A stretch of 64,000 nt of DNA from an uncultured Metabacillus sp. (GTDB lineage: Bacteria > Bacillota > Bacilli > Bacillales > Bacillaceae): the NCBI RefSeq assembly GCF_947503125.1, contig NZ_CANNCR010000001.1, positions 124,001 to 188,000 on the forward strand, in the 5' to 3' direction. The notes beneath the pieces are model-generated. The model worked only from the letters and a program-made list of their open reading frames with translations. It made no database searches and was not told where the DNA came from. Below are positions 1-64,000 of this stretch, one piece after another (the first letter of the stretch is position 1; every line of letters begins with the position of its first letter). A program made the translations under genes and the position numbers.

Positions 1-542
1 CGAACATAAGCCCCTGTATAAACAACCAAATAAGAGTAGACAATAATACCGATCATATGAAACTTCATTTGCTTATCAATAATCAGTTTCTTTGCATCAA
101 ACTTTTTATCTACCTCAAAGATTAACAATGTTAAAAGTAGTACAGACGCAAAGGATATAAGTGATATACCGAAATGAAGAGCAAGAACTGCATCTGATTG
201 ACCCCACTTAACAGCAGCAGCACCAATTAATGCTTGTAAAACTAAGAAAAAAATCGATAGTAAACTTAAGAATTTTGTCTCTCTAATATGACCAATTTTT
301 TTCCATGACCATATAGAAAGGATTAAAACTGTGATTCCTGCAAGTCCACTAACTAACCGATGACTTAATTCTACGACTAGCTCAAAGGTAATTTCACTTG
401 GTACCAACTCGCCATGACATAATGGCCAAGAAGTTCCACATCCTGCACCTGACTCGGTTTTCGTCACTAAGGCTCCACCAATTAGAACAAACAGCATAAT
501 AACTGTCGTCAATACGGCAAACCATTTAAGAGCACGTTGCAA
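1..542 (-). CDS. ctaA: Heme A synthase CtaA (3' part beyond window)
   Basis: Membrane enzyme that oxidises the C8 methyl of heme O to give heme A for the aa3/caa3 oxidases. Only the first 180 codons are here; the gene runs off the left edge. The N-terminus reads [14 protein letters not shown] and is followed by the family motif [17 protein letters not shown], which carries the conserved cysteine pair, then by several hydrophobic spans. I take a TTG start at 542, preceded by GTAGGTG about 6 bases upstream; no in-frame ATG fits. It is divergent from ctaB, as in Bacillus subtilis. Family assignment is firm; the exact start is inferred. Confidence 0.93.
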
Positions 543-1295
543 AATGTTCACCTACTTATATAGTTAAATGATAAAAAATATTTTGGTAAATACTCATCGA
601 TAGTACACAATGTAATAGAAAAAGACAATAAATTAGCTGAAAAGTTCACAAAACTATAAGATATAAGCAAAAGCGGGAGCTCATTGTCAAGCCTTTACAA
701 GCTTAAAACGATCCGGAATAAAGGACGCTTTTTGTCTTCAATTCCGTAAAACTTTTCTACTATAAAATTTATAACAACATTTATAGTGTTTTATACAAAA
801 AAGGTTGAATATTCATGCGGAGTTTGCTAGAAATAAAAGGGGATAAATTTGAAGTATTGTCATTTTTTGAAATAGCACTGTTTAATTTGCCTGTTGATTT
901 AACGTCTCAGCTGTTTCGGTTCCTCAACTACAATCAACTTAATGAATTAAGCTTTAATGTGAAATGGCAAAAGAAAAGCGGAATTCGTTATTTATCAAGA
1001 AATGCTTGTCGATCTATGATAAAATAAGAGGGCTTGTTTTTAAGTGGAAATCTATAGGTTTTTTTCAAAAAATGTCCTTTCACAATTTCGACAAAATTAC
1101 TTCATGAATTGTTCACAATTTCTTGTGGAATTATGATTTAATAACAAGTAGACCGTTTTTAATTTGTCGATTTTTTAGTATCATAGGATATAGAAAATTA
1201 CTAGGTTGGAACCGCCTTCATCATGAGTGAAATTGAATGGGCATACATGAATGAAGAGAATTAGCATAATGATAAGAAAGTTAGGAGGTACAGAG
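543..1295. other. ctaA-ctaB divergent control region
   Basis: This 750-base gap separates divergent ctaA and ctaB. In B. subtilis the corresponding region binds ResD. I see TTTTGTGAAC on the minus strand at about 642-651 and a GAATTGT/ACAATTT inverted repeat at 1106-1120, both loosely like ResD-type sites (TTTGTGAAT), but neither is decisive. A 70-codon ORF of doubtful reality lies at 815-1027. Confidence 0.4.
815..1027 (+). CDS. Doubtful small ORF, 70 aa
   Basis: Open frame of 70 codons between divergent ctaA and ctaB. I do not recognise the product: it has no signal peptide, no membrane span and no motif I can name, with a short hydrophobic patch near residues 15-30 and a basic C-terminus. 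A weak AAAAGGTTG lies about 9 bases before the ATG. B. subtilis has no gene I know of here, and the region is expected to be regulatory, so this may be a chance frame. It is listed because the gap is long and the frame has a possible ribosome site. Confidence 0.2.
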   Translation: MRSLLEIKGDKFEVLSFFEIALFNLPVDLTSQLFRFLNYNQLNELSFNVKWQKKSGIRYLSRNACRSMIK

Positions 1296-2225
1296 TTGGC
1301 AAATACGAAAGTTTTGGACGATGCTGCTGTCAAGCATCATTCAAACGATGTGCATGAAACAACGCTTTGGCAGGATTTCCTTTCTTTAATAAAAGTAGGT
1401 ATTGTCAATTCTAACGCAATCACAACATTTACCGGTATATGGCTAGCACTCTATTTTAGTGGAAAAGGGTTTCTAGCTAATATAGATATTGTCTTGTTTA
1501 CATTAATTGGTTCATCATTAGTCATAGCAGGATCTTGTGCCATTAATAACTATTATGATCGTGATATTGACCATTTGATGGAACGAACAAAGGAGAGGCC
1601 GACTGTTACCGGAAAAGTAAATCCGCTTCAAGCATTGTGGATTGGAATTTTTCTATTAACAATCGGGTTTGTCTTTATGTTAATGACAACATTCACTGCA
1701 ACAATCATCTCATTAATTGGAGTTGTTACATATATTTTCCTTTATACGATGTGGTCTAAAAGGCTGTATACAATAAACACTGTAATAGGAAGTATTTCCG
1801 GTGCCGTTCCGCCGTTAATTGGGTGGGCAGCAGTTGATGCTAATCTAAGCGTAATGGCATGGGTGCTGTTTTTAATCATGTTTATCTGGCAGCCGCCGCA
1901 CTTTTTAGCACTGGCTATGCGCAGAACAGAGGAATACCGAGCTGCCAATATTCCAATGCTCCCAGTTGTCCATGGCTTTGATGTAACAAAACGTCAAATC
2001 ATGGTATGGATTGCTTGCTTACTTCCGCTGCCATTTTATCTTTACGAATTGGGTATCGGGTTTTTAATCTTGGCAACAGTGTTAAATATTGGGTGGATTG
2101 CTATAGGAATGAAAGGCTTTGGAAATAAGGAAACTGAGATGAAATGGGCAACCAAGATGTTTGTTTATTCCATCAATTACTTAACAATTATGTTTGTATC
2201 AATGGTGCTCTTTACCATTGTTTAA
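1296..2225 (+). CDS. ctaB: Protoheme IX farnesyltransferase (heme O synthase) CtaB
   Basis: UbiA-family membrane prenyltransferase that adds a farnesyl group to heme B, giving heme O for CtaA. The protein has 309 residues with about seven to nine hydrophobic spans. The two Asp-rich family motifs are visible: [19 protein letters not shown] near residue 85 and the later loop around [17 protein letters not shown]. The frame is open from 1251, but a strong AGGAGG at 1283-1288 sits 7 bases before a TTG at 1296. The resulting N-terminus, MANTKVLDD, resembles the B. subtilis protein. First gene of the oxidase cluster, 100 bases before ctaC. Confidence 0.96.
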
Positions 2226-2325
2226 TTGCGAAATTCTTTCTTTAAAGAATTTATTTATAAAAAGAGTTCCTGAATGAAATACTGATAGGACTTTAAAAAT
2301 TTTGAAAGAGGGGTTTGATTTAGCT

Positions 2326-3405
2326 ATGAAAAAATGGCTGACAAAATGGCGTCTGTTTTCATTATTTGCTATTATGACGCTAGTTTTAGCCGGCTGTGGT
2401 GAACCGTTTCTTTCCACGCTAGAGCCTGCTGGTGAGGTAGCGGATATGCAGTACGACCTGATGGTGCTGAGCACGCTTATCATGGTAGTGGTCATTGCAG
2501 TCGTAACAGTAATCTTCATTTTTGTTGTTGTGAAATTTCGCAGAAAAAAAGGTGAAGAGAATAAAATTCCTGTTCAAGTTGAAGGGAATCATAAGCTAGA
2601 AATCATTTGGACTGTTATTCCTATTCTTTTACTTCTTGTCTTATCAATTCCTGTTGTTACTGCAACTTTTAAACTTGCAGAAGTTGATGCGATTGATGAT
2701 GAGAATCGTAAACCAGAGGATGCGATCGTCGTAAACGTACGAGCTAATCTATACTGGTGGGAATTTGAATATCCAGACTATGGAGTTGTTACAAGTCAAG
2801 ACTTAGTTGTTCCAACTGATGAGAAGGTTTACTTTAACTTGATTTCTTCTGATGTTAAGCATTCATTCTGGATTCCATCAATTGGTGGTAAGATGGATAC
2901 AAACACAGAAAACGTAAACAAAATGTGGTTAACGTTTGATTCAGACAGAGCAGATCAAGCAGGAGAATATTTCTATGGAAAATGTGCAGAGCTTTGCGGA
3001 CCATCACATGGTTTAATGGACTTTAAAGTGAAAGCATTGTCCAGAGACGATTTTGACCAATGGATCTCTGACATGAAAGGTGCCAAAGCAGTAGCTGCAA
3101 CTGATTTAGCTAAACAAGGTGAGCAATTATTTGAAGAAAAAGGTTGTATTGCATGTCACGCAGTATCTCCAGCTGATGAGCGTCCGGCTGCAGCAAGAAC
3201 TGCACCTAACTTAGGTTCATTCGGTGAACGTGCGAGAGTTGCTGGTATCCTGCCGCATAACGAAGAAAACGTTCGTAATTGGTTAAAGGATCCAGAAAGC
3301 TATAAGCCTGGTAACAAAATGACTGGAACATACCCAGAATTATCTGATCAAGAGCTAGATGCTCTAACTGAATACTTAATGGGACTTAAAGTCTCAAGCA
3401 ATTAA
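2326..3405 (+). CDS. ctaC: Cytochrome caa3 oxidase subunit II CtaC
   Basis: Subunit II of the caa3-type cytochrome c oxidase, with the CuA site and a fused cytochrome c domain. The 359-residue protein starts with a lipoprotein signal ending LVLAGC, followed by two membrane anchors, a cupredoxin domain and a C-terminal heme c domain. The CuA motif CAELCGPSHGLM lies near residue 224, and the heme-binding CIACH at residues 274-278, with a distal methionine near GNKMTG. The ATG at 2326 places the signal peptide correctly; an upstream in-frame ATG would add an unlikely leader. GAGGGG lies 12 bases upstream. It is followed by ctaD after 22 bases. Confidence 0.97.
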   Translation: MKKWLTKWRLFSLFAIMTLVLAGCGEPFLSTLEPAGEVADMQYDLMVLSTLIMVVVIAVVTVIFIFVVVKFRRKKGEENKIPVQVEGNHKLEIIWTVIPILLLLVLSIPVVTATFKLAEVDAIDDENRKPEDAIVVNVRANLYWWEFEYPDYGVVTSQDLVVPTDEKVYFNLISSDVKHSFWIPSIGGKMDTNTENVNKMWLTFDSDRADQAGEYFYGKCAELCGPSHGLMDFKVKALSRDDFDQWISDMKGAKAVAATDLAKQGEQLFEEKGCIACHAVSPADERPAAARTAPNLGSFGERARVAGILPHNEENVRNWLKDPESYKPGNKMTGTYPELSDQELDALTEYLMGLKVSSN

Positions 3406-3427
3406 TTTCTTAAAGGGAGGTAACACT

Positions 3428-5284
3428 GTGAGCACGTTAACTCAGAAAAAAGGGGTCTTATGGGACTACTTAACGACAGTTGACCATAAGAAAATCGCCA
3501 TCCTTTACCTGATAGCCGGTGGCTTCTTCTTCCTTGTTGGTGGATTAGAAGCATTGCTGATCCGCATTCAGCTAGCTGTTCCAAACAATGATTTTGTTAG
3601 TGCAGGCCTTTACAATGAGGTACTTACAATGCACGGAACGACAATGATATTCCTAGCTGCAATGCCTTTATTATTCGCACTAATGAATGCGGTTGTACCA
3701 TTACAAATTGGTGCACGCGACGTAGCGTTCCCATTTTTAAACTCTTTAGGTTTTTGGTTATTCTTCTTCGGAGGATTATTCCTAAACTTAAGTTGGTTTT
3801 TAGGCGGGGCACCTGACGCAGGGTGGACTTCTTATGCTTCATTAGCATTAAACTCCCCAGGCCATGGTGTAGATTTTTATTTACTTGGATTACAGGTTTC
3901 AGGTTTAGGTACACTGATTGCGGGAATTAACTTCCTAGCTACGATCATCAATATGCGTGCACCGGGTATGACTTACATGCGTATGCCATTATTCACATGG
4001 ACAACATTTGTAGCATCTGCACTTATTTTATTTGCTTTCCCTGCATTAACTGTAGGTTTAGCGCTGCTTATGTTTGACCGCTTATTCGGAACAGCATTTT
4101 TTGATCCTGCATTAGGTGGTAATACGATTATTTGGGAGCATCTTTTCTGGATCTTCGGACATCCTGAGGTTTATATCTTGATCTTACCTGCATTTGGTAT
4201 TTTCTCAGATATTCTTCCTGTATTCTCAAGAAAACGTCTGTTTGGATACTCTTCAATGGTATTCGCAACCGTTTTAATCGGTTTCTTAGGATTCATGGTA
4301 TGGGCTCACCACATGTTTACAACTGGATTGGGTCCAATTGCAAACGCAATCTTTGCCGTTGCAACAATGGCAATTGCTGTCCCTACTGGTATTAAGATTT
4401 TCAACTGGCTATTTACCATTTGGGGCGGTTCAGTAAAATTCACATCACCTATGATTTGGTCTGTAGCGTTTATTCCTTCCTTCGTAATTGGTGGGGTTAC
4501 AGGTGTTATGTTGGCAGCAGCAGCAGCTGACTATCAATACCATGATAGCTATTTCGTCGTAGCTCACTTCCACTATGTTATCGTTGGTGGGGTTGTATTC
4601 GCATTATTTGCAGGGGCTATTTATTGGTGGCCAACAATGTTTGGAAAATTGTTAAATGAAGCAATGAATAAAATTACGTTCGTGCTTTTCTTTATTGGAT
4701 TCCATTTAACATTCTTTATTCAACATTTCTTAGGTTTAATGGGTATGCCGCGCCGTATATTTACCTTCTTACCTGGGCAAGGTTTAGATACAGGTAACTT
4801 TGTAAGTACCGTAGGTGCATTCTTTATGGCTGCTGCAACCATTCTTTTCCTTATTAACATTGTGTATACAGCTGTGAAAGGGGAAAGAGTTGGCAGGGAT
4901 CCATGGGGAGATGGACGCACACTTGAGTGGGCCATTTCATCGCCTCCGCCAGAGTATAACTTTAAGCAAACTCCACTTGTTCGTGGACTTGATGCACTCT
5001 GGATTGAGAAAATGGAAGGCAATAAAGAAATGACGCCAGCTGAACCACTTGGTGACATTCATATGCCAAATAGTTCAATTTTACCTTTTATTATGTCGTT
5101 TGGATTATTCATCGTATCTTTCGGTTTACTTTACCGCGAAGATCATGGTTGGGCATTACCAGCGATTATAATCGGGTTCATTATTACATTTGCAGCAATG
5201 TTCTTACGCTCTGTTATTGATGATCACGGTTATCATATTCATAAAGAAGATTTACTAAAAGAGGATAAAGGAGGGAGAGCATAA
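3428..5284 (+). CDS. ctaD: Cytochrome caa3 oxidase subunit I CtaD
   Basis: Catalytic heme-copper subunit that reduces oxygen to water and pumps protons. It has 618 residues, the usual length for Bacillus CtaD, with 12 or more membrane spans. The binuclear-centre motif WIFGHPEVYILILPAFG (CuB histidine and the cross-linked Tyr), the WAHHMFTTG loop with the CuB His pair and the heme ligands in HDSYFVVAHFHYV are all visible. It has a GTG start preceded by AAAGGGAGGT 8 bases upstream. Its stop codon overlaps the ctaE start by one base (TAATG), which suggests translational coupling. Confidence 0.98.
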   Translation: MSTLTQKKGVLWDYLTTVDHKKIAILYLIAGGFFFLVGGLEALLIRIQLAVPNNDFVSAGLYNEVLTMHGTTMIFLAAMPLLFALMNAVVPLQIGARDVAFPFLNSLGFWLFFFGGLFLNLSWFLGGAPDAGWTSYASLALNSPGHGVDFYLLGLQVSGLGTLIAGINFLATIINMRAPGMTYMRMPLFTWTTFVASALILFAFPALTVGLALLMFDRLFGTAFFDPALGGNTIIWEHLFWIFGHPEVYILILPAFGIFSDILPVFSRKRLFGYSSMVFATVLIGFLGFMVWAHHMFTTGLGPIANAIFAVATMAIAVPTGIKIFNWLFTIWGGSVKFTSPMIWSVAFIPSFVIGGVTGVMLAAAAADYQYHDSYFVVAHFHYVIVGGVVFALFAGAIYWWPTMFGKLLNEAMNKITFVLFFIGFHLTFFIQHFLGLMGMPRRIFTFLPGQGLDTGNFVSTVGAFFMAAATILFLINIVYTAVKGERVGRDPWGDGRTLEWAISSPPPEYNFKQTPLVRGLDALWIEKMEGNKEMTPAEPLGDIHMPNSSILPFIMSFGLFIVSFGLLYREDHGWALPAIIIGFIITFAAMFLRSVIDDHGYHIHKEDLLKEDKGGRA

Positions 5285-5910
5285 TGGCAAATGTTGAAGA
5301 AAAATTAACAGCAGAAAATTTTCCCGCATCGCCTGAAAAAGCTACCCTCGAAGGTAAAAATAAATTTACTGGCTTTTGGTTGTTTTTAGGTGGAGAGACT
5401 GTTTTATTTGCTAGTCTCTTTGCCACTTTCTTAGCACTAAGAGAGTCAACAGCAGGTGGAGCGACAACTCAAGAACTATTTGAGATACCTCTTACATTTG
5501 TGGCAACTATGCTGCTTTTAACATCAAGTTTAACAAGTGTTTACGCGATGTATCATATGAAGAACTTTAACTTTGGTAAAATGCAATTGTGGTTAATCAT
5601 CACTGTTCTTTTAGGTCTAGGTTTCCTTATTTTAGAAATTTATGAGTTTAATCACTATGTTCATCATTATGAATTTACCATTACAAGCAGTGCACTTGGT
5701 TCTGCATTTTACACACTAGTAGGAACTCATGGTTTGCACGTTGCTTTCGGTCTTTTGTGGATCACTACTTTAATCGTTCGTAATGCAAAACGTGGATTAA
5801 GCTTATACAATGCGCCTAAATATTACGTAGCAAGTCTTTACTGGCATTTCATTGATGTTGTTTGGGTGTTCATCTTTACGGTTGTATACTTAATGGGAAT
5901 GGTGGGATAA
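5284..5910 (+). CDS. ctaE: Cytochrome caa3 oxidase subunit III CtaE
   Basis: Subunit III of the caa3 oxidase, an all-helical membrane protein that stabilises the oxidase. It has 208 residues with five hydrophobic spans after a soluble N-terminus. The family signature is visible in the stretch LVGTHGLHVAFGLLW and in the last helix YWHFIDVVWVFIFTVVY. The start overlaps the ctaD stop, with GGAGGGAG 4-9 bases upstream. It is followed by ctaF after 4 bases, so ctaC to ctaF form one tight operon encoding the oxidase complex. Confidence 0.97.
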   Translation: MANVEEKLTAENFPASPEKATLEGKNKFTGFWLFLGGETVLFASLFATFLALRESTAGGATTQELFEIPLTFVATMLLLTSSLTSVYAMYHMKNFNFGKMQLWLIITVLLGLGFLILEIYEFNHYVHHYEFTITSSALGSAFYTLVGTHGLHVAFGLLWITTLIVRNAKRGLSLYNAPKYYVASLYWHFIDVVWVFIFTVVYLMGMVG

Positions 5911-5914
5911 ACTG

Positions 5915-6247
5915 ATGGCAAATAATCATAATTCAGCAAACCCAAAAGTAGACTTGGAATATCGTCGTAAGAAAAATGCAGAGGATATGAAACACCAGGT
6001 TATTACATTCGCAATGATGATTTTTTTAACAGTTGTTGCGTTTATTGCGATTGGATATGATGGGATAGGCGAATGGTTTAAAGTTCCATTTATTATTACA
6101 TTAGCGGTTATTCAAGTAATATTCCAATTATATTACTTCATGCATATGAGTCACAAAGGTCATGAAACAGCAGCATTATTTTTATACTCTGGTGTCGGAG
6201 TAGCTGCTTTAACAATCTTAACCTTTGTTACGATTATCTGGTGGTAG
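5915..6247 (+). CDS. ctaF: Cytochrome caa3 oxidase subunit IV CtaF
   Basis: Small subunit IV of the bacterial caa3 oxidase (COX4_pro family), 110 residues. It has a charged N-terminus (YRRKKNAEDMKHQ) and three hydrophobic spans. The central helix contains QVIFQLYYFMHMSHKGHE, the recognisable core of this family. It lies 4 bases after ctaE, and a hairpin with a T run follows at 6256-6300, so it probably ends the main transcript of the structural genes. Function rests on family and position. Confidence 0.94.
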   Translation: MANNHNSANPKVDLEYRRKKNAEDMKHQVITFAMMIFLTVVAFIAIGYDGIGEWFKVPFIITLAVIQVIFQLYYFMHMSHKGHETAALFLYSGVGVAALTILTFVTIIWW

Positions 6248-6255
6248 ATATTATG

Positions 6256-6300
6256 AAAAAGGGCAATTGGCTTTTGATGCTGATTGTCCTTTTATCTTTT
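6256..6300 (+). terminator. Terminator after ctaF
   Basis: Inverted repeat AAAAGGGCAAT (6257-6267) and ATTGTCCTTTT (6283-6293) around a 15-base loop, followed by a T-rich tail. It fits an intrinsic terminator between ctaF and ctaG, so ctaG may be partly uncoupled from the structural subunits. Confidence 0.65.
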
Positions 6301-6403
6301 CTTTTACGTGGTGACCATTGTTTGTCATAGAACGTTCATTGATACGGGATAAACAGATGTGTATAATTGGTTTGAAGGACTAGCTTAAGGAGCTGATTTG
6401 GAA

Positions 6404-7306
6404 ATGAGCTTTGGAATATTTGGATTTCGTGCGTTATGGAGTCCTTATTTTTTAGTCGTTATGATATTAATAACTCTTTTGTATTTTTTAATTATTGGAC
6501 CATGGCGTTCGAAATTTTCAGAAAGTACTCCTGTCTCCACAAAACAGAAATTATTATTTATTAGTAGTATCGTGGCATTATATATTAGCAAAGGCAGTCC
6601 AGTTGATTTACTTGGACATATTATGTTTAGTGCCCACATGACGCAAATGGCTATTTTGTATTTAGTTGTTCCACCATTATTAATTCTTGGTATTCCGGTT
6701 TGGTTGTGGAAAGCAATCATTTATCGTCCGGTTATTAAGCCATTAATGAAGGTGTTTACAAATCCAATTATTGCTCTAATTCTTTTTAACGGTGTATTTT
6801 CACTTTATCATGTTCCATTAGTATTTGATTTTGTGAAAACAGACCCTGTTTACCATGCAGCAATAACAACGATTATCTTTTTTGCAGCCTTGTTTATGTG
6901 GTTTCCATTACTTAATACATTGCCTGAGTGGAAATCGCTTACAGGTATTAAAAAGGTTGGCTACATCTTTGCCGATGGTGTTTTGCTTACTCCTGCCTGT
7001 GCATTGATTATTTTTGCAACAGACCCAATGTATGCGACCTACTCAGAGCCTCAAGCATGGATAAATGCTCTGGCATTATGTGTACCTGCTGATATGTTGT
7101 CAGGCTTGAATTTAACTGGCCCTGAAATGTTTAATACGTTACCGCTTCTTGAGGATCAACAACTAGGCGGCGTTCTAATGAAAATCATCCAAGAAATTGT
7201 TTACGGTACTATTCTCGCCTATATCTTTTTCCAATGGGCTCGTAAAGAACGTCAAAAAGATGAAATTGATATGAAAAAGGATTTTTCTCCTGAACCAGTA
7301 AAATAA
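6404..7306 (+). CDS. ctaG: Cytochrome oxidase assembly protein CtaG
   Basis: Member of the caa3_CtaG family, polytopic membrane proteins needed for formation of active caa3 oxidase in Bacillus; not related to the mitochondrial Cox11-type CtaG. It has 300 residues with about seven membrane spans and the conserved opening [13 protein letters not shown] and the stretch [24 protein letters not shown] at 6387-6392 is 11 bases before the ATG at 6404 and only 5 before a TTG at 6398, so the start could be either; I prefer the ATG. It lies downstream of the terminator behind ctaF and 120 bases before ctaM. Confidence 0.93.
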
Positions 7307-7312
7307 GGTCAT

Positions 7313-7370
7313 GGTGACGCAGCTCTTTCTGGCAAGGCAGTAAGGGAAAGGGATTTGAAATTGCGTCACC
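7313..7370 (+). other. Strong hairpin between ctaG and ctaM
   Basis: A perfect 9-base stem, GGTGACGCA (7313-7321) and TGCGTCACC (7362-7370), encloses a 40-base loop that can fold further (CTTTC with GAAAG). No T run follows, so it is not a standard terminator. It may protect or process the mRNA between ctaG and ctaM; the role is unknown. Confidence 0.55.
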
Positions 7371-7425
7371 ACATACATAAAATCGGTATTGTTTCTGTTT
7401 CGATAACATAAAGGAAGGAATAAAA

Positions 7426-7893
7426 ATGAATACTTCATTACCTATTTTGCCTACTATTAGTACGACTTTTATAGTATTAAGTGCAATGACTGTAGCTATT
7501 GGCTGGTACTTAATTAAACAACGAAAAATTGATGCCCATAGGAAAGCGATGACGGTTGCAGCGATTTTTGCCGTTCTGTTTTTCCTAATCTATGCTTCTA
7601 GAACGATATTTATTGGAAATACTGCTTTTGGCGGACCGGAAAATATTGAAATTTATTATACAGTCTTTTTGATTTTTCATATTACATTAGCAACAGTAGG
7701 AGCTATATTAGGAATTGTTACTTTGGTTACAGGTTATAAAAAAAATTACGAACGACATCGTAAATTAGGACCGATAACGAGTATTATCTGGTTTTTTTCA
7801 GGAATTACGGGTGTTGCGGTATATTTATTGTTGTATGTGTTTTATAGCGGTGGTGAAACAACATCAGTTATTAAAGCAATATTAGGGTTTTAA
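7426..7893 (+). CDS. ctaM: DUF420 membrane protein, CtaM-type oxidase assembly factor
   Basis: Protein of 155 residues with four hydrophobic spans, belonging to the DUF420 family (YozB/CtaM). CtaM is needed for heme-copper oxidase activity in Staphylococcus aureus; its role here is inferred from that family and from its place directly after ctaG. Recognisable family residues include the basic loop KQRKIDAHRKAM after the first span and the conserved histidines in FHITLATVGA and ERHRKLG. AAGGAAGG lies 8 bases before the ATG. A strong terminator follows. Confidence 0.85.
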   Translation: MNTSLPILPTISTTFIVLSAMTVAIGWYLIKQRKIDAHRKAMTVAAIFAVLFFLIYASRTIFIGNTAFGGPENIEIYYTVFLIFHITLATVGAILGIVTLVTGYKKNYERHRKLGPITSIIWFFSGITGVAVYLLLYVFYSGGETTSVIKAILGF

Positions 7894-7903
7894 ACATATT
7901 TAC

Positions 7904-7945
7904 AAGGTGGTTTAGAATAAACTGTTCTAAACCACCTTTTTTATT
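7904..7945 (+). terminator. Terminator after ctaM
   Basis: Perfect 14-base inverted repeat AAGGTGGTTTAGAA / TTCTAAACCACCTT with a 7-base loop, followed by TTTTT. It closes the oxidase cluster. Confidence 0.92.
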
Positions 7946-8017
7946 TATTTGTATATGTTTGATCTATGCTTGGAAAGTCCGTTGTATTTATTAAAAATTC
8001 AAAGGGGGGAGAATGGT

Positions 8018-8533
8018 TTGATCGAAATTTTAACGAATCGGCTAATGATAATACCATGTTCTCTCGACATTGCTAAATCATTAGTGTTTCATCGAAAGGA
8101 GCTGGATAAACGGTCGCCAATTGAATTCCCTTATAGTTGGCCATCATCTTTTGTAAAGGGCTTCCTTCCTTTTTACATTGAATGCTTAGAAAACAAGCAG
8201 CCAGAAAAAGAGTGTGGATTATGGTTAATTATTCTTTATGAAGAAAAGAAAATAATTGGTGATATTTTATTGTTAGGAAAGCCTTCAAAGGAAGGTGATG
8301 TTGAACTATGTTATCATGTAGAGGATAAGGATGTAGATGAATCGCTCGCATTTGAAGCAGTCGATGCCTTTATTGATTGGTTAACCTATCAAAAATTTGT
8401 TAAAAGGATTGTTATGGAGTGTGATGTTAGGCAAGATCAATCAATAAGACTTTTCGAAAAATTAGGGATGATCTGTACGAAAAAAGATGGCCGCTTTTTA
8501 AAATGGGAGATTCAAAAGAAAGATTTAGAATGA
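8018..8533 (+). CDS. GNAT-family N-acetyltransferase
   Basis: Probable RimJ/RimL-type GNAT acetyltransferase of 171 residues, using acetyl-CoA on an unknown amine. The opening IEILTNRLMIIPC and the C-terminal FVKRIVMECDVRQDQSIRLFEKLGM (beta strand plus the Asn/Ser-containing helix that packs on CoA) are typical; the usual N in D-x-x-N-x-x-S is replaced by DVRQDQS. I chose the TTG at 8018 because GGGGGGA lies 7 bases upstream; an upstream ATG at 7949 has no ribosome site. Neither this gene nor the next is in the B. subtilis order, so this is an insertion relative to it. Confidence 0.78.
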   Translation: MIEILTNRLMIIPCSLDIAKSLVFHRKELDKRSPIEFPYSWPSSFVKGFLPFYIECLENKQPEKECGLWLIILYEEKKIIGDILLLGKPSKEGDVELCYHVEDKDVDESLAFEAVDAFIDWLTYQKFVKRIVMECDVRQDQSIRLFEKLGMICTKKDGRFLKWEIQKKDLE

Positions 8534-8542
8534 AACATTAAG

Positions 8543-8575
8543 CGGTGGAATGAGGGCTTGTTCCCCTTTCCACCG
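8543..8575 (+). other. Hairpin next to the ribosome site of the Eis-like gene
   Basis: Eight-base stem CGGTGGAA / TTCCACCG with an inner AGGG/CCCT pairing. It ends one base before AAAGGGAG, the ribosome binding site of the gene at 8593. There is no T run. It may influence translation or mRNA stability; the function is unknown. Confidence 0.45.
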
Positions 8576-8592
8576 AAAGGGAGTGAATAAAC

Positions 8593-9768
8593 GTGATTCG
8601 GGAAATTACAAATGAGGATTATCAGGATGTCATCGCATTATCAGAATATGCTTTTCAATATAAGGTTGCTGATCATGAAATGACTGAGGTAAAAAGAAAG
8701 TTAGATATGCAGTATATTCTAGGAGATTTCGAGGAAAATAAGCTTATTGCAAAGCTTCATGTATACCCTTTACAAGTGAAACTAAAAAACCAAGTGTTTA
8801 AAATGGGAGGGGTTGCCTCGGTAGCAACATGGCCAGAGGCAAGAAGGAACCGGAAAGTTGCAAGCTTACTAAATGAAAGTTTACATTGGATGAATAATGA
8901 AGGGTATGATATTTCATATTTGCATCCTTTTTCTGTTCCATTTTACCGAAAATTTGGCTGGGAAATGATTTGCTCGGAAAAATCTTATACCATATCGAAA
9001 GAAGATTTAATTTTTATACATAGTTCCAACGGATCCTTTATCCGAAAGACAAAGGAAGAGGCACTTTCTTCTTTAATGAATATATACGAGTTCTTTTCTG
9101 AAAAATATAATGGTCTGTTAATCCGAGATCAAAGCTGGTGGCAAGATGTTGTACTAAAGAAAGCTGAGCATGCTATTATACATGTGAATGATCAAAGACA
9201 AGAAGACGGTTATATGCTTTATACAGTGAAGGATCGCGAATTAATTGTTCATGAAGTTGTTGTATTAAATGAATCGACGAAAAAGGATTTTTGGAACTTT
9301 ATTTGTCAGCATGACTCAATGGTATCGTCAGTAAAATGGAAAACACATGAAGAAGATCGGATGACATTGTTTATCCCAAACCCTAGGGTTAAAACAGAAA
9401 TTCACCCTTATTTTATGGGGAGAATTGTTAATATCATAAGGTTTTTTGAAAAATATCCGTTTTATATTCAAGGTGAGGATCCGCTAATTTTGCATCTATC
9501 TGATCCGATATGTACATGGAATAATGGTACGTTCTTTTTACAAGGGAATTCGATTAAAACATTTCAAAAAGAAAAGGGTTCATGCACAAATCCGCCTAAA
9601 AAGGGATTAATCATAAATATTGGAACATTAACATCCATTTTACTTGGACATTCTGATCCACAAAAACTCTTTGAAATAGGTATGATTCAAGGTGAAGAAC
9701 AGCAAGTGATCTTACTTAAAGAAATGCTGCCATCTCAAGGGACATCAGTATTATTTGACTTTTTTTAA
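8593..9768 (+). CDS. Eis-like GNAT acetyltransferase with C-terminal sterol-carrier-like domain
   Basis: The 391-residue protein has the layout of the Eis/Eis-like family: an N-terminal GNAT domain, a second degenerate GNAT domain and a C-terminal SCP2-like domain. The first 130 residues show MGGVASVATWPEARRNRKVASLL, the acetyl-CoA-binding V-x-x-x-P-x-x-R-x-x-G/K-x-x region, and YLHPFSVPFYRKFGWE. Eis proteins acetylate aminoglycosides or other amines; the substrate here cannot be read from sequence. It has a GTG start with AAAGGGAG about 9 bases upstream. It is probably co-transcribed with the upstream GNAT gene and ends at a hairpin shared with the opposing YugN gene. Confidence 0.85.
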   Translation: MIREITNEDYQDVIALSEYAFQYKVADHEMTEVKRKLDMQYILGDFEENKLIAKLHVYPLQVKLKNQVFKMGGVASVATWPEARRNRKVASLLNESLHWMNNEGYDISYLHPFSVPFYRKFGWEMICSEKSYTISKEDLIFIHSSNGSFIRKTKEEALSSLMNIYEFFSEKYNGLLIRDQSWWQDVVLKKAEHAIIHVNDQRQEDGYMLYTVKDRELIVHEVVVLNESTKKDFWNFICQHDSMVSSVKWKTHEEDRMTLFIPNPRVKTEIHPYFMGRIVNIIRFFEKYPFYIQGEDPLILHLSDPICTWNNGTFFLQGNSIKTFQKEKGSCTNPPKKGLIINIGTLTSILLGHSDPQKLFEIGMIQGEEQQVILLKEMLPSQGTSVLFDFF

Positions 9769-9797
9769 AAAAGACTGCAAAAGAGTCAATTCAAAAC

Positions 9798-9884
9798 AAA
9801 AGGTCGGAACCCTTCGAACACAATATAGTGGATCTAATATTAGAAACTCCATCTATTCGTGTTTAGGGGCCTGACCCTTTTTAA
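9798..9884. terminator. Convergent hairpin of the GGGTC-GACCC type
   Basis: AAAAGGTCGGAAC near 9799 pairs with GGGGCCTGACCCTTTTT ending at about 9881, around a long AT-rich loop. It lies between the convergent Eis-like and YugN-like genes and could stop transcription from both sides. It belongs to the same sequence family as the hairpins near 12.5, 42.7 and 58.9 kb. Confidence 0.5.
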
Positions 9885-9891
9885 CTTGCAA

Positions 9892-10248
9892 TTATAGAGC
9901 TTTTTGTAATGCCTCAGAAACTTGCTTTAATACAGTTTTGCTAGTGTTAACAACACTTGCTGGGAAGTTTTCTCCTTCACCATACTCAACACCGTGTGGG
10001 TAGTAATATCTACCTAAAAGTGGTGTAATTAATTTGATGACTGCATGACGTCCGCCGACATCACCTTCTACAGCGTACCCTTGGATACGCAGATAATAAA
10101 TCTCCCCTTTTGTTTCGATTTTGCGATCATATGTAACACGCTCATAATCCCATTGACCCGCTAAAACAAGGCCATGATCTTCCATGATTTCAGTTAGACG
10201 AGATAAATCAAGTGTTACACCTTCAATACCTGTACCTTCCATTCTCAT
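9892..10248 (-). CDS. YugN-like family protein
   Basis: A 118-residue soluble protein of the YugN-like family (function unknown, found in Bacillus and relatives). Family-typical blocks are GTGIEGVTLDLSRL, VLAGQWDYERVTYDRK and RYYYPHGVEYGEGENFP. The position downstream of ctaG and before the CAP-domain gene matches B. subtilis ylbA, which I believe is also YugN-like, but I do not assign the symbol. The ATG at 10248 has AGGAGGG 8 bases upstream. It is transcribed alone, opposite to both neighbours. Confidence 0.85.
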   Translation of the reverse strand: MRMEGTGIEGVTLDLSRLTEIMEDHGLVLAGQWDYERVTYDRKIETKGEIYYLRIQGYAVEGDVGGRHAVIKLITPLLGRYYYPHGVEYGEGENFPASVVNTSKTVLKQVSEALQKAL

Positions 10249-10532
10249 ATGTATGTCCCTCCTAAAGCCTTTTCACCATAATATATTATAGCTTAATTAT
10301 CTTAAAAAGTTAAAGTGAAAATATTGTTTGCTTAGCTTAATCATGTACCATACCTTACATTGTGTAAACGCATAACAAAAAATGCACCTTAAAGAATCAA
10401 GCATCTTTTTTAATAATAGTACGAATGAATGCAACATGCAATGCAAAGTTATCAACTTTAATGGCAGGGCTTATTTTTATAGAGTTAAAACTTCCTTTAT
10501 GGGTAAAACTATTCGATGAAGGAGGGTGTACA

Positions 10533-11155
10533 ATGACTAAAACAATACAACGTTTAGTGATGCTTTTTTATTAATTGGGCTATTTTCATTCCCGCAAAAC
10601 GTTTTTGGCCAAACGACTACTCATACTGTTAGAAGCGGGGATACTCTATGGCTTATTTCACAGCGTTATCAGGTTGGCTTATCAGAAATTATAAATGCCA
10701 ATCCACAGTTTAAAAATCCTAATTTAATTTATCCGGGTCAAAAGGTGAACATTCCACAAATAAGTGGAACAAAATCAATTGAACAGCAGGTGATCTCACT
10801 AACAAATGCTGAAAGACAGAAGGCGGGATTACCTCCATTAAGAGGAAATTGGGAATTATCACGAGTAGCTCGCTATAAATCTGTTGATATGAGAGACCGA
10901 AATTACTTCAGTCATACTTCACCTACATATGGGTCGCCATTTACGATGATGAAAAACTTTGGGATCTCTTACAGAACAGCAGCAGAAAATATTGCTGCTG
11001 GGCAGCGAACTCCTGAGGCAGTCGTAAAAGCGTGGATGCAGAGCCCGGGGCATCGTGCCAATATATTGAAGCGTGATGTTACAGAAATTGGTGTTGGGTA
11101 TGCAAAAGGCGGTTCATATGGTCACTATTGGACACAGATGTTTATCGGAAGGTAA
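10533..11155 (+). pseudogene. LysM-CAP secreted protein, frameshifted in the signal peptide
   Basis: Reading from the ATG at 10533 (GGAGGG upstream) gives MTKTIQRLVMLFY and then a stop at 10572. The +2 frame continues the signal peptide as LLIGLFSFPQNVFG, followed by a LysM domain (HTVRSGDTLWLISQRYQVG to YPGQKVNIP) and a C-terminal CAP/SCP domain with the family motifs YFSHTSPTYG, AAENIAAGQ and HRANIL. One added T in the T6 run at 10564-10569 would rejoin the frames. The downstream part is open, with a GTG at 10745, but from there it would lack both signal peptide and LysM domain. It is a recent pseudogene, a slippage-prone gene or a sequencing error in the T run. The intact protein would be secreted and bind the wall. 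Confidence 0.85.
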
Positions 11156-11183
11156 TATAGTTTTATGTCACAATGTTATTCGG

Positions 11184-11215
11184 TAGACACCTTTTTTGCA
11201 GGTGTCTATTTTTTA
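11184..11215 (+). terminator. Terminator after the LysM-CAP gene
   Basis: Stem TAGACACC (11184-11191) and GGTGTCTA (11201-11208) around a 9-base loop, followed by a run of T. Confidence 0.88.
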
Positions 11216-11443
11216 TCCACCAGATCATAAATATTTAGTATAATATAATAAGAAACCCATATTAAGATGGAGAACTTACGAATTCTTTATATTAGAAAAA
11301 TCGATAAACATATACTATACTACGTTTAACAGACTATTTGGTCGGGAACAATAGTATTAATATATACACTACAAATAACTAGTATATCAATCGTCACATT
11401 TCATATAATGATAGAAAGCAGAGCTGTAAAGGAGGGGATTAAA

Positions 11444-12502
11444 CTGCGTATTTTGATCCGAACGGTCGTCATTTTTTTAATCATCTTTTTAAGTTACACC
11501 CTATTTATCTATTTTGGCCAATATACTCCATCTGAGCAACATGAGGAAGAAAATGTTCAGATTTCGAATGAAGAATTATTAAAGGAAGAGTCTGAGAAAA
11601 AAGTTCAAACAGCTAAGCTGCCTGATGAGGGGATATTGTCCTTAATGAATAAATCCTCAGAAGAAATCACAGCTCTTTTTGGAGAACCAGACCGGATTGA
11701 CCCTTCTGCGTATGATTATGATTGGTGGATTTATCAAGTGTCTGATAAGCAATACTTGCAAATCGGAATATTAGGTCAGCGGGTTGTAACTGTATATGCC
11801 ATCGGTAGTGATGTCAACGCAGAGCCATTTAAAATTGGACAACCTGTCCAGGAAGTATTCAAAATTGCACCTGTTTCCCCAAGTATTTCATTAGAATATG
11901 AAGGAAATTCATACCGATTTGAATTTTCTGAGGAAGATATGAATACAAGACCTACTGTTAAGCTAGAAGATGTTTATGTGCAATTATATATTGATAAGTT
12001 TGATGGAATATTATCAAGTATACGTGTGTTGGATGCCGAAACATTCATAAAGCAGCGTTCATATGAAGTAACATATCGCGGAGAACTCATTGAAGCTGAC
12101 GAAATTAGTGAAGCAAAATGGGAAAAAATAGAGAATGGGGCAGAACAACAAATTTTGTCGATAACAAATGTCATTCGTGCCCGTCATAATGTGCCCGCTG
12201 TTAAGTGGGACGATTCGACATCAGAGGTTGCCTTTTTACACAGTCAGGATATGAAGGTTAATGATTATTTCTCACATGAATCCCCAACTGAAGGAACATT
12301 AGTTGACCGGCTTGCCGATCTAGATGTGATATATGAAATGGCTGGTGAAAATATTGCCGCACAATATGTAGATGGGATAGCAGCTTCAGAGGGCTGGTTG
12401 AATAGCAAGGGACACCGTGAAACATTATTAAATGAAGAATTTACTCATTTAGGTGTAGGTGTTGATGGTTTGTATTACACGCAAAATTTTATTAAAAAAT
12501 GA
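11444..12502 (+). CDS. ylbC: CAP-domain protein YlbC, membrane anchored
   Basis: The 352-residue protein has an N-terminal membrane anchor (LIRTVVIFLIIFLSYTLFIYFG), a CAP-associated N-terminal domain at about residues 70-205 and a C-terminal CAP/SCP domain with SQDMKVNDYFSHESPTEG, AGENIAAQY and SKGHRETLLN. This layout matches YlbC of Bacillus. The longest frame starts at an ATG at 11408 with no ribosome site. AGGAGG lies exactly 8 bases before a CTG at 11444, so a CTG start is the better fit; a TTG at 11453 is the other choice. Its biochemical role is not established; CAP domains in bacteria are usually extracellular. Confidence 0.85.
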   Translation: MRILIRTVVIFLIIFLSYTLFIYFGQYTPSEQHEEENVQISNEELLKEESEKKVQTAKLPDEGILSLMNKSSEEITALFGEPDRIDPSAYDYDWWIYQVSDKQYLQIGILGQRVVTVYAIGSDVNAEPFKIGQPVQEVFKIAPVSPSISLEYEGNSYRFEFSEEDMNTRPTVKLEDVYVQLYIDKFDGILSSIRVLDAETFIKQRSYEVTYRGELIEADEISEAKWEKIENGAEQQILSITNVIRARHNVPAVKWDDSTSEVAFLHSQDMKVNDYFSHESPTEGTLVDRLADLDVIYEMAGENIAAQYVDGIAASEGWLNSKGHRETLLNEEFTHLGVGVDGLYYTQNFIKK

Positions 12503-12516
12503 AAACAGCTTGAAAA

Positions 12517-12600
12517 TTAAAAAGGGTCTGATGTCTCCAATTAACCAATATATGAATTATAGGCATCCATATATTGTACTTGGGAGATGCGACCCTTTTA
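12517..12600. terminator. Bidirectional hairpin after ylbC
   Basis: AAAAAGGGTC at about 12518 pairs with GACCCTTTTATTTT near 12591-12602, and an inner CTCC/GGAG pairing tightens the loop. It lies between convergent ylbC and the thioesterase gene and has T runs on both strands. Confidence 0.65.
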
Positions 12601-12645
12601 TTTTGGGTAAACTTCTATATGTATAGTTGTACCTTTTTTGGCAAT

Positions 12646-13134
12646 TTAACTCCGGTTTATAATAAAAAAGCTTGCAGTACTATGTGCTATTAGTGTTCCA
12701 TCGTCTCGGAAAACTTTTCCTTCTGTTACAACTGTTTTATTTCCCTTATGAATAATGTTGGTTTTGCATGTTAATTCTTTTCCAACACCAGGGGCTACAT
12801 AATTAATTTTTATTTCTGTGGTTACAGCAGTCTTGTTTGGAGGCAATACGTGATGAACAAGCCCCCCCATAGCTGAATCTAACAGAGTGGCAGTAATACC
12901 GCCATGGACAATTTGTAATGAATTTTGGATAATCGGAGTATTTGGGATTTTTATGGTGAAATGATTATCTTTAAATTCACCTTCCGCATGAAGGAGTGCA
13001 CCGATATAAGAGCCCTTTTCATGAAATTGTTTCCTTTTTAACCCGCTGAGTAAAAGCTGAAGGACATATTGATCCTCATCATCTGCCTCTTGTAAAATCT
13101 CTTTCGTCAATTGCAATAGCTCTTCTTTTGTCAT
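12646..13134 (-). CDS. PaaI-type hot-dog fold thioesterase
   Basis: A 162-residue protein whose C-terminal two thirds form a hot-dog domain of the PaaI/4HBT superfamily, which hydrolyses acyl-CoA thioesters. The signature HGGITATLLDSAMGGL near residue 78 carries the conserved histidine-glycine pair and the acidic residue on the central helix. It is followed by TTEIKINYVAPG and a strand ending ASFFII. The substrate is unknown. The start has GAGAGGG 7 bases upstream. It is a single gene opposite to ylbC and ylbD and is absent from the B. subtilis order as I know it. Confidence 0.82.
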   Translation of the reverse strand: MTKEELLQLTKEILQEADDEDQYVLQLLLSGLKRKQFHEKGSYIGALLHAEGEFKDNHFTIKIPNTPIIQNSLQIVHGGITATLLDSAMGGLVHHVLPPNKTAVTTEIKINYVAPGVGKELTCKTNIIHKGNKTVVTEGKVFRDDGTLIAHSTASFFIINRS

Positions 13135-13286
13135 GGCTAACCCTCTCCTTTTGCTAGTGATATTTTACCAAAATATTCAATGTAGGAGCAATGATTAATT
13201 TAGTATCAAATTAAATAAAAAATGGGCGAACATTCATGTTTCTTTTTCGATAAGATATGATAGGTAAAAGCATTGAGGTGAAGATA

Positions 13287-13682
13287 ATGGCATCGAAAAA
13301 AACACATCAATCTGTTCAACAATTTAAGGAATTTGTCAAACAGCATCCTAAGCTCGTACAAGAAGTAAGAAAAGGAAACAAAGAATGGCAGGAAGTGTTT
13401 GAGGATTGGTACTTACTTGGTGAAAATGATGAAGTTTGGAAGCAATACCGGGAAGATCATATAGAAGAGGAACAAACAGCGAAAAAAAAAACCGACATTA
13501 TGTCTCAAGTGCTTGCGGCAGTAAAAAATATGGATATTAATACAGTTAACCATCATATTTCAAATATGAGCAATACAATATCAACAATACAAGGATTGTT
13601 TGATCAATTTGGATTATCAAAGGGTTCAAGACAGAGTTCATCTAATGGTAATCAACATCCTTTTTCATTTAGAAAGGATTGA
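13287..13682 (+). CDS. ylbD: Spore-coat-associated protein YlbD
   Basis: A 131-residue protein matching the YlbD family, annotated as a putative coat protein in B. subtilis. Recognisable is the N-terminal half SVQQFKEFVKQHPKLVQEVRKG followed by WQEVFEDWYLLGENDEVW; the C-terminal half is Ser/Asn/Gln-rich and probably disordered. The frame is open from 13257, but GAGGTG at 13275-13280 is 6 bases before the ATG at 13287. It is followed by ylbE after 32 bases, as in B. subtilis, and the pair ends at a terminator. Function is inferred from family only. Confidence 0.88.
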   Translation: MASKKTHQSVQQFKEFVKQHPKLVQEVRKGNKEWQEVFEDWYLLGENDEVWKQYREDHIEEEQTAKKKTDIMSQVLAAVKNMDINTVNHHISNMSNTISTIQGLFDQFGLSKGSRQSSSNGNQHPFSFRKD

Positions 13683-13714
13683 TCACTAATTGTGACTTCT
13701 GTAGGAGTGGTTAA

Positions 13715-13954
13715 ATGAGAAAAGAAGTACAAGAACATATTCGCGCAAATAAAGAACGGCAAAAATTTTTAAGAGAGCAGCCAATCTGGTTCCGAAAACT
13801 TTCAAGAAATCCCACTGATTTAGAGTCATTAGAACTAAATATGATGAATTACTATCAAAAAACAATCCCCCACAAAGTTCAGCAATTTTCAAATTCAGTA
13901 CAAATGGCCTCGATGATGATTGCAATGTTTCACTCGATGAGGCAACAAGACTAA
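13715..13954 (+). CDS. ylbE: YlbE family protein
   Basis: Small 79-residue protein of the YlbE-like family, restricted to Bacillaceae and of unknown function. The motif IRANKERQKFLREQPIWFRKLSRNP is the conserved core, followed by a helix LESLELNMMNYYQKTIPHKV. It is highly basic in the first half, with no membrane span. The start is supported by GTAGGAGTGG about 5 bases upstream. It is co-directional with ylbD and probably in the same transcript, which ends at the hairpin at 13954. Confidence 0.86.
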   Translation: MRKEVQEHIRANKERQKFLREQPIWFRKLSRNPTDLESLELNMMNYYQKTIPHKVQQFSNSVQMASMMIAMFHSMRQQD

Positions 13955-13982
13955 ACGACTTTTTATAAGTCGTTTTTGTCAA
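13954..13982 (+). terminator. Terminator after ylbE
   Basis: AACGACTT and AAGTCGTT around a 5-base loop, followed by TTTTGTC and a further T run. The stem begins at the ylbE stop codon. Confidence 0.85.
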
Positions 13983-14042
13983 TTTTTAACGACTCATGAT
14001 TTTAATCTTTATGGTAAACAATACTAAAAAGGAGGCGAAACA

Positions 14043-14471
14043 ATGAAGAGATTATTAGCTCTTTTTGTGATCATACTTTGTTTGTCAGGTTGTACAGAGG
14101 ACAAGCCAAGGCCAGAAGGTTCCGTAAATGTAATCCCGATTCAAATTGCAGATGTATCAAAGGATGCTATTGAAGTTGTAAGCCAAAAAAGTCAATCACC
14201 TTTCACCATAAAACATCATGTGAGGAATAGGGCTGTTTATGTGGAATGTTATATTCCGAATTTTATATTTAAAGAAGCAGGCGGAAAAAAAGTAGCAGGT
14301 GAAGGTCATCTTACCGTCTATGTAGATGGTAAAAAAGTTGATGATATGAATACGGCAGCTTTTGTAGTAAGAGGGCTTGAACAGGGAAATCATATTATAA
14401 CAGTTGAGGTTGTTCATAATGATTCCTCTAGTTATAATCTGAAAAAAACGTGGGAAGTCACCATCCAATAA
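14043..14471 (+). CDS. Predicted lipoprotein of unknown function
   Basis: A 142-residue predicted lipoprotein. The signal peptide MKRLLALFVIILCLSGC ends in a lipobox with Cys 17. The rest is a small beta-rich domain with GHLTVYVDGKKVDD near residue 85 and GNHIITVEVVHND near 117, which suggests an immunoglobulin-like or copper-chaperone-like fold, but I cannot name a family. AAAAGGAGGCG is 4 bases upstream of the ATG. It sits alone between ylbE and ricF, where B. subtilis has no such gene that I know of. Confidence 0.8.
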   Translation: MKRLLALFVIILCLSGCTEDKPRPEGSVNVIPIQIADVSKDAIEVVSQKSQSPFTIKHHVRNRAVYVECYIPNFIFKEAGGKKVAGEGHLTVYVDGKKVDDMNTAAFVVRGLEQGNHIITVEVVHNDSSSYNLKKTWEVTIQ

Positions 14472-14546
14472 ACCAAACTCAAAGGGCAGATGTTTTTCAT
14501 TTTTTAGCAAACGTGGTAAAATGAATGACGGAGGTGCAAATACTCT

Positions 14547-14996
14547 ATGTTTGCTACTATGGAAAGCATGTTACTGCTTGATCAAGCAGATCATCTTGCG
14601 GAATTAGTGCTTCAATCTGAACCGGCTGAAGCATATCGCCGCAGTTATTATAGATTAAAAAATGATAAAAACGCGCAACAGCTTATTTCTCAATTTACAA
14701 AAACAAAGGATTTATATGAAGATGTCCAGCGTTTTGGTAAATATCATCCTGATTATCGAAAGATATCAAAGGAAATGAGAGATATAAAAAGAGAGCTCGA
14801 TTTAAATGAGAGTGTAGCTACTTTTAAAAAAGCTGAAAATGAATTGCAAGCTTTACTTGATGAAATCAGTGTTCAAGTTGGTCAAGCCGTTTCTGAACAT
14901 ATTAAAGTTCCGACCGGAAATCCATTTTTTGATACAGGTTCAAGTTGCGGCGGAGGTTGTGGTTCAGGCGGAAGCTGCGGTTGCAAGGTTTCTTAA
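14547..14996 (+). CDS. ricF: RicF (YlbF), Fe-S protein of the RicAFT complex
   Basis: Subunit of the RicA-RicF-RicT complex, which in B. subtilis carries Fe-S clusters, promotes RNase Y-dependent mRNA maturation and affects competence, biofilm formation and sporulation. The 149-residue protein has a long helical YlbF/YmcA domain (YEDVQRFGKYHPDYRKISKEMR) and ends in a Cys-rich tail CGGGCGSGGSCGCKVS, nearly the same as in B. subtilis. The start has GGAGGTG about 8 bases upstream. A GAGACAGCCTC-type hairpin begins right at the stop codon and may end the transcript. Confidence 0.95.
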   Translation: MFATMESMLLLDQADHLAELVLQSEPAEAYRRSYYRLKNDKNAQQLISQFTKTKDLYEDVQRFGKYHPDYRKISKEMRDIKRELDLNESVATFKKAENELQALLDEISVQVGQAVSEHIKVPTGNPFFDTGSSCGGGCGSGGSCGCKVS

Positions 14997-15104
14997 GAGG
15001 TTGTCTCAAACTAAAGAGTTAGACCCAAAAACACAATATAGGACGAAAGTTTCCTTATATTGATATTTGTTGAAGGGGATCAGCTCTTTTGAGACAGCCT
15101 CTCA
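14997..15104. repeat. Long inverted repeat of the GAGGCTGTCTC family
   Basis: GAGGTTGTCTCAAA (14997-15010) pairs with TTTGAGACAGCCTC (15088-15101) over 14 bases with one G-U, enclosing 77 bases. Related elements occur at 32.55 and 42.74 kb. It starts immediately after the ricF stop and can act as its transcript end. Confidence 0.75.
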
Positions 15105-15292
15105 TTTTATGGTTAAATTTGTTTTACTAAAAATTTTTTTGATGAAATATTGTGAGAAGTGAAAATTTTTGCTAGACTTTGTATGATTGATTAGTTAGAA
15201 ATTTATTTCGTCTTTTTCACTGAGTCTGGTTACAGACTTCCGACATCATTGAAAAGCGCAAGCGTTTTTCTTATTTATAAGGGAGAATCATT

Positions 15293-15565
15293 ATGTTTGA
15301 AAAGCGACAAGGTATCGTTGTTTGGCTTCACTCATTAAAACATATAAAGATGCTTAGAAAATTCGGAAACGTCCACTATGTTTCAAAAAGGCTGAAATAT
15401 GTTGTTCTATATTGCAATATGGAAATGGCGGAACAAACTGTACAAAAGCTTACATCCTATTCGTTCGTTAAACATGCAGAGCCTTCTTATAAGCCTTACT
15501 TAAAATTAGAATATGAATCCAAGGTGGATAAGGCGAAGGAATATGATTATAAGATTGGTTTATAA
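15293..15565 (+). CDS. ylbG: YlbG family protein (DUF2129)
   Basis: A 90-residue protein of the YlbG family, conserved in Bacilli and of unknown function. The sequence [36 protein letters not shown] and the closing [11 protein letters not shown] are typical; the pattern of strands and helices suggests a small ferredoxin-like fold. AAGGGAGAA lies about 6 bases before the ATG. The gene follows ricF as in B. subtilis, after 296 bases that hold the inverted repeat at 14997-15104. It ends at a strong terminator. Confidence 0.9.
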
Positions 15566-15584
15566 TCTGTGACTATTATATGGT

Positions 15585-15626
15585 AAAAAGCAGACCATTG
15601 GATAACTAAAGGTCTGCTTTTATTAA
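15585..15626. terminator. Terminator between ylbG and the convergent gene
   Basis: AAAAGCAGACC (15586-15596) and GGTCTGCTTTT (15611-15621), an 11-base perfect stem with T on both flanks, so it works in either direction. Confidence 0.9.
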
Positions 15627-15651
15627 AATTAACAGAATGCCAATCAATGAG

Positions 15652-16041
15652 CTATTGTAATGGCGGGATATAATGATTCAGTCTCAGGATCCCAATTAGA
15701 TACTGATAATATAGGTCCAGTTCATTAAACATTGTAGATGGCTTAACAGTAATTTGAATAATCTCCTTATTTAAAAAGGAAGCTATCTCTTCAAACAACT
15801 CATATCGTTTATTTTGCGTGAAGTTAGGGTTTGGAATTCCTTCTCGGCATATATAAAGCGCTTGAAAATTCCCTGGATCAGTAGGCCGCATAACTACAAC
15901 TAAAGAAGTAACTTCACGTTCATTTACTTTTGTATGTAAGGCAATCAGTTTCGATACACGGTGTTTATTTGCTTTGGCATTTTCAATAAGTTCATAAATA
16001 TCTGAGTAGCCTTCACCCATTTCTATAAATCGTTGAATCAT
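15652..16041 (-). CDS. Conserved Bacillaceae protein of unknown function
   Basis: A 129-residue soluble protein. The start MIQRFIEMGEGYSDIYELIE, the strand LVVVMRPTDPGNFQALYICREGIP and the C-terminal YYQYLIGILRLNHYIPPL are clear landmarks, and I have seen similar proteins only in Bacillaceae. Some databases label such sequences with a kinase-related name that the sequence does not support. I take the ATG at 16041 with AGGGGGAAGG just upstream, not the TTG at 16059. It is transcribed opposite to rsmD, and a minus-strand terminator lies 110 bases before its start. Confidence 0.7.
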   Translation of the reverse strand: MIQRFIEMGEGYSDIYELIENAKANKHRVSKLIALHTKVNEREVTSLVVVMRPTDPGNFQALYICREGIPNPNFTQNKRYELFEEIASFLNKEIIQITVKPSTMFNELDLYYQYLIGILRLNHYIPPLQ

Positions 16042-16151
16042 TGTCCTTCCCCCTAACAAGTAAAATTTTTTTGTTTATTTAAATGTCCGACACATTACTA
16101 TATCATGAAGAGAAATAAATGAGAAGAATAGAGAAAATTTTTAAGGAATAA

Positions 16152-16184
16152 ATAAAAAAACCCTGCAAATATTCTCTGCAGGGT
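16152..16184 (-). terminator. Minus-strand terminator upstream of the gene at 15652-16041
   Basis: ACCCTGCA (16160-16167) and TGCAGGGT (16177-16184) form an 8-base stem. On the minus strand it is followed by TTTTTTT (16153-16160). It would stop transcripts coming from the rsmD side before they reach the gene starting at 16041. It could end an antisense RNA or act as an attenuator. Confidence 0.7.
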
Positions 16185-16190
16185 CCTTCA

Positions 16191-16310
16191 ATACCTTTTA
16201 ACGATAAAAGGTTGAAGGCAAAGGGAGAGGAGAAACCGGAGGAAGAACTTATGGGGAAACGTAAGTCTTCTCCGCGGTTGGCAACAACATCAACGAATCG
16301 ATGTTGTTAC
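16191..16310 (+). ncRNA. Structured leader of rsmD, probable ylbH leader RNA
   Basis: Three consecutive stems fold on the plus strand: ACCTTTTA/TAAAAGGT (16193-16212), extended by CCTTCA/TGAAGG; a long arm with AACCG/CGGTT, ACTTA/TAAGT and GAAG/CTTC pairings (about 16234-16279); and ACAACATC/GATGTTGT (16285-16308). The Rfam ylbH leader family describes a conserved structured RNA in front of this same gene in Bacillus. I match it by position and strong pairing, not by a covariance search. Its ligand and mechanism are unknown. Confidence 0.65.
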
Positions 16311-16492
16311 TATTCATTATCACCAATTGGTTTTTCCATATACATAAATGTTAAAATTTTTCTTTTTCGATTCAAAGAGGTTACATATTGTATCCTATTA
16401 AATGCGTATGGTAGGATAAAGCTTGGATATATTTTAACCTAATAAAGTTTTTCTATTTTATGATGTTAATTTAAAAAGTAGTGGTGAAAGAA

Positions 16493-17062
16493 ATGAGAGT
16501 AGTATCAGGTCAATATAAAGGCAGGCCATTAAAAGCAGTTCCCGGTGTTACGACGAGACCTACAACAGATAAAGTGAAGGAAGCCATTTTCAATATGGTT
16601 GGCCCATATTTTGAAGGAGGAATTGCCCTTGATTTGTTTGCTGGAAGCGGAGGCTTGGGCATTGAGGCCATTAGCCGCGGTATCGAGCGCTGCATTTTCG
16701 TAGATCGTGAACATAAGGCGATTCAAACGATACATAAAAATCTTGAGGCATGTCATGCTGAAGATGCCGCTGAAGTATATCGAAATGATGCAGAGCGGGC
16801 ATTAAAAGCGATTATAAAACGTGAGCTTCGATTTGATTTAATCTTTTTAGATCCGCCGTATAAGCAACAAAAATTGAAAGCGCTTATCAGCTCGATTGGA
16901 GAAAATTTTTTGTTGCAGAAAAATGGATTTATTATTACGGAACATGCCGCAGATGTACAATTACCTGAGGGGATTTCTCAATTTTCTTTAATGAAAAATG
17001 AAACTTACGGCATGACCAAAATATCCATTTACGGATATAAGAGTCGTTTAGAGGAGGAATAA
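16493..17062 (+). CDS. rsmD: 16S rRNA guanine-966 N2-methyltransferase RsmD (YlbH)
   Basis: SAM-dependent methyltransferase of the RsmD family that modifies G966 (E. coli numbering) of 16S rRNA. The 189-residue protein shows the N-terminal MRVVSGQYKGRPLKAVPG, the class I motif I ALDLFAGSGGLGIEAISRG near residue 50 and the catalytic DPPY motif near residue 125. The ATG at 16493 has a GGTGAAAG 4 bases upstream; a GTG at 16481 is less likely. It is followed at once by coaD, in the usual Bacillus pair, and preceded by a long structured leader. Confidence 0.94.
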   Translation: MRVVSGQYKGRPLKAVPGVTTRPTTDKVKEAIFNMVGPYFEGGIALDLFAGSGGLGIEAISRGIERCIFVDREHKAIQTIHKNLEACHAEDAAEVYRNDAERALKAIIKRELRFDLIFLDPPYKQQKLKALISSIGENFLLQKNGFIITEHAADVQLPEGISQFSLMKNETYGMTKISIYGYKSRLEEE

Positions 17063-17548
<486 letters not shown>

Positions 17549-17577
17549 GGGGTGAGGGGAATCCTCACCTTTATTTG
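17549..17577 (+). terminator. Terminator after coaD
   Basis: GGTGAGG and CCTCACC with a 5-base loop, then TTTATTTG. It lies between the convergent coaD and spoVV. Confidence 0.8.
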
Positions 17578-17580
17578 TTA

Positions 17581-18804
17581 TCATGTTGTCTTCGTAAACA
17601 CATTCCGCTTACCGTATAAATAAATATAAACAAACAATGAAATAATGGTGATAAGCGGGCCAATATGAATCGTAACTTCCCAATAATCTTTTGCCCAATC
17701 AGGACTATGTTCCATTAAGAAGACAGGCAGTGAATTTGAGTGTTCGGCTTTTAAATCTAAATACAGGGGCTTAAATAAAAAGAATGCGATAATAGATGAG
17801 TAGATTCCCTGTAAAATTCGTGCAATAAAAAAGGGCTGAAAACGAATATCTGTCTCTGCTAAAATACTTGCTACCTGTGCCTGGATTGATAAGCCGCCAA
17901 AGGCTAAAATAAAGCTTGCAATCATCACCTTATCTAATAAATCCGCGGCTGCTTTACTGACGAGCTGATTCCCAAGCGTAATTTCAAAGATTCCGGTAAT
18001 AAGAGGCACACTTAAACTTGTAGCAAGATGTAATAGCGATAGTAGTCCTGAAAAAACAGCTGCTAACCATGCGGTGACATGAACCAGCGCTAAAATCTGA
18101 TTAAAAACAGAAAAAAGAATGATAAAGCCTCCGATCATAAGCAATGTTTGGATCGACGATATTACTGCATCACCCAGCATTTTTCCTAAAGGACGTGTTT
18201 CGTTGATCCTTGTTACATGCAATTCTTTAAAGGCAAGTTTTAGTGAAGGCAATAATTTGTATTTTTTTCCTCTCTCAAATTGTTTTTCTGATCCTCCATA
18301 AAATCTCATCGTTAATCCTACACATAAATTACCTAAGTAATGGGCGGAAGCTAATAAAAATCCAAGTGACGGTTCACCGAAAAAGCCAACAGCAACTGCA
18401 CCGAAAATAAATAAGGGATTTGAAGAGCTGGTAAATGAAACTAAACGTTCTGCTTGTATGGAAGTAATTTGCTTTTCTTGTCGTATTCTAGCTGTCAGCT
18501 TTGCTCCAGCCGGATTCCCTGAGGCCATTCCCATTGCCCAAACAAAGCCTCCCACACCAGGTACCCGAAATATCGGCCGCATTAACGGTTCAAGCAAAAC
18601 ACCGATAAACTTCACAACTCCAAATCCTATTAGTAATTCTGATACAATAAAAAAAGGCAATAAAGATGGGAATACAACCTCCCACCAAATCTTTAATCCT
18701 CTAGTTGATGCAACAAGTGATTGTTCTGGATTGAGGATAATGGCAACCGTTAGCCCGCCGATAAAAATAGCGATAAAAATGGTTTTCAGGTTTGAAAGAC
18801 TCAA
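17581..18804 (-). CDS. spoVV: SpoVV (YlbJ), sporulation membrane transporter
   Basis: Polytopic membrane protein of the YlbJ family with nucleoside-recognition (Gate) domains. In B. subtilis it is made in the mother cell under sigma E and is needed to bring dipicolinic acid across the outer forespore membrane. The 407-residue protein has about nine to ten hydrophobic spans and the landmark GVGGFVWAMGMASGNPAGAKLTARIRQE near residue 85. The TTG start at 18804 has AGGGGG about 8 bases upstream. The gene is monocistronic and divergent from ylbK, as in B. subtilis. I see no clear sigma-E box. Confidence 0.9.
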   Translation of the reverse strand: MSLSNLKTIFIAIFIGGLTVAIILNPEQSLVASTRGLKIWWEVVFPSLLPFFIVSELLIGFGVVKFIGVLLEPLMRPIFRVPGVGGFVWAMGMASGNPAGAKLTARIRQEKQITSIQAERLVSFTSSSNPLFIFGAVAVGFFGEPSLGFLLASAHYLGNLCVGLTMRFYGGSEKQFERGKKYKLLPSLKLAFKELHVTRINETRPLGKMLGDAVISSIQTLLMIGGFIILFSVFNQILALVHVTAWLAAVFSGLLSLLHLATSLSVPLITGIFEITLGNQLVSKAAADLLDKVMIASFILAFGGLSIQAQVASILAETDIRFQPFFIARILQGIYSSIIAFFLFKPLYLDLKAEHSNSLPVFLMEHSPDWAKDYWEVTIHIGPLITIISLFVYIYLYGKRNVFTKTT

Positions 18805-19006
18805 AATGATGCCCCCTAAAATCTGAATGCATTTGTACGGTAGTAAATATGTGAAAGAATTCTATGTTTGTCGTACAACCTCTTTATTTCAATATACGAG
18901 AATAGGTGTGCATTTTAGACCATAAGAATGTCGTATATCTTATTTAGAAAAGAATTTTGGATGAATCCGCTCATTTAATCATAACTTAATATAAAAAAAT
19001 TTTTTC

Positions 19007-19026
19007 TTGAAGGAACTTTCCTTCAA
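19007..19026. promoter_or_regulatory. Perfect palindrome upstream of ylbK
   Basis: TTGAAGGAA-CT-TTCCTTCAA is a 9+2+9 inverted repeat, about 5 bases before the ylbK ribosome site and in the spoVV/ylbK divergent gap. It could be an operator or an mRNA hairpin. Confidence 0.4.
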
Positions 19027-19045
19027 CCAAAAGGAGGGCATCCCC

Positions 19046-19846
19046 TTGACGAAGGAGCCAAAAATCGGTCTAGCGCTTGGGTCAGGTGGAGCAAGAGGGT
19101 TTGCGCATTTGGGGGTATTGAAGGTTTTACGAGATTCAGGGATTCAGGTTGATTTAATCGCTGGAAGCAGCATGGGGGCACTTGTTGGATGTTTTTATGC
19201 TTCTGGATTAAGTATAGAAAGAATGTATCAATTTGCCTTAGCTTTCAAACGAAAGTATTATTTAGATTTTACGGTTCCGAAAATGGGCTTTATTGCAGGT
19301 AACCGGGTAAAGGAATTGATCCGTTTATTTACACATCGTAAGACGTTCTCAGAATTAGACATTCCGGTTGCGGTAGTCGCAACAGACTTATATGATGGTA
19401 GTAAGGTTATTTTTAAGGATGGTCCTGTGGCAGATGCTGTCAGAGCAAGTATTGCAATCCCTGGTATTTTTGTGCCTGAAAAAATAAATGGTAAACTATT
19501 AGTTGATGGAGGTGTTGTCGATCGGGTTCCTGTTTCAGTCGTAAAAGAAATGGGCGCAGACATCATCATTGCAGTTGATGTATCACATGTAAAACGAAAT
19601 GAAGAGATTACGTCAATATTTGATGTCATCATGCAAAGTCTTGATATAATGCAAGATGAGCTAGTACACCATCGGGAAATAGCTTCAGATATAATGATTC
19701 GGCCGTATGTAGAACAATATAGCTCCCGCGCTTTTACGAATATTAAAGAAATAATTGAAATAGGTGAGAAGGAAGCCTTGCAGCATGTTGAAAAAATACA
19801 TACACTTATTGCAAAGTGGAAGGAGACTAATTTTTGTGAAGAGTAA
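19046..19846 (+). CDS. ylbK: Patatin-like phospholipase family protein YlbK
   Basis: A 266-residue patatin-like (PNPLA) protein, expected to hydrolyse lipid esters with a Ser-Asp dyad. Visible are the oxyanion loop GLALGSGGARGFAHLGVLKVL, the nucleophile motif GSSMG near residue 45, and the catalytic Asp in DGGVVDRVP. The frame is open from 19007, but AAGGAGGG is 7 bases before a TTG at 19046, giving MTKEPKIGLALGSGG, which fits the family. Its last 11 bases overlap ddcP, so the two are probably translated together. The physiological substrate is unknown. Confidence 0.9.
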   Translation: MTKEPKIGLALGSGGARGFAHLGVLKVLRDSGIQVDLIAGSSMGALVGCFYASGLSIERMYQFALAFKRKYYLDFTVPKMGFIAGNRVKELIRLFTHRKTFSELDIPVAVVATDLYDGSKVIFKDGPVADAVRASIAIPGIFVPEKINGKLLVDGGVVDRVPVSVVKEMGADIIIAVDVSHVKRNEEITSIFDVIMQSLDIMQDELVHHREIASDIMIRPYVEQYSSRAFTNIKEIIEIGEKEALQHVEKIHTLIAKWKETNFCEE

Positions 19847-20861
19847 GACTTTTATACGTTCCATTATTTTGCTAGCAATGATTGTACTTATCATGACCTT
19901 TATAAAGCTTCCTTATTATGTGACACAGCCAGGAATGGCTTCAGAGCTGGAACCGATTATCGAGGTTGAAAACGGATATAAGGATGAAGAGGGGAGTTTT
20001 TCTTTAACAACTGTCCGCTTTGGTAGGGCAAATCCGATTACTTATATATGGGCCAAGCTGAATGATTTTTATTATATTCACCCGCTAGAGGAGATTAAAA
20101 GAGAAGAAGAGTCAGATGAAGAATATTTTAAAAGGCAATTACATATGATGGAGGCTTCACAGGAAGCAGCGATTTCTGTTGCTTACAAAAAAGCAAATAA
20201 GCCGGTGCATTATTCATTCAATGGGATCTATGTTGACGGAATTATCGATGATATGCCGGCAGCAGAGGTTCTTAAGGTTGGGGATCGTATATTTAAAGTA
20301 GATCAGCAGGAGTTTCAAACAGCTGAACAATTTATTGAATATGTAGCGCAAAAGAAAGCTGGGGAGGAAATATCGATTACCTTTGAACGAGATGAAGAAC
20401 AAAAACAAGAGAAGATAAAGCTTGCAGCTTTTAAAGATGAGCCTACTAAAGTTGGGATTGGAATTTCTTTAGTAACAGATCGCAAACTAGAGGTAGAGCC
20501 TAATATAAAACTCGATACAGAGGAAATAGGCGGCCCTTCTGCCGGATTAATGATGTCACTGGAAATATATAATCAGTTAACAAAAGGTGATTTAACAAAA
20601 GGCTATGAAATTGCAGGGACTGGAACAATTAATACGGAAGGGGAAGTAGGACCAATCGGAGGGATTTCTCAAAAGATTGTTGCTGCTGATCATGCTGGAA
20701 TTGATATTTTCTTTGCACCTAATGAAAAGGATAGCCCTGCATCGAATTACAAAGAGGCGGTAAAAGCAGGAGAAAAAATCAATACAGATATGAAGATCAT
20801 TCCGATCGATACGTTTGATGAAGCGGTCGAATATCTAATAAATCTTAAAGAGAAAGGATAG
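19836..20861 (+). CDS. ddcP: DdcP (YlbL), membrane-anchored PDZ-Lon protease
   Basis: Extracytoplasmic serine protease with a single N-terminal membrane anchor, a PDZ domain (about residues 125-200) and a C-terminal Lon-type (S16) protease domain. In B. subtilis YlbL/DdcP, together with CtpA, degrades the division inhibitor YneA after DNA repair. The catalytic Ser is in GGPSAG (Ser 235) and the Lys in GGISQK (Lys 280), by my count. The GTG at 19836 has AGGAGA about 9 bases upstream and overlaps the ylbK stop; a longer frame from 19764 would add a leader inside ylbK. A hairpin spans the stop codon. Confidence 0.92.
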   Translation: MKSKTFIRSIILLAMIVLIMTFIKLPYYVTQPGMASELEPIIEVENGYKDEEGSFSLTTVRFGRANPITYIWAKLNDFYYIHPLEEIKREEESDEEYFKRQLHMMEASQEAAISVAYKKANKPVHYSFNGIYVDGIIDDMPAAEVLKVGDRIFKVDQQEFQTAEQFIEYVAQKKAGEEISITFERDEEQKQEKIKLAAFKDEPTKVGIGISLVTDRKLEVEPNIKLDTEEIGGPSAGLMMSLEIYNQLTKGDLTKGYEIAGTGTINTEGEVGPIGGISQKIVAADHAGIDIFFAPNEKDSPASNYKEAVKAGEKINTDMKIIPIDTFDEAVEYLINLKEKG

Positions 20862-20883
20862 TCTTTATTATCCCTTCTCTTTT
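20847..20883. terminator. Bidirectional terminator over the ddcP stop
   Basis: AAAGAGAAaGGATA and TTATCCcTTCTCTTT pair across a short loop; the stem includes the last ddcP codons and separates it from the convergent tmcAL. Confidence 0.7.
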
Positions 20884-20891
20884 AATATCAT

Positions 20892-22100
20892 TTAAAGTCT
20901 AATGGGCGGGGTTGCATATTCTTCCTTTAAAAGCTTGGAGCGAAGTGGTTCAGAAAATATCATGTTATATGCAGCTGATGCCCTAATATCAATCTCTAAC
21001 AATGGATGCTGAAATGTTGAAAGTTTCGAAACGATCGGTAGTTCGATTTGTTTTTTTACAGCATTCAAATATTCCTGTCCCTTTATTGACATACCTAATA
21101 GCCTAATATATGGGGCTGTCTCACCTTCGTTGATAGAGCTAATCTGCTGTTTAGTCGTTCTCGTTAAAATATGGGTACATAGTCTTTGAAGCCTTGTCCA
21201 TGTATATCGTTTTGTTTTGAGTTGTTCCATGAAATGCTGAAAGCTTTCTGAGGATTGAATGATTTTTTTGATTCTGTTTTCCAGCCCTTCTTCTGCTTCG
21301 TAAATGGTAAGCAGCTCCTCCGAACTCATTGTTATCAAGGTGTATTTTAAGAAGTCAAAATAATGTTCCCAATTATGTAACAATCCAAAATGACTTTTAT
21401 ATTGATTCATTATTTGAAGCGTCTCATTTGGGACATAATTCGTAATAGACCCTTCTTTTGAAAATATAGCTTTTCTAATACTAGTTGCACTTGCAATTGA
21501 AGGAGAAACAAAGTTTTGTTCATGATAACCTGCAGCAGTCCGTTTAATTGTGTATGGTTTTATTTTGGCTTGCTGTCGGTTAATGGCTTTCACATAATAA
21601 TAACCAAGGATATTATTTGGCAACGACAAGTCAAGTATGTCTTGTCCATTGGATATCTCCTGGAAGGCAAGTGTTAAGGCTGAAGGATAACTCACACCAG
21701 TTTTCATATATTTTTTGATAAAGTGATTATATTGTTCTTTGTGATGCAAAAGAAATTCATTCGCTTCTAAAAAAGGGTAGATTTCCCCAGACTCACTTCC
21801 AAAACAAAGTGATCGACAATGTAATGCTTCTAATATCGAAACCGCACCACTCGCAAATGTCTCTGCCTTTTGTGTTGCAAAAGCATAAGGAAGCTCAACC
21901 ACTATATCAATGCCACTATGCAATGCCATTTTCGCCCTTTCCCACTTCGAAACAATAGCAGGTTCTCCTCTTTGCAAAAAGTTTCCGCTCATCACTGCAA
22001 TTACAATATCCGCATTTGTTTTTTTTATGGATTGTATTAAGTGATAATAATGACCATTATGAAAAGGATTATATTCAACAACTAGACCTAAAGCGTGCAC
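20892..22100 (-). CDS. tmcAL: tRNA(Met) cytidine acetate ligase TmcAL (YlbM)
   Basis: Makes N4-acetylcytidine at the wobble position of elongator tRNA-Met using acetate and ATP. The 402-residue protein has an N-terminal nucleotidyltransferase-like domain, with GLVVEYNPFHNGHYYHL (the H-x-G-H motif) and MSGNFLQRGEPAIVSKWERA, and later FGSESGEI. The frame is open from 22145, but a GTG at 22100 with GGTGATC just upstream gives the N-terminus VHALGLVVEYNPFH expected for the family. It is on the minus strand between ddcP and ylbN, as in B. subtilis. About 390 bases rich in repeat sequence lie upstream. Confidence 0.93.
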   Translation of the reverse strand: MHALGLVVEYNPFHNGHYYHLIQSIKKTNADIVIAVMSGNFLQRGEPAIVSKWERAKMALHSGIDIVVELPYAFATQKAETFASGAVSILEALHCRSLCFGSESGEIYPFLEANEFLLHHKEQYNHFIKKYMKTGVSYPSALTLAFQEISNGQDILDLSLPNNILGYYYVKAINRQQAKIKPYTIKRTAAGYHEQNFVSPSIASATSIRKAIFSKEGSITNYVPNETLQIMNQYKSHFGLLHNWEHYFDFLKYTLITMSSEELLTIYEAEEGLENRIKKIIQSSESFQHFMEQLKTKRYTWTRLQRLCTHILTRTTKQQISSINEGETAPYIRLLGMSIKGQEYLNAVKKQIELPIVSKLSTFQHPLLEIDIRASAAYNMIFSEPLRSKLLKEEYATPPIRL

Positions 22101-22199
22101 AAGATCACCACTTTTTTTATAGTATCGATTTTCATTATACAGCAAAGAATGATTGAACTTAAACTTAATATCATAATAGCTTGAAATGACTTTACAGGA

Positions 22200-22415
22200 T
22201 GTTTAAAATAAGACATGTTAATAAGAAATCGTAAGGCGCTTAGCATTCGGCGACAATCATAAGGCGAATAGGAATAGAAGGTGTTCTTTACCTTCAATTC
22301 CTATTTGACTAGACCCTAGAGGCAGTTAACTACGCAACATCCTGTCGCATTAACTGCACTTGCACGTCCTGTGCTTCGCCGATGGCGCCTGGAACTAGAC
22401 GCTAAAACTAAGTAC
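22200..22415. repeat. Dispersed intergenic repeat remnant
   Basis: This 215-base, GC-richer stretch between tmcAL and ylbN contains AACATCCTGTCGCATTAACT and GCACTTGCACGTCCTGTGCT. It closely resembles the block near 32.72-32.77 kb (GCACTTGTACATCCTGTACT), and the GGCGCCTGGAACTAGAC end recalls the block at 62.04-62.22 kb. No coding frame is apparent. It is probably a mosaic of a repeat common in Bacillus intergenic regions. Confidence 0.55.
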
Positions 22416-22486
22416 AAAAAGTTATGCTTACTTACATTGTTAAAAAAGCATTTTTCATCAATACTAACACTGTAAAGAAAAAATAT

Positions 22487-22514
22487 TGACAAATATTATT
22501 ACGAAGGCTATAAT
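22487..22514 (+). promoter_or_regulatory. Consensus sigma-A promoter of ylbN-rpmF
   Basis: TTGACA (22487-22492), a 16-base spacer and TATAAT (22509-22514): both hexamers are perfect. It lies 27 bases before the ylbN start. Confidence 0.85.
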
Positions 22515-22540
22515 TACCTTTGTTGCCTTGAGGTGATAAC

Positions 22541-23062
22541 ATGTTGAAATGGACAATTAGTCAACTACATCAATTGCAAAGCAAGGGATTGAGGATTGAT
22601 GAAGAAATTGATTTAAGTGAACTGATCACAAGTCATAAAGATATTCGTGATCTTTCTCTAGTAAACGTAAACGGAAGAGCGGATATTAGCTCGACCAAGG
22701 TAACGTTTCATTTGTCAATTTCAGGTTCAATGGTTCTGCCTTGTTCTCGAACATTAGTGGATGTTCAGTATCCATTTTCAATTGATACAACTGAAACAAT
22801 TTTATTAAAACCAGCAGATTATGATACGGATGAGGATTTTTATCTTGCTGAAGGTGAAATGGTTGATTTAACACCTGTTATTAAAGAATTAATCCTATTA
22901 GAAATTCCGATACAGGTATTCTGTGATGATGGTACAAATGAAGAAGGCGTTGCTCCGCAATCAGGGAAAGACTGGCAAGTTATTTCTGAAGAAGAACAGA
23001 AAGACAAGGTTGACCCGCGTTTGGCCGGTTTGGCAAAATTCTTCGAAAATGAGGATAGCTAA
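22541..23062 (+). CDS. ylbN: YlbN, DUF177/YceD family protein
   Basis: A 173-residue protein of the DUF177 (YceD) family, which in most bacteria sits directly upstream of rpmF. It is thought to be linked to 23S rRNA or large-subunit assembly, but its activity is not known. Family-typical parts are the central beta-rich segment LHISISGSMVLPCSRTL-like (here LSISGSMVLPCSRTLVDVQYPF) and the C-terminal DPRLAGLAKFF, the end signature. GAGGTG is 6 bases upstream of the ATG. A consensus promoter drives it, and rpmF follows 76 bases later. Confidence 0.92.
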   Translation: MLKWTISQLHQLQSKGLRIDEEIDLSELITSHKDIRDLSLVNVNGRADISSTKVTFHLSISGSMVLPCSRTLVDVQYPFSIDTTETILLKPADYDTDEDFYLAEGEMVDLTPVIKELILLEIPIQVFCDDGTNEEGVAPQSGKDWQVISEEEQKDKVDPRLAGLAKFFENEDS

Positions 23063-23138
23063 ATTAAATTAGCTTATAACAAAATCGAAACCGACTTTCA
23101 TCGGTTTGAATGCAACGCTCTTTAAGGAGGTGGGAATA

Positions 23139-23312
23139 ATGGCTGTACCTTTTAGAAGAACTTCTAAAACAAGAAAAAGACTACGTCGTACGCATTTTAA
23201 ATTACAAGTACCTGGTATGGTAGAATGCCCAAATTGCGGTGAAAGCAAACTTGCTCACCGTGTATGTAAAGCATGTGGAACATACAAAGGAAAAGACGTT
23301 GTGAACAAATAA
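23139..23312 (+). CDS. rpmF: 50S ribosomal protein L32
   Basis: Ribosomal protein L32 of 57 residues, in the large subunit near the peptidyl transferase region. The sequence [21 protein letters not shown] is the basic N-terminal extension. [20 protein letters not shown] is an intact four-cysteine zinc ribbon, so this is the zinc-containing (C+) form. The frame is open from 23106; AAGGAGGTG is 7 bases before the ATG at 23139, which gives the expected MAVPF start. It is co-transcribed with ylbN and ends at a long terminator. Confidence 0.98.
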
Positions 23313-23327
23313 TTATTTGTTACAGCT

Positions 23328-23371
23328 AATAAAAGCGTGAGGATCAATGATCTTCACGCTTTTATTTTTTA
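23328..23371 (+). terminator. Terminator after rpmF
   Basis: AATAAAAGCGTGAGGATC pairs with GATCTTCACGCTTTTATT (one G-U) around a 3-base loop, followed by TTTT. Confidence 0.92.
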
Positions 23372-23658
23372 GAAAAATTACTCTAAAACAGGCTTAATAC
23401 GGAGTAATTCAAGAATAAATCAATCCTTAGTGTGCCGAAAACCTTGTTGAAAAAAAGTTTCATATCATAAGTTTACCTTTATATGTGTTACATCATTATG
23501 TTTATTTGAAAAAGACTGACACCATAGTATTTTTTTGCTTTATCAAGGCAATCTGAGCATTTTTGCTTTTTCTTTTACAAGTAATAGATTGTATTTAGTC
23601 TATCTATTCTAGTAGTTGCATATGTATAGAAAAAAAGTGACTATTGGAGGGATTATAG
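23372..23658. other. Gap between rpmF and gerR
   Basis: AT-rich, with no coding frame I trust. Two T-rich tracts at 23521-23575 contain no clear hairpin. It should hold the gerR promoter, which in B. subtilis is sigma-E dependent. A CATATGTAT near 23619 is only loosely like a sigma-E -10 element, and I see no matching -35. Confidence 0.35.
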
Positions 23659-24273
23659 ATGACTACTACGCGTCAAGATGCTTGGACACATGATGAGGAT
23701 TTATTATTAGCGGAGGTTGTGCTAAGACATATCCGCGAAGGTGCAACACAGCTTGCGGCATTTGAGGAAGTAGGCAGAAAGTTATCGAGAACAGCTGCTG
23801 CCTGCGGGTTTCGCTGGAATTCTCATGTCCGTAAACAGTATAAGACGGGGATTGAGGTTGCGAAAAAACAGAGAAAAGAACTGAGAACCCTTCCTCAGCA
23901 AAAGGAAGAGCCAGTGGAGAAGCAGAATGTAAAAGAAGTAAACAATACGCAAACTGGACAATCAAAAAATACCATTAAAGAACTTATTTCATTTCTTCAG
24001 CAATACGAGGAAGCTCCATCTGTCCAAGAAATTCAACAAGAAAATCAACATTTAAAAGGGAAAATACGTGAATTAGAAGAAAAAGTAGCAACTCTTCAAC
24101 AAGAAAAGGAAACACTGACAAATCATTTAGCCGTTATTGAAGAGGATTATCATGCATTGATTGAAATTATGGATCGTGCGAGAAAAATGGTCATTCTTCA
24201 AGAGGACGAGAGAAATAGAAAAGTAAAATTCCAAATGGATAAAAACGGAAATTTAGAGAGAGTAGAGAAATAA
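23659..24273 (+). CDS. gerR: GerR (YlbO), RsfA-family sporulation transcription factor
   Basis: DNA-binding regulator of the RsfA/GerR family. In B. subtilis it is made in the mother cell under sigma E and tunes coat and germination genes. The 204-residue protein has an N-terminal Myb/SANT-like domain ([24 protein letters not shown] then [25 protein letters not shown]) and a C-terminal coiled coil ([29 protein letters not shown], about residues 117-160). GGAGGG is 7 bases upstream. It is monocistronic, convergent with ylbP, with a hairpin between. Confidence 0.88.
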
Positions 24274-24275
24274 TT

Positions 24276-24305
24276 GAGAGGGGGCTGATGCATGTCAGCC
24301 CTCTG
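24276..24305. terminator. Hairpin between gerR and ylbP
   Basis: GAGGGGGCTGA and TCAGCCCTC form a strong stem with a 6-base loop. The T run is short, so efficiency is uncertain. Confidence 0.55.
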
Positions 24306-24328
24306 TCTATTCGGTAGGATCACTTTTA

Positions 24329-24799
24329 TTATTGTTGTTGTTCCGTTACCCCAGCAGGATACCATACTAATGGATTTTCACCCTTATCACGTTCCATATC
24401 ATATTTAACTGGCTCAAACCCCATTTTTGACCAAAAATCCCCAGATTTTACCCGCGGGTTCGTTTTAATAGGCAAATTAAATGATTTTGCATATTCAACA
24501 AGTGCTCTGCCATAGCCATTCCCTTGATAACCAGGTAAAACCTCAAGCTTCCAAAGCTCTAAATAATCCTGCTTCGGACTAAAATATTGATCAAATTTTT
24601 TGTCCACACGGTAAAGACTCATTCGTGCAACAAGCTTATCGCCAAAATAAATCCCATAAAAAGGTGAGTCGCTGTCGTTTTCAATCATATTTGATTGAAG
24701 ATCCTCAAGCATGGAAAGCTCTTGAATGCCATACTCTCTAAATTTCTTAAATTCCTCCAAGGTTTTATAATTAACTAACAATCTTTCAACTTTAAACAT
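24329..24799 (-). CDS. ylbP: YlbP, GNAT-family N-acetyltransferase
   Basis: A 156-residue GNAT acetyltransferase matching B. subtilis YlbP. The acetyl-CoA-binding motif A is intact: YLELWKLEVLPGYQGNGYGRALVEYAKS (Q/R-x-x-G-x-G/A), followed by the VKSGDFWSKMGFEPV end typical of GNATs. The substrate is unknown. It starts MFKVERLLVNYKTLEEF with AAGGGGG upstream on the minus strand. It is transcribed opposite to gerR and divergent from panE, the same arrangement as in B. subtilis. Confidence 0.88.
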   Translation of the reverse strand: MFKVERLLVNYKTLEEFKKFREYGIQELSMLEDLQSNMIENDSDSPFYGIYFGDKLVARMSLYRVDKKFDQYFSPKQDYLELWKLEVLPGYQGNGYGRALVEYAKSFNLPIKTNPRVKSGDFWSKMGFEPVKYDMERDKGENPLVWYPAGVTEQQQ

Positions 24800-25092
24800 G
24801 ATTTATTCCCCCTTGATGCAAATCAAATATTAAGAATATTTTAATTTAACATGAAAATAAGCTACTATATATTATAGCATGATACTTATCATTAATGCAG
24901 CTTAATAAGTTAATCGCTTTCAACTATTTGAGAGCTTTACGAATGGGAATTACATTTTCAATCATTAGGCAAAGTTCTAGTAAATTCAACGGTTATTTTG
25001 ATATGATTATGCTAATGATACGTAAAAAATGGCAATTTACTGAAAATGGGAAATACACATAGATACTAGTAAGATAAATGTAGGTGGTTAAG

Positions 25093-25980
25093 GTGGAAAT
25101 TGGAATTATTGGCGGTGGTTCAATCGGTCTGCTTTATAGCTTTTATCTAAGTAAGAACCATGTAATTACCCTTTATACAAAGCGAAAAGAACAAGCAGAT
25201 CTAATTAATCAAAATGGCTTATCAATGCTAAAAGATGGTACACATGTTAAAACGTCTATAAAAGCCGATTTTTCAAGCAACTATAAAGAACAGTTGTTAA
25301 TTGTAACAGTTAAACAATATGATATTGAGCAGGTTATTTCACTCTTGAAAAACCAATCACCACGAACTGTCTTATTTCTTCAAAATGGGATGGGGCATAT
25401 AACATATTTGTCATCATTAACTGAGCATCAAATTCTGTTAGGGATTGCTGAACACGGGGCATTACGTGCAGATGATAACACAGTGCATCATACTGGAGTG
25501 GGAGTCACGAAAATCTCTCCTTATAGTCAGAAAAATAAATGTCATTTCATTTTTGATCAATTATTAAGGGAACAAGATCCTTCCTTTCCAATCGAAATAA
25601 AAGTTGATTGGAAAAAAATGCTTTCAGAGAAGTTGGTTGTTAACGCAACAATAAATCCACTAACTGCTGTTTTACATGTGAAAAATGGTTTATTAATAGA
25701 GAACCGCCATTATAAAAAAATACTGCATGAACTTTTTCTTGAAGTTGTCCATATATTGGGGTTGGAGAAAGAAAAATATCTATGGGATCATGTACAATCG
25801 ATTTGTAAAAACACCTCTGAAAATAGCTCCTCGATGTTGAAAGATGTTCAAAGTGGACGACAGACAGAAATTGATTCTATTTTAGGCTATTTAATAAATC
25901 AAGCGGTCAATACCAACAAATCATACCCACACATTACTTTTCTTTATCATGCCATAAAAGGAATGGAGAGCGTTAGGTGA
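25093..25980 (+). CDS. panE: 2-dehydropantoate 2-reductase PanE (YlbQ)
   Basis: NADPH-dependent ketopantoate reductase, which makes pantoate for pantothenate and CoA. The 295-residue protein starts with the Rossmann motif IGIIGGGSIGLLYSFYLS. It has LLIVTVKQYDIEQV, FLQNGMGH and the catalytic Lys region KLVVNATINPLTAVLHVKNG, followed by a C-terminal helix with SSMLKDVQSGRQTEIDSILGYL. Two GTG starts are possible (25084 and 25093). AGGTGG is 5 bases before the second, which also gives the expected family N-terminus. A DUF3397 gene follows almost without a gap. Confidence 0.94.
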   Translation: MEIGIIGGGSIGLLYSFYLSKNHVITLYTKRKEQADLINQNGLSMLKDGTHVKTSIKADFSSNYKEQLLIVTVKQYDIEQVISLLKNQSPRTVLFLQNGMGHITYLSSLTEHQILLGIAEHGALRADDNTVHHTGVGVTKISPYSQKNKCHFIFDQLLREQDPSFPIEIKVDWKKMLSEKLVVNATINPLTAVLHVKNGLLIENRHYKKILHELFLEVVHILGLEKEKYLWDHVQSICKNTSENSSSMLKDVQSGRQTEIDSILGYLINQAVNTNKSYPHITFLYHAIKGMESVR

Positions 25981-25987
25981 CATGATG

Positions 25988-26380
25988 ATGGATTTCTTTA
26001 TATGGATCATTTCAATTGCTTTTGCACTTCCTATCGTTTGCTTTATTTTTTTACTCTTCACCTTGCGACTAATCGTAAAAAATAAAAAGAAATCGATCCT
26101 TTTGACTTTCGATATATCAACGATTTTCTTTATTATGTCTGTTCATTTTCTGTTGTTAACCCTATTTGGACGTTCTTTTCTACTGTATATAATAGTAGGG
26201 ATTTTCAGCCTATCTTTACTTGTTTATTATATGGAGAATAAACGGACACAATCATCAATTGCAAGAACGTCAAAAAAGGTTTGGCGAATGTCATTTTTGT
26301 TTTTCTTTGTCAGTTACATCGTTTTAACCATATATGGTATAGCGGCTGGAATCATTCAGAATGCTTTTATCCCATCTTAA
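25988..26380 (+). CDS. DUF3397 membrane protein
   Basis: A 130-residue protein with four predicted membrane spans, matching the DUF3397 family of small Bacillaceae membrane proteins that often sit between panE and bshC. The family is recognised from span spacing and from VHFLLLTLFGRSFLLYIIVGIFSL; its function is unknown. Three ATG codons in a row (25982, 25985, 25988) follow the panE stop. AGGTGA at 25975-25980 is 7 bases before the third, which I chose. It is probably translated together with panE. Confidence 0.78.
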   Translation: MDFFIWIISIAFALPIVCFIFLLFTLRLIVKNKKKSILLTFDISTIFFIMSVHFLLLTLFGRSFLLYIIVGIFSLSLLVYYMENKRTQSSIARTSKKVWRMSFLFFFVSYIVLTIYGIAAGIIQNAFIPS

Positions 26381-26556
26381 CAGACACCAAGTCCCGGCTG
26401 TTGATAGTCTTTTTTCTAAGTGGATTACTTAAGTAATGTCTTTTTGTAATATAGAAGTGGATACAAGATGTTTTTAAGCAAAGTTTTTTTGTTTCAGCAC
26501 TATAAATGCTATACTCAACCTTGGTATATCATAAATCTAGAAAGGAAGTTACATAT

Positions 26557-28185
26557 ATGGAGATTTTTGAACTCTCCCTGCGCTCTTCAAATCAATTTAT
26601 GAACGACTTCAATGAGCAGAAGTTAAAGCAAGACAAATTCTTCGATTATAACATCCATACTAATGAGGTTTTTCAACATAGAGCTGCGGACTTAAAAAAT
26701 CGTTCCTTTCAGCGTGAAGAGTTATCAGCTTATTTAAAGCGGTACGCAAAGCGATTTTCAGGAAATCTTGAGAAAACGTTAGAAAATATCGAGCGATTAA
26801 AGCACCCTGAAAGTGTAGTGGTTATTGGCGGTCAACAAGCTGGTCTCTTAACAGGCCCATTGTATACGATACATAAGATTATTTCGATACTTGTATTAGC
26901 TAAAAATGAAGAAAAGAAGCTGGGTATTCCTGTTATTCCAGTGTTCTGGATTGCTGGAGAAGATCATGATTTTGCGGAAATTAACCATGTTTTTGCTGCA
27001 AAGAACCATCTTCCCAAAAAAATGGCTATTAAAGATTCTCCACTTAAAAAGCAACCGGTCTCTGACTTGCCATTAAACAAGCAAAAAACAGTGGAGTGGA
27101 TCGAACAAGTATTTGAAGCATTTGGAGAAACGGACCATTCAAATCATTTATTAGAGCAACTAATTAGTATGATTCAGAACTCAGCGACATATGTTGAATT
27201 CTTTGAGCATGCCATTATGGAGTTATTTAAACATGAAGGTTTAGTTCTTGTTAATTCAGGCGACCCGGGTCTTCGTCAACTTGAAAAAGCCTGTTTTCTG
27301 TCGATTGTTGATCAAAATCGCAGTTTGTATGATGCTGTAAAAATACAACAGGAGGAAATGCATGCACATCATTATCGCTCAATTATTGAAATGCCTGAGA
27401 ACAGCGCAAATCTTTTTTATCATCATGAGGGAGAGCGTTTTTTAATTGAACGAAAAAATGATGAAGAATTTTTTGTTTCTGAAATTGGCTTATCTTTATC
27501 AAAGGCAGAATTGATCGATTTAATAAATACTTATCCACAAAAACTAAGTAATAATGTCGTTACAAGACCTATCATGCAGGAACATTTATTTCCTACACTT
27601 GCCTTTATCGCGGGCCCTGGTGAAGTAACCTATTGGGCTGAGCTAAAGCGAGTCTTTTCAATCATGGAAATCAAAATGCCTCCTGTTTTACCGAGATTAA
27701 CGATCACTCTTTTAGAACGATCGATTGAAAGAAATATGACAGAAGCCAATATCTCGCTAGAAGATGTACTGCAAAATGGTGTGGGAAAATTAATTGATGA
27801 TTTTCTACAATCAGTATCACCAGTGGATATGACTCCACTAGTTGAAGAGGCAAAACAAAAAATTTCAGGTATTCATGAAGGTTTAATTGAGGCTGCATTA
27901 AAAATTGATAAAAGCCTAGAACCGTTATTGAAAAAGAATGGACTATTTATTCAGGAACAACTCGACTTTTTACATCGTACTGTTGAGAAACGTAAACAAC
28001 AACAGCATGAGGTACAGATTTCTAAATTTAAAGCAATGGAGTTATCGTTGCTCCCAAATTTGCAGCCCCAAGAGAGAATTTGGAATATATATTACTATTT
28101 AAATAAATTCGGGCCGGAATTTGTAGGAGAATTGCTAAACTTGTCATATTCTTTTAATGGTAAACATAAAATTGTCAAAATTTAA
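26557..28185 (+). CDS. bshC: Bacillithiol biosynthesis cysteine-adding enzyme BshC
   Basis: Adds cysteine to glucosaminyl-malate, the last step of bacillithiol synthesis. The 542-residue protein is full length and shows VVIGGQQAGLLTGPLYTIHKI near residue 90, PVIPVFWIAGEDHDFAEINHVF near 125 and PTLAFIAGPGEVTYWAELK near 345, all typical of the family. A coiled coil lies near the C-terminus. The frame is open from 26506, but AAAGGAAG is 8 bases before the ATG at 26557. It ends at a terminator just before the mraZ operator. Confidence 0.96.
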   Translation: MEIFELSLRSSNQFMNDFNEQKLKQDKFFDYNIHTNEVFQHRAADLKNRSFQREELSAYLKRYAKRFSGNLEKTLENIERLKHPESVVVIGGQQAGLLTGPLYTIHKIISILVLAKNEEKKLGIPVIPVFWIAGEDHDFAEINHVFAAKNHLPKKMAIKDSPLKKQPVSDLPLNKQKTVEWIEQVFEAFGETDHSNHLLEQLISMIQNSATYVEFFEHAIMELFKHEGLVLVNSGDPGLRQLEKACFLSIVDQNRSLYDAVKIQQEEMHAHHYRSIIEMPENSANLFYHHEGERFLIERKNDEEFFVSEIGLSLSKAELIDLINTYPQKLSNNVVTRPIMQEHLFPTLAFIAGPGEVTYWAELKRVFSIMEIKMPPVLPRLTITLLERSIERNMTEANISLEDVLQNGVGKLIDDFLQSVSPVDMTPLVEEAKQKISGIHEGLIEAALKIDKSLEPLLKKNGLFIQEQLDFLHRTVEKRKQQQHEVQISKFKAMELSLLPNLQPQERIWNIYYYLNKFGPEFVGELLNLSYSFNGKHKIVKI

Positions 28186-28202
28186 ATAAAAGTTTTTTGA
28201 AA

Positions 28203-28230
28203 ATCCTGTTTATACAGGGTTTTTTTTTTA
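28203..28230 (+). terminator. Terminator after bshC
   Basis: CCTGT and ACAGG with a 4-base loop, followed by nine or more T. It insulates bshC from mraZ. Confidence 0.8.
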
Positions 28231-28252
28231 TGAAAACATCTGTAAAATAGGA

Positions 28253-28300
28253 AGTGGAGATAAGTGGGGGAAAGTGGTGAGATGAGGAGAGAAAGTGGGG
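28253..28300 (+). promoter_or_regulatory. MraZ operator: AGTGG direct repeats
   Basis: AGTGG occurs at 28253, 28263, 28273 and 28294, with a degenerate copy (TGAGGAG) at about 28283, so the spacing is 10 bp, near one helical turn. MraZ proteins bind short G-rich direct repeats at this period upstream of their own operon. The array ends about 10 bases before the mraZ start and includes its ribosome site. A possible -10 element TAAAAT lies at 28243. Confidence 0.75.
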
Positions 28301-28309
28301 GCAACGAGC

Positions 28310-28741
28310 ATGTTTATGGGAGAATACCATCACACCATCGATTTAAAAGGCAGAATGATTGTCCCTTCTAAGTTCAGAGAAGGACTTGGAGAGACATTTG
28401 TCCTAACAAGAGGCTTAGATCAATGCTTGTTTGGATATCCGATGAGTGAATGGAAGCAGATTGAAGAAAAATTAAAAGCCCTCCCGCTAACAAAAAAAGA
28501 TGCTCGTGCATTTACCCGTTTCTTCTTTTCAGGTGCGACCGAATGTGAATTGGACAAGCAAGGTCGTGTTAATATTGCTACACCTCTCTTGCAGTATGCA
28601 AAACTTGAGAAAGAGTGTGTTGTTATCGGCGTTTCAAATCGAATTGAGTTATGGAGCAAGTCCATTTGGGAAAATTATGTTGCTGAACAAGAGGATTCAT
28701 TTGAAGAAATTGCTGAAAATATGATTGATTTTGATATATAA
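28310..28741 (+). CDS. mraZ: Transcriptional regulator MraZ
   Basis: DNA-binding regulator of the division and cell-wall cluster with two AbrB-like (SpoVT-AbrB) repeats, forming a ring-shaped oligomer. The 143-residue protein shows the two D-x-K-G-R halves: [21 protein letters not shown] near residue 5 and [19 protein letters not shown] near residue 83. I chose the ATG at 28310 ([11 protein letters not shown]) over an upstream frame start at 28295, because the family starts here. GTGGGGG and GGGGGC act as the ribosome site and are part of the operator. First gene of the dcw cluster. Confidence 0.96.
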
Positions 28742-28816
28742 TTCTCTCTTAAGCAAAAAATGAATAGTAAAGTGGACAAGCAGATCAAAAAAAGATTTGA
28801 AAAGGTGGTACAACTT

Positions 28817-29749
28817 ATGTTTGAACATACAACGGTCTTGTTAAAGGAAACGGTCGATGGCTTACAAGTTAAGCCAGATGGTACATATGTGGATTGTACA
28901 TTAGGCGGTGCTGGACATAGCAGCTATTTGTTATCAAAATTATCGAAAGCTGGTCGGTTGTTTGCGTTTGACCAGGATGATGTGGCATTAGCGAATGCAG
29001 AAAAAAAGTTGGAACAGTATAAGAGTCAGGTAACCTTAATAAAAAGCAATTTCCGTTACCTCACTGAAAAACTCGCAGAACATGGCGTTGAAAAAGTAGA
29101 TGGAATTATTTTTGACCTCGGTGTATCTTCACCACAACTGGATACACCTGAAAGAGGATTTAGCTACCATCACGATGCGCCATTAGATATGAGGATGGAT
29201 CAACAATCTGATCGATCAGCCTATGATGTTGTAAATAAGTGGTCATATGAGGAGCTAGTAAAGATCTTTTTCAAATATGGTGAAGAAAAATTTTCAAAGC
29301 AGATTGCACGAAAAATTGAAGCATATAGAGATAATCAACCAATTTGTACCACAGGAGAGTTAGTAGAAATTATTAAGGAAGCAATACCTGCTCCAGCTAG
29401 GAGAAAAGGTGGACATCCAGCTAAGCGGATTTTTCAGGCGATTCGAATTGCAGTTAATGATGAATTGAAGGTTTTTGAGGAAGCAATTGAGCAGTCAATT
29501 GACTTATTAAAACCAAATGGCAGAGTAAGTGTCATTACCTTTCATTCGTTAGAAGATCGCATTTGTAAATCTGCTTTTAAAGAGGCAGCAACACCGCCTG
29601 AACTCCCTCGTAATTTGCCATTTATACCGGAAGGCTATGAACCAAAAGTAAAAATAATAACTAGAAAGCCTATAATTCCATCAGAAAAAGAGCTTGAGGA
29701 AAACAACCGGGCAAGGTCAGCTAAATTAAGAATTGCGGAGAAAATGTAA
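28817..29749 (+). CDS. rsmH: 16S rRNA cytosine-1402 N4-methyltransferase RsmH (MraW)
   Basis: SAM-dependent methyltransferase acting on N4 of C1402 in 16S rRNA. The 310-residue protein starts [16 protein letters not shown] and has the SAM motif [19 protein letters not shown]. It also has [22 protein letters not shown] and the C-terminal [15 protein letters not shown], all family signatures. AAAGGTGG is 8 bases before the ATG at 28817; an upstream ATG at 28760 lacks a site. It is second in the cluster, between mraZ and ftsL. Confidence 0.97.
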
Positions 29750-29791
29750 CAAGTATAGATTGCCATTAGAAAATAAAAGGAGGTTACAAAC

Positions 29792-30154
29792 ATGAGCAAT
29801 TTAGCGATGAAATTAGAACAACAAAGGCAGGAGCAACAACAGCAGCAACGCGTACAAGAACCAATTATTATTAAGAGAAGAGCTTCGGTAACACCTGGAG
29901 AAAAATTCCTTATCGCCTTATTTATCGGCCTTCTCGTATTTGGCGCAGTAACGATTATTACAAAAAGCTACACTGTCTATCAAACCAATATTGAAATTCA
30001 AAAAACAGAAGCTAAAATTGAAAAGCAGACGAAGCTGAATAGTGACCTCCATGTACAAGTTGAGGAATTAAGCACATACGAACGCATCTGGGAAAAGGCA
30101 AAAGAACTAGGTTTAACTTTAGATCAAAACAATGTAAAGAGTGTTCAGAACTAA
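29792..30154 (+). CDS. ftsL: Cell division protein FtsL
   Basis: Bitopic division protein that works with DivIC and DivIB to activate PBP2B and FtsW at the septum. The 120-residue protein has a Gln-rich cytoplasmic N-terminus, one membrane span (about residues 37-58, KFLIALFIGLLVFGAVTII) and an extracytoplasmic coiled coil (IEIQKTEAKIEKQTKLNSDLHVQVEEL). The sequence is weakly conserved, so size, topology and position between rsmH and pbpB carry the call. AAAGGAGG is 8 bases upstream. A terminator follows it. Confidence 0.92.
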   Translation: MSNLAMKLEQQRQEQQQQQRVQEPIIIKRRASVTPGEKFLIALFIGLLVFGAVTIITKSYTVYQTNIEIQKTEAKIEKQTKLNSDLHVQVEELSTYERIWEKAKELGLTLDQNNVKSVQN

Positions 30155-30175
30155 TTAACTAACAGATGATATAGA

Positions 30176-30220
30176 GAGCTGAGCTACACATGTTTAGGTG
30201 GTGTAGCCAGCTTTTTTATA
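30176..30220 (+). terminator. Terminator between ftsL and pbpB
   Basis: AGCTG-A-GCTACAC pairs with GTGTAGC-C-AGCT around an 11-base loop, followed by TTTTTT. It implies that pbpB is transcribed, at least partly, from its own promoter. Confidence 0.82.
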
Positions 30221-30311
30221 TCCCCCTTAAAACACATACTCCATTCTTAACGGGGAAAAACCCCACTGATGGAAGTCTATGATAAAATAAAAAATGAATG
30301 AGGAGGTAGGC

Positions 30312-32540
30312 ATGAAGATAACAAATAAAAACTTAAATATGAATAGAGGAGCAGCGATTTTGTCTTTACTATTTGCTCTTCTTTTTTTAGTCATATTTAT
30401 CCGTTTTTTTTACATTCAAGCAACAGGAACAGTTCATGGTGAAGCCTTGGCTGCAAGAGCGGAGGAACTTTATGAAGAACAACGACCGATTGAAGCCACT
30501 CGGGGAAAAATCCTGGATCATAGCGGAGAGGTTATAGCAGAGGATAAAACCTCCTATAAACTTATTGCGATATTAGATGAAAAAGTAACAACAAATCCTA
30601 AAAAACCACAGCATGTTGTTGATGTTGATGAAACTGCTCAAAAGCTTGCCCCACTACTTGATATGAAAGTTAGTGAAGTAAAATCGATCCTTTCTAAAGA
30701 AGATTTGTTCCAAGTTGAATTTGGTTCAGCCGGCCGGGATCTTAGTCAAACACTTAAAGAAAAAATTGAAGAATTAGAGCTTCCTGGTATTACGTTTATC
30801 CCTGATAAACAACGTTTCTATCCAAATGGTGTGTTTGCTTCCCATTTAATTGGCTATGCTCAAACTCAAGAGGAGACGAAAGAAACTGTTGGCATGATGG
30901 GTCTGGAAAAAACGCTTGAGAAATATTTGCATGAAGAAGATGGCTATGTGAAATTTGAGAAAGACAATTATAATTGGAAGCTCCCAAATAGTGATGATGA
31001 AATTGTTGCACCACAAAATGGCAATGATGTTTATTTAACAATTGACCAGAAAATCCAAACCTTTCTTGAGGATGCAATGAATCAAGTTGTTGATGAGTTT
31101 TCACCTGAGAAGATAATCGCTGTTGTTGCAGACCCGAAAACAGGTAAAATATTGGCTATGGGACAGCGTCCAAGCTTTGATCCTAATATCAGAGATATTT
31201 CGTCATATACAAATGACGTGATTTCTTATCCATTTGAACCAGGATCAACGATGAAAATCTTTACACTTGCAGCTGCAATCGAAGAAGGAGTATACAATGG
31301 TAATGCCTATTTTCAGTCAGGGAAATATGCGATTGAAGGGCCGGATATTTCTGACCATAATGGGTCGGGATGGGGACCGATTACATACAATGAAGGGGTA
31401 CAACGCTCCTCAAATGTTGGTTTTTCATTAATTGCAGATAAGCTATTAGGCACTGATCGATTATATCAATATTTAAATAAGTTTGGTTTCCTTGCAAAAA
31501 CAGGAATCGATCTTCCAAATGAGGCCAATAGCAACATTAACTTTAAAACACATCGTGACCGAGTGACAACTGCATTCGGACAAGCATCAGCTGTTACACC
31601 GATTCAACAAATCCAAGCAGCAACAGCTATTGCAAATAATGGGAAAATGATGAAACCATATGTGATCGATAAAATTGTCGATACCGATAACAATGAAATC
31701 GTAAAACAGACAAAACCAAAGGTTGTTGGTCAGCCGATATCCGAAAAAACAGCAACGGAAGTGTTAAATATTTTAAAAACGGTTGTTAGCTCTGAAAACG
31801 GTACAGGTAAACCATTCCGAATTGAAGGTTATGAAGTTGCTGGTAAAACAGGAACAGCCCAAATTTATTCACCTGAAAAAGGGCGCTATTTATCTGGTAA
31901 TGATAATCATGTCTTTTCCTTTCTTGGGATGGCGCCAAAGGATGATCCAGAGTTGATTGTTTATGTCGCTGTTCAAAAGCCTAAATTGGAAGGAAAAGCA
32001 GGATCTGTGCCAACGTCAATGATTTTTAATACGGTGATGAAAAATAGTCTTCAGTATTTGCAAATAGAACCAACCGAAGAAACGGATACGACAAATAGTG
32101 AGGACGAAGCAGATAATGGAATGACACTACCTTCACTAGTCGGAATGAAGACTACAGAGGCTGCAAATAAATTGAAAGAACTAGGATTGGAGCCAATCCT
32201 TCTTGGAAGCGGAGAGAACATAACAGCACAATACCCTGAAGCTGAAACATCAGTTATTGTGAATGAAAAAGTGTTTCTTCAAGTCTCTGAAAATGTGAAA
32301 ATGCCAAATATTGCAGGCTGGTCAAAACGGGATGTCATGAAGATAGCTAATCTATTAGGTTTATCCGTTGAGACGGAAGGCTCCGGTTATGTTGTCGAGC
32401 AAAGTATTAAAAAGGATAGTTCGCTGAAAAAAGGAGATGTATTATCAGTCACCTTAGGAGCAACGGAAAAGAAAGAAACAACGGAAGAGAACGAAACAAC
32501 GGAAGAGAACGAAACAACTGAAGAAAGTGAAACGGAATAA
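30312..32540 (+). CDS. pbpB: Penicillin-binding protein 2B, division transpeptidase
   Basis: Class B PBP that cross-links septal peptidoglycan. The 742-residue protein has an N-terminal anchor (about residues 15-38), a dimerisation domain, a transpeptidase domain and two PASTA domains. Active-site motifs are EPGSTMK (Ser 312), the SSN in QRSSNVGF, and KTGTAQ. The PASTA domains start near MTLPSLVGMKT and VKMPNIAGWSK. The last 20 residues are a repeated Glu-Thr tail (KKETTEEN and so on) encoded by near-identical 18-base repeats. The ATG at 30312 has AGGAGG 5 bases upstream. It is followed by a terminator repeat and 350 bases of non-coding repeat before spoVD. Confidence 0.96.
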   Translation: MKITNKNLNMNRGAAILSLLFALLFLVIFIRFFYIQATGTVHGEALAARAEELYEEQRPIEATRGKILDHSGEVIAEDKTSYKLIAILDEKVTTNPKKPQHVVDVDETAQKLAPLLDMKVSEVKSILSKEDLFQVEFGSAGRDLSQTLKEKIEELELPGITFIPDKQRFYPNGVFASHLIGYAQTQEETKETVGMMGLEKTLEKYLHEEDGYVKFEKDNYNWKLPNSDDEIVAPQNGNDVYLTIDQKIQTFLEDAMNQVVDEFSPEKIIAVVADPKTGKILAMGQRPSFDPNIRDISSYTNDVISYPFEPGSTMKIFTLAAAIEEGVYNGNAYFQSGKYAIEGPDISDHNGSGWGPITYNEGVQRSSNVGFSLIADKLLGTDRLYQYLNKFGFLAKTGIDLPNEANSNINFKTHRDRVTTAFGQASAVTPIQQIQAATAIANNGKMMKPYVIDKIVDTDNNEIVKQTKPKVVGQPISEKTATEVLNILKTVVSSENGTGKPFRIEGYEVAGKTGTAQIYSPEKGRYLSGNDNHVFSFLGMAPKDDPELIVYVAVQKPKLEGKAGSVPTSMIFNTVMKNSLQYLQIEPTEETDTTNSEDEADNGMTLPSLVGMKTTEAANKLKELGLEPILLGSGENITAQYPEAETSVIVNEKVFLQVSENVKMPNIAGWSKRDVMKIANLLGLSVETEGSGYVVEQSIKKDSSLKKGDVLSVTLGATEKKETTEENETTEENETTEESETE
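32475..32528 (+). repeat. Tandem 18-base repeats in the end of pbpB
   Basis: Two identical 18-base units (32475-32492 and 32493-32510, each GAAACAACGGAAGAGAAC) and a third degenerate unit encode ETTEEN repeats. Copy number can change without a frameshift because the unit is a multiple of three. Confidence 0.85.
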
Positions 32541-32546
32541 AGAATC

Positions 32547-32592
32547 AGAGGCTGTCTCAAAAGGGGTTGTCCCTTTGGTCAGCCTCTTTTTA
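32547..32592 (+). terminator. Terminator after pbpB (GAGGCTGTCTC type)
   Basis: AGAGGCTG (32547) pairs with CAGCCTCT (32580-32587), with inner AAAGGGG/CCCTTT-type pairing, followed by TTTTTA. It belongs to the same family as the elements at 15.0 and 42.74 kb. Confidence 0.8.
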
Positions 32593-32815
32593 TCCCAATC
32601 TAAACGGGCAGTAAAACCCCAAAATAAAGATTCGATATAAGCTAATAAGATAAGTAGGGGATAACTGCCCGTAAAGATCCGATAAGTCCAGCTAACCAAC
32701 AATGGGAGATGGCCGAATTCGCCACGTCCTGTGGCAAAGGCGGCACTTGTACATCCTGTACTTCGAGAAAACTCCCACTGTTGGAAGTCTCGCTTTATCC
32801 GATTCCAGAACTAAA
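32593..32815. repeat. Dispersed ACGGGCAGT element upstream of spoVD
   Basis: ACGGGCAGT (32604-32612) and its exact inverse ACTGCCCGT (32664-32672) flank an AT-rich core. They are followed by AAAGATCCGATAAGTC and GC-rich repeat sequence ending in TGTTGGAAGTCTCGCTTTATCC. Copies of the same element lie at 48.36-48.55 and 48.73-48.89 kb. No coding frame. Confidence 0.75.
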
Positions 32816-32893
32816 AACACTCCTGTAAAAAGTTCTATCTAACCATGTACAAGCATATATTTGAACGAGCCTAGACAAGGGGGAGTAAAGGAT

Positions 32894-34840
32894 ATGCGGG
32901 TATCAAATGTAACGGTTAGAAAGCGGCTTGCTTTAACGTTGCTATTCGGTTTTTTCATTTTCTTAGTGATTGATATACGTCTAGGGTACGTTCAATTTTT
33001 TCTTGGGGATACTTTAACATCTGGTGCTAAGGATTTATGGAGCAGAAATATTCCTTTTGAACCTGAGCGTGGGGAAATTTTAGATCGCAACGGTGTAAAA
33101 TTGGCAACTAACATGAGTGCTCCTACTATATATGTAGTACCAAGACAAATTGAAAATCCTGCAGAAACCGCAAAACAATTGGCAGCTGTATTAAATATGT
33201 CAGAGGAAAAAGCGTATAAACATGTTACTGAAAATGAATCAATCGTCAGGATCAATCCAGAAGGCCGAAAAATTTCACATGCTAAAGCAAATGAAGTAAG
33301 GGATTTGAATTTAAAAGGAATTTATATTGCTGAGGATTCAAAACGTTACTATCCATTCGGAAGCTATTTATCACATGTTCTCGGTTTTGCCGGAATTGAT
33401 AACCAAGGATTATTAGGTCTAGAGGCTTACTATGATGAGCAGCTAAAGGGTGAAAAAGGATATGTAAAGTTTTTTTCTGATGCGAAAGGACAAAGAATGC
33501 CTGATGAAGCAGATGATTACACACCTCCTGAAGATGGGAATAATTTAAAATTAACGATTGATTCTCGAGTTCAAACAATTATTGAACGTGAATTGGATAA
33601 TGTACAAGCAACCTATAATCCAGACGGTATTATTGCGATTGCGATGAATCCTAATAATGGTGAAATTTTAGCAATGTCCAGCAGACCTGATTTCGATCCT
33701 GCTAATTTTAGAGAGGTTGACCCGACCGTGTACAACCGCAATTTACCTGTTTGGAGTACGTACGAGCCAGGATCGACCTTTAAGATCATTACATTAGCAG
33801 CAGCGTTAGAAGAAAATAAGGTGAATTTAACGAAAGATACATTTAATGATAGCGGTTCGGTAGAGGTAGACGGAGCTAGGCTTCGATGCTGGAAAAGAGG
33901 AGGACATGGTCATCAAACTTTTTTAGAAGTTGTACAAAACTCATGTAACCCTGGTTTTGTGGAACTTGGTGAACGACTTGGTGAAGAAACTCTTTTTAAA
34001 TATATTAAGGATTTTGGCTTTGGTCAAAAAACAGGGATCGACCTCCAAGGTGAAGGAAGAGGGATTTTGTTTAACCCTGAGAGAGTTGGACCTGTTGAGC
34101 TCGCCACAACAGCGTTTGGTCAGGGTGTCTCTGTCACACCGATCCAACAGGTGGCTGCTGTTTCTGCTGCAGTTAATGGAGGAATATTATATACTCCTTA
34201 TATTGCAAAGGAATGGGTAGACCCTGTAACAAACGAGGTGATCAGTAGACAGACACCTGTAGCAAAAAAACGGGTCATCTCTGAAGAAACATCGAAGGAA
34301 ATCCGTTATGCACTTGAAAGTGTCGTTGCACTTGGAACAGGACGTAATGCATATGTTGACGGCTATCGCGTAGGCGGAAAAACCGGTACAGCCCAAAAGG
34401 TTAAAGATGGTCGTTACATGGAAAACAATCATATCGTTTCATTTATCGGATTTGCTCCAGCGGATGATCCCCAAGTGGTAGTTTATGTTGCGGTTGATAA
34501 TCCTAAAGGAACCGTCCAATTTGGTGGAACCGTCGCTGCTCCAATTGTAGGCAATATCATGCGTGATGTCTTGCCAGAACTAGGTGTAAAGCCTAGAAAA
34601 AACCAAATTGAAAAGGAATATAAATGGCTGGACACAAAATTAGTCGAAATCCCGAATATTTTAGGGCTGACTAAACAAGAGTTAACAGAGCAGTTTGTAA
34701 ACTTGAAGCTAGATGTTGCTGGTGAAGGAGATGTTGTTGTGCAGCAATCCCCAGAAGCAGGTGTAAAAGTAAAAGAGGGCTCGACAATACGGGTCTATTT
34801 AGGCGAAAGCGATAAAAAGGAGAGCGAAGTAAACGAGTAA
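32894..34840 (+). CDS. spoVD: SpoVD, sporulation-specific penicillin-binding protein
   Basis: Class B transpeptidase required for spore cortex peptidoglycan, working with the polymerase SpoVE in the outer forespore membrane. The 648-residue protein has an N-terminal anchor (LALTLLFGFFIFLVIDI), a dimerisation domain, a transpeptidase domain and one PASTA domain (VEIPNILGLTKQEL). Active-site motifs are EPGSTFK (Ser 294), SCN in QNSCNPGF and KTGTAQK. The cysteine pair near RLRCWKRGG and SCN fits the redox-controlled Cys pair known in B. subtilis SpoVD. The ATG at 32894 has GGGGGAG 9 bases upstream. Confidence 0.96.
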   Translation: MRVSNVTVRKRLALTLLFGFFIFLVIDIRLGYVQFFLGDTLTSGAKDLWSRNIPFEPERGEILDRNGVKLATNMSAPTIYVVPRQIENPAETAKQLAAVLNMSEEKAYKHVTENESIVRINPEGRKISHAKANEVRDLNLKGIYIAEDSKRYYPFGSYLSHVLGFAGIDNQGLLGLEAYYDEQLKGEKGYVKFFSDAKGQRMPDEADDYTPPEDGNNLKLTIDSRVQTIIERELDNVQATYNPDGIIAIAMNPNNGEILAMSSRPDFDPANFREVDPTVYNRNLPVWSTYEPGSTFKIITLAAALEENKVNLTKDTFNDSGSVEVDGARLRCWKRGGHGHQTFLEVVQNSCNPGFVELGERLGEETLFKYIKDFGFGQKTGIDLQGEGRGILFNPERVGPVELATTAFGQGVSVTPIQQVAAVSAAVNGGILYTPYIAKEWVDPVTNEVISRQTPVAKKRVISEETSKEIRYALESVVALGTGRNAYVDGYRVGGKTGTAQKVKDGRYMENNHIVSFIGFAPADDPQVVVYVAVDNPKGTVQFGGTVAAPIVGNIMRDVLPELGVKPRKNQIEKEYKWLDTKLVEIPNILGLTKQELTEQFVNLKLDVAGEGDVVVQQSPEAGVKVKEGSTIRVYLGESDKKESEVNE

Positions 34841-34867
34841 TCCTTTAGAAAGCATGGCAATTGCGTT

Positions 34868-34902
34868 TTAGAAAGCAAGATTGTCAGGCTTTCTTTCTGT
34901 TT
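34868..34902 (+). terminator. Weak hairpin after spoVD
   Basis: AGAAAGC and GCTTTCT with an 11-base loop and a short T-rich tail; probably a modest terminator. The rest of the 267-base gap before murE is AT-rich with no gene. Confidence 0.5.
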
Positions 34903-35107
34903 AATAGGCGGGACAAAAAATTCAAAAAAATAAAACATTTAAATTTTAACTACCTTTTTCAAAAGAAAATGAAACGAAGGATAGCTCTTTTTATTTAAGT
35001 AAGATAAAATAATAACGGAGCATGATGAAGCAGGGTATAGGCTTTTAAAAACAACAACTGCTGTTTTTAAATTTCAACCTGAACCTTTATGAAAGTAGGA
35101 AAGAAAC

Positions 35108-36574
35108 GTGAAATTAAAAGAGTTACTTACATATTTGCATGAGACTTCTATTGAAGTAAAAGACAATCCCATTATTACATCGATTGAGATGGATTCAAGA
35201 GAAGTTAAGGATGGCAGTTTATTTATTTGTATAAAAGGTTATACAGTTGATGGCCATGACTATGCAAAGAAGGCACAGGAAAGTGGGGCTGCGGCAATTT
35301 TGGCCGAAAGGCAGCTGGAAGGGTTAGCAATTCCTGTAATTGTAGTAAAGGATACAAAACGGGCAATGGCGGTGCTGGCAGATATCTTTTATGGTCAGCC
35401 GACTCATGATTTACACTTAATTGGAGTAACCGGGACGAATGGGAAAACAACAACAACACATATCATTGAAAAGATCTTAAATGAGGCTAATAAAACAACC
35501 GGTTTGATTGGTACGATGTACATAAAAATAGCAGAGGAATTGAAAAGTGTAAGAAATACTACTCCTGAAAGTTTGACACTACAAAAGACATTCCAGGAGA
35601 TGAAGGATAAAGAAGTTTCCCATGCTGTTATGGAGGTTTCCTCCCATGCCCTTCATTTAGGGAGAATACATGGTTGTGATTTCAATGTTGCTGTTTTTAC
35701 AAACCTTTCACAGGATCATTTAGATTATCATAAAACGATGGAAGCATATAAATATGCAAAAGGGCTTTTATTTGCTCAATTAGGAAATCGTTATGATCAT
35801 GATCATATTAAAATTGCCGTTTTAAATGCAGATGAAGAAGCTTCAGAAGAATTCAAGAAAATGACAGCAGCTAAAATCATCACGTATGGCATTGATAATA
35901 ATGCTGATATAATGGCTAAAGAAATAAAAATGACCTCAAAAGGAACTGAATTTGAATTAATAACACCTGTCGGCACGAAAAAAGTAATCATTAAGATGCT
36001 CGGAAAATTTAGTGTTTATAATGTTTTGGCCGCTGTATCTGCTAGTTTAGCATCAGGTGTTGAATTAACTACGATTATTAAAGCAATAGAGAAAATTGAG
36101 GGAGTCAGAGGACGCTTTGAACTTGTAACAGGCGGTCAGGATTATACTGTAATTGTCGACTATGCCCATACTCCTGATAGTTTAGAAAATGTTCTTCAAA
36201 CAATAAAGCAATTTGCTGAAGGCAAGGTGTATTGTATAGTAGGCTGCGGCGGTGATCGAGATAAAACGAAAAGACCGCTAATGGCAAAAATTGCAGTAAA
36301 ATATAGTGACGAACCAATTTTTACATCAGATAACCCAAGAAGTGAAGACCCAATGATGATTCTTAAAGACATGGAAGCAGGGGTGACTGGAGAGCATTAT
36401 CAATTGATTTCAAATCGGGAAGAAGCGATTTTCTTCGCAATTGATAAAGCGAAAAAAGGTGATGTCATCTTAATCGCCGGGAAAGGCCATGAAACATACC
36501 AGATTATCGGTAATCAAACATTTGATTTTGATGACAAGGAAGTTGCTTTACAAGCCATTAATAAAAGCAAGTAA
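35108..36574 (+). CDS. murE: UDP-MurNAc-tripeptide synthetase MurE
   Basis: Adds the third amino acid to UDP-MurNAc-L-Ala-D-Glu in peptidoglycan synthesis. The 488-residue Mur ligase has the ATP site [15 protein letters not shown] near residue 110, the central [15 protein letters not shown] and [10 protein letters not shown], and the C-terminal [18 protein letters not shown]. The specificity motif SDNPRSEDP near residue 405 has DNPR, typical of meso-diaminopimelate enzymes, so this organism probably has DAP-type murein. It has a GTG start with TAGGAAAG upstream. Confidence 0.97.
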
Positions 36575-36868
36575 ATATTCAAATAAGAAAAGAAACATTA
36601 TATTGATCTGTAATATTGTAGGGAAAATACAAAAGCAATGAAACAAAACTAGTCTATGCTTGAAATGGGGACCGGAATGTAAGATAAATAGGTGTCGTTT
36701 CGTCCCCATTTCCATCATAGGATAGGTACAAAGGATAGAAAGAGAAGTTGATAAAATGAATGACATACAGTTAAATACACATATTAATGCATACTGCTTA
36801 TATGATCGTTTCAATGTTCAAATGGGCGAGATTTTGACCGGAACGAAGAAAGAAGGGAGGGAATATAC
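36575..36868. other. Gap between murE and mraY
   Basis: About 290 bases, AT-rich, where some Bacillaceae carry murF. I see no MurF remnant on either strand. The only frame of note is the 39-codon one at 36756-36875. No clear promoter or terminator. Confidence 0.4.
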
Positions 36869-36875
36869 ATGCTAG
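36756..36875 (+). CDS. Doubtful 39-codon ORF overlapping the mraY start
   Basis: A 39-codon frame starting [19 protein letters not shown] whose TAG stop overlaps the mraY ATG (ATGCTAG), the arrangement of a coupled leader peptide. The site before its ATG is weak (AGAGAAG about 7 bases upstream) and I do not recognise the product. It may be chance. Confidence 0.2.
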
Positions 36876-37843
36876 AGCAGGTAATTTTAATAACGCTCGT
36901 CATGGGATTTTTAATAAGTGTACTGCTTTCTCCAATCATTATTCCTTTCCTAAGGAGATTAAAATTTGGTCAGAGCATAAGGGAGGAAGGTCCTAAATCA
37001 CATCAAAAAAAATCGGGAACGCCAACGATGGGAGGAGTTATGATCATCTTTTCGATCATCATAACAACCATTGTGATGACAGGAAAATTTTCTCAATTAA
37101 GTGTTGAAATGTATTTGCTATTGTTTGTAACAGTTGGCTATGGATTACTAGGGTTTCTAGATGACTTTATAAAGGTCGTTATGAAAAGAAACCTTGGATT
37201 AACATCAAGACAAAAATTACTCGGCCAAGTTATCATTGCCGTTATCTTTTACCTAGTCTTTACCCAATATGGGTTTTCAACAGAAATTGCTATTCCAGGT
37301 ACTGCTTTATCCTTCGATTTAGGATGGGGTTATGTTGTACTTGTCATTTTCATGCTTGTCGGGGGATCAAATGCAGTAAACCTGACAGATGGTTTAGATG
37401 GATTATTATCAGGTACTGCTGCTGTTGCCTTTGGTGCTTTTGCTGTTCTTGCCTGGAATCAATCTCAATATGACGTTGCAATTTTTTCAGTAGCTGTTGT
37501 AGGGGCAGTATTAGGATTTTTAGTATTTAATGCGCATCCGGCAAAAGTATTTATGGGTGATACTGGTTCACTAGCCCTAGGTGGAGCAATTGTTACAATT
37601 GCGATTTTAACAAAACTGGAAATTCTACTTGTTTTAATCGGAGGAGTATTTGTTATTGAGACGCTATCAGTGATCATTCAAGTACTTTCATTTAAAACAA
37701 CTGGAAAAAGAGTATTTAAAATGAGCCCGCTTCATCATCATTATGAATTAGTTGGCTGGTCTGAGTGGCGGGTTGTTGTTACATTCTGGACAATAGGGTT
37801 TGTTTTTGCAGTGCTTGGAATCTATATTGAGGTGTGGATGTAA
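36869..37843 (+). CDS. mraY: Phospho-MurNAc-pentapeptide transferase MraY
   Basis: Membrane enzyme that transfers phospho-MurNAc-pentapeptide to undecaprenyl phosphate, giving lipid I. The 324-residue protein has about ten membrane spans. The cytoplasmic motifs are clear: [15 protein letters not shown] near residue 45, [19 protein letters not shown] near 95, [13 protein letters not shown] near 170 and [12 protein letters not shown] near 228, then [21 protein letters not shown] is 8-10 bases upstream. murD starts directly after the stop codon. Confidence 0.98.
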
Positions 37844-39199
37844 GTGAAAAAGATTAGTGATTATATACATAAAGAGATTTTAGTTATAGGATTGGCAAAA
37901 AGCGGCTTAGCAGCCACTAAATTGTTGCATCAGCTTGGAGCTAAGGTAACAGTTAATGATTTAAAAGCAACGGAAACGGATGAAGCTGTTCAAGAATTAA
38001 AAGAACTCGGGATAAAGGTTGTTTGCGGGGGACATCCACTTTCATTACTTGAAGAAAACACAGTAGATTTAGTTGTGAAAAATCCTGGCATCCCATATTC
38101 AAATCCATTGATTTCTCTGGCTGAAGAGCTCAATCTCCCAATTATTACAGAGGTTGAATTAGCCTATAAAGTATCTGAAGCTGACATTATCGCAATTACT
38201 GGTTCAAACGGGAAAACTACGACAACAACATTAATATATGAAATGCTTAAGGAAGATCAACAGCAACCATTAATTGCAGGAAACATCGGAACGGTTGCTT
38301 GTGAGGTTGCACAGAAGGCTACAAAAGATAATGTCATTGTGATGGAATTATCATCTTTCCAACTATTAGGAACGATCGAGTTTAAGCCTGCAGTTGCAAT
38401 CATATTAAATATTTTTGATGCACATTTAGATTATCATGGAACGAAGAAAGAGTATGTCTACGCAAAGGGAAAAATTTATGAGAACCAAGCGGAATCTGAT
38501 GTTTCGATTATTAATTTTGATGATCGGGAAGTTTGTGAGCGTTCAGAAAAATCGAATGGGAAAAAACTCTATTTCTCTACAACAACTGAACTAGATGGCG
38601 GCACCTATATAAAAGAAAACTGCATTTGGTTTAAGGGTGAAAAAATCATTTCTTTGGCTGATATCGTATTACCTGGTATTCACAACCTTGAAAATATCCT
38701 TGCTGCTGTTTCTGCAGTTAAAACAAGGGGTGTAGCAAACGAATCCATCCATAAAGTTCTGACATCCTTTACAGGTGTTAAACATCGACTTCAATATGTT
38801 GAAACGATAAACAGCCGTCGTTTTTATAATGATTCAAAAGCAACCAATATTTTAGCAACGAGTAAAGCTCTTCAAGCATTTTCCGGACCAACTATTTTGC
38901 TGGCTGGAGGACTTGATCGCGGAAATGAATTTGATGAATTAAAGCCATATTTGGAAAATGTAAAAGCAATGATTTTATTCGGTCAAACAGCTCCAAAATT
39001 AGAGAGGATTGCAATCGAAAGTGGAATAGAAGTTGTCAAACGTGTCGATAATGTGGAACAAGCGGTAAAAACGGCGTTTGAAATCTCCGAAGAAAATGAT
39101 GTTATTCTTTTATCACCGGCCTGTGCAAGCTGGGATCAATATAAAACTTTTGAACAAAGAGGAGACATTTTTATACATGCCGTGCATAAGCTTAAGTAA
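37844..39199 (+). CDS. murD: UDP-MurNAc-L-alanine:D-glutamate ligase MurD
   Basis: Adds D-glutamate to UDP-MurNAc-L-Ala. The 451-residue Mur ligase has an N-terminal Rossmann-like UDP-binding domain ([20 protein letters not shown]), the ATP loop [18 protein letters not shown] near residue 115, [12 protein letters not shown] and [14 protein letters not shown] in the centre, and [11 protein letters not shown] with LLAGGLDRG and [19 protein letters not shown] at the C-terminus. It has a GTG start immediately after the mraY stop, with GAGGTG about 9 bases upstream inside mraY. Confidence 0.97.
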
Positions 39200-39228
39200 G
39201 GGCTTGTACGATTTTTTCTAGATTTTTT

Positions 39229-39252
39229 TAAAGGCGCACTCTGCGCTTTTTG
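39229..39252 (+). terminator. Weak hairpin between murD and spoVE
   Basis: GCGCA and TGCGC around a 3-base loop, with AA before and TTTTTG after. It is short but terminator-like. Confidence 0.5.
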
Positions 39253-39296
39253 TCTTGCCAAAGCCCTTAAATAAATTGGTACTGGGGTGTTCGGCG

Positions 39297-40397
39297 TTGA
39301 CAGCAAAAAGGTCTACACCAGACTTTATTTTAGTGATCCTTACGTTGCTCCTTTTAACAGTTGGTCTCATTATGGTATACAGTGCTAGTGCGGTGTGGGC
39401 GACGTATAAATTCGATGATTCTTTCTTTTTTGCTAAGCGGCAGCTCCTATTTGCTGGCGTAGGTGTTATCGCTATGTTCTTTTTAATGAATGTTGATTAT
39501 TGGACATGGAGATCATGGGCAAAAATGTTAATCATCATTTGCTTTTTCCTTTTAATCGCCGTATTAATTCCTGGAATAGGCATGGAAAGAAACGGCTCAA
39601 GAAGCTGGATTGGGGTCGGAGCTTTTTCAATTCAGCCTTCAGAATTTATGAAGTTGGCCATGATCGCTTTTTTAGCAAAGTTTCTATCTGAAAACCAGAA
39701 GAAGATTACTTCGTTTAAAAAGGGTCTGGTACCTTCTTTAGGTATTGTTTTTTCGGCATTTGGCATTATTATGATGCAGCCTGATTTAGGTACAGGGACA
39801 GTAATGGTTGGGACTTGTATTGTGATGATTTTTGTATCGGGTGCTAGAATCACTCATTTTGTATGGCTTGGTCTCTTAGGTGTAGCGGGATTTGTAGCAT
39901 TAGTTTTATCTGCTCCATACCGCATTAAGCGGATTACTTCGTTTTTAGATCCCTGGGAAGACCCGTTAGGGAGCGGGTTCCAAATTATTCAGTCTCTTTA
40001 TGCTATAGGCCCTGGAGGATTATTTGGATTAGGGCTCGGACAGAGCAGACAAAAGTTTTTTTACCTGCCAGAGCCGCAAACAGACTTTATTTTCGCCATC
40101 CTGGCTGAAGAGTTAGGTTTTATCGGCGGATCATTTGTCCTTTTGCTTTTCGGTTTACTGCTGTGGCGAGGAGTGAGGATTGCGCTAGGTGCTCCTGATT
40201 TATATGGCAGTTTTTTAGCAATCGGAATCATTACAATGGTTGCGATTCAGGTCATGATTAATGTTGGAGTTGTCACAGGTCTCATGCCAGTTACAGGAAT
40301 TACCTTGCCATTTTTAAGCTATGGGGGCTCATCGCTGACCTTAATGTTAATGGCGATCGGTGTCCTATTAAATGTTAGCAGGTATTCAAAATATTAA
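39297..40397 (+). CDS. spoVE: SpoVE, SEDS-family cortex glycosyltransferase
   Basis: SEDS-family polytopic membrane protein that polymerises peptidoglycan for the spore cortex with SpoVD as partner. At 366 residues it has the same length as B. subtilis SpoVE and ten spans. Signatures are LTVGLIMVYSASAVWA, RNGSRSWIGVGAFSIQPSEFMKLAMI, DPWEDPLGSGFQIIQSLYA, LPEPQTDFIFAILAEELGFIGG and ITLPFLSYGGSSL. The catalytic Asp lies in the first large loop region. The TTG at 39297 has GGGGTG 7 bases upstream and gives MTAKRSTPDFIL, as in the family; an ATG at 39255 would add a hydrophilic leader. Confidence 0.95.
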   Translation: MTAKRSTPDFILVILTLLLLTVGLIMVYSASAVWATYKFDDSFFFAKRQLLFAGVGVIAMFFLMNVDYWTWRSWAKMLIIICFFLLIAVLIPGIGMERNGSRSWIGVGAFSIQPSEFMKLAMIAFLAKFLSENQKKITSFKKGLVPSLGIVFSAFGIIMMQPDLGTGTVMVGTCIVMIFVSGARITHFVWLGLLGVAGFVALVLSAPYRIKRITSFLDPWEDPLGSGFQIIQSLYAIGPGGLFGLGLGQSRQKFFYLPEPQTDFIFAILAEELGFIGGSFVLLLFGLLLWRGVRIALGAPDLYGSFLAIGIITMVAIQVMINVGVVTGLMPVTGITLPFLSYGGSSLTLMLMAIGVLLNVSRYSKY

Positions 40398-40428
40398 AGT
40401 TTTATCAAAAGGTTATTTATCCTGATAA

Positions 40429-40511
40429 TGATATAATGAGGCTGACGATAGGGAAGCGATAGACTTTAGGCTTTAATCTTTGCCTTAAGTGAGTACCTTA
40501 CTAGTCAGCCT
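40429..40511 (+). promoter_or_regulatory. Extended -10 promoter and long hairpin before murG
   Basis: TGATATAAT at 40429-40437 fits an extended -10 (TGnTATAAT) with no good -35. Directly after it, AGGCTGAC (40439-40446) pairs with GTCAGCCT (40504-40511), enclosing an inner AGGC/GCCT hairpin. If transcription starts near 40444, most of this forms at the 5' end of the murG mRNA. Confidence 0.5.
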
Positions 40512-40589
40512 TCGTCACGTTTACATATGAAGAAGCGACAATTGTACTTAGTCGATATGCTTAACAATTGATAAAATGGGGGAATTAGA

Positions 40590-41684
40590 ATGAGGATCGT
40601 CGTTAGCGGCGGAGGAACGGGAGGGCATATTTACCCTGCCCTTGCGTTAATAAAAGAAATTAAAAAACATCATTCACATGTTGAATTTTTATATATTGGC
40701 ACGAATAATGGATTAGAAAATAACATTGTAAAGCGGGAAGGGATCGATTTTAAAGCCATTGAAATTACAGGCTTTAAACGAAAACTATCATTCGAAAATG
40801 TTAAAACAGTCACTCGATTTTTAAAAGGTGTTAAAGTAAGTAAAAAATACTTGAGAGATTTTAAACCTGATGTTGTAATCGGAACGGGCGGTTATGTTTG
40901 CGGACCAGTCGTCTATGCAGCTTCAAAGCTGAACATTCCTACCATCATTCATGAACAAAATAGTTTGCCTGGCATTACTAATAAATTTTTATCCCGTTAT
41001 GTTGACAAAGTCGCCATTTGTTTTGAAGATGCAAGAAAGTATTTTCCTGAGCATAAAGTAGTTTTAACTGGAAACCCCCGGGCATCTGAGGTTTTAGGTC
41101 AAGATGCTGAAAAGGGGAGACGTTCTTTAGGGCTTAAAGCATTTAAGAAAACAGTCTTAATTTTTGGAGGCAGTCGTGGTGCAAAGGCAATTAATGAAGC
41201 TGTCTTGGAAATGATTCCGACTTTACATGATAAACCATACCAGGTTGTTTATGTAACAGGAGAGGTCCATTATGATAAAGTCATGAAGGAAATGGATGCA
41301 TTGGGTGACTCTTCCCATGTTGTTATTAAACCATTTATTCATAATATGCCAGAGGTATTGGCGTGTGTTGATTTAATTGTTTCCAGAGCGGGAGCAACAT
41401 CACTTGCGGAGATAACTGCATTAGGGATCCCAAGCATATTAATTCCAAGTCCCTATGTTACAGCAAATCACCAAGAAAAAAATGCTAGATCTTTAAGTGA
41501 TCATGATGCGGCAATTATGCTTCGTGAACAAGAACTTAACGGAAGGTTATTGTTATCACATATTGATGATATCTTATTAAACGAGGCGAAATTAGATCAG
41601 ATGAAGAATGCCTCAAAAAAGCTTGGTATCCCAGATGCAGCTTCAAGGTTATATCAAGTGATGAAGAATCTTTCAAGGAAATAA
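40590..41684 (+). CDS. murG: UDP-GlcNAc:lipid I GlcNAc transferase MurG
   Basis: Membrane-associated GT-B glycosyltransferase that makes lipid II. The 364-residue protein shows the N-terminal lipid-binding G loop [17 protein letters not shown], the second loop [28 protein letters not shown], and the nucleotide-sugar region [14 protein letters not shown]-like (here [18 protein letters not shown]) and [35 protein letters not shown]. The ATG at 40590 has GGGGGAAT 5 bases upstream. A 192-base leader with its own promoter-like element precedes it; murB follows after 22 bases. Confidence 0.97.
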
Positions 41685-41706
41685 AGGCAAGCTTAAGGAG
41701 GTTATT

Positions 41707-42615
41707 ATGAACACATTATATAAAGAATTGGCGGATGCGAATATAGGCAAGGTTATTGAAAATGAACCGTTAGCAAAGCATACAACGATGAAAATTGGGG
41801 GTCCAGCTGAACTATTTATTGAACCGAATAGCATAGACGATCTGGCAAGAGCTTTCCAAATTATAAAAAAACATGGAGTTAAGTGGAGAGCAATTGGAAG
41901 AGGCTCAAATCTCCTTGTTGCGGATAAGGGAATTAAAGGCGTTGTCATAAAGCTCGGTTCGGGAATGGATGATTTTGAGTTAGCTGGGGAGACCCTTACT
42001 GTGGGCGGAGGTTGTTCCGTTATTAAGCTCGCAACGCTCATAAGTAAAAAAGGCTTTTCAGGTTTAGAGTTTTCAAGCGGGATTCCGGGTTCTATCGGAG
42101 GAGCAGTATATATGAATGCTGGTGCACATGGATCCGATATGTCAAAAATATTAAAGAAAGCACATATCTTGTTTGAAGACGGTACGATGGAATGGTTAAC
42201 GAATGAGGAGATGGAATTCTCCTACAGAACCTCTATCTTGCAAGAAAAAAGACCAGGTATTTGTATAGAAGCGGTATTAAACTTGCAAAAAGGTAAAAAA
42301 GAAGATATTGTAGCGGTTATGCAAAAAAATAAGGATTATCGTAGAGAAACTCAGCCTTGGAATTACCCATGTGCTGGAAGTATTTTTCGTAATCCTCTTC
42401 CAAAATATGCGGGACAGTTAGTTGAAGAAGCTGGATTAAAAGGGTATCAAATTGGCGGTGCTAAAATATCTGAAATGCATGGGAACTTTATTGTGAATGC
42501 TGGAGGGGCAACGGCACAAGATGTATTAGATCTTATTTCATTCACAAAAAAGACGGTTTTGGATAAGTACGGGATTACATTGGAAACAGAAGTCGAAATA
42601 ATCGGCCTAAATTAA
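41707..42615 (+). CDS. murB: UDP-N-acetylenolpyruvoylglucosamine reductase MurB
   Basis: FAD- and NADPH-dependent enzyme that converts UDP-GlcNAc-enolpyruvate to UDP-MurNAc. The 302-residue protein has [20 protein letters not shown] at the start and [20 protein letters not shown] and [19 protein letters not shown] as the FAD-binding part. [11 protein letters not shown] carries the catalytic Ser, and the end has [22 protein letters not shown]. It is the type II (short) form usual in Bacilli. AAGGAGG is 7 bases upstream. A GGGTCTGACCC hairpin follows. Confidence 0.97.
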
Positions 42616-42736
42616 ACAAACATCACCATTATTTCCTTTTCCTGTGTTATAATGACAATATAAAAATTGTTCATGAAATGATGGAAATGGCTCAATTTTT
42701 CTGCTCTTTTATAAATAATGGTTTTCGGTTAACAAA

Positions 42737-42790
42737 TGGGCTGTCTCAGAAAGGGTCTGACCCTTTGGTTTTTGAGGCAGTCCTATTTTA
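42737..42790 (+). terminator. Nested hairpin after murB
   Basis: GGGCTGTCTCA (42738-42748) pairs with TGAGGCAGTCC (42773-42783), and the loop holds a perfect AAAGGGTC/GACCCTTT hairpin; T-rich sequence follows. It is a composite of both hairpin families of this window. The remaining 210 bases up to divIB are AT-rich and hold no gene. Confidence 0.75.
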
Positions 42791-43004
42791 TCATTAAATC
42801 GTTAAACTAGGACAAGTCATCAGAAATTAACAATGAACACTCTTCGTTTGTTTTCGAAAAAAAATAACCTGCTCTTATAAAAGTTGTTTTTTTTCGTAAT
42901 CATATGAGTGCTTTTTGTGTGTTCGAATTAATTTTAGGGAAAAAATGAATTCTTTAAATGAAATGAGAGTTTGCCTAGTGACTGATAGTGTGGGGTGAAC
43001 AGGA

Positions 43005-43796
43005 TTGGAGAAAAAAGTTGTTTCGTTAGAGGATCGTATACCAAAATTACAGCAACAGAGAAAACAGAAAACGAACCGGAGACTAATTTCTTTTTTATCC
43101 GTTTTCTTCCTGCTTATTTTGCTGGTAATTTACTTTCAATCTCCTTTAAGTAAAGTAGCAAGTATTTCAGTTGAAGGAAATAAAACGGTTGAGTCAAAAA
43201 AAATCATTGAACTAAGTGGAATTACGACTTCATCAGAATTTTGGAGCGTCAACTCGAAACAAGTAAAAACATCTGTAAAAAGTCTTTTGCAAATTAAAGA
43301 TGTACAAGTTGAAAAGAAATTGCCGAACCATATTGTTTTACAAGTAGAAGAGCATGAGAGTATTGCCTATATTGAGCGTGACGGTTCCCATTTTCCAATT
43401 CTTGAAAATGGCAAGGTATTAAAGGATAAACAGGTTAAAGCACCCGCAGATGCTCCTGTTTTAATCAATTGGGAAAATGACAATGCAATTGAGGTTATGA
43501 TAGATGAACTAAAAAAGCTGCCGCCAGGTATCTTAAACTCGATCTCTGAAATCCATCATACACCGAAAAAGACTGATCCGTGGTTGATCCATCTATATAT
43601 GAATGATGGTTATGAAGTCCTCGCTTCTGTTCGTACTTTTTCTAAAAAAATGGACTCTTATCCTGAAATTGTCAGTCAGCTTGATGAAAATAGCCGGGGG
43701 ATTATTCATCTGGAAGTAGGCTCCTATTTTGAATCATATGAACCTTTAAATGAAGAGGAGGAGGAGAATGAAGTCGAGAATGAAACTGAGGGGTAG
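43005..43796 (+). CDS. divIB: Cell division protein DivIB (FtsQ)
   Basis: Bitopic division protein that bridges FtsL-DivIC and PBP2B. The 263-residue protein has a basic cytoplasmic N-terminus, one membrane span (LISFLSVFFLLILLVIYF, about residues 28-46), a POTRA domain (VASISVEGNKTVESKKIIELSGI), the FtsQ-type beta domain and an acidic Glu-rich C-terminal tail. The TTG start at 43005 has GGGGTG 8 bases upstream. The tail overlaps the start of ylxW by about 29 bases, and the Glu codons of the tail double as the ylxW ribosome site. Confidence 0.93.
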   Translation: MEKKVVSLEDRIPKLQQQRKQKTNRRLISFLSVFFLLILLVIYFQSPLSKVASISVEGNKTVESKKIIELSGITTSSEFWSVNSKQVKTSVKSLLQIKDVQVEKKLPNHIVLQVEEHESIAYIERDGSHFPILENGKVLKDKQVKAPADAPVLINWENDNAIEVMIDELKKLPPGILNSISEIHHTPKKTDPWLIHLYMNDGYEVLASVRTFSKKMDSYPEIVSQLDENSRGIIHLEVGSYFESYEPLNEEEEENEVENETEG

Positions 43797-44490
43797 ATAT
43801 GTTATTTTATCCCTTGTCCTCCTTGTAGTAGGTTTTTTAATTTCCTATTCATATCAGCTTACAAAAGAAAAAAATCAAGAGCATGTAATATCAGCTGAAC
43901 AATGGCAAAAAGAGTACGAAATAAGATCCCAGCTCATCAATAACGAAGAAATTAATCGTGAATTACAGAAAGAATTATATGAAAAGCAAGATCAAGTAAA
44001 AAAAATAGAGGAATCTCTAAAGGATCAAAAACAAGTTTATTATAATCTTGTTGAAGATGTAGAGAAGTTTCGTATGTATGTTGGTGACCTCCCGGTTGTT
44101 GGCGAGGGCGTGGAAGTGACATTGGAGGATGCATCCTATATTCCGGATGGCGAAAATGTTAATAATTATATTGTTCATGAAAGCCATATATTTAATGTTA
44201 TAAACGAACTGTATATTTCGGGGGCTGATGCGATATCAATTAATGGTCAAAGGTTATCAAGTGATTCCTATATTTATTGTAACGGACCTGTTATAACCGT
44301 GGATGGAAATCAATTCCCGGCACCATTCGTTATCTCGGCTATCGGTGATCCCGATGTTTTAATCCCTGCGCTCAATATTGCTGGAGGTATTCTTGATCAA
44401 CTTGTATATGATAATATTGTTGTTACTGTTGAGAAAAAAGACGAAATCAAAATGAAGCCTTTGTTACAAGAGGACAAGACCTCTTCATAA
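43768..44490 (+). CDS. ylxW: YlxW, DUF881 family protein
   Basis: A 240-residue DUF881 protein with one N-terminal membrane span (YVILSLVLLVVGFLISYSYQL), a coiled coil (about residues 45-90) and a C-terminal extracytoplasmic domain with VGEGVEVTLEDAS, INELYISGADAISINGQRLSSDS and the end VVTVEKKDEIKMKPL. Its function is unknown; it sits in the division cluster. Three in-frame ATG codons exist (43750, 43768, 43780). A GAGGAGGAGG run ends just before 43768, which I chose. It overlaps divIB, so translation is probably coupled. Confidence 0.85.
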   Translation: MKSRMKLRGRYVILSLVLLVVGFLISYSYQLTKEKNQEHVISAEQWQKEYEIRSQLINNEEINRELQKELYEKQDQVKKIEESLKDQKQVYYNLVEDVEKFRMYVGDLPVVGEGVEVTLEDASYIPDGENVNNYIVHESHIFNVINELYISGADAISINGQRLSSDSYIYCNGPVITVDGNQFPAPFVISAIGDPDVLIPALNIAGGILDQLVYDNIVVTVEKKDEIKMKPLLQEDKTSS

Positions 44491-44539
44491 AATGCGCTAA
44501 AAGCCTAGTTAAGAATTTTGGAACAGTCAGGTGGTTGAA

Positions 44540-45268
44540 TTGAAGCAAACGAGCTGGAAAAATGGATTTAGTTTTTCTCTTTTAACAATGATATTTGGTC
44601 TAATGCTTGCGATCCAATTTCGAACAATACAAGAGCCTGTTGTGAGAGATACAAGGGATATGTGGCAGCTGAGAGAAGACTTGAAAAAGGAACAGCAGCT
44701 TCAGGTTGAACTGCTATCTGAAATTAGGAAATACAATGAGATCATTGAAACTTATGAGGCTGAAAAGAATCAGAATCCTGAAGCAGCTTTAAAGGAAACA
44801 TTAAATGTTCTCGAAAAAGAGGCAGGCCTTACTGAAGTTACAGGACCAGGTATCATCATTACTATCGACAGTTTATTTTCTGAGGAATTGCTTGGACAAC
44901 CACTGCAAAGCATTTCTCCTGATTTGTTAAAACGGCTTATAAATGAATTAAATTCATATGATGCCGAAGAAATTTCGATTCAAGGCAGACGTTTAATTAA
45001 TTCCAGTGTCATTAGAGATATTAACGGCCAGACAAAAATGGATAATTACAGTTTAAATACGTATCCAATCGAAATTAAAGTAATCTCAGAAGATGCCGAT
45101 AAACTATATAATAGAATGAGTGCGTCAACAACTGACGAAGATTTTGCCATTGATAACCTAAGTCTAACTGTTTCAAAGCCTTTAGAAAACATCACTATTC
45201 CTGCTTATGAAGATACAATTCGAGTGAAAAATATGAAGCCATTAGAAACAAAAGAAGGGGGAAAATAA
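44540..45268 (+). CDS. ylxX: YlxX, DUF881 family protein
   Basis: Second DUF881 protein of 242 residues, a paralogue of the upstream gene with the same layout: one membrane span (FSFSLLTMIFGLMLAIQF), a coiled coil and a C-terminal domain with TGPGIIITIDS, INELNSYDAEEISIQGRRLINSSVI and the end IPAYEDTIRVKNMKPL. The frame is open from a GTG at 44531, but AGGTGG at 44529-44534 is 5 bases before a TTG at 44540, which gives MKQTSWKNGF. It is followed by sbp one base after the stop. Confidence 0.86.
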   Translation: MKQTSWKNGFSFSLLTMIFGLMLAIQFRTIQEPVVRDTRDMWQLREDLKKEQQLQVELLSEIRKYNEIIETYEAEKNQNPEAALKETLNVLEKEAGLTEVTGPGIIITIDSLFSEELLGQPLQSISPDLLKRLINELNSYDAEEISIQGRRLINSSVIRDINGQTKMDNYSLNTYPIEIKVISEDADKLYNRMSASTTDEDFAIDNLSLTVSKPLENITIPAYEDTIRVKNMKPLETKEGGK

Positions 45269-45269
45269 C

Positions 45270-45632
45270 ATGTGGCTTCCAATTCTAGGTCTAATACTAG
45301 GTGTGTTTTTAGGTTTGGTATCTGAGCTTCGGATTCCCCCTGAATATTCAAATTACTTATCAATAGCGATATTAGCTGCCTTTGATACTCTGTTAGGAGG
45401 TATTCGAGCACATCTGCAGGATATATATGATGAAGTTGTCTTTGTTTCAGGCTTTTTCTTTAACATCATTTTAGCTGCAAGTTTAGCTTTTCTCGGTGTA
45501 CATCTTGGTGTAGACTTATATTTAGTAGCGGTATTTGCCTTTGGGGTTAGATTATTTCAAAATATTGCTGTCATTAGAAGAATCCTAATATCAAAATGGT
45601 CTATTTCCAGAGAAAAACTGAAAAAAAATTGA
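45270..45632 (+). CDS. sbp: Small basic protein Sbp (DUF1290)
   Basis: A 120-residue membrane protein with three to four hydrophobic spans, matching the DUF1290 small basic protein found between ylxX and ftsA in Bacillus. It opens LPILGLILGVFLGLVSELRIPPEYSNYLSIAILAAFDTLLGGIRAHLQD, the conserved half; the remaining half holds two spans and a basic tail. Function is unknown. AAGGGGG is 7-8 bases upstream, at the end of ylxX. The ylxW-ylxX-sbp trio is likely one unit. Confidence 0.9.
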   Translation: MWLPILGLILGVFLGLVSELRIPPEYSNYLSIAILAAFDTLLGGIRAHLQDIYDEVVFVSGFFFNIILAASLAFLGVHLGVDLYLVAVFAFGVRLFQNIAVIRRILISKWSISREKLKKN

Positions 45633-45738
45633 ATATTTAAAAGGGAATATTAAGTATTTGACGAATAAACCTAATATGGTGAAAAACAAGTAAATAGTTA
45701 AAAAATCATTTTGTTACAAATATGTAAAACTAGATTCA

Positions 45739-45767
45739 TTGTCATGTTGTTCTTAAACGAATAAAAT
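45739..45767 (+). promoter_or_regulatory. Sigma-A promoter of ftsAZ
   Basis: TTGTCA (45739-45744), a 17-base spacer and TAAAAT (45762-45767), each one base off consensus, 34 bases before ftsA. Confidence 0.7.
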
Positions 45768-45800
45768 AGAAAGTATTGATAGATGGGGAGGTGCCTTAGA

Positions 45801-47090
45801 ATGAACAGCAATGAATTATTCGTAAGTCTTGACATCGGTACATCCAGTGTTAAAGTAATTATTGGTGAAATGACGAATGATACTTTAAACATTATTGGTG
45901 TAGGTAATGTAAAATCAGAAGGATTAAGAAAAGGATCTATAGTTGATATAGATGAAACCGTTCATTCTATAAAAAAAGCTGTTGAACAAGCCGAAAGAAT
46001 GGTAGGGATCTCCTTAAAAAGAGTTGTTGTCGGTGTTACTGGTAACCATGTACACTTACAAGATTGCCATGGTGTAGTAGCAGTTTCAAGCGAAAATAGG
46101 GAGATTTCCAATGAGGATGTTAGAAGAGTTATTGAGGCAGCTCAGGTTGTATCAATTCCACCAGAACGGGAAATTATTGATGTCATCCCAAGACAATTTA
46201 TTGTTGATGGATTAGATGAAATCAACGACCCTAGAGGAATGCTTGGAGTTCGTCTGGAAATGGAAGGTTCCATCATTACTGGATCGAAGACGATATTACA
46301 TAATTTGCTGCGTTGTGTAGAGCGTGCAGGCTTAGAAATAACGGATATTTGTTTGCAACCGCAGGCTGCAGGGTCTGTAGCACTGTCTAAGGATGAGAAA
46401 AACCTGGGTGTAGCTTTAGTTGACATCGGCGGGGGATCTACAACAATCGCGGTATTTGAACAGAATCATTTAGTGGCAACCAGTGTTCTTCCAGTAGGAG
46501 GAGAAAATATTACAAAGGACATTTCAATCGGCCTGCGTACAACTACAGATGAAGCTGAGCGCATTAAAGTCAAATATGGACATGCTTATTATGATCATGC
46601 ATCAGAAGACGAAGTATTTGAAGTTGCCATCATTGGTTCAGATCAAAAGAGATCTTTTAATCAATTAGAAATAGCTGATATTATTGAAGCAAGACTTGAA
46701 GAAATTTACGATATGATTCTTTATGAATTAAAACGGCTTGGTGTCCGTGAACTGCCAGGCGGGTTTGTTCTAACTGGTGGAACTGTTAGGATGCCGGGAG
46801 TTCTTGAATTAGGACAAGCAGTCCTTCAAAACAGTGTAAGAATCGCAAGCCCGGATTACATTGGAGTAAGAGAACCTCAATATATGACGGGAGTAGGCTT
46901 AATTCAATTTGCGCATAAAAATGCCAAAATTCAAGGCAGAAAGATAGGTTCAAATGTTTCAGTAAATACTGTGGAGGTAGCCGCTGCTAAGGAACCACAG
47001 CCACAGCAACAACGTTCAAATCATAAGCAACAACCAGAGGAGAAAAAGGTTAATAAAGTAAAGAAGTTCTTTGGCTACTTCTTTGAATAG
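45801..47090 (+). CDS. ftsA: Cell division protein FtsA
   Basis: Actin-like ATPase that ties FtsZ filaments to the membrane. The 429-residue protein has the phosphate-1 loop VSLDIGTSSVKVIIGEM, the phosphate-2 loop VALVDIGGGSTTIAVF, the adenosine motif GGFVLTGGTVRMPGVLEL and a C-terminal amphipathic helix VNKVKKFFGYFFE that binds the membrane. The linker before it is Gln-rich. The frame is open from 45783, but GGGGAGGTG is 7-8 bases before the ATG at 45801. It is transcribed from its own sigma-A promoter, with ftsZ 41 bases downstream. Confidence 0.98.
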   Translation: MNSNELFVSLDIGTSSVKVIIGEMTNDTLNIIGVGNVKSEGLRKGSIVDIDETVHSIKKAVEQAERMVGISLKRVVVGVTGNHVHLQDCHGVVAVSSENREISNEDVRRVIEAAQVVSIPPEREIIDVIPRQFIVDGLDEINDPRGMLGVRLEMEGSIITGSKTILHNLLRCVERAGLEITDICLQPQAAGSVALSKDEKNLGVALVDIGGGSTTIAVFEQNHLVATSVLPVGGENITKDISIGLRTTTDEAERIKVKYGHAYYDHASEDEVFEVAIIGSDQKRSFNQLEIADIIEARLEEIYDMILYELKRLGVRELPGGFVLTGGTVRMPGVLELGQAVLQNSVRIASPDYIGVREPQYMTGVGLIQFAHKNAKIQGRKIGSNVSVNTVEVAAAKEPQPQQQRSNHKQQPEEKKVNKVKKFFGYFFE

Positions 47091-47131
47091 TTCACATCAA
47101 TTAGTCATTTGATGGATTAGGAGGATTTCGC

Positions 47132-48271
47132 ATGTTGGAGTTTGATACAAATATTGACGGCTTAGCTACCATAAAAGTAATCGGGGTAGGTGGCGGTGGT
47201 AATAACGCTGTCAATCGAATGATAGAGCATGGAGTTCAAGGTGTTGAATTTATTGCTGTTAATACCGATGCCCAAGCATTAAATTTATCTAAAGCAGAAG
47301 TTAAAATGCAAATTGGATCAAAGCTTACCCGTGGATTGGGAGCAGGTGCAAACCCTGAGGTTGGAAAAAAGGCTGCTGAAGAAAGCAGAGAGCAGATTGA
47401 AGAAGCATTGCGAGGCGCGGATATGGTATTCGTTACTGCAGGTATGGGAGGCGGAACGGGTACTGGGGCTGCTCCGGTTATCGCACAAATTTCAAAGGAT
47501 CTCGGTGCATTAACGGTTGGGGTGGTTACAAGACCATTTACTTTCGAAGGCCGTAAACGTGCTATGCAAGCTGCTGGCGGGATTTCTTCAATGAAGGAAT
47601 CTGTCGATACGCTTATTGTCATCCCAAATGATCGCCTACTTGAAATCGTCGACAAAAACACACCGATGCTTGAAGCATTCAGAGAAGCAGATAATGTATT
47701 ACGTCAAGGGGTTCAAGGGATCTCTGACTTGATCGCTACACCTGGTTTAATTAACCTTGATTTCGCTGATGTGAAGACGATCATGTCAAATAAAGGTTCA
47801 GCTTTGATGGGGATTGGTGTTGCAACTGGCGAAAATCGTGCAGCTGAGGCAGCAAAGAAAGCTATTTCAAGTCCGTTGCTTGAAAAATCAATCGATGGTG
47901 CTCAAGGTGTTTTAATGAACATTACTGGTGGTACAAACTTGAGTTTATATGAAGTTCAAGAAGCTGCTGATATTGTGGCCACAGCATCAGATCAAGATGT
48001 AAACATGATTTTCGGTTCTGTTATTAACGAAAATCTTAAAGATGAAATTGTTGTTACTGTCATTGCGACTGGATTTACTGAACAAGAGGTTAATCCGCTA
48101 AGCCAACAGCCTCGCCAATTTAACACTGGCAATACGGCAAAGGCTATGCCAAAACGTGAAATGAAGCGGGAAGAACCAGTTCAAGAAACCTCATCTCGCA
48201 ATAATGTTCAACAAGTCGATGATGCATTAGATATCCCGACATTCTTAAGAAATCGAAACAAACGTCGATAA
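47132..48271 (+). CDS. ftsZ: Cell division protein FtsZ
   Basis: Tubulin-like GTPase that forms the Z ring. The 379-residue protein has the GTP motifs [15 protein letters not shown], the tubulin signature [15 protein letters not shown] near residue 105, and the T7 loop [11 protein letters not shown]. The short linker is followed by the C-terminal partner-binding peptide [17 protein letters not shown], where FtsA and SepF bind. TTAGGAGGATT is 7 bases upstream. A strong terminator follows. The B. subtilis bpr/bpf genes that lie after ftsZ are missing here. Confidence 0.99.
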
Positions 48272-48286
48272 AAAATTATCATGTAA

Positions 48287-48330
48287 GAAAAAAGAGTGCA
48301 GATCATACGATTTATGCACTCTTTTTTATT
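48287..48330 (+). terminator. Terminator after ftsZ
   Basis: AAAAAAGAGTGCA (48288-48300) and TGCACTCTTTTTT (48314-48326), a 13-base perfect stem with a T run. Confidence 0.93.
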
Positions 48331-48354
48331 TATCTTTACTGGTTTAAAACCTCA

Positions 48355-48550
48355 TTGATAGAAGTCTCACTAACCATCAATGGGATAAAGCCCCCAATAA
48401 TGGAAGACTCACTTTATCCCATCTTAACGGGCAGTAAACAAGTAAATCTAAGAATAATAAGTAGTGGATAACTGCCCGTAAAGATCCGATAAGTCTCGCT
48501 AACCATCAATGGGATAAAGCCCCCAATAATGGAAGTCTCACTTTAACCCT
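48355..48550. repeat. Dispersed ACGGGCAGT element, first copy after ftsZ
   Basis: TAACCATCAATGGGATAAAG followed by CCCCCAATAATGGAAG occurs twice (about 48370 and 48496). These direct repeats flank an ACGGGCAGT (48427-48435) and ACTGCCCGT (48471-48479) inverted pair. The same inverted pair and its AAAGATCCGATAAGTC flank occur at 32.6 kb. No gene. Confidence 0.8.
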
Positions 48551-48618
48551 TTCTTTAATAGTGAACGTTACTATTCTACTTGTAAGGCCTCTTACAATTC
48601 GTTTTTTTCTTCTAAAAA

Positions 48619-48705
48619 CTCGACAAAAATTCTAATAATCTATCAAAAATTCTTACATTTTCTCGGCAGTAAGTGACAGACTTCCTATCAATGAAGATTT
48701 ATACT
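48619..48705 (+). promoter_or_regulatory. Putative spoIIG promoter with Spo0A boxes
   Basis: GTGACA (48673-48678) and TATACT (48700-48705) are separated by 21 bases, close to the unusual 22-base spacing of the B. subtilis spoIIG promoter. CTCGACA (48619) and CTCGGCA (48662) each match the Spo0A box in the orientation TTCGnCA at 6 of 7 positions; the second ends 4 bases before the -35. It lies 200 bases before spoIIGA. Confidence 0.6.
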
Positions 48706-48722
48706 AGTGGCTATAGGTCATC

Positions 48723-48890
48723 ATCTATTTCAGTTAATAATGGGCTAAGTAATAGGATGAAGAGGATAGATTTCACTTTATCCCAATCTTAACGGGCAGT
48801 AAACTTCCACTTTAAGATTGAGGTAAGCTAAGAAGATAAATGGGGGATGAAGAATATTCCGCACTTTTGAGAAGCCTCGCTTTATACCAG
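48723..48890. repeat. Dispersed ACGGGCAGT element, second copy
   Basis: Contains CACTTTATCCCAATCTTAAC, GGGCAGTAAACTTCC and GAAGATAAATGGGGGATGAA, recognisable from the copies at 32.6 and 48.4 kb, but the ACTGCCCGT half is not intact. It lies between the putative spoIIG promoter and spoIIGA. Confidence 0.65.
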
Positions 48891-48907
48891 AGGGGAAGGA
48901 GTAGAGA

Positions 48908-49840
48908 ATGTCTATTTACTTAGACGTTATTTGGTTTTTAAACTTTTCCTTTGATTTGTTTCTGCTTCTTTTAACAGCTATTGCATTGAAAAGGAAAATT
49001 TTTAAGCTGCGAATTATTCTTGCAGCCCTTTTAGGTTCAAGCATAGTCCTGATGATGTTTTCACCATTTGCGTTTATGGCGACACATCCGCTAGGAAAAA
49101 TGGTCATTTCCATGATGATGGTGGTCATAGCCTTTGGTTTTAAACGGTTTCGCTTTTTTTTTCAAAGCTTGCTAACCTTTTATTTTGTAACATTTTTGGT
49201 TGGTGGTGGTATGATTGGCGCCCATTATTTTTTACAAGCAGAAATGGAATATTTAGATGGGCTATTCATGACAAATTCTTCAGGTTTTGGACATCCAATA
49301 AGCTGGCTGTTCGTACTAATCGGTTTCCCGATTATGTGGTTGTTTTCAAGGAATCGCCTTGAGGGTCTTGAAGCCAAAAAGATTCATTTCGACCAAATGG
49401 TAACTGTTACGATAAGTGTAGATTCAACCCAGTTTACGTTAAACGGTCTGGTTGATAGCGGGAACCAGCTTTATGATCCAATCACAAGAAGCCCGGTTAT
49501 GATTATTGATACGTTAAAGGCTAAGGACTATCTACCAGATCAGCTTGTAAATCAAGCCCTTCAGCAGGATGTCATGAAATCATTAAGTGAGAGCGGTAAT
49601 GAAGGTCATCCTTGGGAACATCGTGTCCGAATTATTCCTTATCGCGTTGTAGGTAGTGAAAATCAGTTTTTATTAGGCTTTAAACCTGATGAAGTGTGGA
49701 TCGAGACAAAAAATGAAAAAATTAAGGTACATAAAACAATTGTTGGCTTAAACCGTACAACCTTGTCTTCCGAAAATGAATATGAATGTATAGTCCATCC
49801 GAAAATGCTACAGGGTCAACCAATTGAGCATGTATCTTAA
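48908..49840 (+). CDS. spoIIGA: SpoIIGA, pro-sigma-E processing protease
   Basis: Membrane aspartic protease that cleaves the pro-sequence from sigma E in the mother cell, on a signal (SpoIIR) from the forespore. The 310-residue protein has five N-terminal membrane spans (to about residue 155) and a C-terminal protease domain with VDSGNQLYDP. The catalytic Asp counts to residue 183, the same number as in B. subtilis. GGGGAAGGAG is 7 bases upstream. sigE follows 96 bases later. The promoter region carries Spo0A-like boxes and a dispersed repeat. Confidence 0.95.
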   Translation: MSIYLDVIWFLNFSFDLFLLLLTAIALKRKIFKLRIILAALLGSSIVLMMFSPFAFMATHPLGKMVISMMMVVIAFGFKRFRFFFQSLLTFYFVTFLVGGGMIGAHYFLQAEMEYLDGLFMTNSSGFGHPISWLFVLIGFPIMWLFSRNRLEGLEAKKIHFDQMVTVTISVDSTQFTLNGLVDSGNQLYDPITRSPVMIIDTLKAKDYLPDQLVNQALQQDVMKSLSESGNEGHPWEHRVRIIPYRVVGSENQFLLGFKPDEVWIETKNEKIKVHKTIVGLNRTTLSSENEYECIVHPKMLQGQPIEHVS

Positions 49841-49936
49841 TGCATATCCTTGTTTTATAGACTAAAGTTGATATTCAGCAAAAATTTGGTTACTTCTATT
49901 TTACTCTGTTTCTTTTATTTTAGAAGGGGGAGGAAC

Positions 49937-50656
49937 ATGAAAAAACTTAAATTACACCTTACTTACTTATGGTATAAACTATTAATCAAGCTAGGAATCA
50001 AAACTGATGAGGTATATTACATCGGAGGCAGTGAAGCATTGCCCCCACCCCTCTCAAAGGAAGAAGAAGAACTTTTGCTACAAAAGCTGCCTTCTGGAGA
50101 TCAGGCAGCCAGATCAATCCTAATTGAACGAAACTTACGTCTTGTGGTCTATATTGCCCGCAAATTTGAAAATACTGGTATTAATATTGAAGATTTGATA
50201 AGCATTGGAACCATCGGTTTAATAAAAGCGGTTAATACCTTTAATCCAGAAAAGAAGATCAAGCTTGCTACATATGCTTCAAGATGTATCGAAAATGAAA
50301 TTCTCATGTATTTGCGAAGAAACAATAAATTGCGCTCAGAGGTATCCTTTGATGAACCGTTAAATATTGATTGGGATGGAAACGAATTGCTTTTATCCGA
50401 TGTGTTAGGCACCGAAGACGACATTATAACAAAGGATCTTGAAGCAAATGTGGATCGTAAATTATTAATGAAAGCTCTGCAGCAGTTAAATGACCGCGAA
50501 AAACAAATTATGGAGCTTCGCTTTGGTCTACAGGGCGGAGAAGAAAAGACGCAAAAAGATGTTGCTGATATGCTTGGCATTTCCCAATCCTATATTTCTA
50601 GGCTTGAAAAGAGAATTATTAAAAGATTACAAAAAGAATTTAATAAAATGGTTTAA
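49937..50656 (+). CDS. sigE: RNA polymerase sigma factor E (mother cell, early)
   Basis: Sporulation sigma factor for the mother cell, made as inactive pro-sigma E. At 239 residues it matches the B. subtilis length. The N-terminal pro-sequence [20 protein letters not shown] is the membrane-binding part removed by SpoIIGA. Region 2 has [16 protein letters not shown] and [41 protein letters not shown]. Region 4 has [15 protein letters not shown] and [33 protein letters not shown] is just upstream of the ATG at 49937. It is co-transcribed with spoIIGA. Confidence 0.97.
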
Positions 50657-50735
50657 AAAATTTTTTTCATTTAAAAATCCCTTATTTTATCAAATAAAAT
50701 GAGCATATCATTCCTTCCTGACATGATTAGCTTGT

Positions 50736-50763
50736 GCATATTTTTTCCACTCAAGGAGATACT
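50736..50763 (+). promoter_or_regulatory. Putative sigma-F/G promoter of sigG
   Basis: GCATA (50736-50740) and GGAGATACT (50755-50763) match the sigma-F -35 GyATA and -10 GGnnAnAnT with a 14-base spacer, one base shorter than the usual 15-16. It ends 37 bases before the sigG start. B. subtilis sigG is sigma-F dependent. Confidence 0.5.
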
Positions 50764-50800
50764 TAACACTGTACAGCAGCTCCTGTTAGGAGGGAAAGAT

Positions 50801-51580
50801 GTGACAAGAAATAAAGTCGAAATTTGTGGAGTAGACACCTCAAAACTTCCAGTTCTTAAAAACGAGAAAATGAGAGAGCTATTTAAACAAATGCAAAATG
50901 GAGACTTATCAGCAAGAGAAGAGCTGGTGAACGGCAACTTAAGATTGGTACTCAGTGTAATCCAGCGTTTTAACAACAGAGGAGAATTTGTTGACGATTT
51001 GTTTCAAGTTGGCTGTATTGGATTAATGAAATCAATCGATAATTTTGACTTAGGCCAGAATGTCAAATTTTCAACATATGCTGTACCAATGATTATCGGA
51101 GAAATTCGTAGATATTTAAGGGATAATAATCCTATTCGTGTCTCCCGGTCACTTCGAGATATTGCTTATAAGGCTCTCCAGGTTAGAGAACGTCTTATGA
51201 GTGAAACATCAAGGGAACCGACTGCTGAAGAAATCTCAAGAGTACTGGAAGTTCCGCATGAAGAGATTGTTTTTGCTCTTGATGCCATTCAGGATCCTGT
51301 TTCATTATTTGAACCCATTTATAATGATGGAGGAGACCCAATTTTTGTTATGGACCAATTAAGCGATGAGAAAAATCGCGATATCCAATGGATTGAAGAA
51401 TTGGCCTTAAAAGAAGGAATGAGACGTCTTAATAGTCGAGAAAAACTAATTCTCAGGAAACGATTTTTTCAAGGGAAAACGCAAATGGAGGTCGCTGAAG
51501 AAATCGGTATTTCCCAAGCACAAGTATCTCGATTAGAAAAAGCCGCAATTAAACAAATGAATAAAAATATTCAAAACTAA
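50801..51580 (+). CDS. sigG: RNA polymerase sigma factor G (forespore, late)
   Basis: Late forespore sigma factor. The 259-residue protein starts VTRNKVEICGVDTSKLPVLKN, the conserved N-terminal segment bound by anti-sigma factors. Region 2 (LVNGNLRLVLSVIQRFNNRGE, then LFQVGCIGLMKSIDNFDL and STYAVPMIIGEIRRYLRDN), region 3 and region 4 (LNSREKLILRKRFFQGKTQMEVAEEIGISQAQVSRLEKAA) are intact. The frame is open from 50699, but TAGGAGGG is 6 bases before a GTG at 50801, as expected from the family. A terminator follows. Confidence 0.97.
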   Translation: MTRNKVEICGVDTSKLPVLKNEKMRELFKQMQNGDLSAREELVNGNLRLVLSVIQRFNNRGEFVDDLFQVGCIGLMKSIDNFDLGQNVKFSTYAVPMIIGEIRRYLRDNNPIRVSRSLRDIAYKALQVRERLMSETSREPTAEEISRVLEVPHEEIVFALDAIQDPVSLFEPIYNDGGDPIFVMDQLSDEKNRDIQWIEELALKEGMRRLNSREKLILRKRFFQGKTQMEVAEEIGISQAQVSRLEKAAIKQMNKNIQN

Positions 51581-51607
51581 GGCTGCTCAATATGAGTAGT
51601 CTTTTTC
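51581..51607 (+). terminator. Terminator after sigG
   Basis: GGCTGCTCA and TGAGTAGTC (one G-U) around a 3-base loop, followed by TTTTTC, starting right at the sigG stop. Confidence 0.8.
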
Positions 51608-51707
51608 ATTATAAATGAAAAAATATTTCTATTCGATTGAATAGTTTATCCTCCACACTACATAGATATGTAATAGAGTGTCGTTATAAGGGACAGGAGG
51701 CGTTATG

Positions 51708-51962
51708 ATGTATATTTCAGAATTTCAGTCAAAAGATGTTGTAAATGTGTCCGATGGGAAAAAGCTTGGAAATATCGATGATTTTGATATCAATGTGACA
51801 AATGGGAAAATTCAAGCGATTATTATTAATGGTCATGGGAAAATGTTAGGTTTTTTTGGAAAAGACGAGGAATTCGTCATTCCATGGCGAAATATAGTGA
51901 AGATAGGGGAAGATGTTATTCTAGTAAGAATAAATCGACAAATTGAGGGAGTAGATGAATAA
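51708..51962 (+). CDS. ylmC: YlmC/YmxH family sporulation protein
   Basis: An 84-residue PRC-barrel protein of the YlmC/YmxH family, conserved in spore formers and of unknown function. The sequence ISEFQSKDVVNVSDGKKLGNIDDFDIN, then GKIQAIIINGHGKMLGFFGKDEEFVIPWRNIVKIGEDVILV, is the whole barrel. Two ATG codons lie side by side (51705, 51708); AGGAGG is 7 bases before the second. The B. subtilis genes ylmA and ylmB between sigG and ylmC are absent here. Confidence 0.9.
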   Translation: MYISEFQSKDVVNVSDGKKLGNIDDFDINVTNGKIQAIIINGHGKMLGFFGKDEEFVIPWRNIVKIGEDVILVRINRQIEGVDE

Positions 51963-52054
51963 TTTGTCATTCAAACTAACCCTAATCGATAAGATGTGGT
52001 AAAATAAGTGCGAAACAATGTTTTTAAATATCGTAAATAAAGGATTGAATGATA

Positions 52055-52885
52055 ATGGCAGCAGAACCTTTTCAACAAAAAGATACAGCATTTTTATCAC
52101 TGCCCCAGTGGGATAATCTTATAAAAGGTCTCACCGTTGGATTTACCATAAAATCTGGCGGCGTCAGCAGTGATGCATACTCAACTTTAAATCTTGGATT
52201 GCATGTGCAGGACCAGCCGGAAAAGGTTGTCCAAAACAGAGAGATTTTAGCATCAAAACTCTCCTTTCCAACAAAGAATTGGGTATTTGCTGAACAAATT
52301 CACTCCACTCATATTGAAAAAGTATCCATACAGGATCGTGGAAGAGGCTTAACAGCATATAAAGATGGTCTTTCAGGCTCTGATGGATTATATACTAAAG
52401 ATGATGGGGTAATGCTGTCATTATGTTTTGCCGATTGTGTCCCGCTTTATTTTATAGCCCCCGAAAAACATTTAATTGGTCTTGCCCATGCCGGCTGGAA
52501 GGGAACCGTAAATGATATTGGCGGAGAAATGGTTAGAAAATGGATCAATGAAGAAGATGCCGATCCCAAGAACATTAAAGTGGCGATTGGACCTGCAATT
52601 GGTCATTGCTGCTACATAGTGGATGATAAGGTGATTTCTGCATTTAACAAAATTGTTATCAAGAAGTATTCTGTTCCATATCGCTCAGTTTCCGATGGAC
52701 AATATACATTAGATTTAAAACAGCTTAACAAATACTTGCTTCTTGAATCTGGAGTAAAGGAAGAAAACATTACGATTTCACAGCAATGTACAAGCTGTGA
52801 AAATGACCTGTTTTTCTCACACCGGCGTGATGCCGGAAAAACAGGACGAATGTTAAGCTTTATCGGCATTAATAAGGAGGCTTAA
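52055..52885 (+). CDS. pgeF: Peptidoglycan editing factor PgeF (YlmD), laccase-domain family
   Basis: Member of the laccase-domain (DUF152/YfiH) family. The E. coli relative PgeF removes wrongly inserted serine from peptidoglycan precursors; others have been called polyphenol oxidases. The protein has 276 residues. It shows FTIKSGGVSSDAYSTLNLGLHV, the metal-site His-Cys-His set in QIHSTHI, CFADCVPLYF and LAHAGWKGTV, and CTSCENDLFFSHRRD near the end. The start is 52055 or an ATG at 52049; the ribosome site AAAGGA is nearer ideal for neither. ylmE follows after 8 bases. Confidence 0.88.
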   Translation: MAAEPFQQKDTAFLSLPQWDNLIKGLTVGFTIKSGGVSSDAYSTLNLGLHVQDQPEKVVQNREILASKLSFPTKNWVFAEQIHSTHIEKVSIQDRGRGLTAYKDGLSGSDGLYTKDDGVMLSLCFADCVPLYFIAPEKHLIGLAHAGWKGTVNDIGGEMVRKWINEEDADPKNIKVAIGPAIGHCCYIVDDKVISAFNKIVIKKYSVPYRSVSDGQYTLDLKQLNKYLLLESGVKEENITISQQCTSCENDLFFSHRRDAGKTGRMLSFIGINKEA

Positions 52886-52893
52886 CTTAAGTC

Positions 52894-53580
52894 ATGAACG
52901 TTCAGGAAAATTATCTAACAATCAGGGAAAACATCAAAAGGATATGTAATTGTATTGGACGAAACCCGGAAGACATTAAAGTCATCGCAGTGACGAAGTA
53001 TGTAAGCATTGAACGGGCAAAAGAAGCAATTGCTGCAGGTGTCCATCATTTGGGTGAAAACCGCGATGAAGGACTTCAGGCAAAATTTCAGGAAATTAAA
53101 GATACAGCAATTTGGCATTTTATTGGTACCCTGCAAACGAGAAAGGTGAAAAGCATTATTGATAAGGTAGAATACATCCATTCATTGGATCGTCTTTCCC
53201 TTGCAAAAGAAATTGATAAACGTGCAACAAAGCCGATCAAGTGCTTTATTCAAGTAAATGTTTCTGGAGAAGAATCAAAGCATGGCTGTTCACCTGAAGA
53301 GGTCATCGATTTTGTAAAGGGATTGGAAGCTTATCAAAACATTAAGGTTGTTGGCTTAATGACGATGGCACCCTTTACAGATGATCAACAACTAATTCGT
53401 ACATGCTTTAAAAGGCTAAAAATGATCCAGCAAGAGGTACAAGCATTAAAGATTTCTACTGCACCTTGCCATGAACTGTCTATGGGAATGTCCAATGATT
53501 ATGAAATTGCAATTGAAGAAGGGGCAACTTTTATTCGTATTGGTACATCACTTGTTGGTAATGAAAACGGAGGTGTTTAA
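52894..53580 (+). CDS. ylmE: YlmE, YggS-family PLP homeostasis protein
   Basis: A 228-residue PLP-binding protein of the YggS/PLPBP family, with a TIM-barrel fold like alanine racemase N-terminal domains. It helps keep free pyridoxal phosphate and amino acid pools balanced and has no known catalytic reaction. The PLP lysine is in [15 protein letters not shown] near residue 33. Other family parts are [54 protein letters not shown] and [26 protein letters not shown]. It is in an operon with pgeF and sepF. Confidence 0.94.
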
Positions 53581-53581
53581 G

Positions 53582-54034
53582 ATGTCACTTAAAAATAGAT
53601 TTAAAAGTTTTTTTGCATTGGAAGATGAAGAGTATGAATATGTTGAGAGTGAGGAACAACAGCAGCAGCCTGAATACGAGGAGCAGCCGCAAATTCCTCA
53701 TAAATCTCAGTCGCATGCGCCAAAACAAAATGTTGTAAGTTTGCAAAGTGTGCAAAAATCCTCTAAAGTTATTCTATGTGAACCAAGGGTCTATGCGGAG
53801 GCACAAGAAATAGCCGATCAGCTAAAAAATCGTCGGGCCGTTGTTGTTAACCTTCAAAGTATTCAGCGGGATCAAGCGAAGCGAATCGTTGACTTTTTAA
53901 GTGGTACTGTTTATGCAATCGGCGGTGATATTCAGCGGATCGGGATGAATATCTTTTTATGTACACCTGATAATGTAGATGTCTCAGGATCGATTTCTGA
54001 GCTGGTATCAGACGAAGAACATCAAAGGTGGTAA
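53582..54034 (+). CDS. sepF: Cell division protein SepF
   Basis: Membrane-anchoring partner of FtsZ that forms rings and bundles filaments. The 150-residue protein starts with the amphipathic membrane helix [13 protein letters not shown]. It has an acidic Gln-rich linker and a C-terminal SepF domain: [54 protein letters not shown], then [17 protein letters not shown]. The frame is open from 53471, but GGAGGTG is 7 bases before the ATG at 53582. It is the third gene of the pgeF-ylmE-sepF-ylmG group. Confidence 0.97.
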
Positions 54035-54040
54035 TCACGA

Positions 54041-54304
54041 ATGGACATTTTATATAGTGTAATCAGAACATTACTAACGTTTTACTCGTATGCAATTATT
54101 GTATACATATTACTTTCTTGGTTCCCGGGTGCTAGAGAATCTGGTTTTGGGCAATTTTTAGCTAAAATATGTGAACCATATTTAGAACCATTTCGCAAAA
54201 TAATACCTCCATTAGGAATGATTGATATTTCTCCAATAGTGGCCATTTTAGCATTGCGTTTTGCTGAATACGGAGTTGCATCACTCTTTACAATGATTGG
54301 CTAG
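54041..54304 (+). CDS. ylmG: YlmG, YggT-family membrane protein
   Basis: An 87-residue YggT-family protein with two hydrophobic spans: one near residues 5-28 ([26 protein letters not shown]) and one near 62-82. The loop between holds the family signature [37 protein letters not shown]. Its function is unclear; in several bacteria it is linked to division or membrane insertion. It directly follows sepF with AAAGGTGG overlapping the sepF end. A terminator starts at its stop codon. Confidence 0.93.
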
Positions 54305-54330
54305 GGACAACGTTTTCGTCCCTCTTTTTG
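54303..54330 (+). terminator. Terminator after ylmG
   Basis: AGGGAC and GTCCCT around a 9-base loop, followed by CTTTTTG, beginning in the ylmG stop codon. Confidence 0.78.
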
Positions 54331-54381
54331 TTTTAGATCATCTTTATGTCTTATACGAATGAGCTTACTGGAGTTGTGATG

Positions 54382-55158
54382 ATGGACCATATTTATCAGC
54401 ATTTTCGGGGTGAAGAACGCCATTTTATCGATCAAGTTTTGGAATGGAGGGAAAGCGTTCTTGATCATTATCACCCGAAGCTAACCGACTTTTTAGATCC
54501 AAGAGAGCAAGAAATTGTTGCTTCTGTAATTGGTGAAAATTCAGATGTGAAAGTTTCATTTTCAGGGGGCAGTGATGATACAGAACGGAAACGAGCGTTA
54601 TTGTATCCGGATTATTTCCAGCCGGAACTTGAGGACTTTAAGTTAACCGTATTTGAGGTGCAGTATCCTAGTAAATTTATTACCCTGCAACATAGGCAAG
54701 TTCTTGGTTCACTAATGAGTCTTGGCTTAAAGCGTTCAAAATTTGGCGATATCCGTTTTTCTGAATCAATTGTCCAATTTGTTAGTGCAAGTGAAGTGGC
54801 AGATTATATAAAAGCGAATTTTCAAGAGGTAGGCCGTGCAAAAATCAGCTTGAAAGTAATCTCAATGAACGAATTCATTCCTCATGTTGAAGACGTTCAC
54901 GAGCTAGTCACGACGGTTTCATCATTACGTCTCGATGTTGTATGCTCAGCAATCTACAATCTCTCACGTCAAAAAATACAACCGTTGATTGCAAATGGAT
55001 TGGTGAAAGTGAATTGGAAAACTGTTGATTCCGTATCTTTTGAATGCCGTTTAGGTGATACACTGTCTGTTCGCGGATATGGGCGCAGCAAATTGCTGGC
55101 TATTGAAGGGAAAACAAAGAAGGATAAGTGGAGGATCGTTGTACATAAACAAAAATAA
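54382..55158 (+). CDS. ylmH: YlmH, S4-domain RNA-binding protein
   Basis: A 258-residue protein with an N-terminal YlmH-specific domain (IYQHFRGEERHFIDQVLEWRESV and LTDFLDPREQEIVASV) and a C-terminal S4 RNA-binding domain (LRLDVVCSAIYNLSRQKIQPLIANGLVKVNWK). S4 proteins of this kind bind the ribosome, and YlmH has been linked to ribosome quality control and division; its exact role here is inferred. Two ATG codons are adjacent (54379, 54382); GGAG is 8 bases before the second. It lies behind a terminator and before divIVA. Confidence 0.9.
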   Translation: MDHIYQHFRGEERHFIDQVLEWRESVLDHYHPKLTDFLDPREQEIVASVIGENSDVKVSFSGGSDDTERKRALLYPDYFQPELEDFKLTVFEVQYPSKFITLQHRQVLGSLMSLGLKRSKFGDIRFSESIVQFVSASEVADYIKANFQEVGRAKISLKVISMNEFIPHVEDVHELVTTVSSLRLDVVCSAIYNLSRQKIQPLIANGLVKVNWKTVDSVSFECRLGDTLSVRGYGRSKLLAIEGKTKKDKWRIVVHKQK

Positions 55159-55256
55159 TTTTAAGGTTTTAGCAGGATTTTCAACAAAGCTGTCGAAATA
55201 TGATTTATAATGTTGTCAATGATTAACTATTTAACTACATATTGGAGGTGGCATCC

Positions 55257-55763
55257 ATGCCTTTAACACCATTAGATATCCATAATAAGGAGTTTAGTAA
55301 AGGATTTCGTGGATATGATGAAGACGAAGTAAATGAATTCTTGGATCAAGTGATAAAAGATTATGAAATGATTATCCGCGAAAAGAAAGAACTTGAATCT
55401 CGCGTATCAGAGCTAACTGAAAAATTAGGTCACTTTACAAATATTGAAGAGACATTGAATAAATCGATCATTATTGCTCAAGAAGCAGGTGAAGACGTAA
55501 AGCGGAATGCCCAAAAAGAATCCAAGCTCATCATTAAAGAGGCAGAAAAAAACGCTGACCGAATTATTAATGAAGCATTAGCTAAATCTCGAAAAATCGC
55601 CATGGAAATTGAAGAACTTAAAAAACAATCAAAAGTTTTTCGAACTCGTTTTCAAATGCTAATTGAAGCACAGCTTGATCTTCTAAAAAATGATGATTGG
55701 GATCATTTATTGGAATATGAAGTTGAGCCAATTTTCGGTGAAGCAGAAGAAATGAAAAGCTAG
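55257..55763 (+). CDS. divIVA: Cell division/polarity protein DivIVA
   Basis: Coiled-coil protein that binds curved membrane at septa and poles and positions Min and sporulation factors. The 168-residue protein has the N-terminal membrane-binding domain PLTPLDIHNKEFSKGFRGYDEDEVNEFLDQVIKDYE, with the exposed Phe and Arg in FRG, followed by long coiled coils to about residue 140. The frame is open from 55242, but TGGAGGTGG is 7 bases before the ATG at 55257. A TATAAT -10-like box at 55206 may belong to its own promoter. Confidence 0.96.
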   Translation: MPLTPLDIHNKEFSKGFRGYDEDEVNEFLDQVIKDYEMIIREKKELESRVSELTEKLGHFTNIEETLNKSIIIAQEAGEDVKRNAQKESKLIIKEAEKNADRIINEALAKSRKIAMEIEELKKQSKVFRTRFQMLIEAQLDLLKNDDWDHLLEYEVEPIFGEAEEMKS

Positions 55764-55765
55764 AC

Positions 55766-55795
55766 TTGACTTTTTGAATTTTATTCGCATATAAT
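55766..55795 (+). promoter_or_regulatory. Sigma-A promoter of the ileS T-box transcript
   Basis: TTGACT (55766-55771), an 18-base spacer and a perfect TATAAT (55790-55795), directly after divIVA. Confidence 0.8.
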
Positions 55796-55844
55796 ACGGA
55801 AACGTAGACTATTTTAAAAATCAATAATCTTTACAAAACGTTAT

Positions 55845-56094
55845 ATCAAACGGTGAAAGGGATAGTATTCCTTTATAACCTTATTTAGCGAATCGAGGAT
55901 GGTGGAAGCTCGATATAAGGCAAAGGATGAAGATCACCCTTGAGTTCCATGCTGAACATCTTTAGATCAATAAGCAATGGCGAATCATTCACGTTACGAA
56001 TGTAGAGTGGATTAATAGCATAGGCCATTAATCTAATAGGGTGGTACCGCGAGATAAACCTTCTCGTCCCTTGTGGGATGAGAAGGTTTTTTGT
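55845..56094 (+). ncRNA. T-box leader of ileS
   Basis: tRNA-sensing riboswitch. The hallmark AGGGTGGTACCGCG is at about 56039-56052 and the terminator stem AACCTTCTCGTCCC / GGGATGAGAAGGTT plus T run at 56058-56092. Uncharged tRNA-Ile would pair with the T-box bulge and favour the antiterminator. The stem I specifier is probably the Ile codon ATC at 55933-55935. It lies directly upstream of ileS. Confidence 0.93.
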
Positions 56095-56136
56095 GTTTTG
56101 TGATAACTTTTAATCATGAATGCAGGAGGAATGAAC

Positions 56137-58899
56137 ATGGATTATAAAGATACCTTGCTTATGCCAAAAACTGAATTTCCAATGCGAGGAAATCTCCCGA
56201 ACAGAGAACCAATCATGCAAGAAAAATGGGAGAAAATGAATATTTACGAAAAAGTACAGGAACGTACGAAAGATCGGCCTTTATTTGTTTTACATGATGG
56301 CCCCCCTTACGCAAATGGCGATATTCATATGGGGCATGCTTTAAACAAAATTTTAAAGGATTTTATCGTTCGCTATAAATCAATGAGCGGTTTTTGTGCT
56401 CCATATGTTCCTGGATGGGATACACATGGTCTTCCAATTGAAACAGCTCTTACGAAAAACAAAAAAGTAAATCGAAAAGAAATGACTGTTGCTGAGTTCC
56501 GTAAGCTTTGTGAAGAATATGCTTGGGAGCAGATCAATGGACAGCGCGAGCAATTCAAACGTTTAGGTGTGCGCGGTGATTGGGATAATCCTTATGTTAC
56601 ATTAAAGCCCGAATATGAAGCCCAGCAAATCAAAGTATTCGGAGAGATGGCCAAAAAAGGCTATATCTATAAAGGGCTAAAACCAGTATACTGGTCACCT
56701 TCAAGTGAATCTGCTCTTGCCGAGGCCGAAATTGAATACGCTGATAAGCGCTCACCATCTATTTATGTCGCATTCCCTGTCAAGGATGGTAAAGGTGTAT
56801 TAACAAATGATGAAAAAATCGTCATCTGGACGACAACTCCTTGGACTATTCCAGCAAACCTAGGAATTTCCGTTCATCCTGAATTAGAATATAGTGTTAT
56901 TGCTGTAGACGGCGAGAAATACGTTGTTGCTTCTGCATTAGTAGAATCTGTAGTAAATACAATTGGTTGGGAGAATTATCAGGTAGATCGAACTTTAAAA
57001 GGCGCTGAGCTTGACCGTATCGTTGCTAAGCATCCAATCTATGATCGGGATTCTCTTGTTATGCTTGGTGAACATGTTACAAGTGATGGCGGTACAGGTT
57101 GTGTTCATACAGCTCCAGGTCATGGTGAAGATGACTTTATCATCGGGCAGCAATATGGCTTAGATGTATTATGTCCTGTTGATGAAAAAGGGTATATGAC
57201 GAAAGAAGCAGTTGGTTTTGAAGGATTATTCTATGATGAAGCCAACAAGCCAATTACCGAAAAATTGCAAGAGGTTGGAGCATTATTAAAGCTTCAATTT
57301 ATTACACACTCCTATCCGCATGATTGGAGAACGAAAAAGCCGACAATCTTCCGTGCAACTGCACAATGGTTTGCATCGATTAAAGATTTCCGTGAGGATT
57401 TATTAACAGCTGTGAAGGAAACAAAATGGGTGCCGGCATGGGGAGAAACAAGACTATATAATATGGTACGGGATCGCGGAGACTGGTGTATTTCACGTCA
57501 GCGCGCATGGGGTGTGCCAATTCCGGTCTTTTATGCTGAAAATGGAGATCCAATTATTACGGATGAAACGATTGAACATGTTTCGAATTTATTCCGTGAA
57601 TTTGGTTCAAATGTTTGGTTTGAACGGGAAGCTAAAGATCTACTTCCAGATGGCTTTACCCATGAAGGAAGTCCAAACGGTATATTTACAAAAGAAAATG
57701 ATATCATGGATGTTTGGTTTGATTCAGGCTCTTCACACCAAGCTGTTTTATTTGAAAGAGAGGATCTGCAAAGACCTGCTGATTTATATCTAGAGGGTTC
57801 TGACCAATATCGCGGCTGGTTTAACTCTTCCTTATCAACCGCTGTTGCTGTAACAGGTAAAGCACCATATAAAGGTGTATTAAGTCACGGCTTTGCTCTT
57901 GATGGCGAAGGACGTAAAATGAGTAAATCACTAGGAAATGTTGTTGTGCCTGCAAAAGTCATGAAACAACTTGGCGGAGATATTCTGCGTTTATGGGTTG
58001 CATCTGTTGACTATCAAGCAGATGTTAGGGTATCAGATGCAATTTTAAAACAAGTAGCTGAAGTGTATCGTAAAATCCGTAACACATTCCGTTTCTTGAT
58101 CGGTAATCTTGCTGATTTTGATCCAGCTCAAGATACCGTAAGCCTTGAAGGGCTTCGAGATGTTGACCGCTACATGCTTGTTAAGCTTAATAAGCTGACA
58201 AAACGTGTAAAAGATGCTTATGACCAATATGAATTTGCGGCAATTTACCATGCTGTTCATAACTTCTGTACCATTGAATTAAGTTCATTTTATTTAGATT
58301 TCGCAAAAGATGTTCTCTATATCGAGTCTAAAGATAATCAAGAGCGTCGTGCTATTCAAACCGTTTTATATGAAACATTGCTTTCATTAGTAAAATTAGT
58401 TGCCCCAATTCTTCCGCATACGGCTGATGAAGTTTGGGAGCATATTGATTCTGTAACAGAAGAAAGTGTTCAATTAGTTGATATGCCAGAGGTTAAGCAA
58501 TATCCTCAAGAAGAGGAGCTGGAAGCGAAATGGGATGCATTTCTGTCATTACGTGATGATGTTTTAAAGGCATTAGAGGTTTCTCGTAATGAAAAAGTGA
58601 TTGGTAAATCGCTAACTGCAAGTATTTCGCTTTATCCAAATGCTAAAGCGAAAGCATTACTTGATTCAGTTGATGAAGATTTAAAGCAGTTATTTATCGT
58701 TTCAGGCTTTGAAATTGCTGGCGATTACGATGCTGCTCCTGAAAAAGCACAGGTATTTGAAACAGTTAAAATCGTGATTACACAAGCCGAAGGTGAAACG
58801 TGTGAACGCTGCTGGATTGTTACTCCTGAAGTAGGTTCAGTAGCTGAACATCCGACACTTTGTCAGCGTTGTGCTGGTATTGTGAAGGATCATTATTAA
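56137..58899 (+). CDS. ileS: Isoleucyl-tRNA synthetase
   Basis: Class I aminoacyl-tRNA synthetase that charges tRNA-Ile and edits valine. The 920-residue protein has the HIGH motif as HMGH near residue 57 ([16 protein letters not shown]), WDTHGLPIE, the editing domain with [13 protein letters not shown] and [16 protein letters not shown], the KMSKS motif [10 protein letters not shown], and a C-terminal zinc site CERCW plus CQRC. This layout is the bacterial type 1 enzyme, expected to be sensitive to mupirocin. GGAGGA is 6 bases before the ATG at 56137. It is controlled by the upstream T-box. Confidence 0.98.
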
Positions 58900-58918
58900 T
58901 TAATTTGTATTTGTGAGG

Positions 58919-58982
58919 GACTGACCCCAGAAGAGTGTAGTGCTAATTATTTTAGTCTACCCTTTTTAGGGGGCAGTTTTTT
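58919..58982 (+). terminator. Terminator after ileS, GACCCC type
   Basis: ACTGACCCC (58920-58928) pairs with GGGGGCAGT (58969-58977) with one mismatch around a 40-base loop, then TTTTTTG. It resembles the GGGTCTGACCC hairpins elsewhere in the window. Confidence 0.65.
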
Positions 58983-59183
58983 GCTTTTTACTTAATATGT
59001 GCCTATTTTTTAAAAATATGGTTTAACGGACAAAAAGTGTGGGGTAAAAATTAGCATTGATAATAAAGCTGTTATTATACCTTAACATCCATTTCAACTA
59101 GAGGAAAATTCTTAACAGGGTGAGGTTGTATTTATCAGGTTAAACTATTTGTACAACATGAGAAGGATAAGGAGTTGTCCATC

Positions 59184-59546
59184 TTGAATAAATTTTTTGG
59201 AATCCGTTATGAATTGCAAGTGATGAGAGAAGAACTGCGAGCACGATTATTTGAGCACAGTTTGTTTGATGCTGCTTGTGATGATCATCAAGGGAAAGAT
59301 CAGACTTTGATGCATCATATAAAAGAGGAACTTCAAGATGTAGAACGTGCCTTAATGAAGATCGATAAAGGAATTTATGGGTACTGCGAAGAAACGGGTG
59401 AAGAAATTCCATTTGAAAAATTAAGGATACTCCCAACAGCTAGAACAAAATATGATTTCTTTTTCCAGGAATTGTATGAGCGTAAATCTCTCCCACAATT
59501 TGATTATACGCCATATGAAACATATATGAGCGGCAGTGAATATTAA
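59184..59546 (+). CDS. ylyA: YlyA, DksA/TraR-like RNA polymerase-binding protein
   Basis: A 120-residue protein resembling DksA/TraR, with two N-terminal helices and a C-terminal zinc-finger-like region. In B. subtilis YlyA binds RNA polymerase and affects spore germination genes. Only one Cys remains (GIYGYCEETGEEIPFEKLRILPTA), so the four-Cys zinc site is lost although the surrounding pattern is kept. The frame is open from a TTG at 59175 with no room for a site; AAGGAG is 9 bases before the TTG at 59184, giving MNKFFGIRYEL. It is monocistronic between ileS and lspA. Confidence 0.82.
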   Translation: MNKFFGIRYELQVMREELRARLFEHSLFDAACDDHQGKDQTLMHHIKEELQDVERALMKIDKGIYGYCEETGEEIPFEKLRILPTARTKYDFFFQELYERKSLPQFDYTPYETYMSGSEY

Positions 59547-59748
59547 CAAATTTTACTCCCGGATATAAATGACTTAAATTTTCTTCAATTAAAAGGAGGA
59601 GTTTAAGTCTTTCTTTTTGCGTTTAACGAAATGTTGTTTCAGGTGCTGGTGCAGTCTTTACTAGTGCTTTAAACATTATTATATGGTACAATTCAAAAGG
59701 ACAAAAACGCAAAATGAAGAGAAAAAGCAAGAAGTTGGGGGGACAGTT

Positions 59749-60216
59749 GTGTTTTATTATCTTATTGCAGCAATTATAATTGTAATTGACCAAATAACAA
59801 AATGGCTAATTGTTAAAAAGATGGAGCTTGGCGAAAGCATTACGGTTATTGAGAACTTTTTATATATTACATCACATCGTAACCGGGGAGCTGCCTGGGG
59901 AATCTTGCAAGGACAAATGTGGTTCTTTTATATTATAACAACGATCGTCATTATTGGGATTGTTTATTATATTCAAAAATATATGAAGAAAAATAAGGTA
60001 ATGGGCGTTGCGCTTGGATTAATGCTGGGCGGTGCAATTGGTAATTTCATTGACCGTTTATTCCGTAAAGAAGTTGTCGATTTTATTAATACATATATCT
60101 TTACCTATGACTTCCCAATTTTTAATGTGGCTGATTCATCATTATGTATTGGAGTTGTCTTGTTATTTATTCATATGTTGTTTTTTGAAGGGAAACAAGA
60201 GAAGGAGCAGGCATAA
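59749..60216 (+). CDS. lspA: Lipoprotein signal peptidase LspA
   Basis: Membrane aspartic protease (signal peptidase II) that cleaves prolipoproteins after lipid attachment; the window's CtaC and the lipoprotein at 14.0 kb are likely substrates. The 155-residue protein has four spans. The conserved motifs are [42 protein letters not shown] (first catalytic Asp) and [14 protein letters not shown] (second Asp). The frame is open from 59683, but GGGGGG is 6 bases before a GTG at 59749 and the N-terminus then matches B. subtilis. rluD-type ylyB starts directly after. Confidence 0.96.
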
Positions 60217-61131
60217 ATGGACATCGTTGAATTACTAGTAAGTGAAGAGCATCAAAATGAACGAATTGATAAGTACTTATCATCCTATAATGAAGAATGG
60301 TCTCGTACTCAAGTGCAGCTCTGGATAAAAGAAGGTGCTGTGAAAGTAAATGAGCAAACAGTTAAAACCAATTATAAATGTCAGCTTCATGATAAAATTG
60401 TCATTGAAATACCAGAGCCAGAGCCTTTAGACGTTGTTGCTGAAGAAATGGATCTTGATATTTATTATGAAGACCAGGATGTTCTAGTCGTGAATAAACC
60501 GAAAGGGATGGTTGTTCATCCTGCTCCGGGACATATGAGCGGTACGCTTGTGAATGGTTTAATGGCTCATTGTCAAGATCTTTCCGGTATTAATGGTGTG
60601 TTAAGACCAGGAATTGTTCACCGAATTGACAAGGACACGTCAGGGCTATTAATGGTGGCAAAAAATGATATGGCACATGAATCATTAGTCGAACAGCTTG
60701 TCAATAAAACGGTAACAAGAAGATATAAAGCAATCGTTCACGGCAGCATCCCCCATGATCACGGAACAATCAACGCTCCGATTGGCCGTGATAAAATGGA
60801 CCGACAAAGTATGACCGTCACAAATGAAAGCAGTAAAGAAGCGGTTACTCATTTTCACGTATTAGAACGATTTGAAAACTATACATTTGTAGAATGTCAG
60901 CTTGAAACTGGGAGAACCCATCAAATTCGCGTACACATGAAATATATTGGGTATCCATTAGTCGGGGATCCAAAATATGGTCCGAAAAAGACTCTTTCTA
61001 TTAATGGACAGGCATTACATGCTGGCATTTTAGGTTTCGAGCATCCGCGTACGAAGGAGTATCTTGAATTTGAAGCACCGCTTCCAGAGCAATTTGAAGA
61101 TGTATTAAATCAATTAAGAAATAATCGTTGA
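60217..61131 (+). CDS. ylyB: RluD-family rRNA pseudouridine synthase (YlyB)
   Basis: Pseudouridine synthase acting on 23S rRNA, RluA/RluC/RluD group. The 304-residue protein has an N-terminal S4 RNA-binding domain (ERIDKYLSSYNEEWSRTQVQLWIKEGAVKVN) and a catalytic domain with VVNKPKGMVVHPAPGHMSGTLVN, the HRIDKDTSGLLMVAK motif containing the catalytic Asp, and LETGRTHQIRVHMKYIGYPLVGDPKYG. The position after lspA and the family make a RluD-type role likely; target bases are not certain. Its stop overlaps the pyrR promoter -35. Confidence 0.94.
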   Translation: MDIVELLVSEEHQNERIDKYLSSYNEEWSRTQVQLWIKEGAVKVNEQTVKTNYKCQLHDKIVIEIPEPEPLDVVAEEMDLDIYYEDQDVLVVNKPKGMVVHPAPGHMSGTLVNGLMAHCQDLSGINGVLRPGIVHRIDKDTSGLLMVAKNDMAHESLVEQLVNKTVTRRYKAIVHGSIPHDHGTINAPIGRDKMDRQSMTVTNESSKEAVTHFHVLERFENYTFVECQLETGRTHQIRVHMKYIGYPLVGDPKYGPKKTLSINGQALHAGILGFEHPRTKEYLEFEAPLPEQFEDVLNQLRNNR

Positions 61132-61156
61132 CACATTTCTACATGTTTGTCATAAT
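61128..61156 (+). promoter_or_regulatory. Sigma-A promoter of the pyr operon
   Basis: Perfect TTGACA (61128-61133), a 17-base spacer and CATAAT (61151-61156). The -35 overlaps the stop codon of the pseudouridine synthase gene. It drives pyrR and, past the attenuators, pyrP and pyrB. Confidence 0.85.
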
Positions 61157-61185
61157 AAATTTAACTTAATCAGAACCTTTAACAC

Positions 61186-61295
61186 AGTCCCGTGAGGCTG
61201 AGAAGGAAAACGGAAAAGTTGACTATGCTTAGGCTTAAACATAGCGCAACTATCTCTTCGTATACCCTCTCACAAAACGGTGAGAGGGTTTTTTC
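61186..61295 (+). promoter_or_regulatory. PyrR attenuator 1 (before pyrR)
   Basis: The PyrR-binding loop AGTCCCGTGAGGCT is at 61186-61199, matching ARUCCnGnGAGGYU. The terminator ACCCTCTCAC / GTGAGAGGGT (61264-61289) is followed by TTTTT. PyrR with UMP bound to the loop blocks the antiterminator and lets the terminator form. Confidence 0.93.
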
Positions 61296-61305
61296 GTTTC
61301 TATAA

Positions 61306-61890
<585 letters not shown>

Positions 61891-61910
61891 ATAAACACCC
61901 TTTTAAAGAT

Positions 61911-62012
61911 GGTCCAGAGAGGCTTCAAGGGGTACTTAAAGACCTAGGATGCTTTTTAAGCGAGAATAGGATCTCTATGCACCTCTTTGCCCAAAAGCAA
62001 AGAGGTTTTTTG
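61911..62012 (+). promoter_or_regulatory. PyrR attenuator 2 (between pyrR and pyrP)
   Basis: GGTCCAGAGAGGCTT at 61911-61925 fits the PyrR-binding loop. The terminator CCTCTTTGC / GCAAAGAGG (61982-62005) is followed by TTTTTTG. Confidence 0.92.
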
Positions 62013-62039
62013 TTATACTATCAGAATTTATATATTTTC

Positions 62040-62230
62040 TTAACATAGCTTGCGTTTCTGAATCCAGCTCCAGCGCCTATCGCCTATCAAACTTCAGATC
62101 ATCTCCCTACGATAAGTCAACATCGGTTCGCTTCGCTTACCGTGTTTCCTTTATCTCAGTCGATGCTCCTCCAGTTTGTACGGCGATGACCAAGGCGCTT
62201 GCGCTTTTGTTCAAAACGATCATTCCTTCA
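62040..62230. repeat. Dispersed intergenic repeat before pyrP
   Basis: GC-richer 190-base block containing AGCTCCAGCGCCTATCGCCT, CGGTTCGCTTCGCTTACCGT (itself an inverted repeat) and GACCAAGGCGCTTGCGCTTT. This is typical of a repeat common in Bacillus intergenic regions. It lies between attenuator 2 and the pyrP ribosome site, so it is transcribed in the pyr mRNA. No gene. Confidence 0.6.
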
Positions 62231-62275
62231 CACATTATAACTAACACGAACATTCATCATACTGGAGGTATTTAG

Positions 62276-63553
62276 ATGAAAGAGGAACAAATTATCCTTG
62301 ATGTTAAAGATACACCGAAACCAATGACTTGGCTCGCATTAAGTTTTCAACATTTATTTGCGATGTTTGGAGCAACGATCCTAGTACCATATCTTGTCGA
62401 ATTAGATCCGGCTGTTGCGTTGATCTCCAGCGGATTGGGAACAATTGCTTTTCTGCTAATAACAAAAGGTCAAGTTCCTGCATATCTAGGTTCATCCTTT
62501 GCATTCATTACTCCAATTATAGTAGCAAAGGCTGCAGGCGGTGTTGGAGCGGCAATGGTAGGGAGCTTCCTAGCAGGTTTAGTTTATGGTATTGTTGCAT
62601 TAATCATAAAAGCTACAGGTCATAAATGGATTATGAAAATCCTTCCTCCGGTTGTTGTGGGACCCGTTATTATCGTAATCGGCTTAGGGTTAGCTGGTAC
62701 AGCAGTAGACATGGCAACAAATGATCCTGCAGGTGAATATAGCTTACAATACTTTTCAGTAGCATTAGTAACATTATTAATCACAATCTTATGCTCGATC
62801 TTTTTAAAAGGATTTTTTAATCTCATCCCGGTACTTATTGGAATTGCTGGAGGTTACCTTTATTCCTTAGCAATCGGTATCATCGATTTTTCGAAGGTTA
62901 CTGAAGCAAAATGGGTACAAGCGCCAGACTTCGTAATACCATTTATTGATTACACACCTTCTGTATCTCTGGAAATCATATTATTAATGGTTCCTGTAGT
63001 TGTCGTTACGATCTCAGAGCATATCGGACATCAATTGGTACTAGGAAATGTCGTTGGCCGAGATTATGTTGAAAAGCCTGGTCTGCATCGCTCAATATTT
63101 GGTGATGGGCTGGCAACAATGCTTGCAGCGCTGATAGGCGGGCCGCCCAATACGACTTATGGAGAAAATATCGGGGTCCTTGCGATTACAAGAGTTTACA
63201 GCGTATATGTAATCGCCGGTGCAGCGGTATTTGCGATATTGTTTGGATTCATCGGAAAAATATCTGCCTTTATCAGCACGATCCCAACACCGGTAATGGG
63301 TGGTGTATCGATCCTTCTCTTCGGGATCATCGCTTCATCAGGACTTAGAATGATGATTGATAGCAAGCTTAACTTAGGAAGCAAACGAAATCTCATTATT
63401 TCTTCTGTCATACTAGTCATTGGGATTGGTGAAGCAACTCTTAAGTTTGAAAACTTTGATTTACATGGAATGGCTTTAGCAGCTATCATCGGAATCATTT
63501 TAAATCTAGCTCTTCCTTATGATAAAGAACATACTAATCATAAAACAGCATAA
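62276..63553 (+). CDS. pyrP: Uracil permease PyrP
   Basis: Uracil:proton symporter of the nucleobase-ascorbate transporter family (NCS2). The 425-residue protein has about 14 spans. Family features are LALSFQHLFAMFGATILVPYL at the start, AFITPIIVAKAAGG, GLGLAGTAVDMA, VVTISEHIGHQLVLGNVVGRDYVEKPGLHRSIFGDGLATMLAALIGGPPNTTYGENIGVLAITRVYS (substrate site with the conserved Glu and Gly-Gly-Pro-Pro-Asn) and PTPVMGGVSILLFGIIASSG. TGGAGGT is 7 bases upstream. It is in the pyr operon between attenuators 2 and 3. Confidence 0.97.
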   Translation: MKEEQIILDVKDTPKPMTWLALSFQHLFAMFGATILVPYLVELDPAVALISSGLGTIAFLLITKGQVPAYLGSSFAFITPIIVAKAAGGVGAAMVGSFLAGLVYGIVALIIKATGHKWIMKILPPVVVGPVIIVIGLGLAGTAVDMATNDPAGEYSLQYFSVALVTLLITILCSIFLKGFFNLIPVLIGIAGGYLYSLAIGIIDFSKVTEAKWVQAPDFVIPFIDYTPSVSLEIILLMVPVVVVTISEHIGHQLVLGNVVGRDYVEKPGLHRSIFGDGLATMLAALIGGPPNTTYGENIGVLAITRVYSVYVIAGAAVFAILFGFIGKISAFISTIPTPVMGGVSILLFGIIASSGLRMMIDSKLNLGSKRNLIISSVILVIGIGEATLKFENFDLHGMALAAIIGIILNLALPYDKEHTNHKTA

Positions 63554-63575
63554 TTTGCTTAGATCTTTTAATCCA

Positions 63576-63681
63576 AGTCCAGAGAGGCTTAAAAGGGTGT
63601 AAGGCAAAGACAGGGTATATGAATACCTGAATTTTGCGCTACCTTTCTACACCCTGATGATAAGTATCAGGGTATTTTTTT
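63576..63681 (+). promoter_or_regulatory. PyrR attenuator 3 (between pyrP and pyrB)
   Basis: AGTCCAGAGAGGCTT at 63576-63590 is the third PyrR-binding loop. The terminator ACCCTGAT / ATCAGGGT (63651-63673) is followed by ATTTTTT. Confidence 0.92.
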
Positions 63682-63701
63682 AAGAAAAAAGGAGTGGTTA
63701 A

Positions 63702-64000
<299 letters not shown>

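Follow-up and report, generated by a model that had tools for sequence, protein, structure and literature searches.

The LysM-CAP gene at 10533-11155 (forward strand) of the window, by which we mean the whole 64,000-nucleotide stretch analysed here (bases 124001-188000 of contig 1 of G000, the draft genome of a soil bacterium, 5.44 Mb in 244 contigs), is probably a pseudogene that arose through a genuine and very recent loss-of-function frameshift. Most likely, this is ordinary gene decay and not a new kind of switch. In this mechanism, a single base lost from codons 10-12 would end translation after 13 residues, and the LysM-CAP frame, left without a usable start, would, as we infer from the observed frames, yield no secreted protein. 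Such a loss would survive because the gene is dispensable, having gone or been broken several times in the genus. The lineage also appears to be shedding CAP genes, as it carries a second broken CAP gene and had already lost the other LysM-CAP paralogue. Against a genuine loss it has to be said that a lone one-base lesion in a homopolymer, with the rest of the gene intact, also fits an error or a reversible variant. In the following, G000 denotes the source genome, and G001, G003, G007, G012, G016, G017 and similar handles denote other Metabacillus genomes.

Re-reading the sequence returned the layout that a sequence-only reading of the window had given, with an ATG at 10533, a T run at 10564-10569 and the end of the gene at 11155. 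A ribosome-binding site (AGGAGGG, 10520-10526, forward strand), which is aligned in the orthologues, precedes the ATG. From there, the first piece (10533-10574, forward strand) comprises 13 signal-peptide codons encoding MTKTIQRLVMLFY and stops at the TAA at 10572-10574. The run of six T (forward strand) is the place where, in the orthologue alignment, the frame leaves that of the intact relatives. The remaining gene (10568-11155, forward strand) lies in another frame, open from 10541 to 11155, and contains the end of the signal peptide, the LysM domain and the CAP domain. Thus the signal peptide is indeed split over two frames, and a start codon and the signal peptide are not found together in one frame. 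An alternative start for the LysM-CAP frame was considered and rejected. Scanned from 10541, this frame contains no ATG, GTG or TTG upstream of GTG 10745, which is its first ordinary start and sits 3' of the LysM domain, and non-standard codons are, judged by eye, too distant from the ribosome-binding site.

The part downstream of the break encodes both domains. Residues 28-72 of the open frame (10622-10756, forward strand) match the LysM domain (Pfam PF01476) with 58.6 bits, and residues 86-201 (10796-11143, forward strand) match the CAP domain (Pfam PF00188) with 86 bits, both exceeding the curated cut-offs of 20.9 and 21.1 bits, respectively. The NCBIfam profiles spore_YkwD (TIGR02909) and spore_safA (TIGR02899) scored 200.4 bits (cut-off 171) and 78.6 bits (cut-off 67.85), and these matches group the gene with YkwD and with LysM proteins of the SafA type, both from spore formers. 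His125, Glu149, His171 and Glu182, which we take to be the tetrad of the CAP cavity, are present and are invariant in a five-row alignment, in agreement with the earlier statement that the open downstream part keeps its CAP motifs. The product would probably be a secreted, wall-binding, spore-associated LysM-CAP protein. No paper on this LysM-CAP gene was found in the open-licence literature, and little function has so far been assigned to the CAP proteins of spore formers.

Upstream of the gene, a GGNNANAHTD element (10500-10511, forward strand; GGTAAAACTA at about 10502-10511) lies 31 nt 5' of the ATG. This motif occurs within the 75 nt that precede the chosen start at 26 of 26 loci (seven from Metabacillus, the others being 19 of the 22 named loci that share the synteny), where 2.3 are expected from single-base shuffling, a statistic that ignores the kinship of the loci. 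In several genera, the box has a GGT(A/C/G)AAACTA-like form and stands 30-42 nt before the start. It resembles what is presumably the -10 box of the forespore sigma-F type, and no -35 box fitting sigma-F was recognisable upstream of it. The box is thus a possible forespore promoter. In the available parts of two papers, a G upstream of the -10 is described as a mark of sigma-F promoters (PMC3789822), and B. subtilis ylbC as part of a sigma-F operon whose ylbC mutant is slow to germinate (PMC6568419). Because of the family matches, this box and the sigma-F operon of B. subtilis ylbC, the LysM-CAP protein would probably be made in the forespore and bound to the wall.

The gene is flanked upstream by an ORF (9892-10248, reverse strand, from the ORF list) that we take to be YugN-like and that served as locus marker. 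The downstream neighbour is an intact gene with CAP_assoc_N and CAP domains in Pfam (11444-12502, forward strand), presumably ylbC, judged by the name given to it earlier and by synteny. From the comparison of start codons, ylbC probably starts at CTG 11444, behind AAGGAGGGG at 11429-11437. The codon at this place in 21 Metabacillus genomes is CTG in 13, TTG in three, ATG in two, ATT in two and ATA in one; in further genomes of the family it is CTG in eight of eight (L202-L209) and TTG in L210. In-frame ATGs upstream of the codon at the CTG position occur in some of the compared genomes, and the pattern was not seen in 20 more distant named loci. In the window, the ATG at 11408 shares bases with a promoter-like CATATAAT that is present in 20 of 21 genomes. 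As a separate observation, G014 (L185) and G004 (L201) carry between the YugN-like gene and ylbC, instead of the LysM-CAP gene, an ORF of 138-140 aa, which we take to resemble the CBS-domain protein YlbB.

The comparison with orthologues is central to the interpretation of the break. At the DNA level, the gene is held by seven of the 21 genomes of the genus (G000, G016, G012, G001, G017, G003 and G007). The copies of G016, G012, G001 and G017, four of the seven, are intact, with the signal peptide read through in one frame, and relative to all four the window is one base short, just as the sequence-only reading had proposed. The nearest relative, G016, shows 91% DNA identity over the gene region. 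The frame in the window is therefore broken where orthologues are intact, as is typical for a pseudogene. A conserved frame transition, as would mark a programmed frameshift, is not observed, since four of the seven copies are intact and two others are broken at different places, in the LysM domain (G003) and in the CAP domain (G007). All of the best 80 named homologues are intact, which speaks against a genuine loss, although the list is sorted by match quality and thus biased towards intact genes.

In the case of G007, one base is lost outside any long run, where by eye a conserved SPGHR becomes SQGHR. The LysM-CAP orthologue is the only two-frame gene among 93 compared in this genome (four were flagged, and the other three look like start differences), and this break arose separately in a further species. 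In the case of G003, the assembly is rich in errors: a comparison with 17 genes from G017 and 21 genes from G007 showed that four or more genes are divided between two frames within 18 kb (L146, contig 1, 4509000-4527000). Besides the LysM-CAP gene, they include genes of 621 aa (by its position presumably ctaD), 158 aa and 407 aa. Therefore, the broken copy of G003 was not counted as a loss. In the reverse comparisons, G017 had two genes divided between two frames and G016 had one; occasional frame breaks occur in other genomes too. On contig 2 of G016, a 508-aa gene is in two frames and is whole in G000 (contig 1, 28428-29954).

Regarding the age of the break, the dN/dS ratio against G016 is 0.048. 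When changes were polarised by G012 and G001, five nonsynonymous and 15 synonymous changes fell on the G000 side and three and 10 on the G016 side, and the neutral share of the G000 lineage since its split from G016 is at most about 14-18%. Neither a stop nor a second lesion was found in the 195 codons downstream of the break. Thus, the further lesions or relaxed constraint that may accompany a pseudogene are not seen here. As there is no relaxation at a dN/dS of about 0.05, the break is either very recent or not real, and the gene appears to have been in use until very recently.

Loss of the gene is widespread in the genus. In 14 of the 21 Metabacillus genomes, no LysM-CAP gene is present upstream of ylbC, and a tblastn search of these 14 for remnants (E up to 5) returned either no match or short ones of the kind expected by chance, the best one covering 34 residues in G006 (E = 0.008). 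The seven carriers cluster into two groups when placed on the ylbC tree. Among the 80 named loci, 22 have the gene between the YugN-like gene and ylbC, including Fredinandcohnia and Anoxybacillus; for the other 58, ylbC was not seen in the 3' range covered, and these may be copies located elsewhere. The simplest explanation is that the gene was lost repeatedly, because two gains at one place are less simple and the YugN-ylbC site is shared with other genera. The simplest history contains three to six losses, depending on the forks, as counted by eye on a single-gene ylbC tree. Overall, the gene is best read as dispensable and repeatedly lost. It had been suggested earlier that the neighbouring ylbC, as a second CAP gene, could make the loss tolerable. 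This argument is weak, as YlbC gives no LysM match and the ylbC mutant of B. subtilis is itself reported to be defective in germination (PMC6568419). Dispensability is better supported by the 14 genomes without the gene than by redundancy with ylbC.

Further insight can be gained from the other CAP genes of G000, which has four CAP matches, two of them in broken genes. Sequence comparison showed that the second broken one, which encodes a lipoprotein with a linker and a CAP domain (L151, 3994-4994, reverse strand, contig 8 of G000), has an in-frame stop in the Gln-rich linker and, immediately 5' of the CAP domain, a deletion of 13 bases. Its counterpart in G016 is whole (328 aa), and the best match has an open frame of 284-421 aa in 20 of 20 other Metabacillus genomes, although 14 of these matches are confined to the side of the query that holds the CAP domain. 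These lesions are not explained by a homopolymer miscall; they sit in a repetitive linker, where an assembly error could occur. With this reservation, the second broken CAP gene favours a genuine loss over a miscall in the LysM-CAP gene. In G000, YlbC is intact, as is a YkwD-like protein of 247 aa. A LysM-CAP paralogue is listed in 18 of the 21 genomes searched and was not found in G000, G016 and G010, and no intact LysM-CAP gene was found in G000. A general decay of sporulation was considered and rejected: a GerA-family search of G000 gave 10 matches, and the five genes among the matches listed are all open, without stops. These five genes thus give no hint of such a decay, which weighs against a genuine loss.

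The sequence-only reading had left three options side by side, namely a fresh pseudogene, a switch at the homopolymer and a sequencing error. Here, the fresh pseudogene is best supported, by the recent constraint, the losses in the genus, the break in G007 and the second broken CAP gene. An error of sequencing or assembly within the T run, with the gene of the organism intact, is unlikely, but it keeps some weight: the difference is one base in a homopolymer, purifying selection was strong right up to the present sequence, G000 is a draft of 244 contigs, and G003 shows that assemblies of the genome set can contain such faults. However, when G016 was compared to G000 over 142 genes (90 aa or longer) in 164 kb, the LysM-CAP gene was the only clear frame break (four were flagged: this gene, one end cut, a 169-aa ORF and a 99-aa ORF). 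In the window alone, where ORFs down to 70 aa were taken, seven of 69 were flagged: the LysM-CAP gene, four short ORFs (71-80 aa) and two that are cut by an end. Within their coding sequence, 140 neighbouring genes contain 355 runs of at least six, 100 of them of at least seven. A general homopolymer fault is therefore disfavoured, because the longer runs would be hit first and further genes would be broken, as in G003, and a general assembly error in G000 was rejected given the single clear break. A one-off sequencing fault at the T6 run is possible. The lesions of the second broken CAP gene, which lie outside homopolymers, also speak against an error.

A reversible on/off switch, whereby slippage in the tract silences the gene in part of the population, is quite unlikely. 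A precedent exists in Listeria inlA, where, according to the available part of the source, a 5' tract of six versus seven bases reverts at about 5.5e-7 (PMC2831843). As the six-base inlA tract can revert, reversion is conceivable for any such tract in G000. Moreover, the run of G016 is one base longer at the same place, and constraint is still visible. However, the T6 run is short and unremarkable in G000: the 140 neighbouring genes contain 81 T6 and 169 A6 runs, and 31 of them have a run of at least six within the first 60 nt. In the alignment, G012, G001 and G017 show no run of this kind at the place of the T6 run, and 48 of the best 80 homologues have no run of at least six in the 84 nt before LysM, the rest having it at varying places. 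The tract is thus not conserved in place among orthologues, contrary to what phase variation would lead one to expect, and nothing in these alignments appears to single it out among such tracts. With six bases, it also falls short of the seven or more that the GeneTack survey required of a tract close to the break (PMC3711429), and no two-state population was seen in a comparison of one genome per species. The switch is therefore without positive support, the run being short, not conserved in place and of a kind common nearby.

A wider reading, on which we place little probability, is that the lineage inactivates its CAP proteins as a set, the LysM-CAP paralogue earlier and the LysM-CAP and lipoprotein-CAP genes recently, with YlbC and one YkwD-like protein retained. 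If this were true and selected, CAP proteins of the spore or wall would be a liability in some niche, e.g. because phages or predators could use them as a handle, and the LysM-CAP gene could still return by way of its short tract. Decoding across the break by ribosomal or polymerase slippage, yielding some full-length protein, is hardly credible: the run lies exactly at the frame change and constraint persists, but the break is not conserved, intact relatives lack it, and the codons of the frame (CTT TTT TAT TAA) do not form a standard slippery heptamer.

Returning to the recent pseudogene as the preferred explanation, the case illustrates that an ordinary loss can look like a switch when judged from one draft genome, and that relatives tell the two apart. 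A natural strain in which two of the four CAP genes are broken, together with repeated loss of one of them across the genus, also offers a comparative handle on the role of these genes in germination.

In comparison with known systems, the gene resembles the YkwD family (TIGR02909) in its score above the cut-off, its SafA-type LysM domain and its complete CAP domain. It differs in having a frame without a start codon, so that by the usual rules the protein could not be made. With the poly(A) tract of Listeria inlA it shares a short A/T tract near the 5' end that is one base short, and an early stop, after 8 residues in inlA and after 13 here; inlA differs in its second allele and measured reversion, whereas the tract of the window is not conserved and is known from one genome only. 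The closest likeness in the break itself is to the singletons of the GeneTack survey, i.e. genes whose frame break is not common to their orthologues, which the available part of that paper ascribes to indel mutation or sequencing error (PMC3711429). To such a singleton, the present case adds an independent break in a second species and the absence of the gene from 14 of 21 genomes, and both give weight to a real loss.
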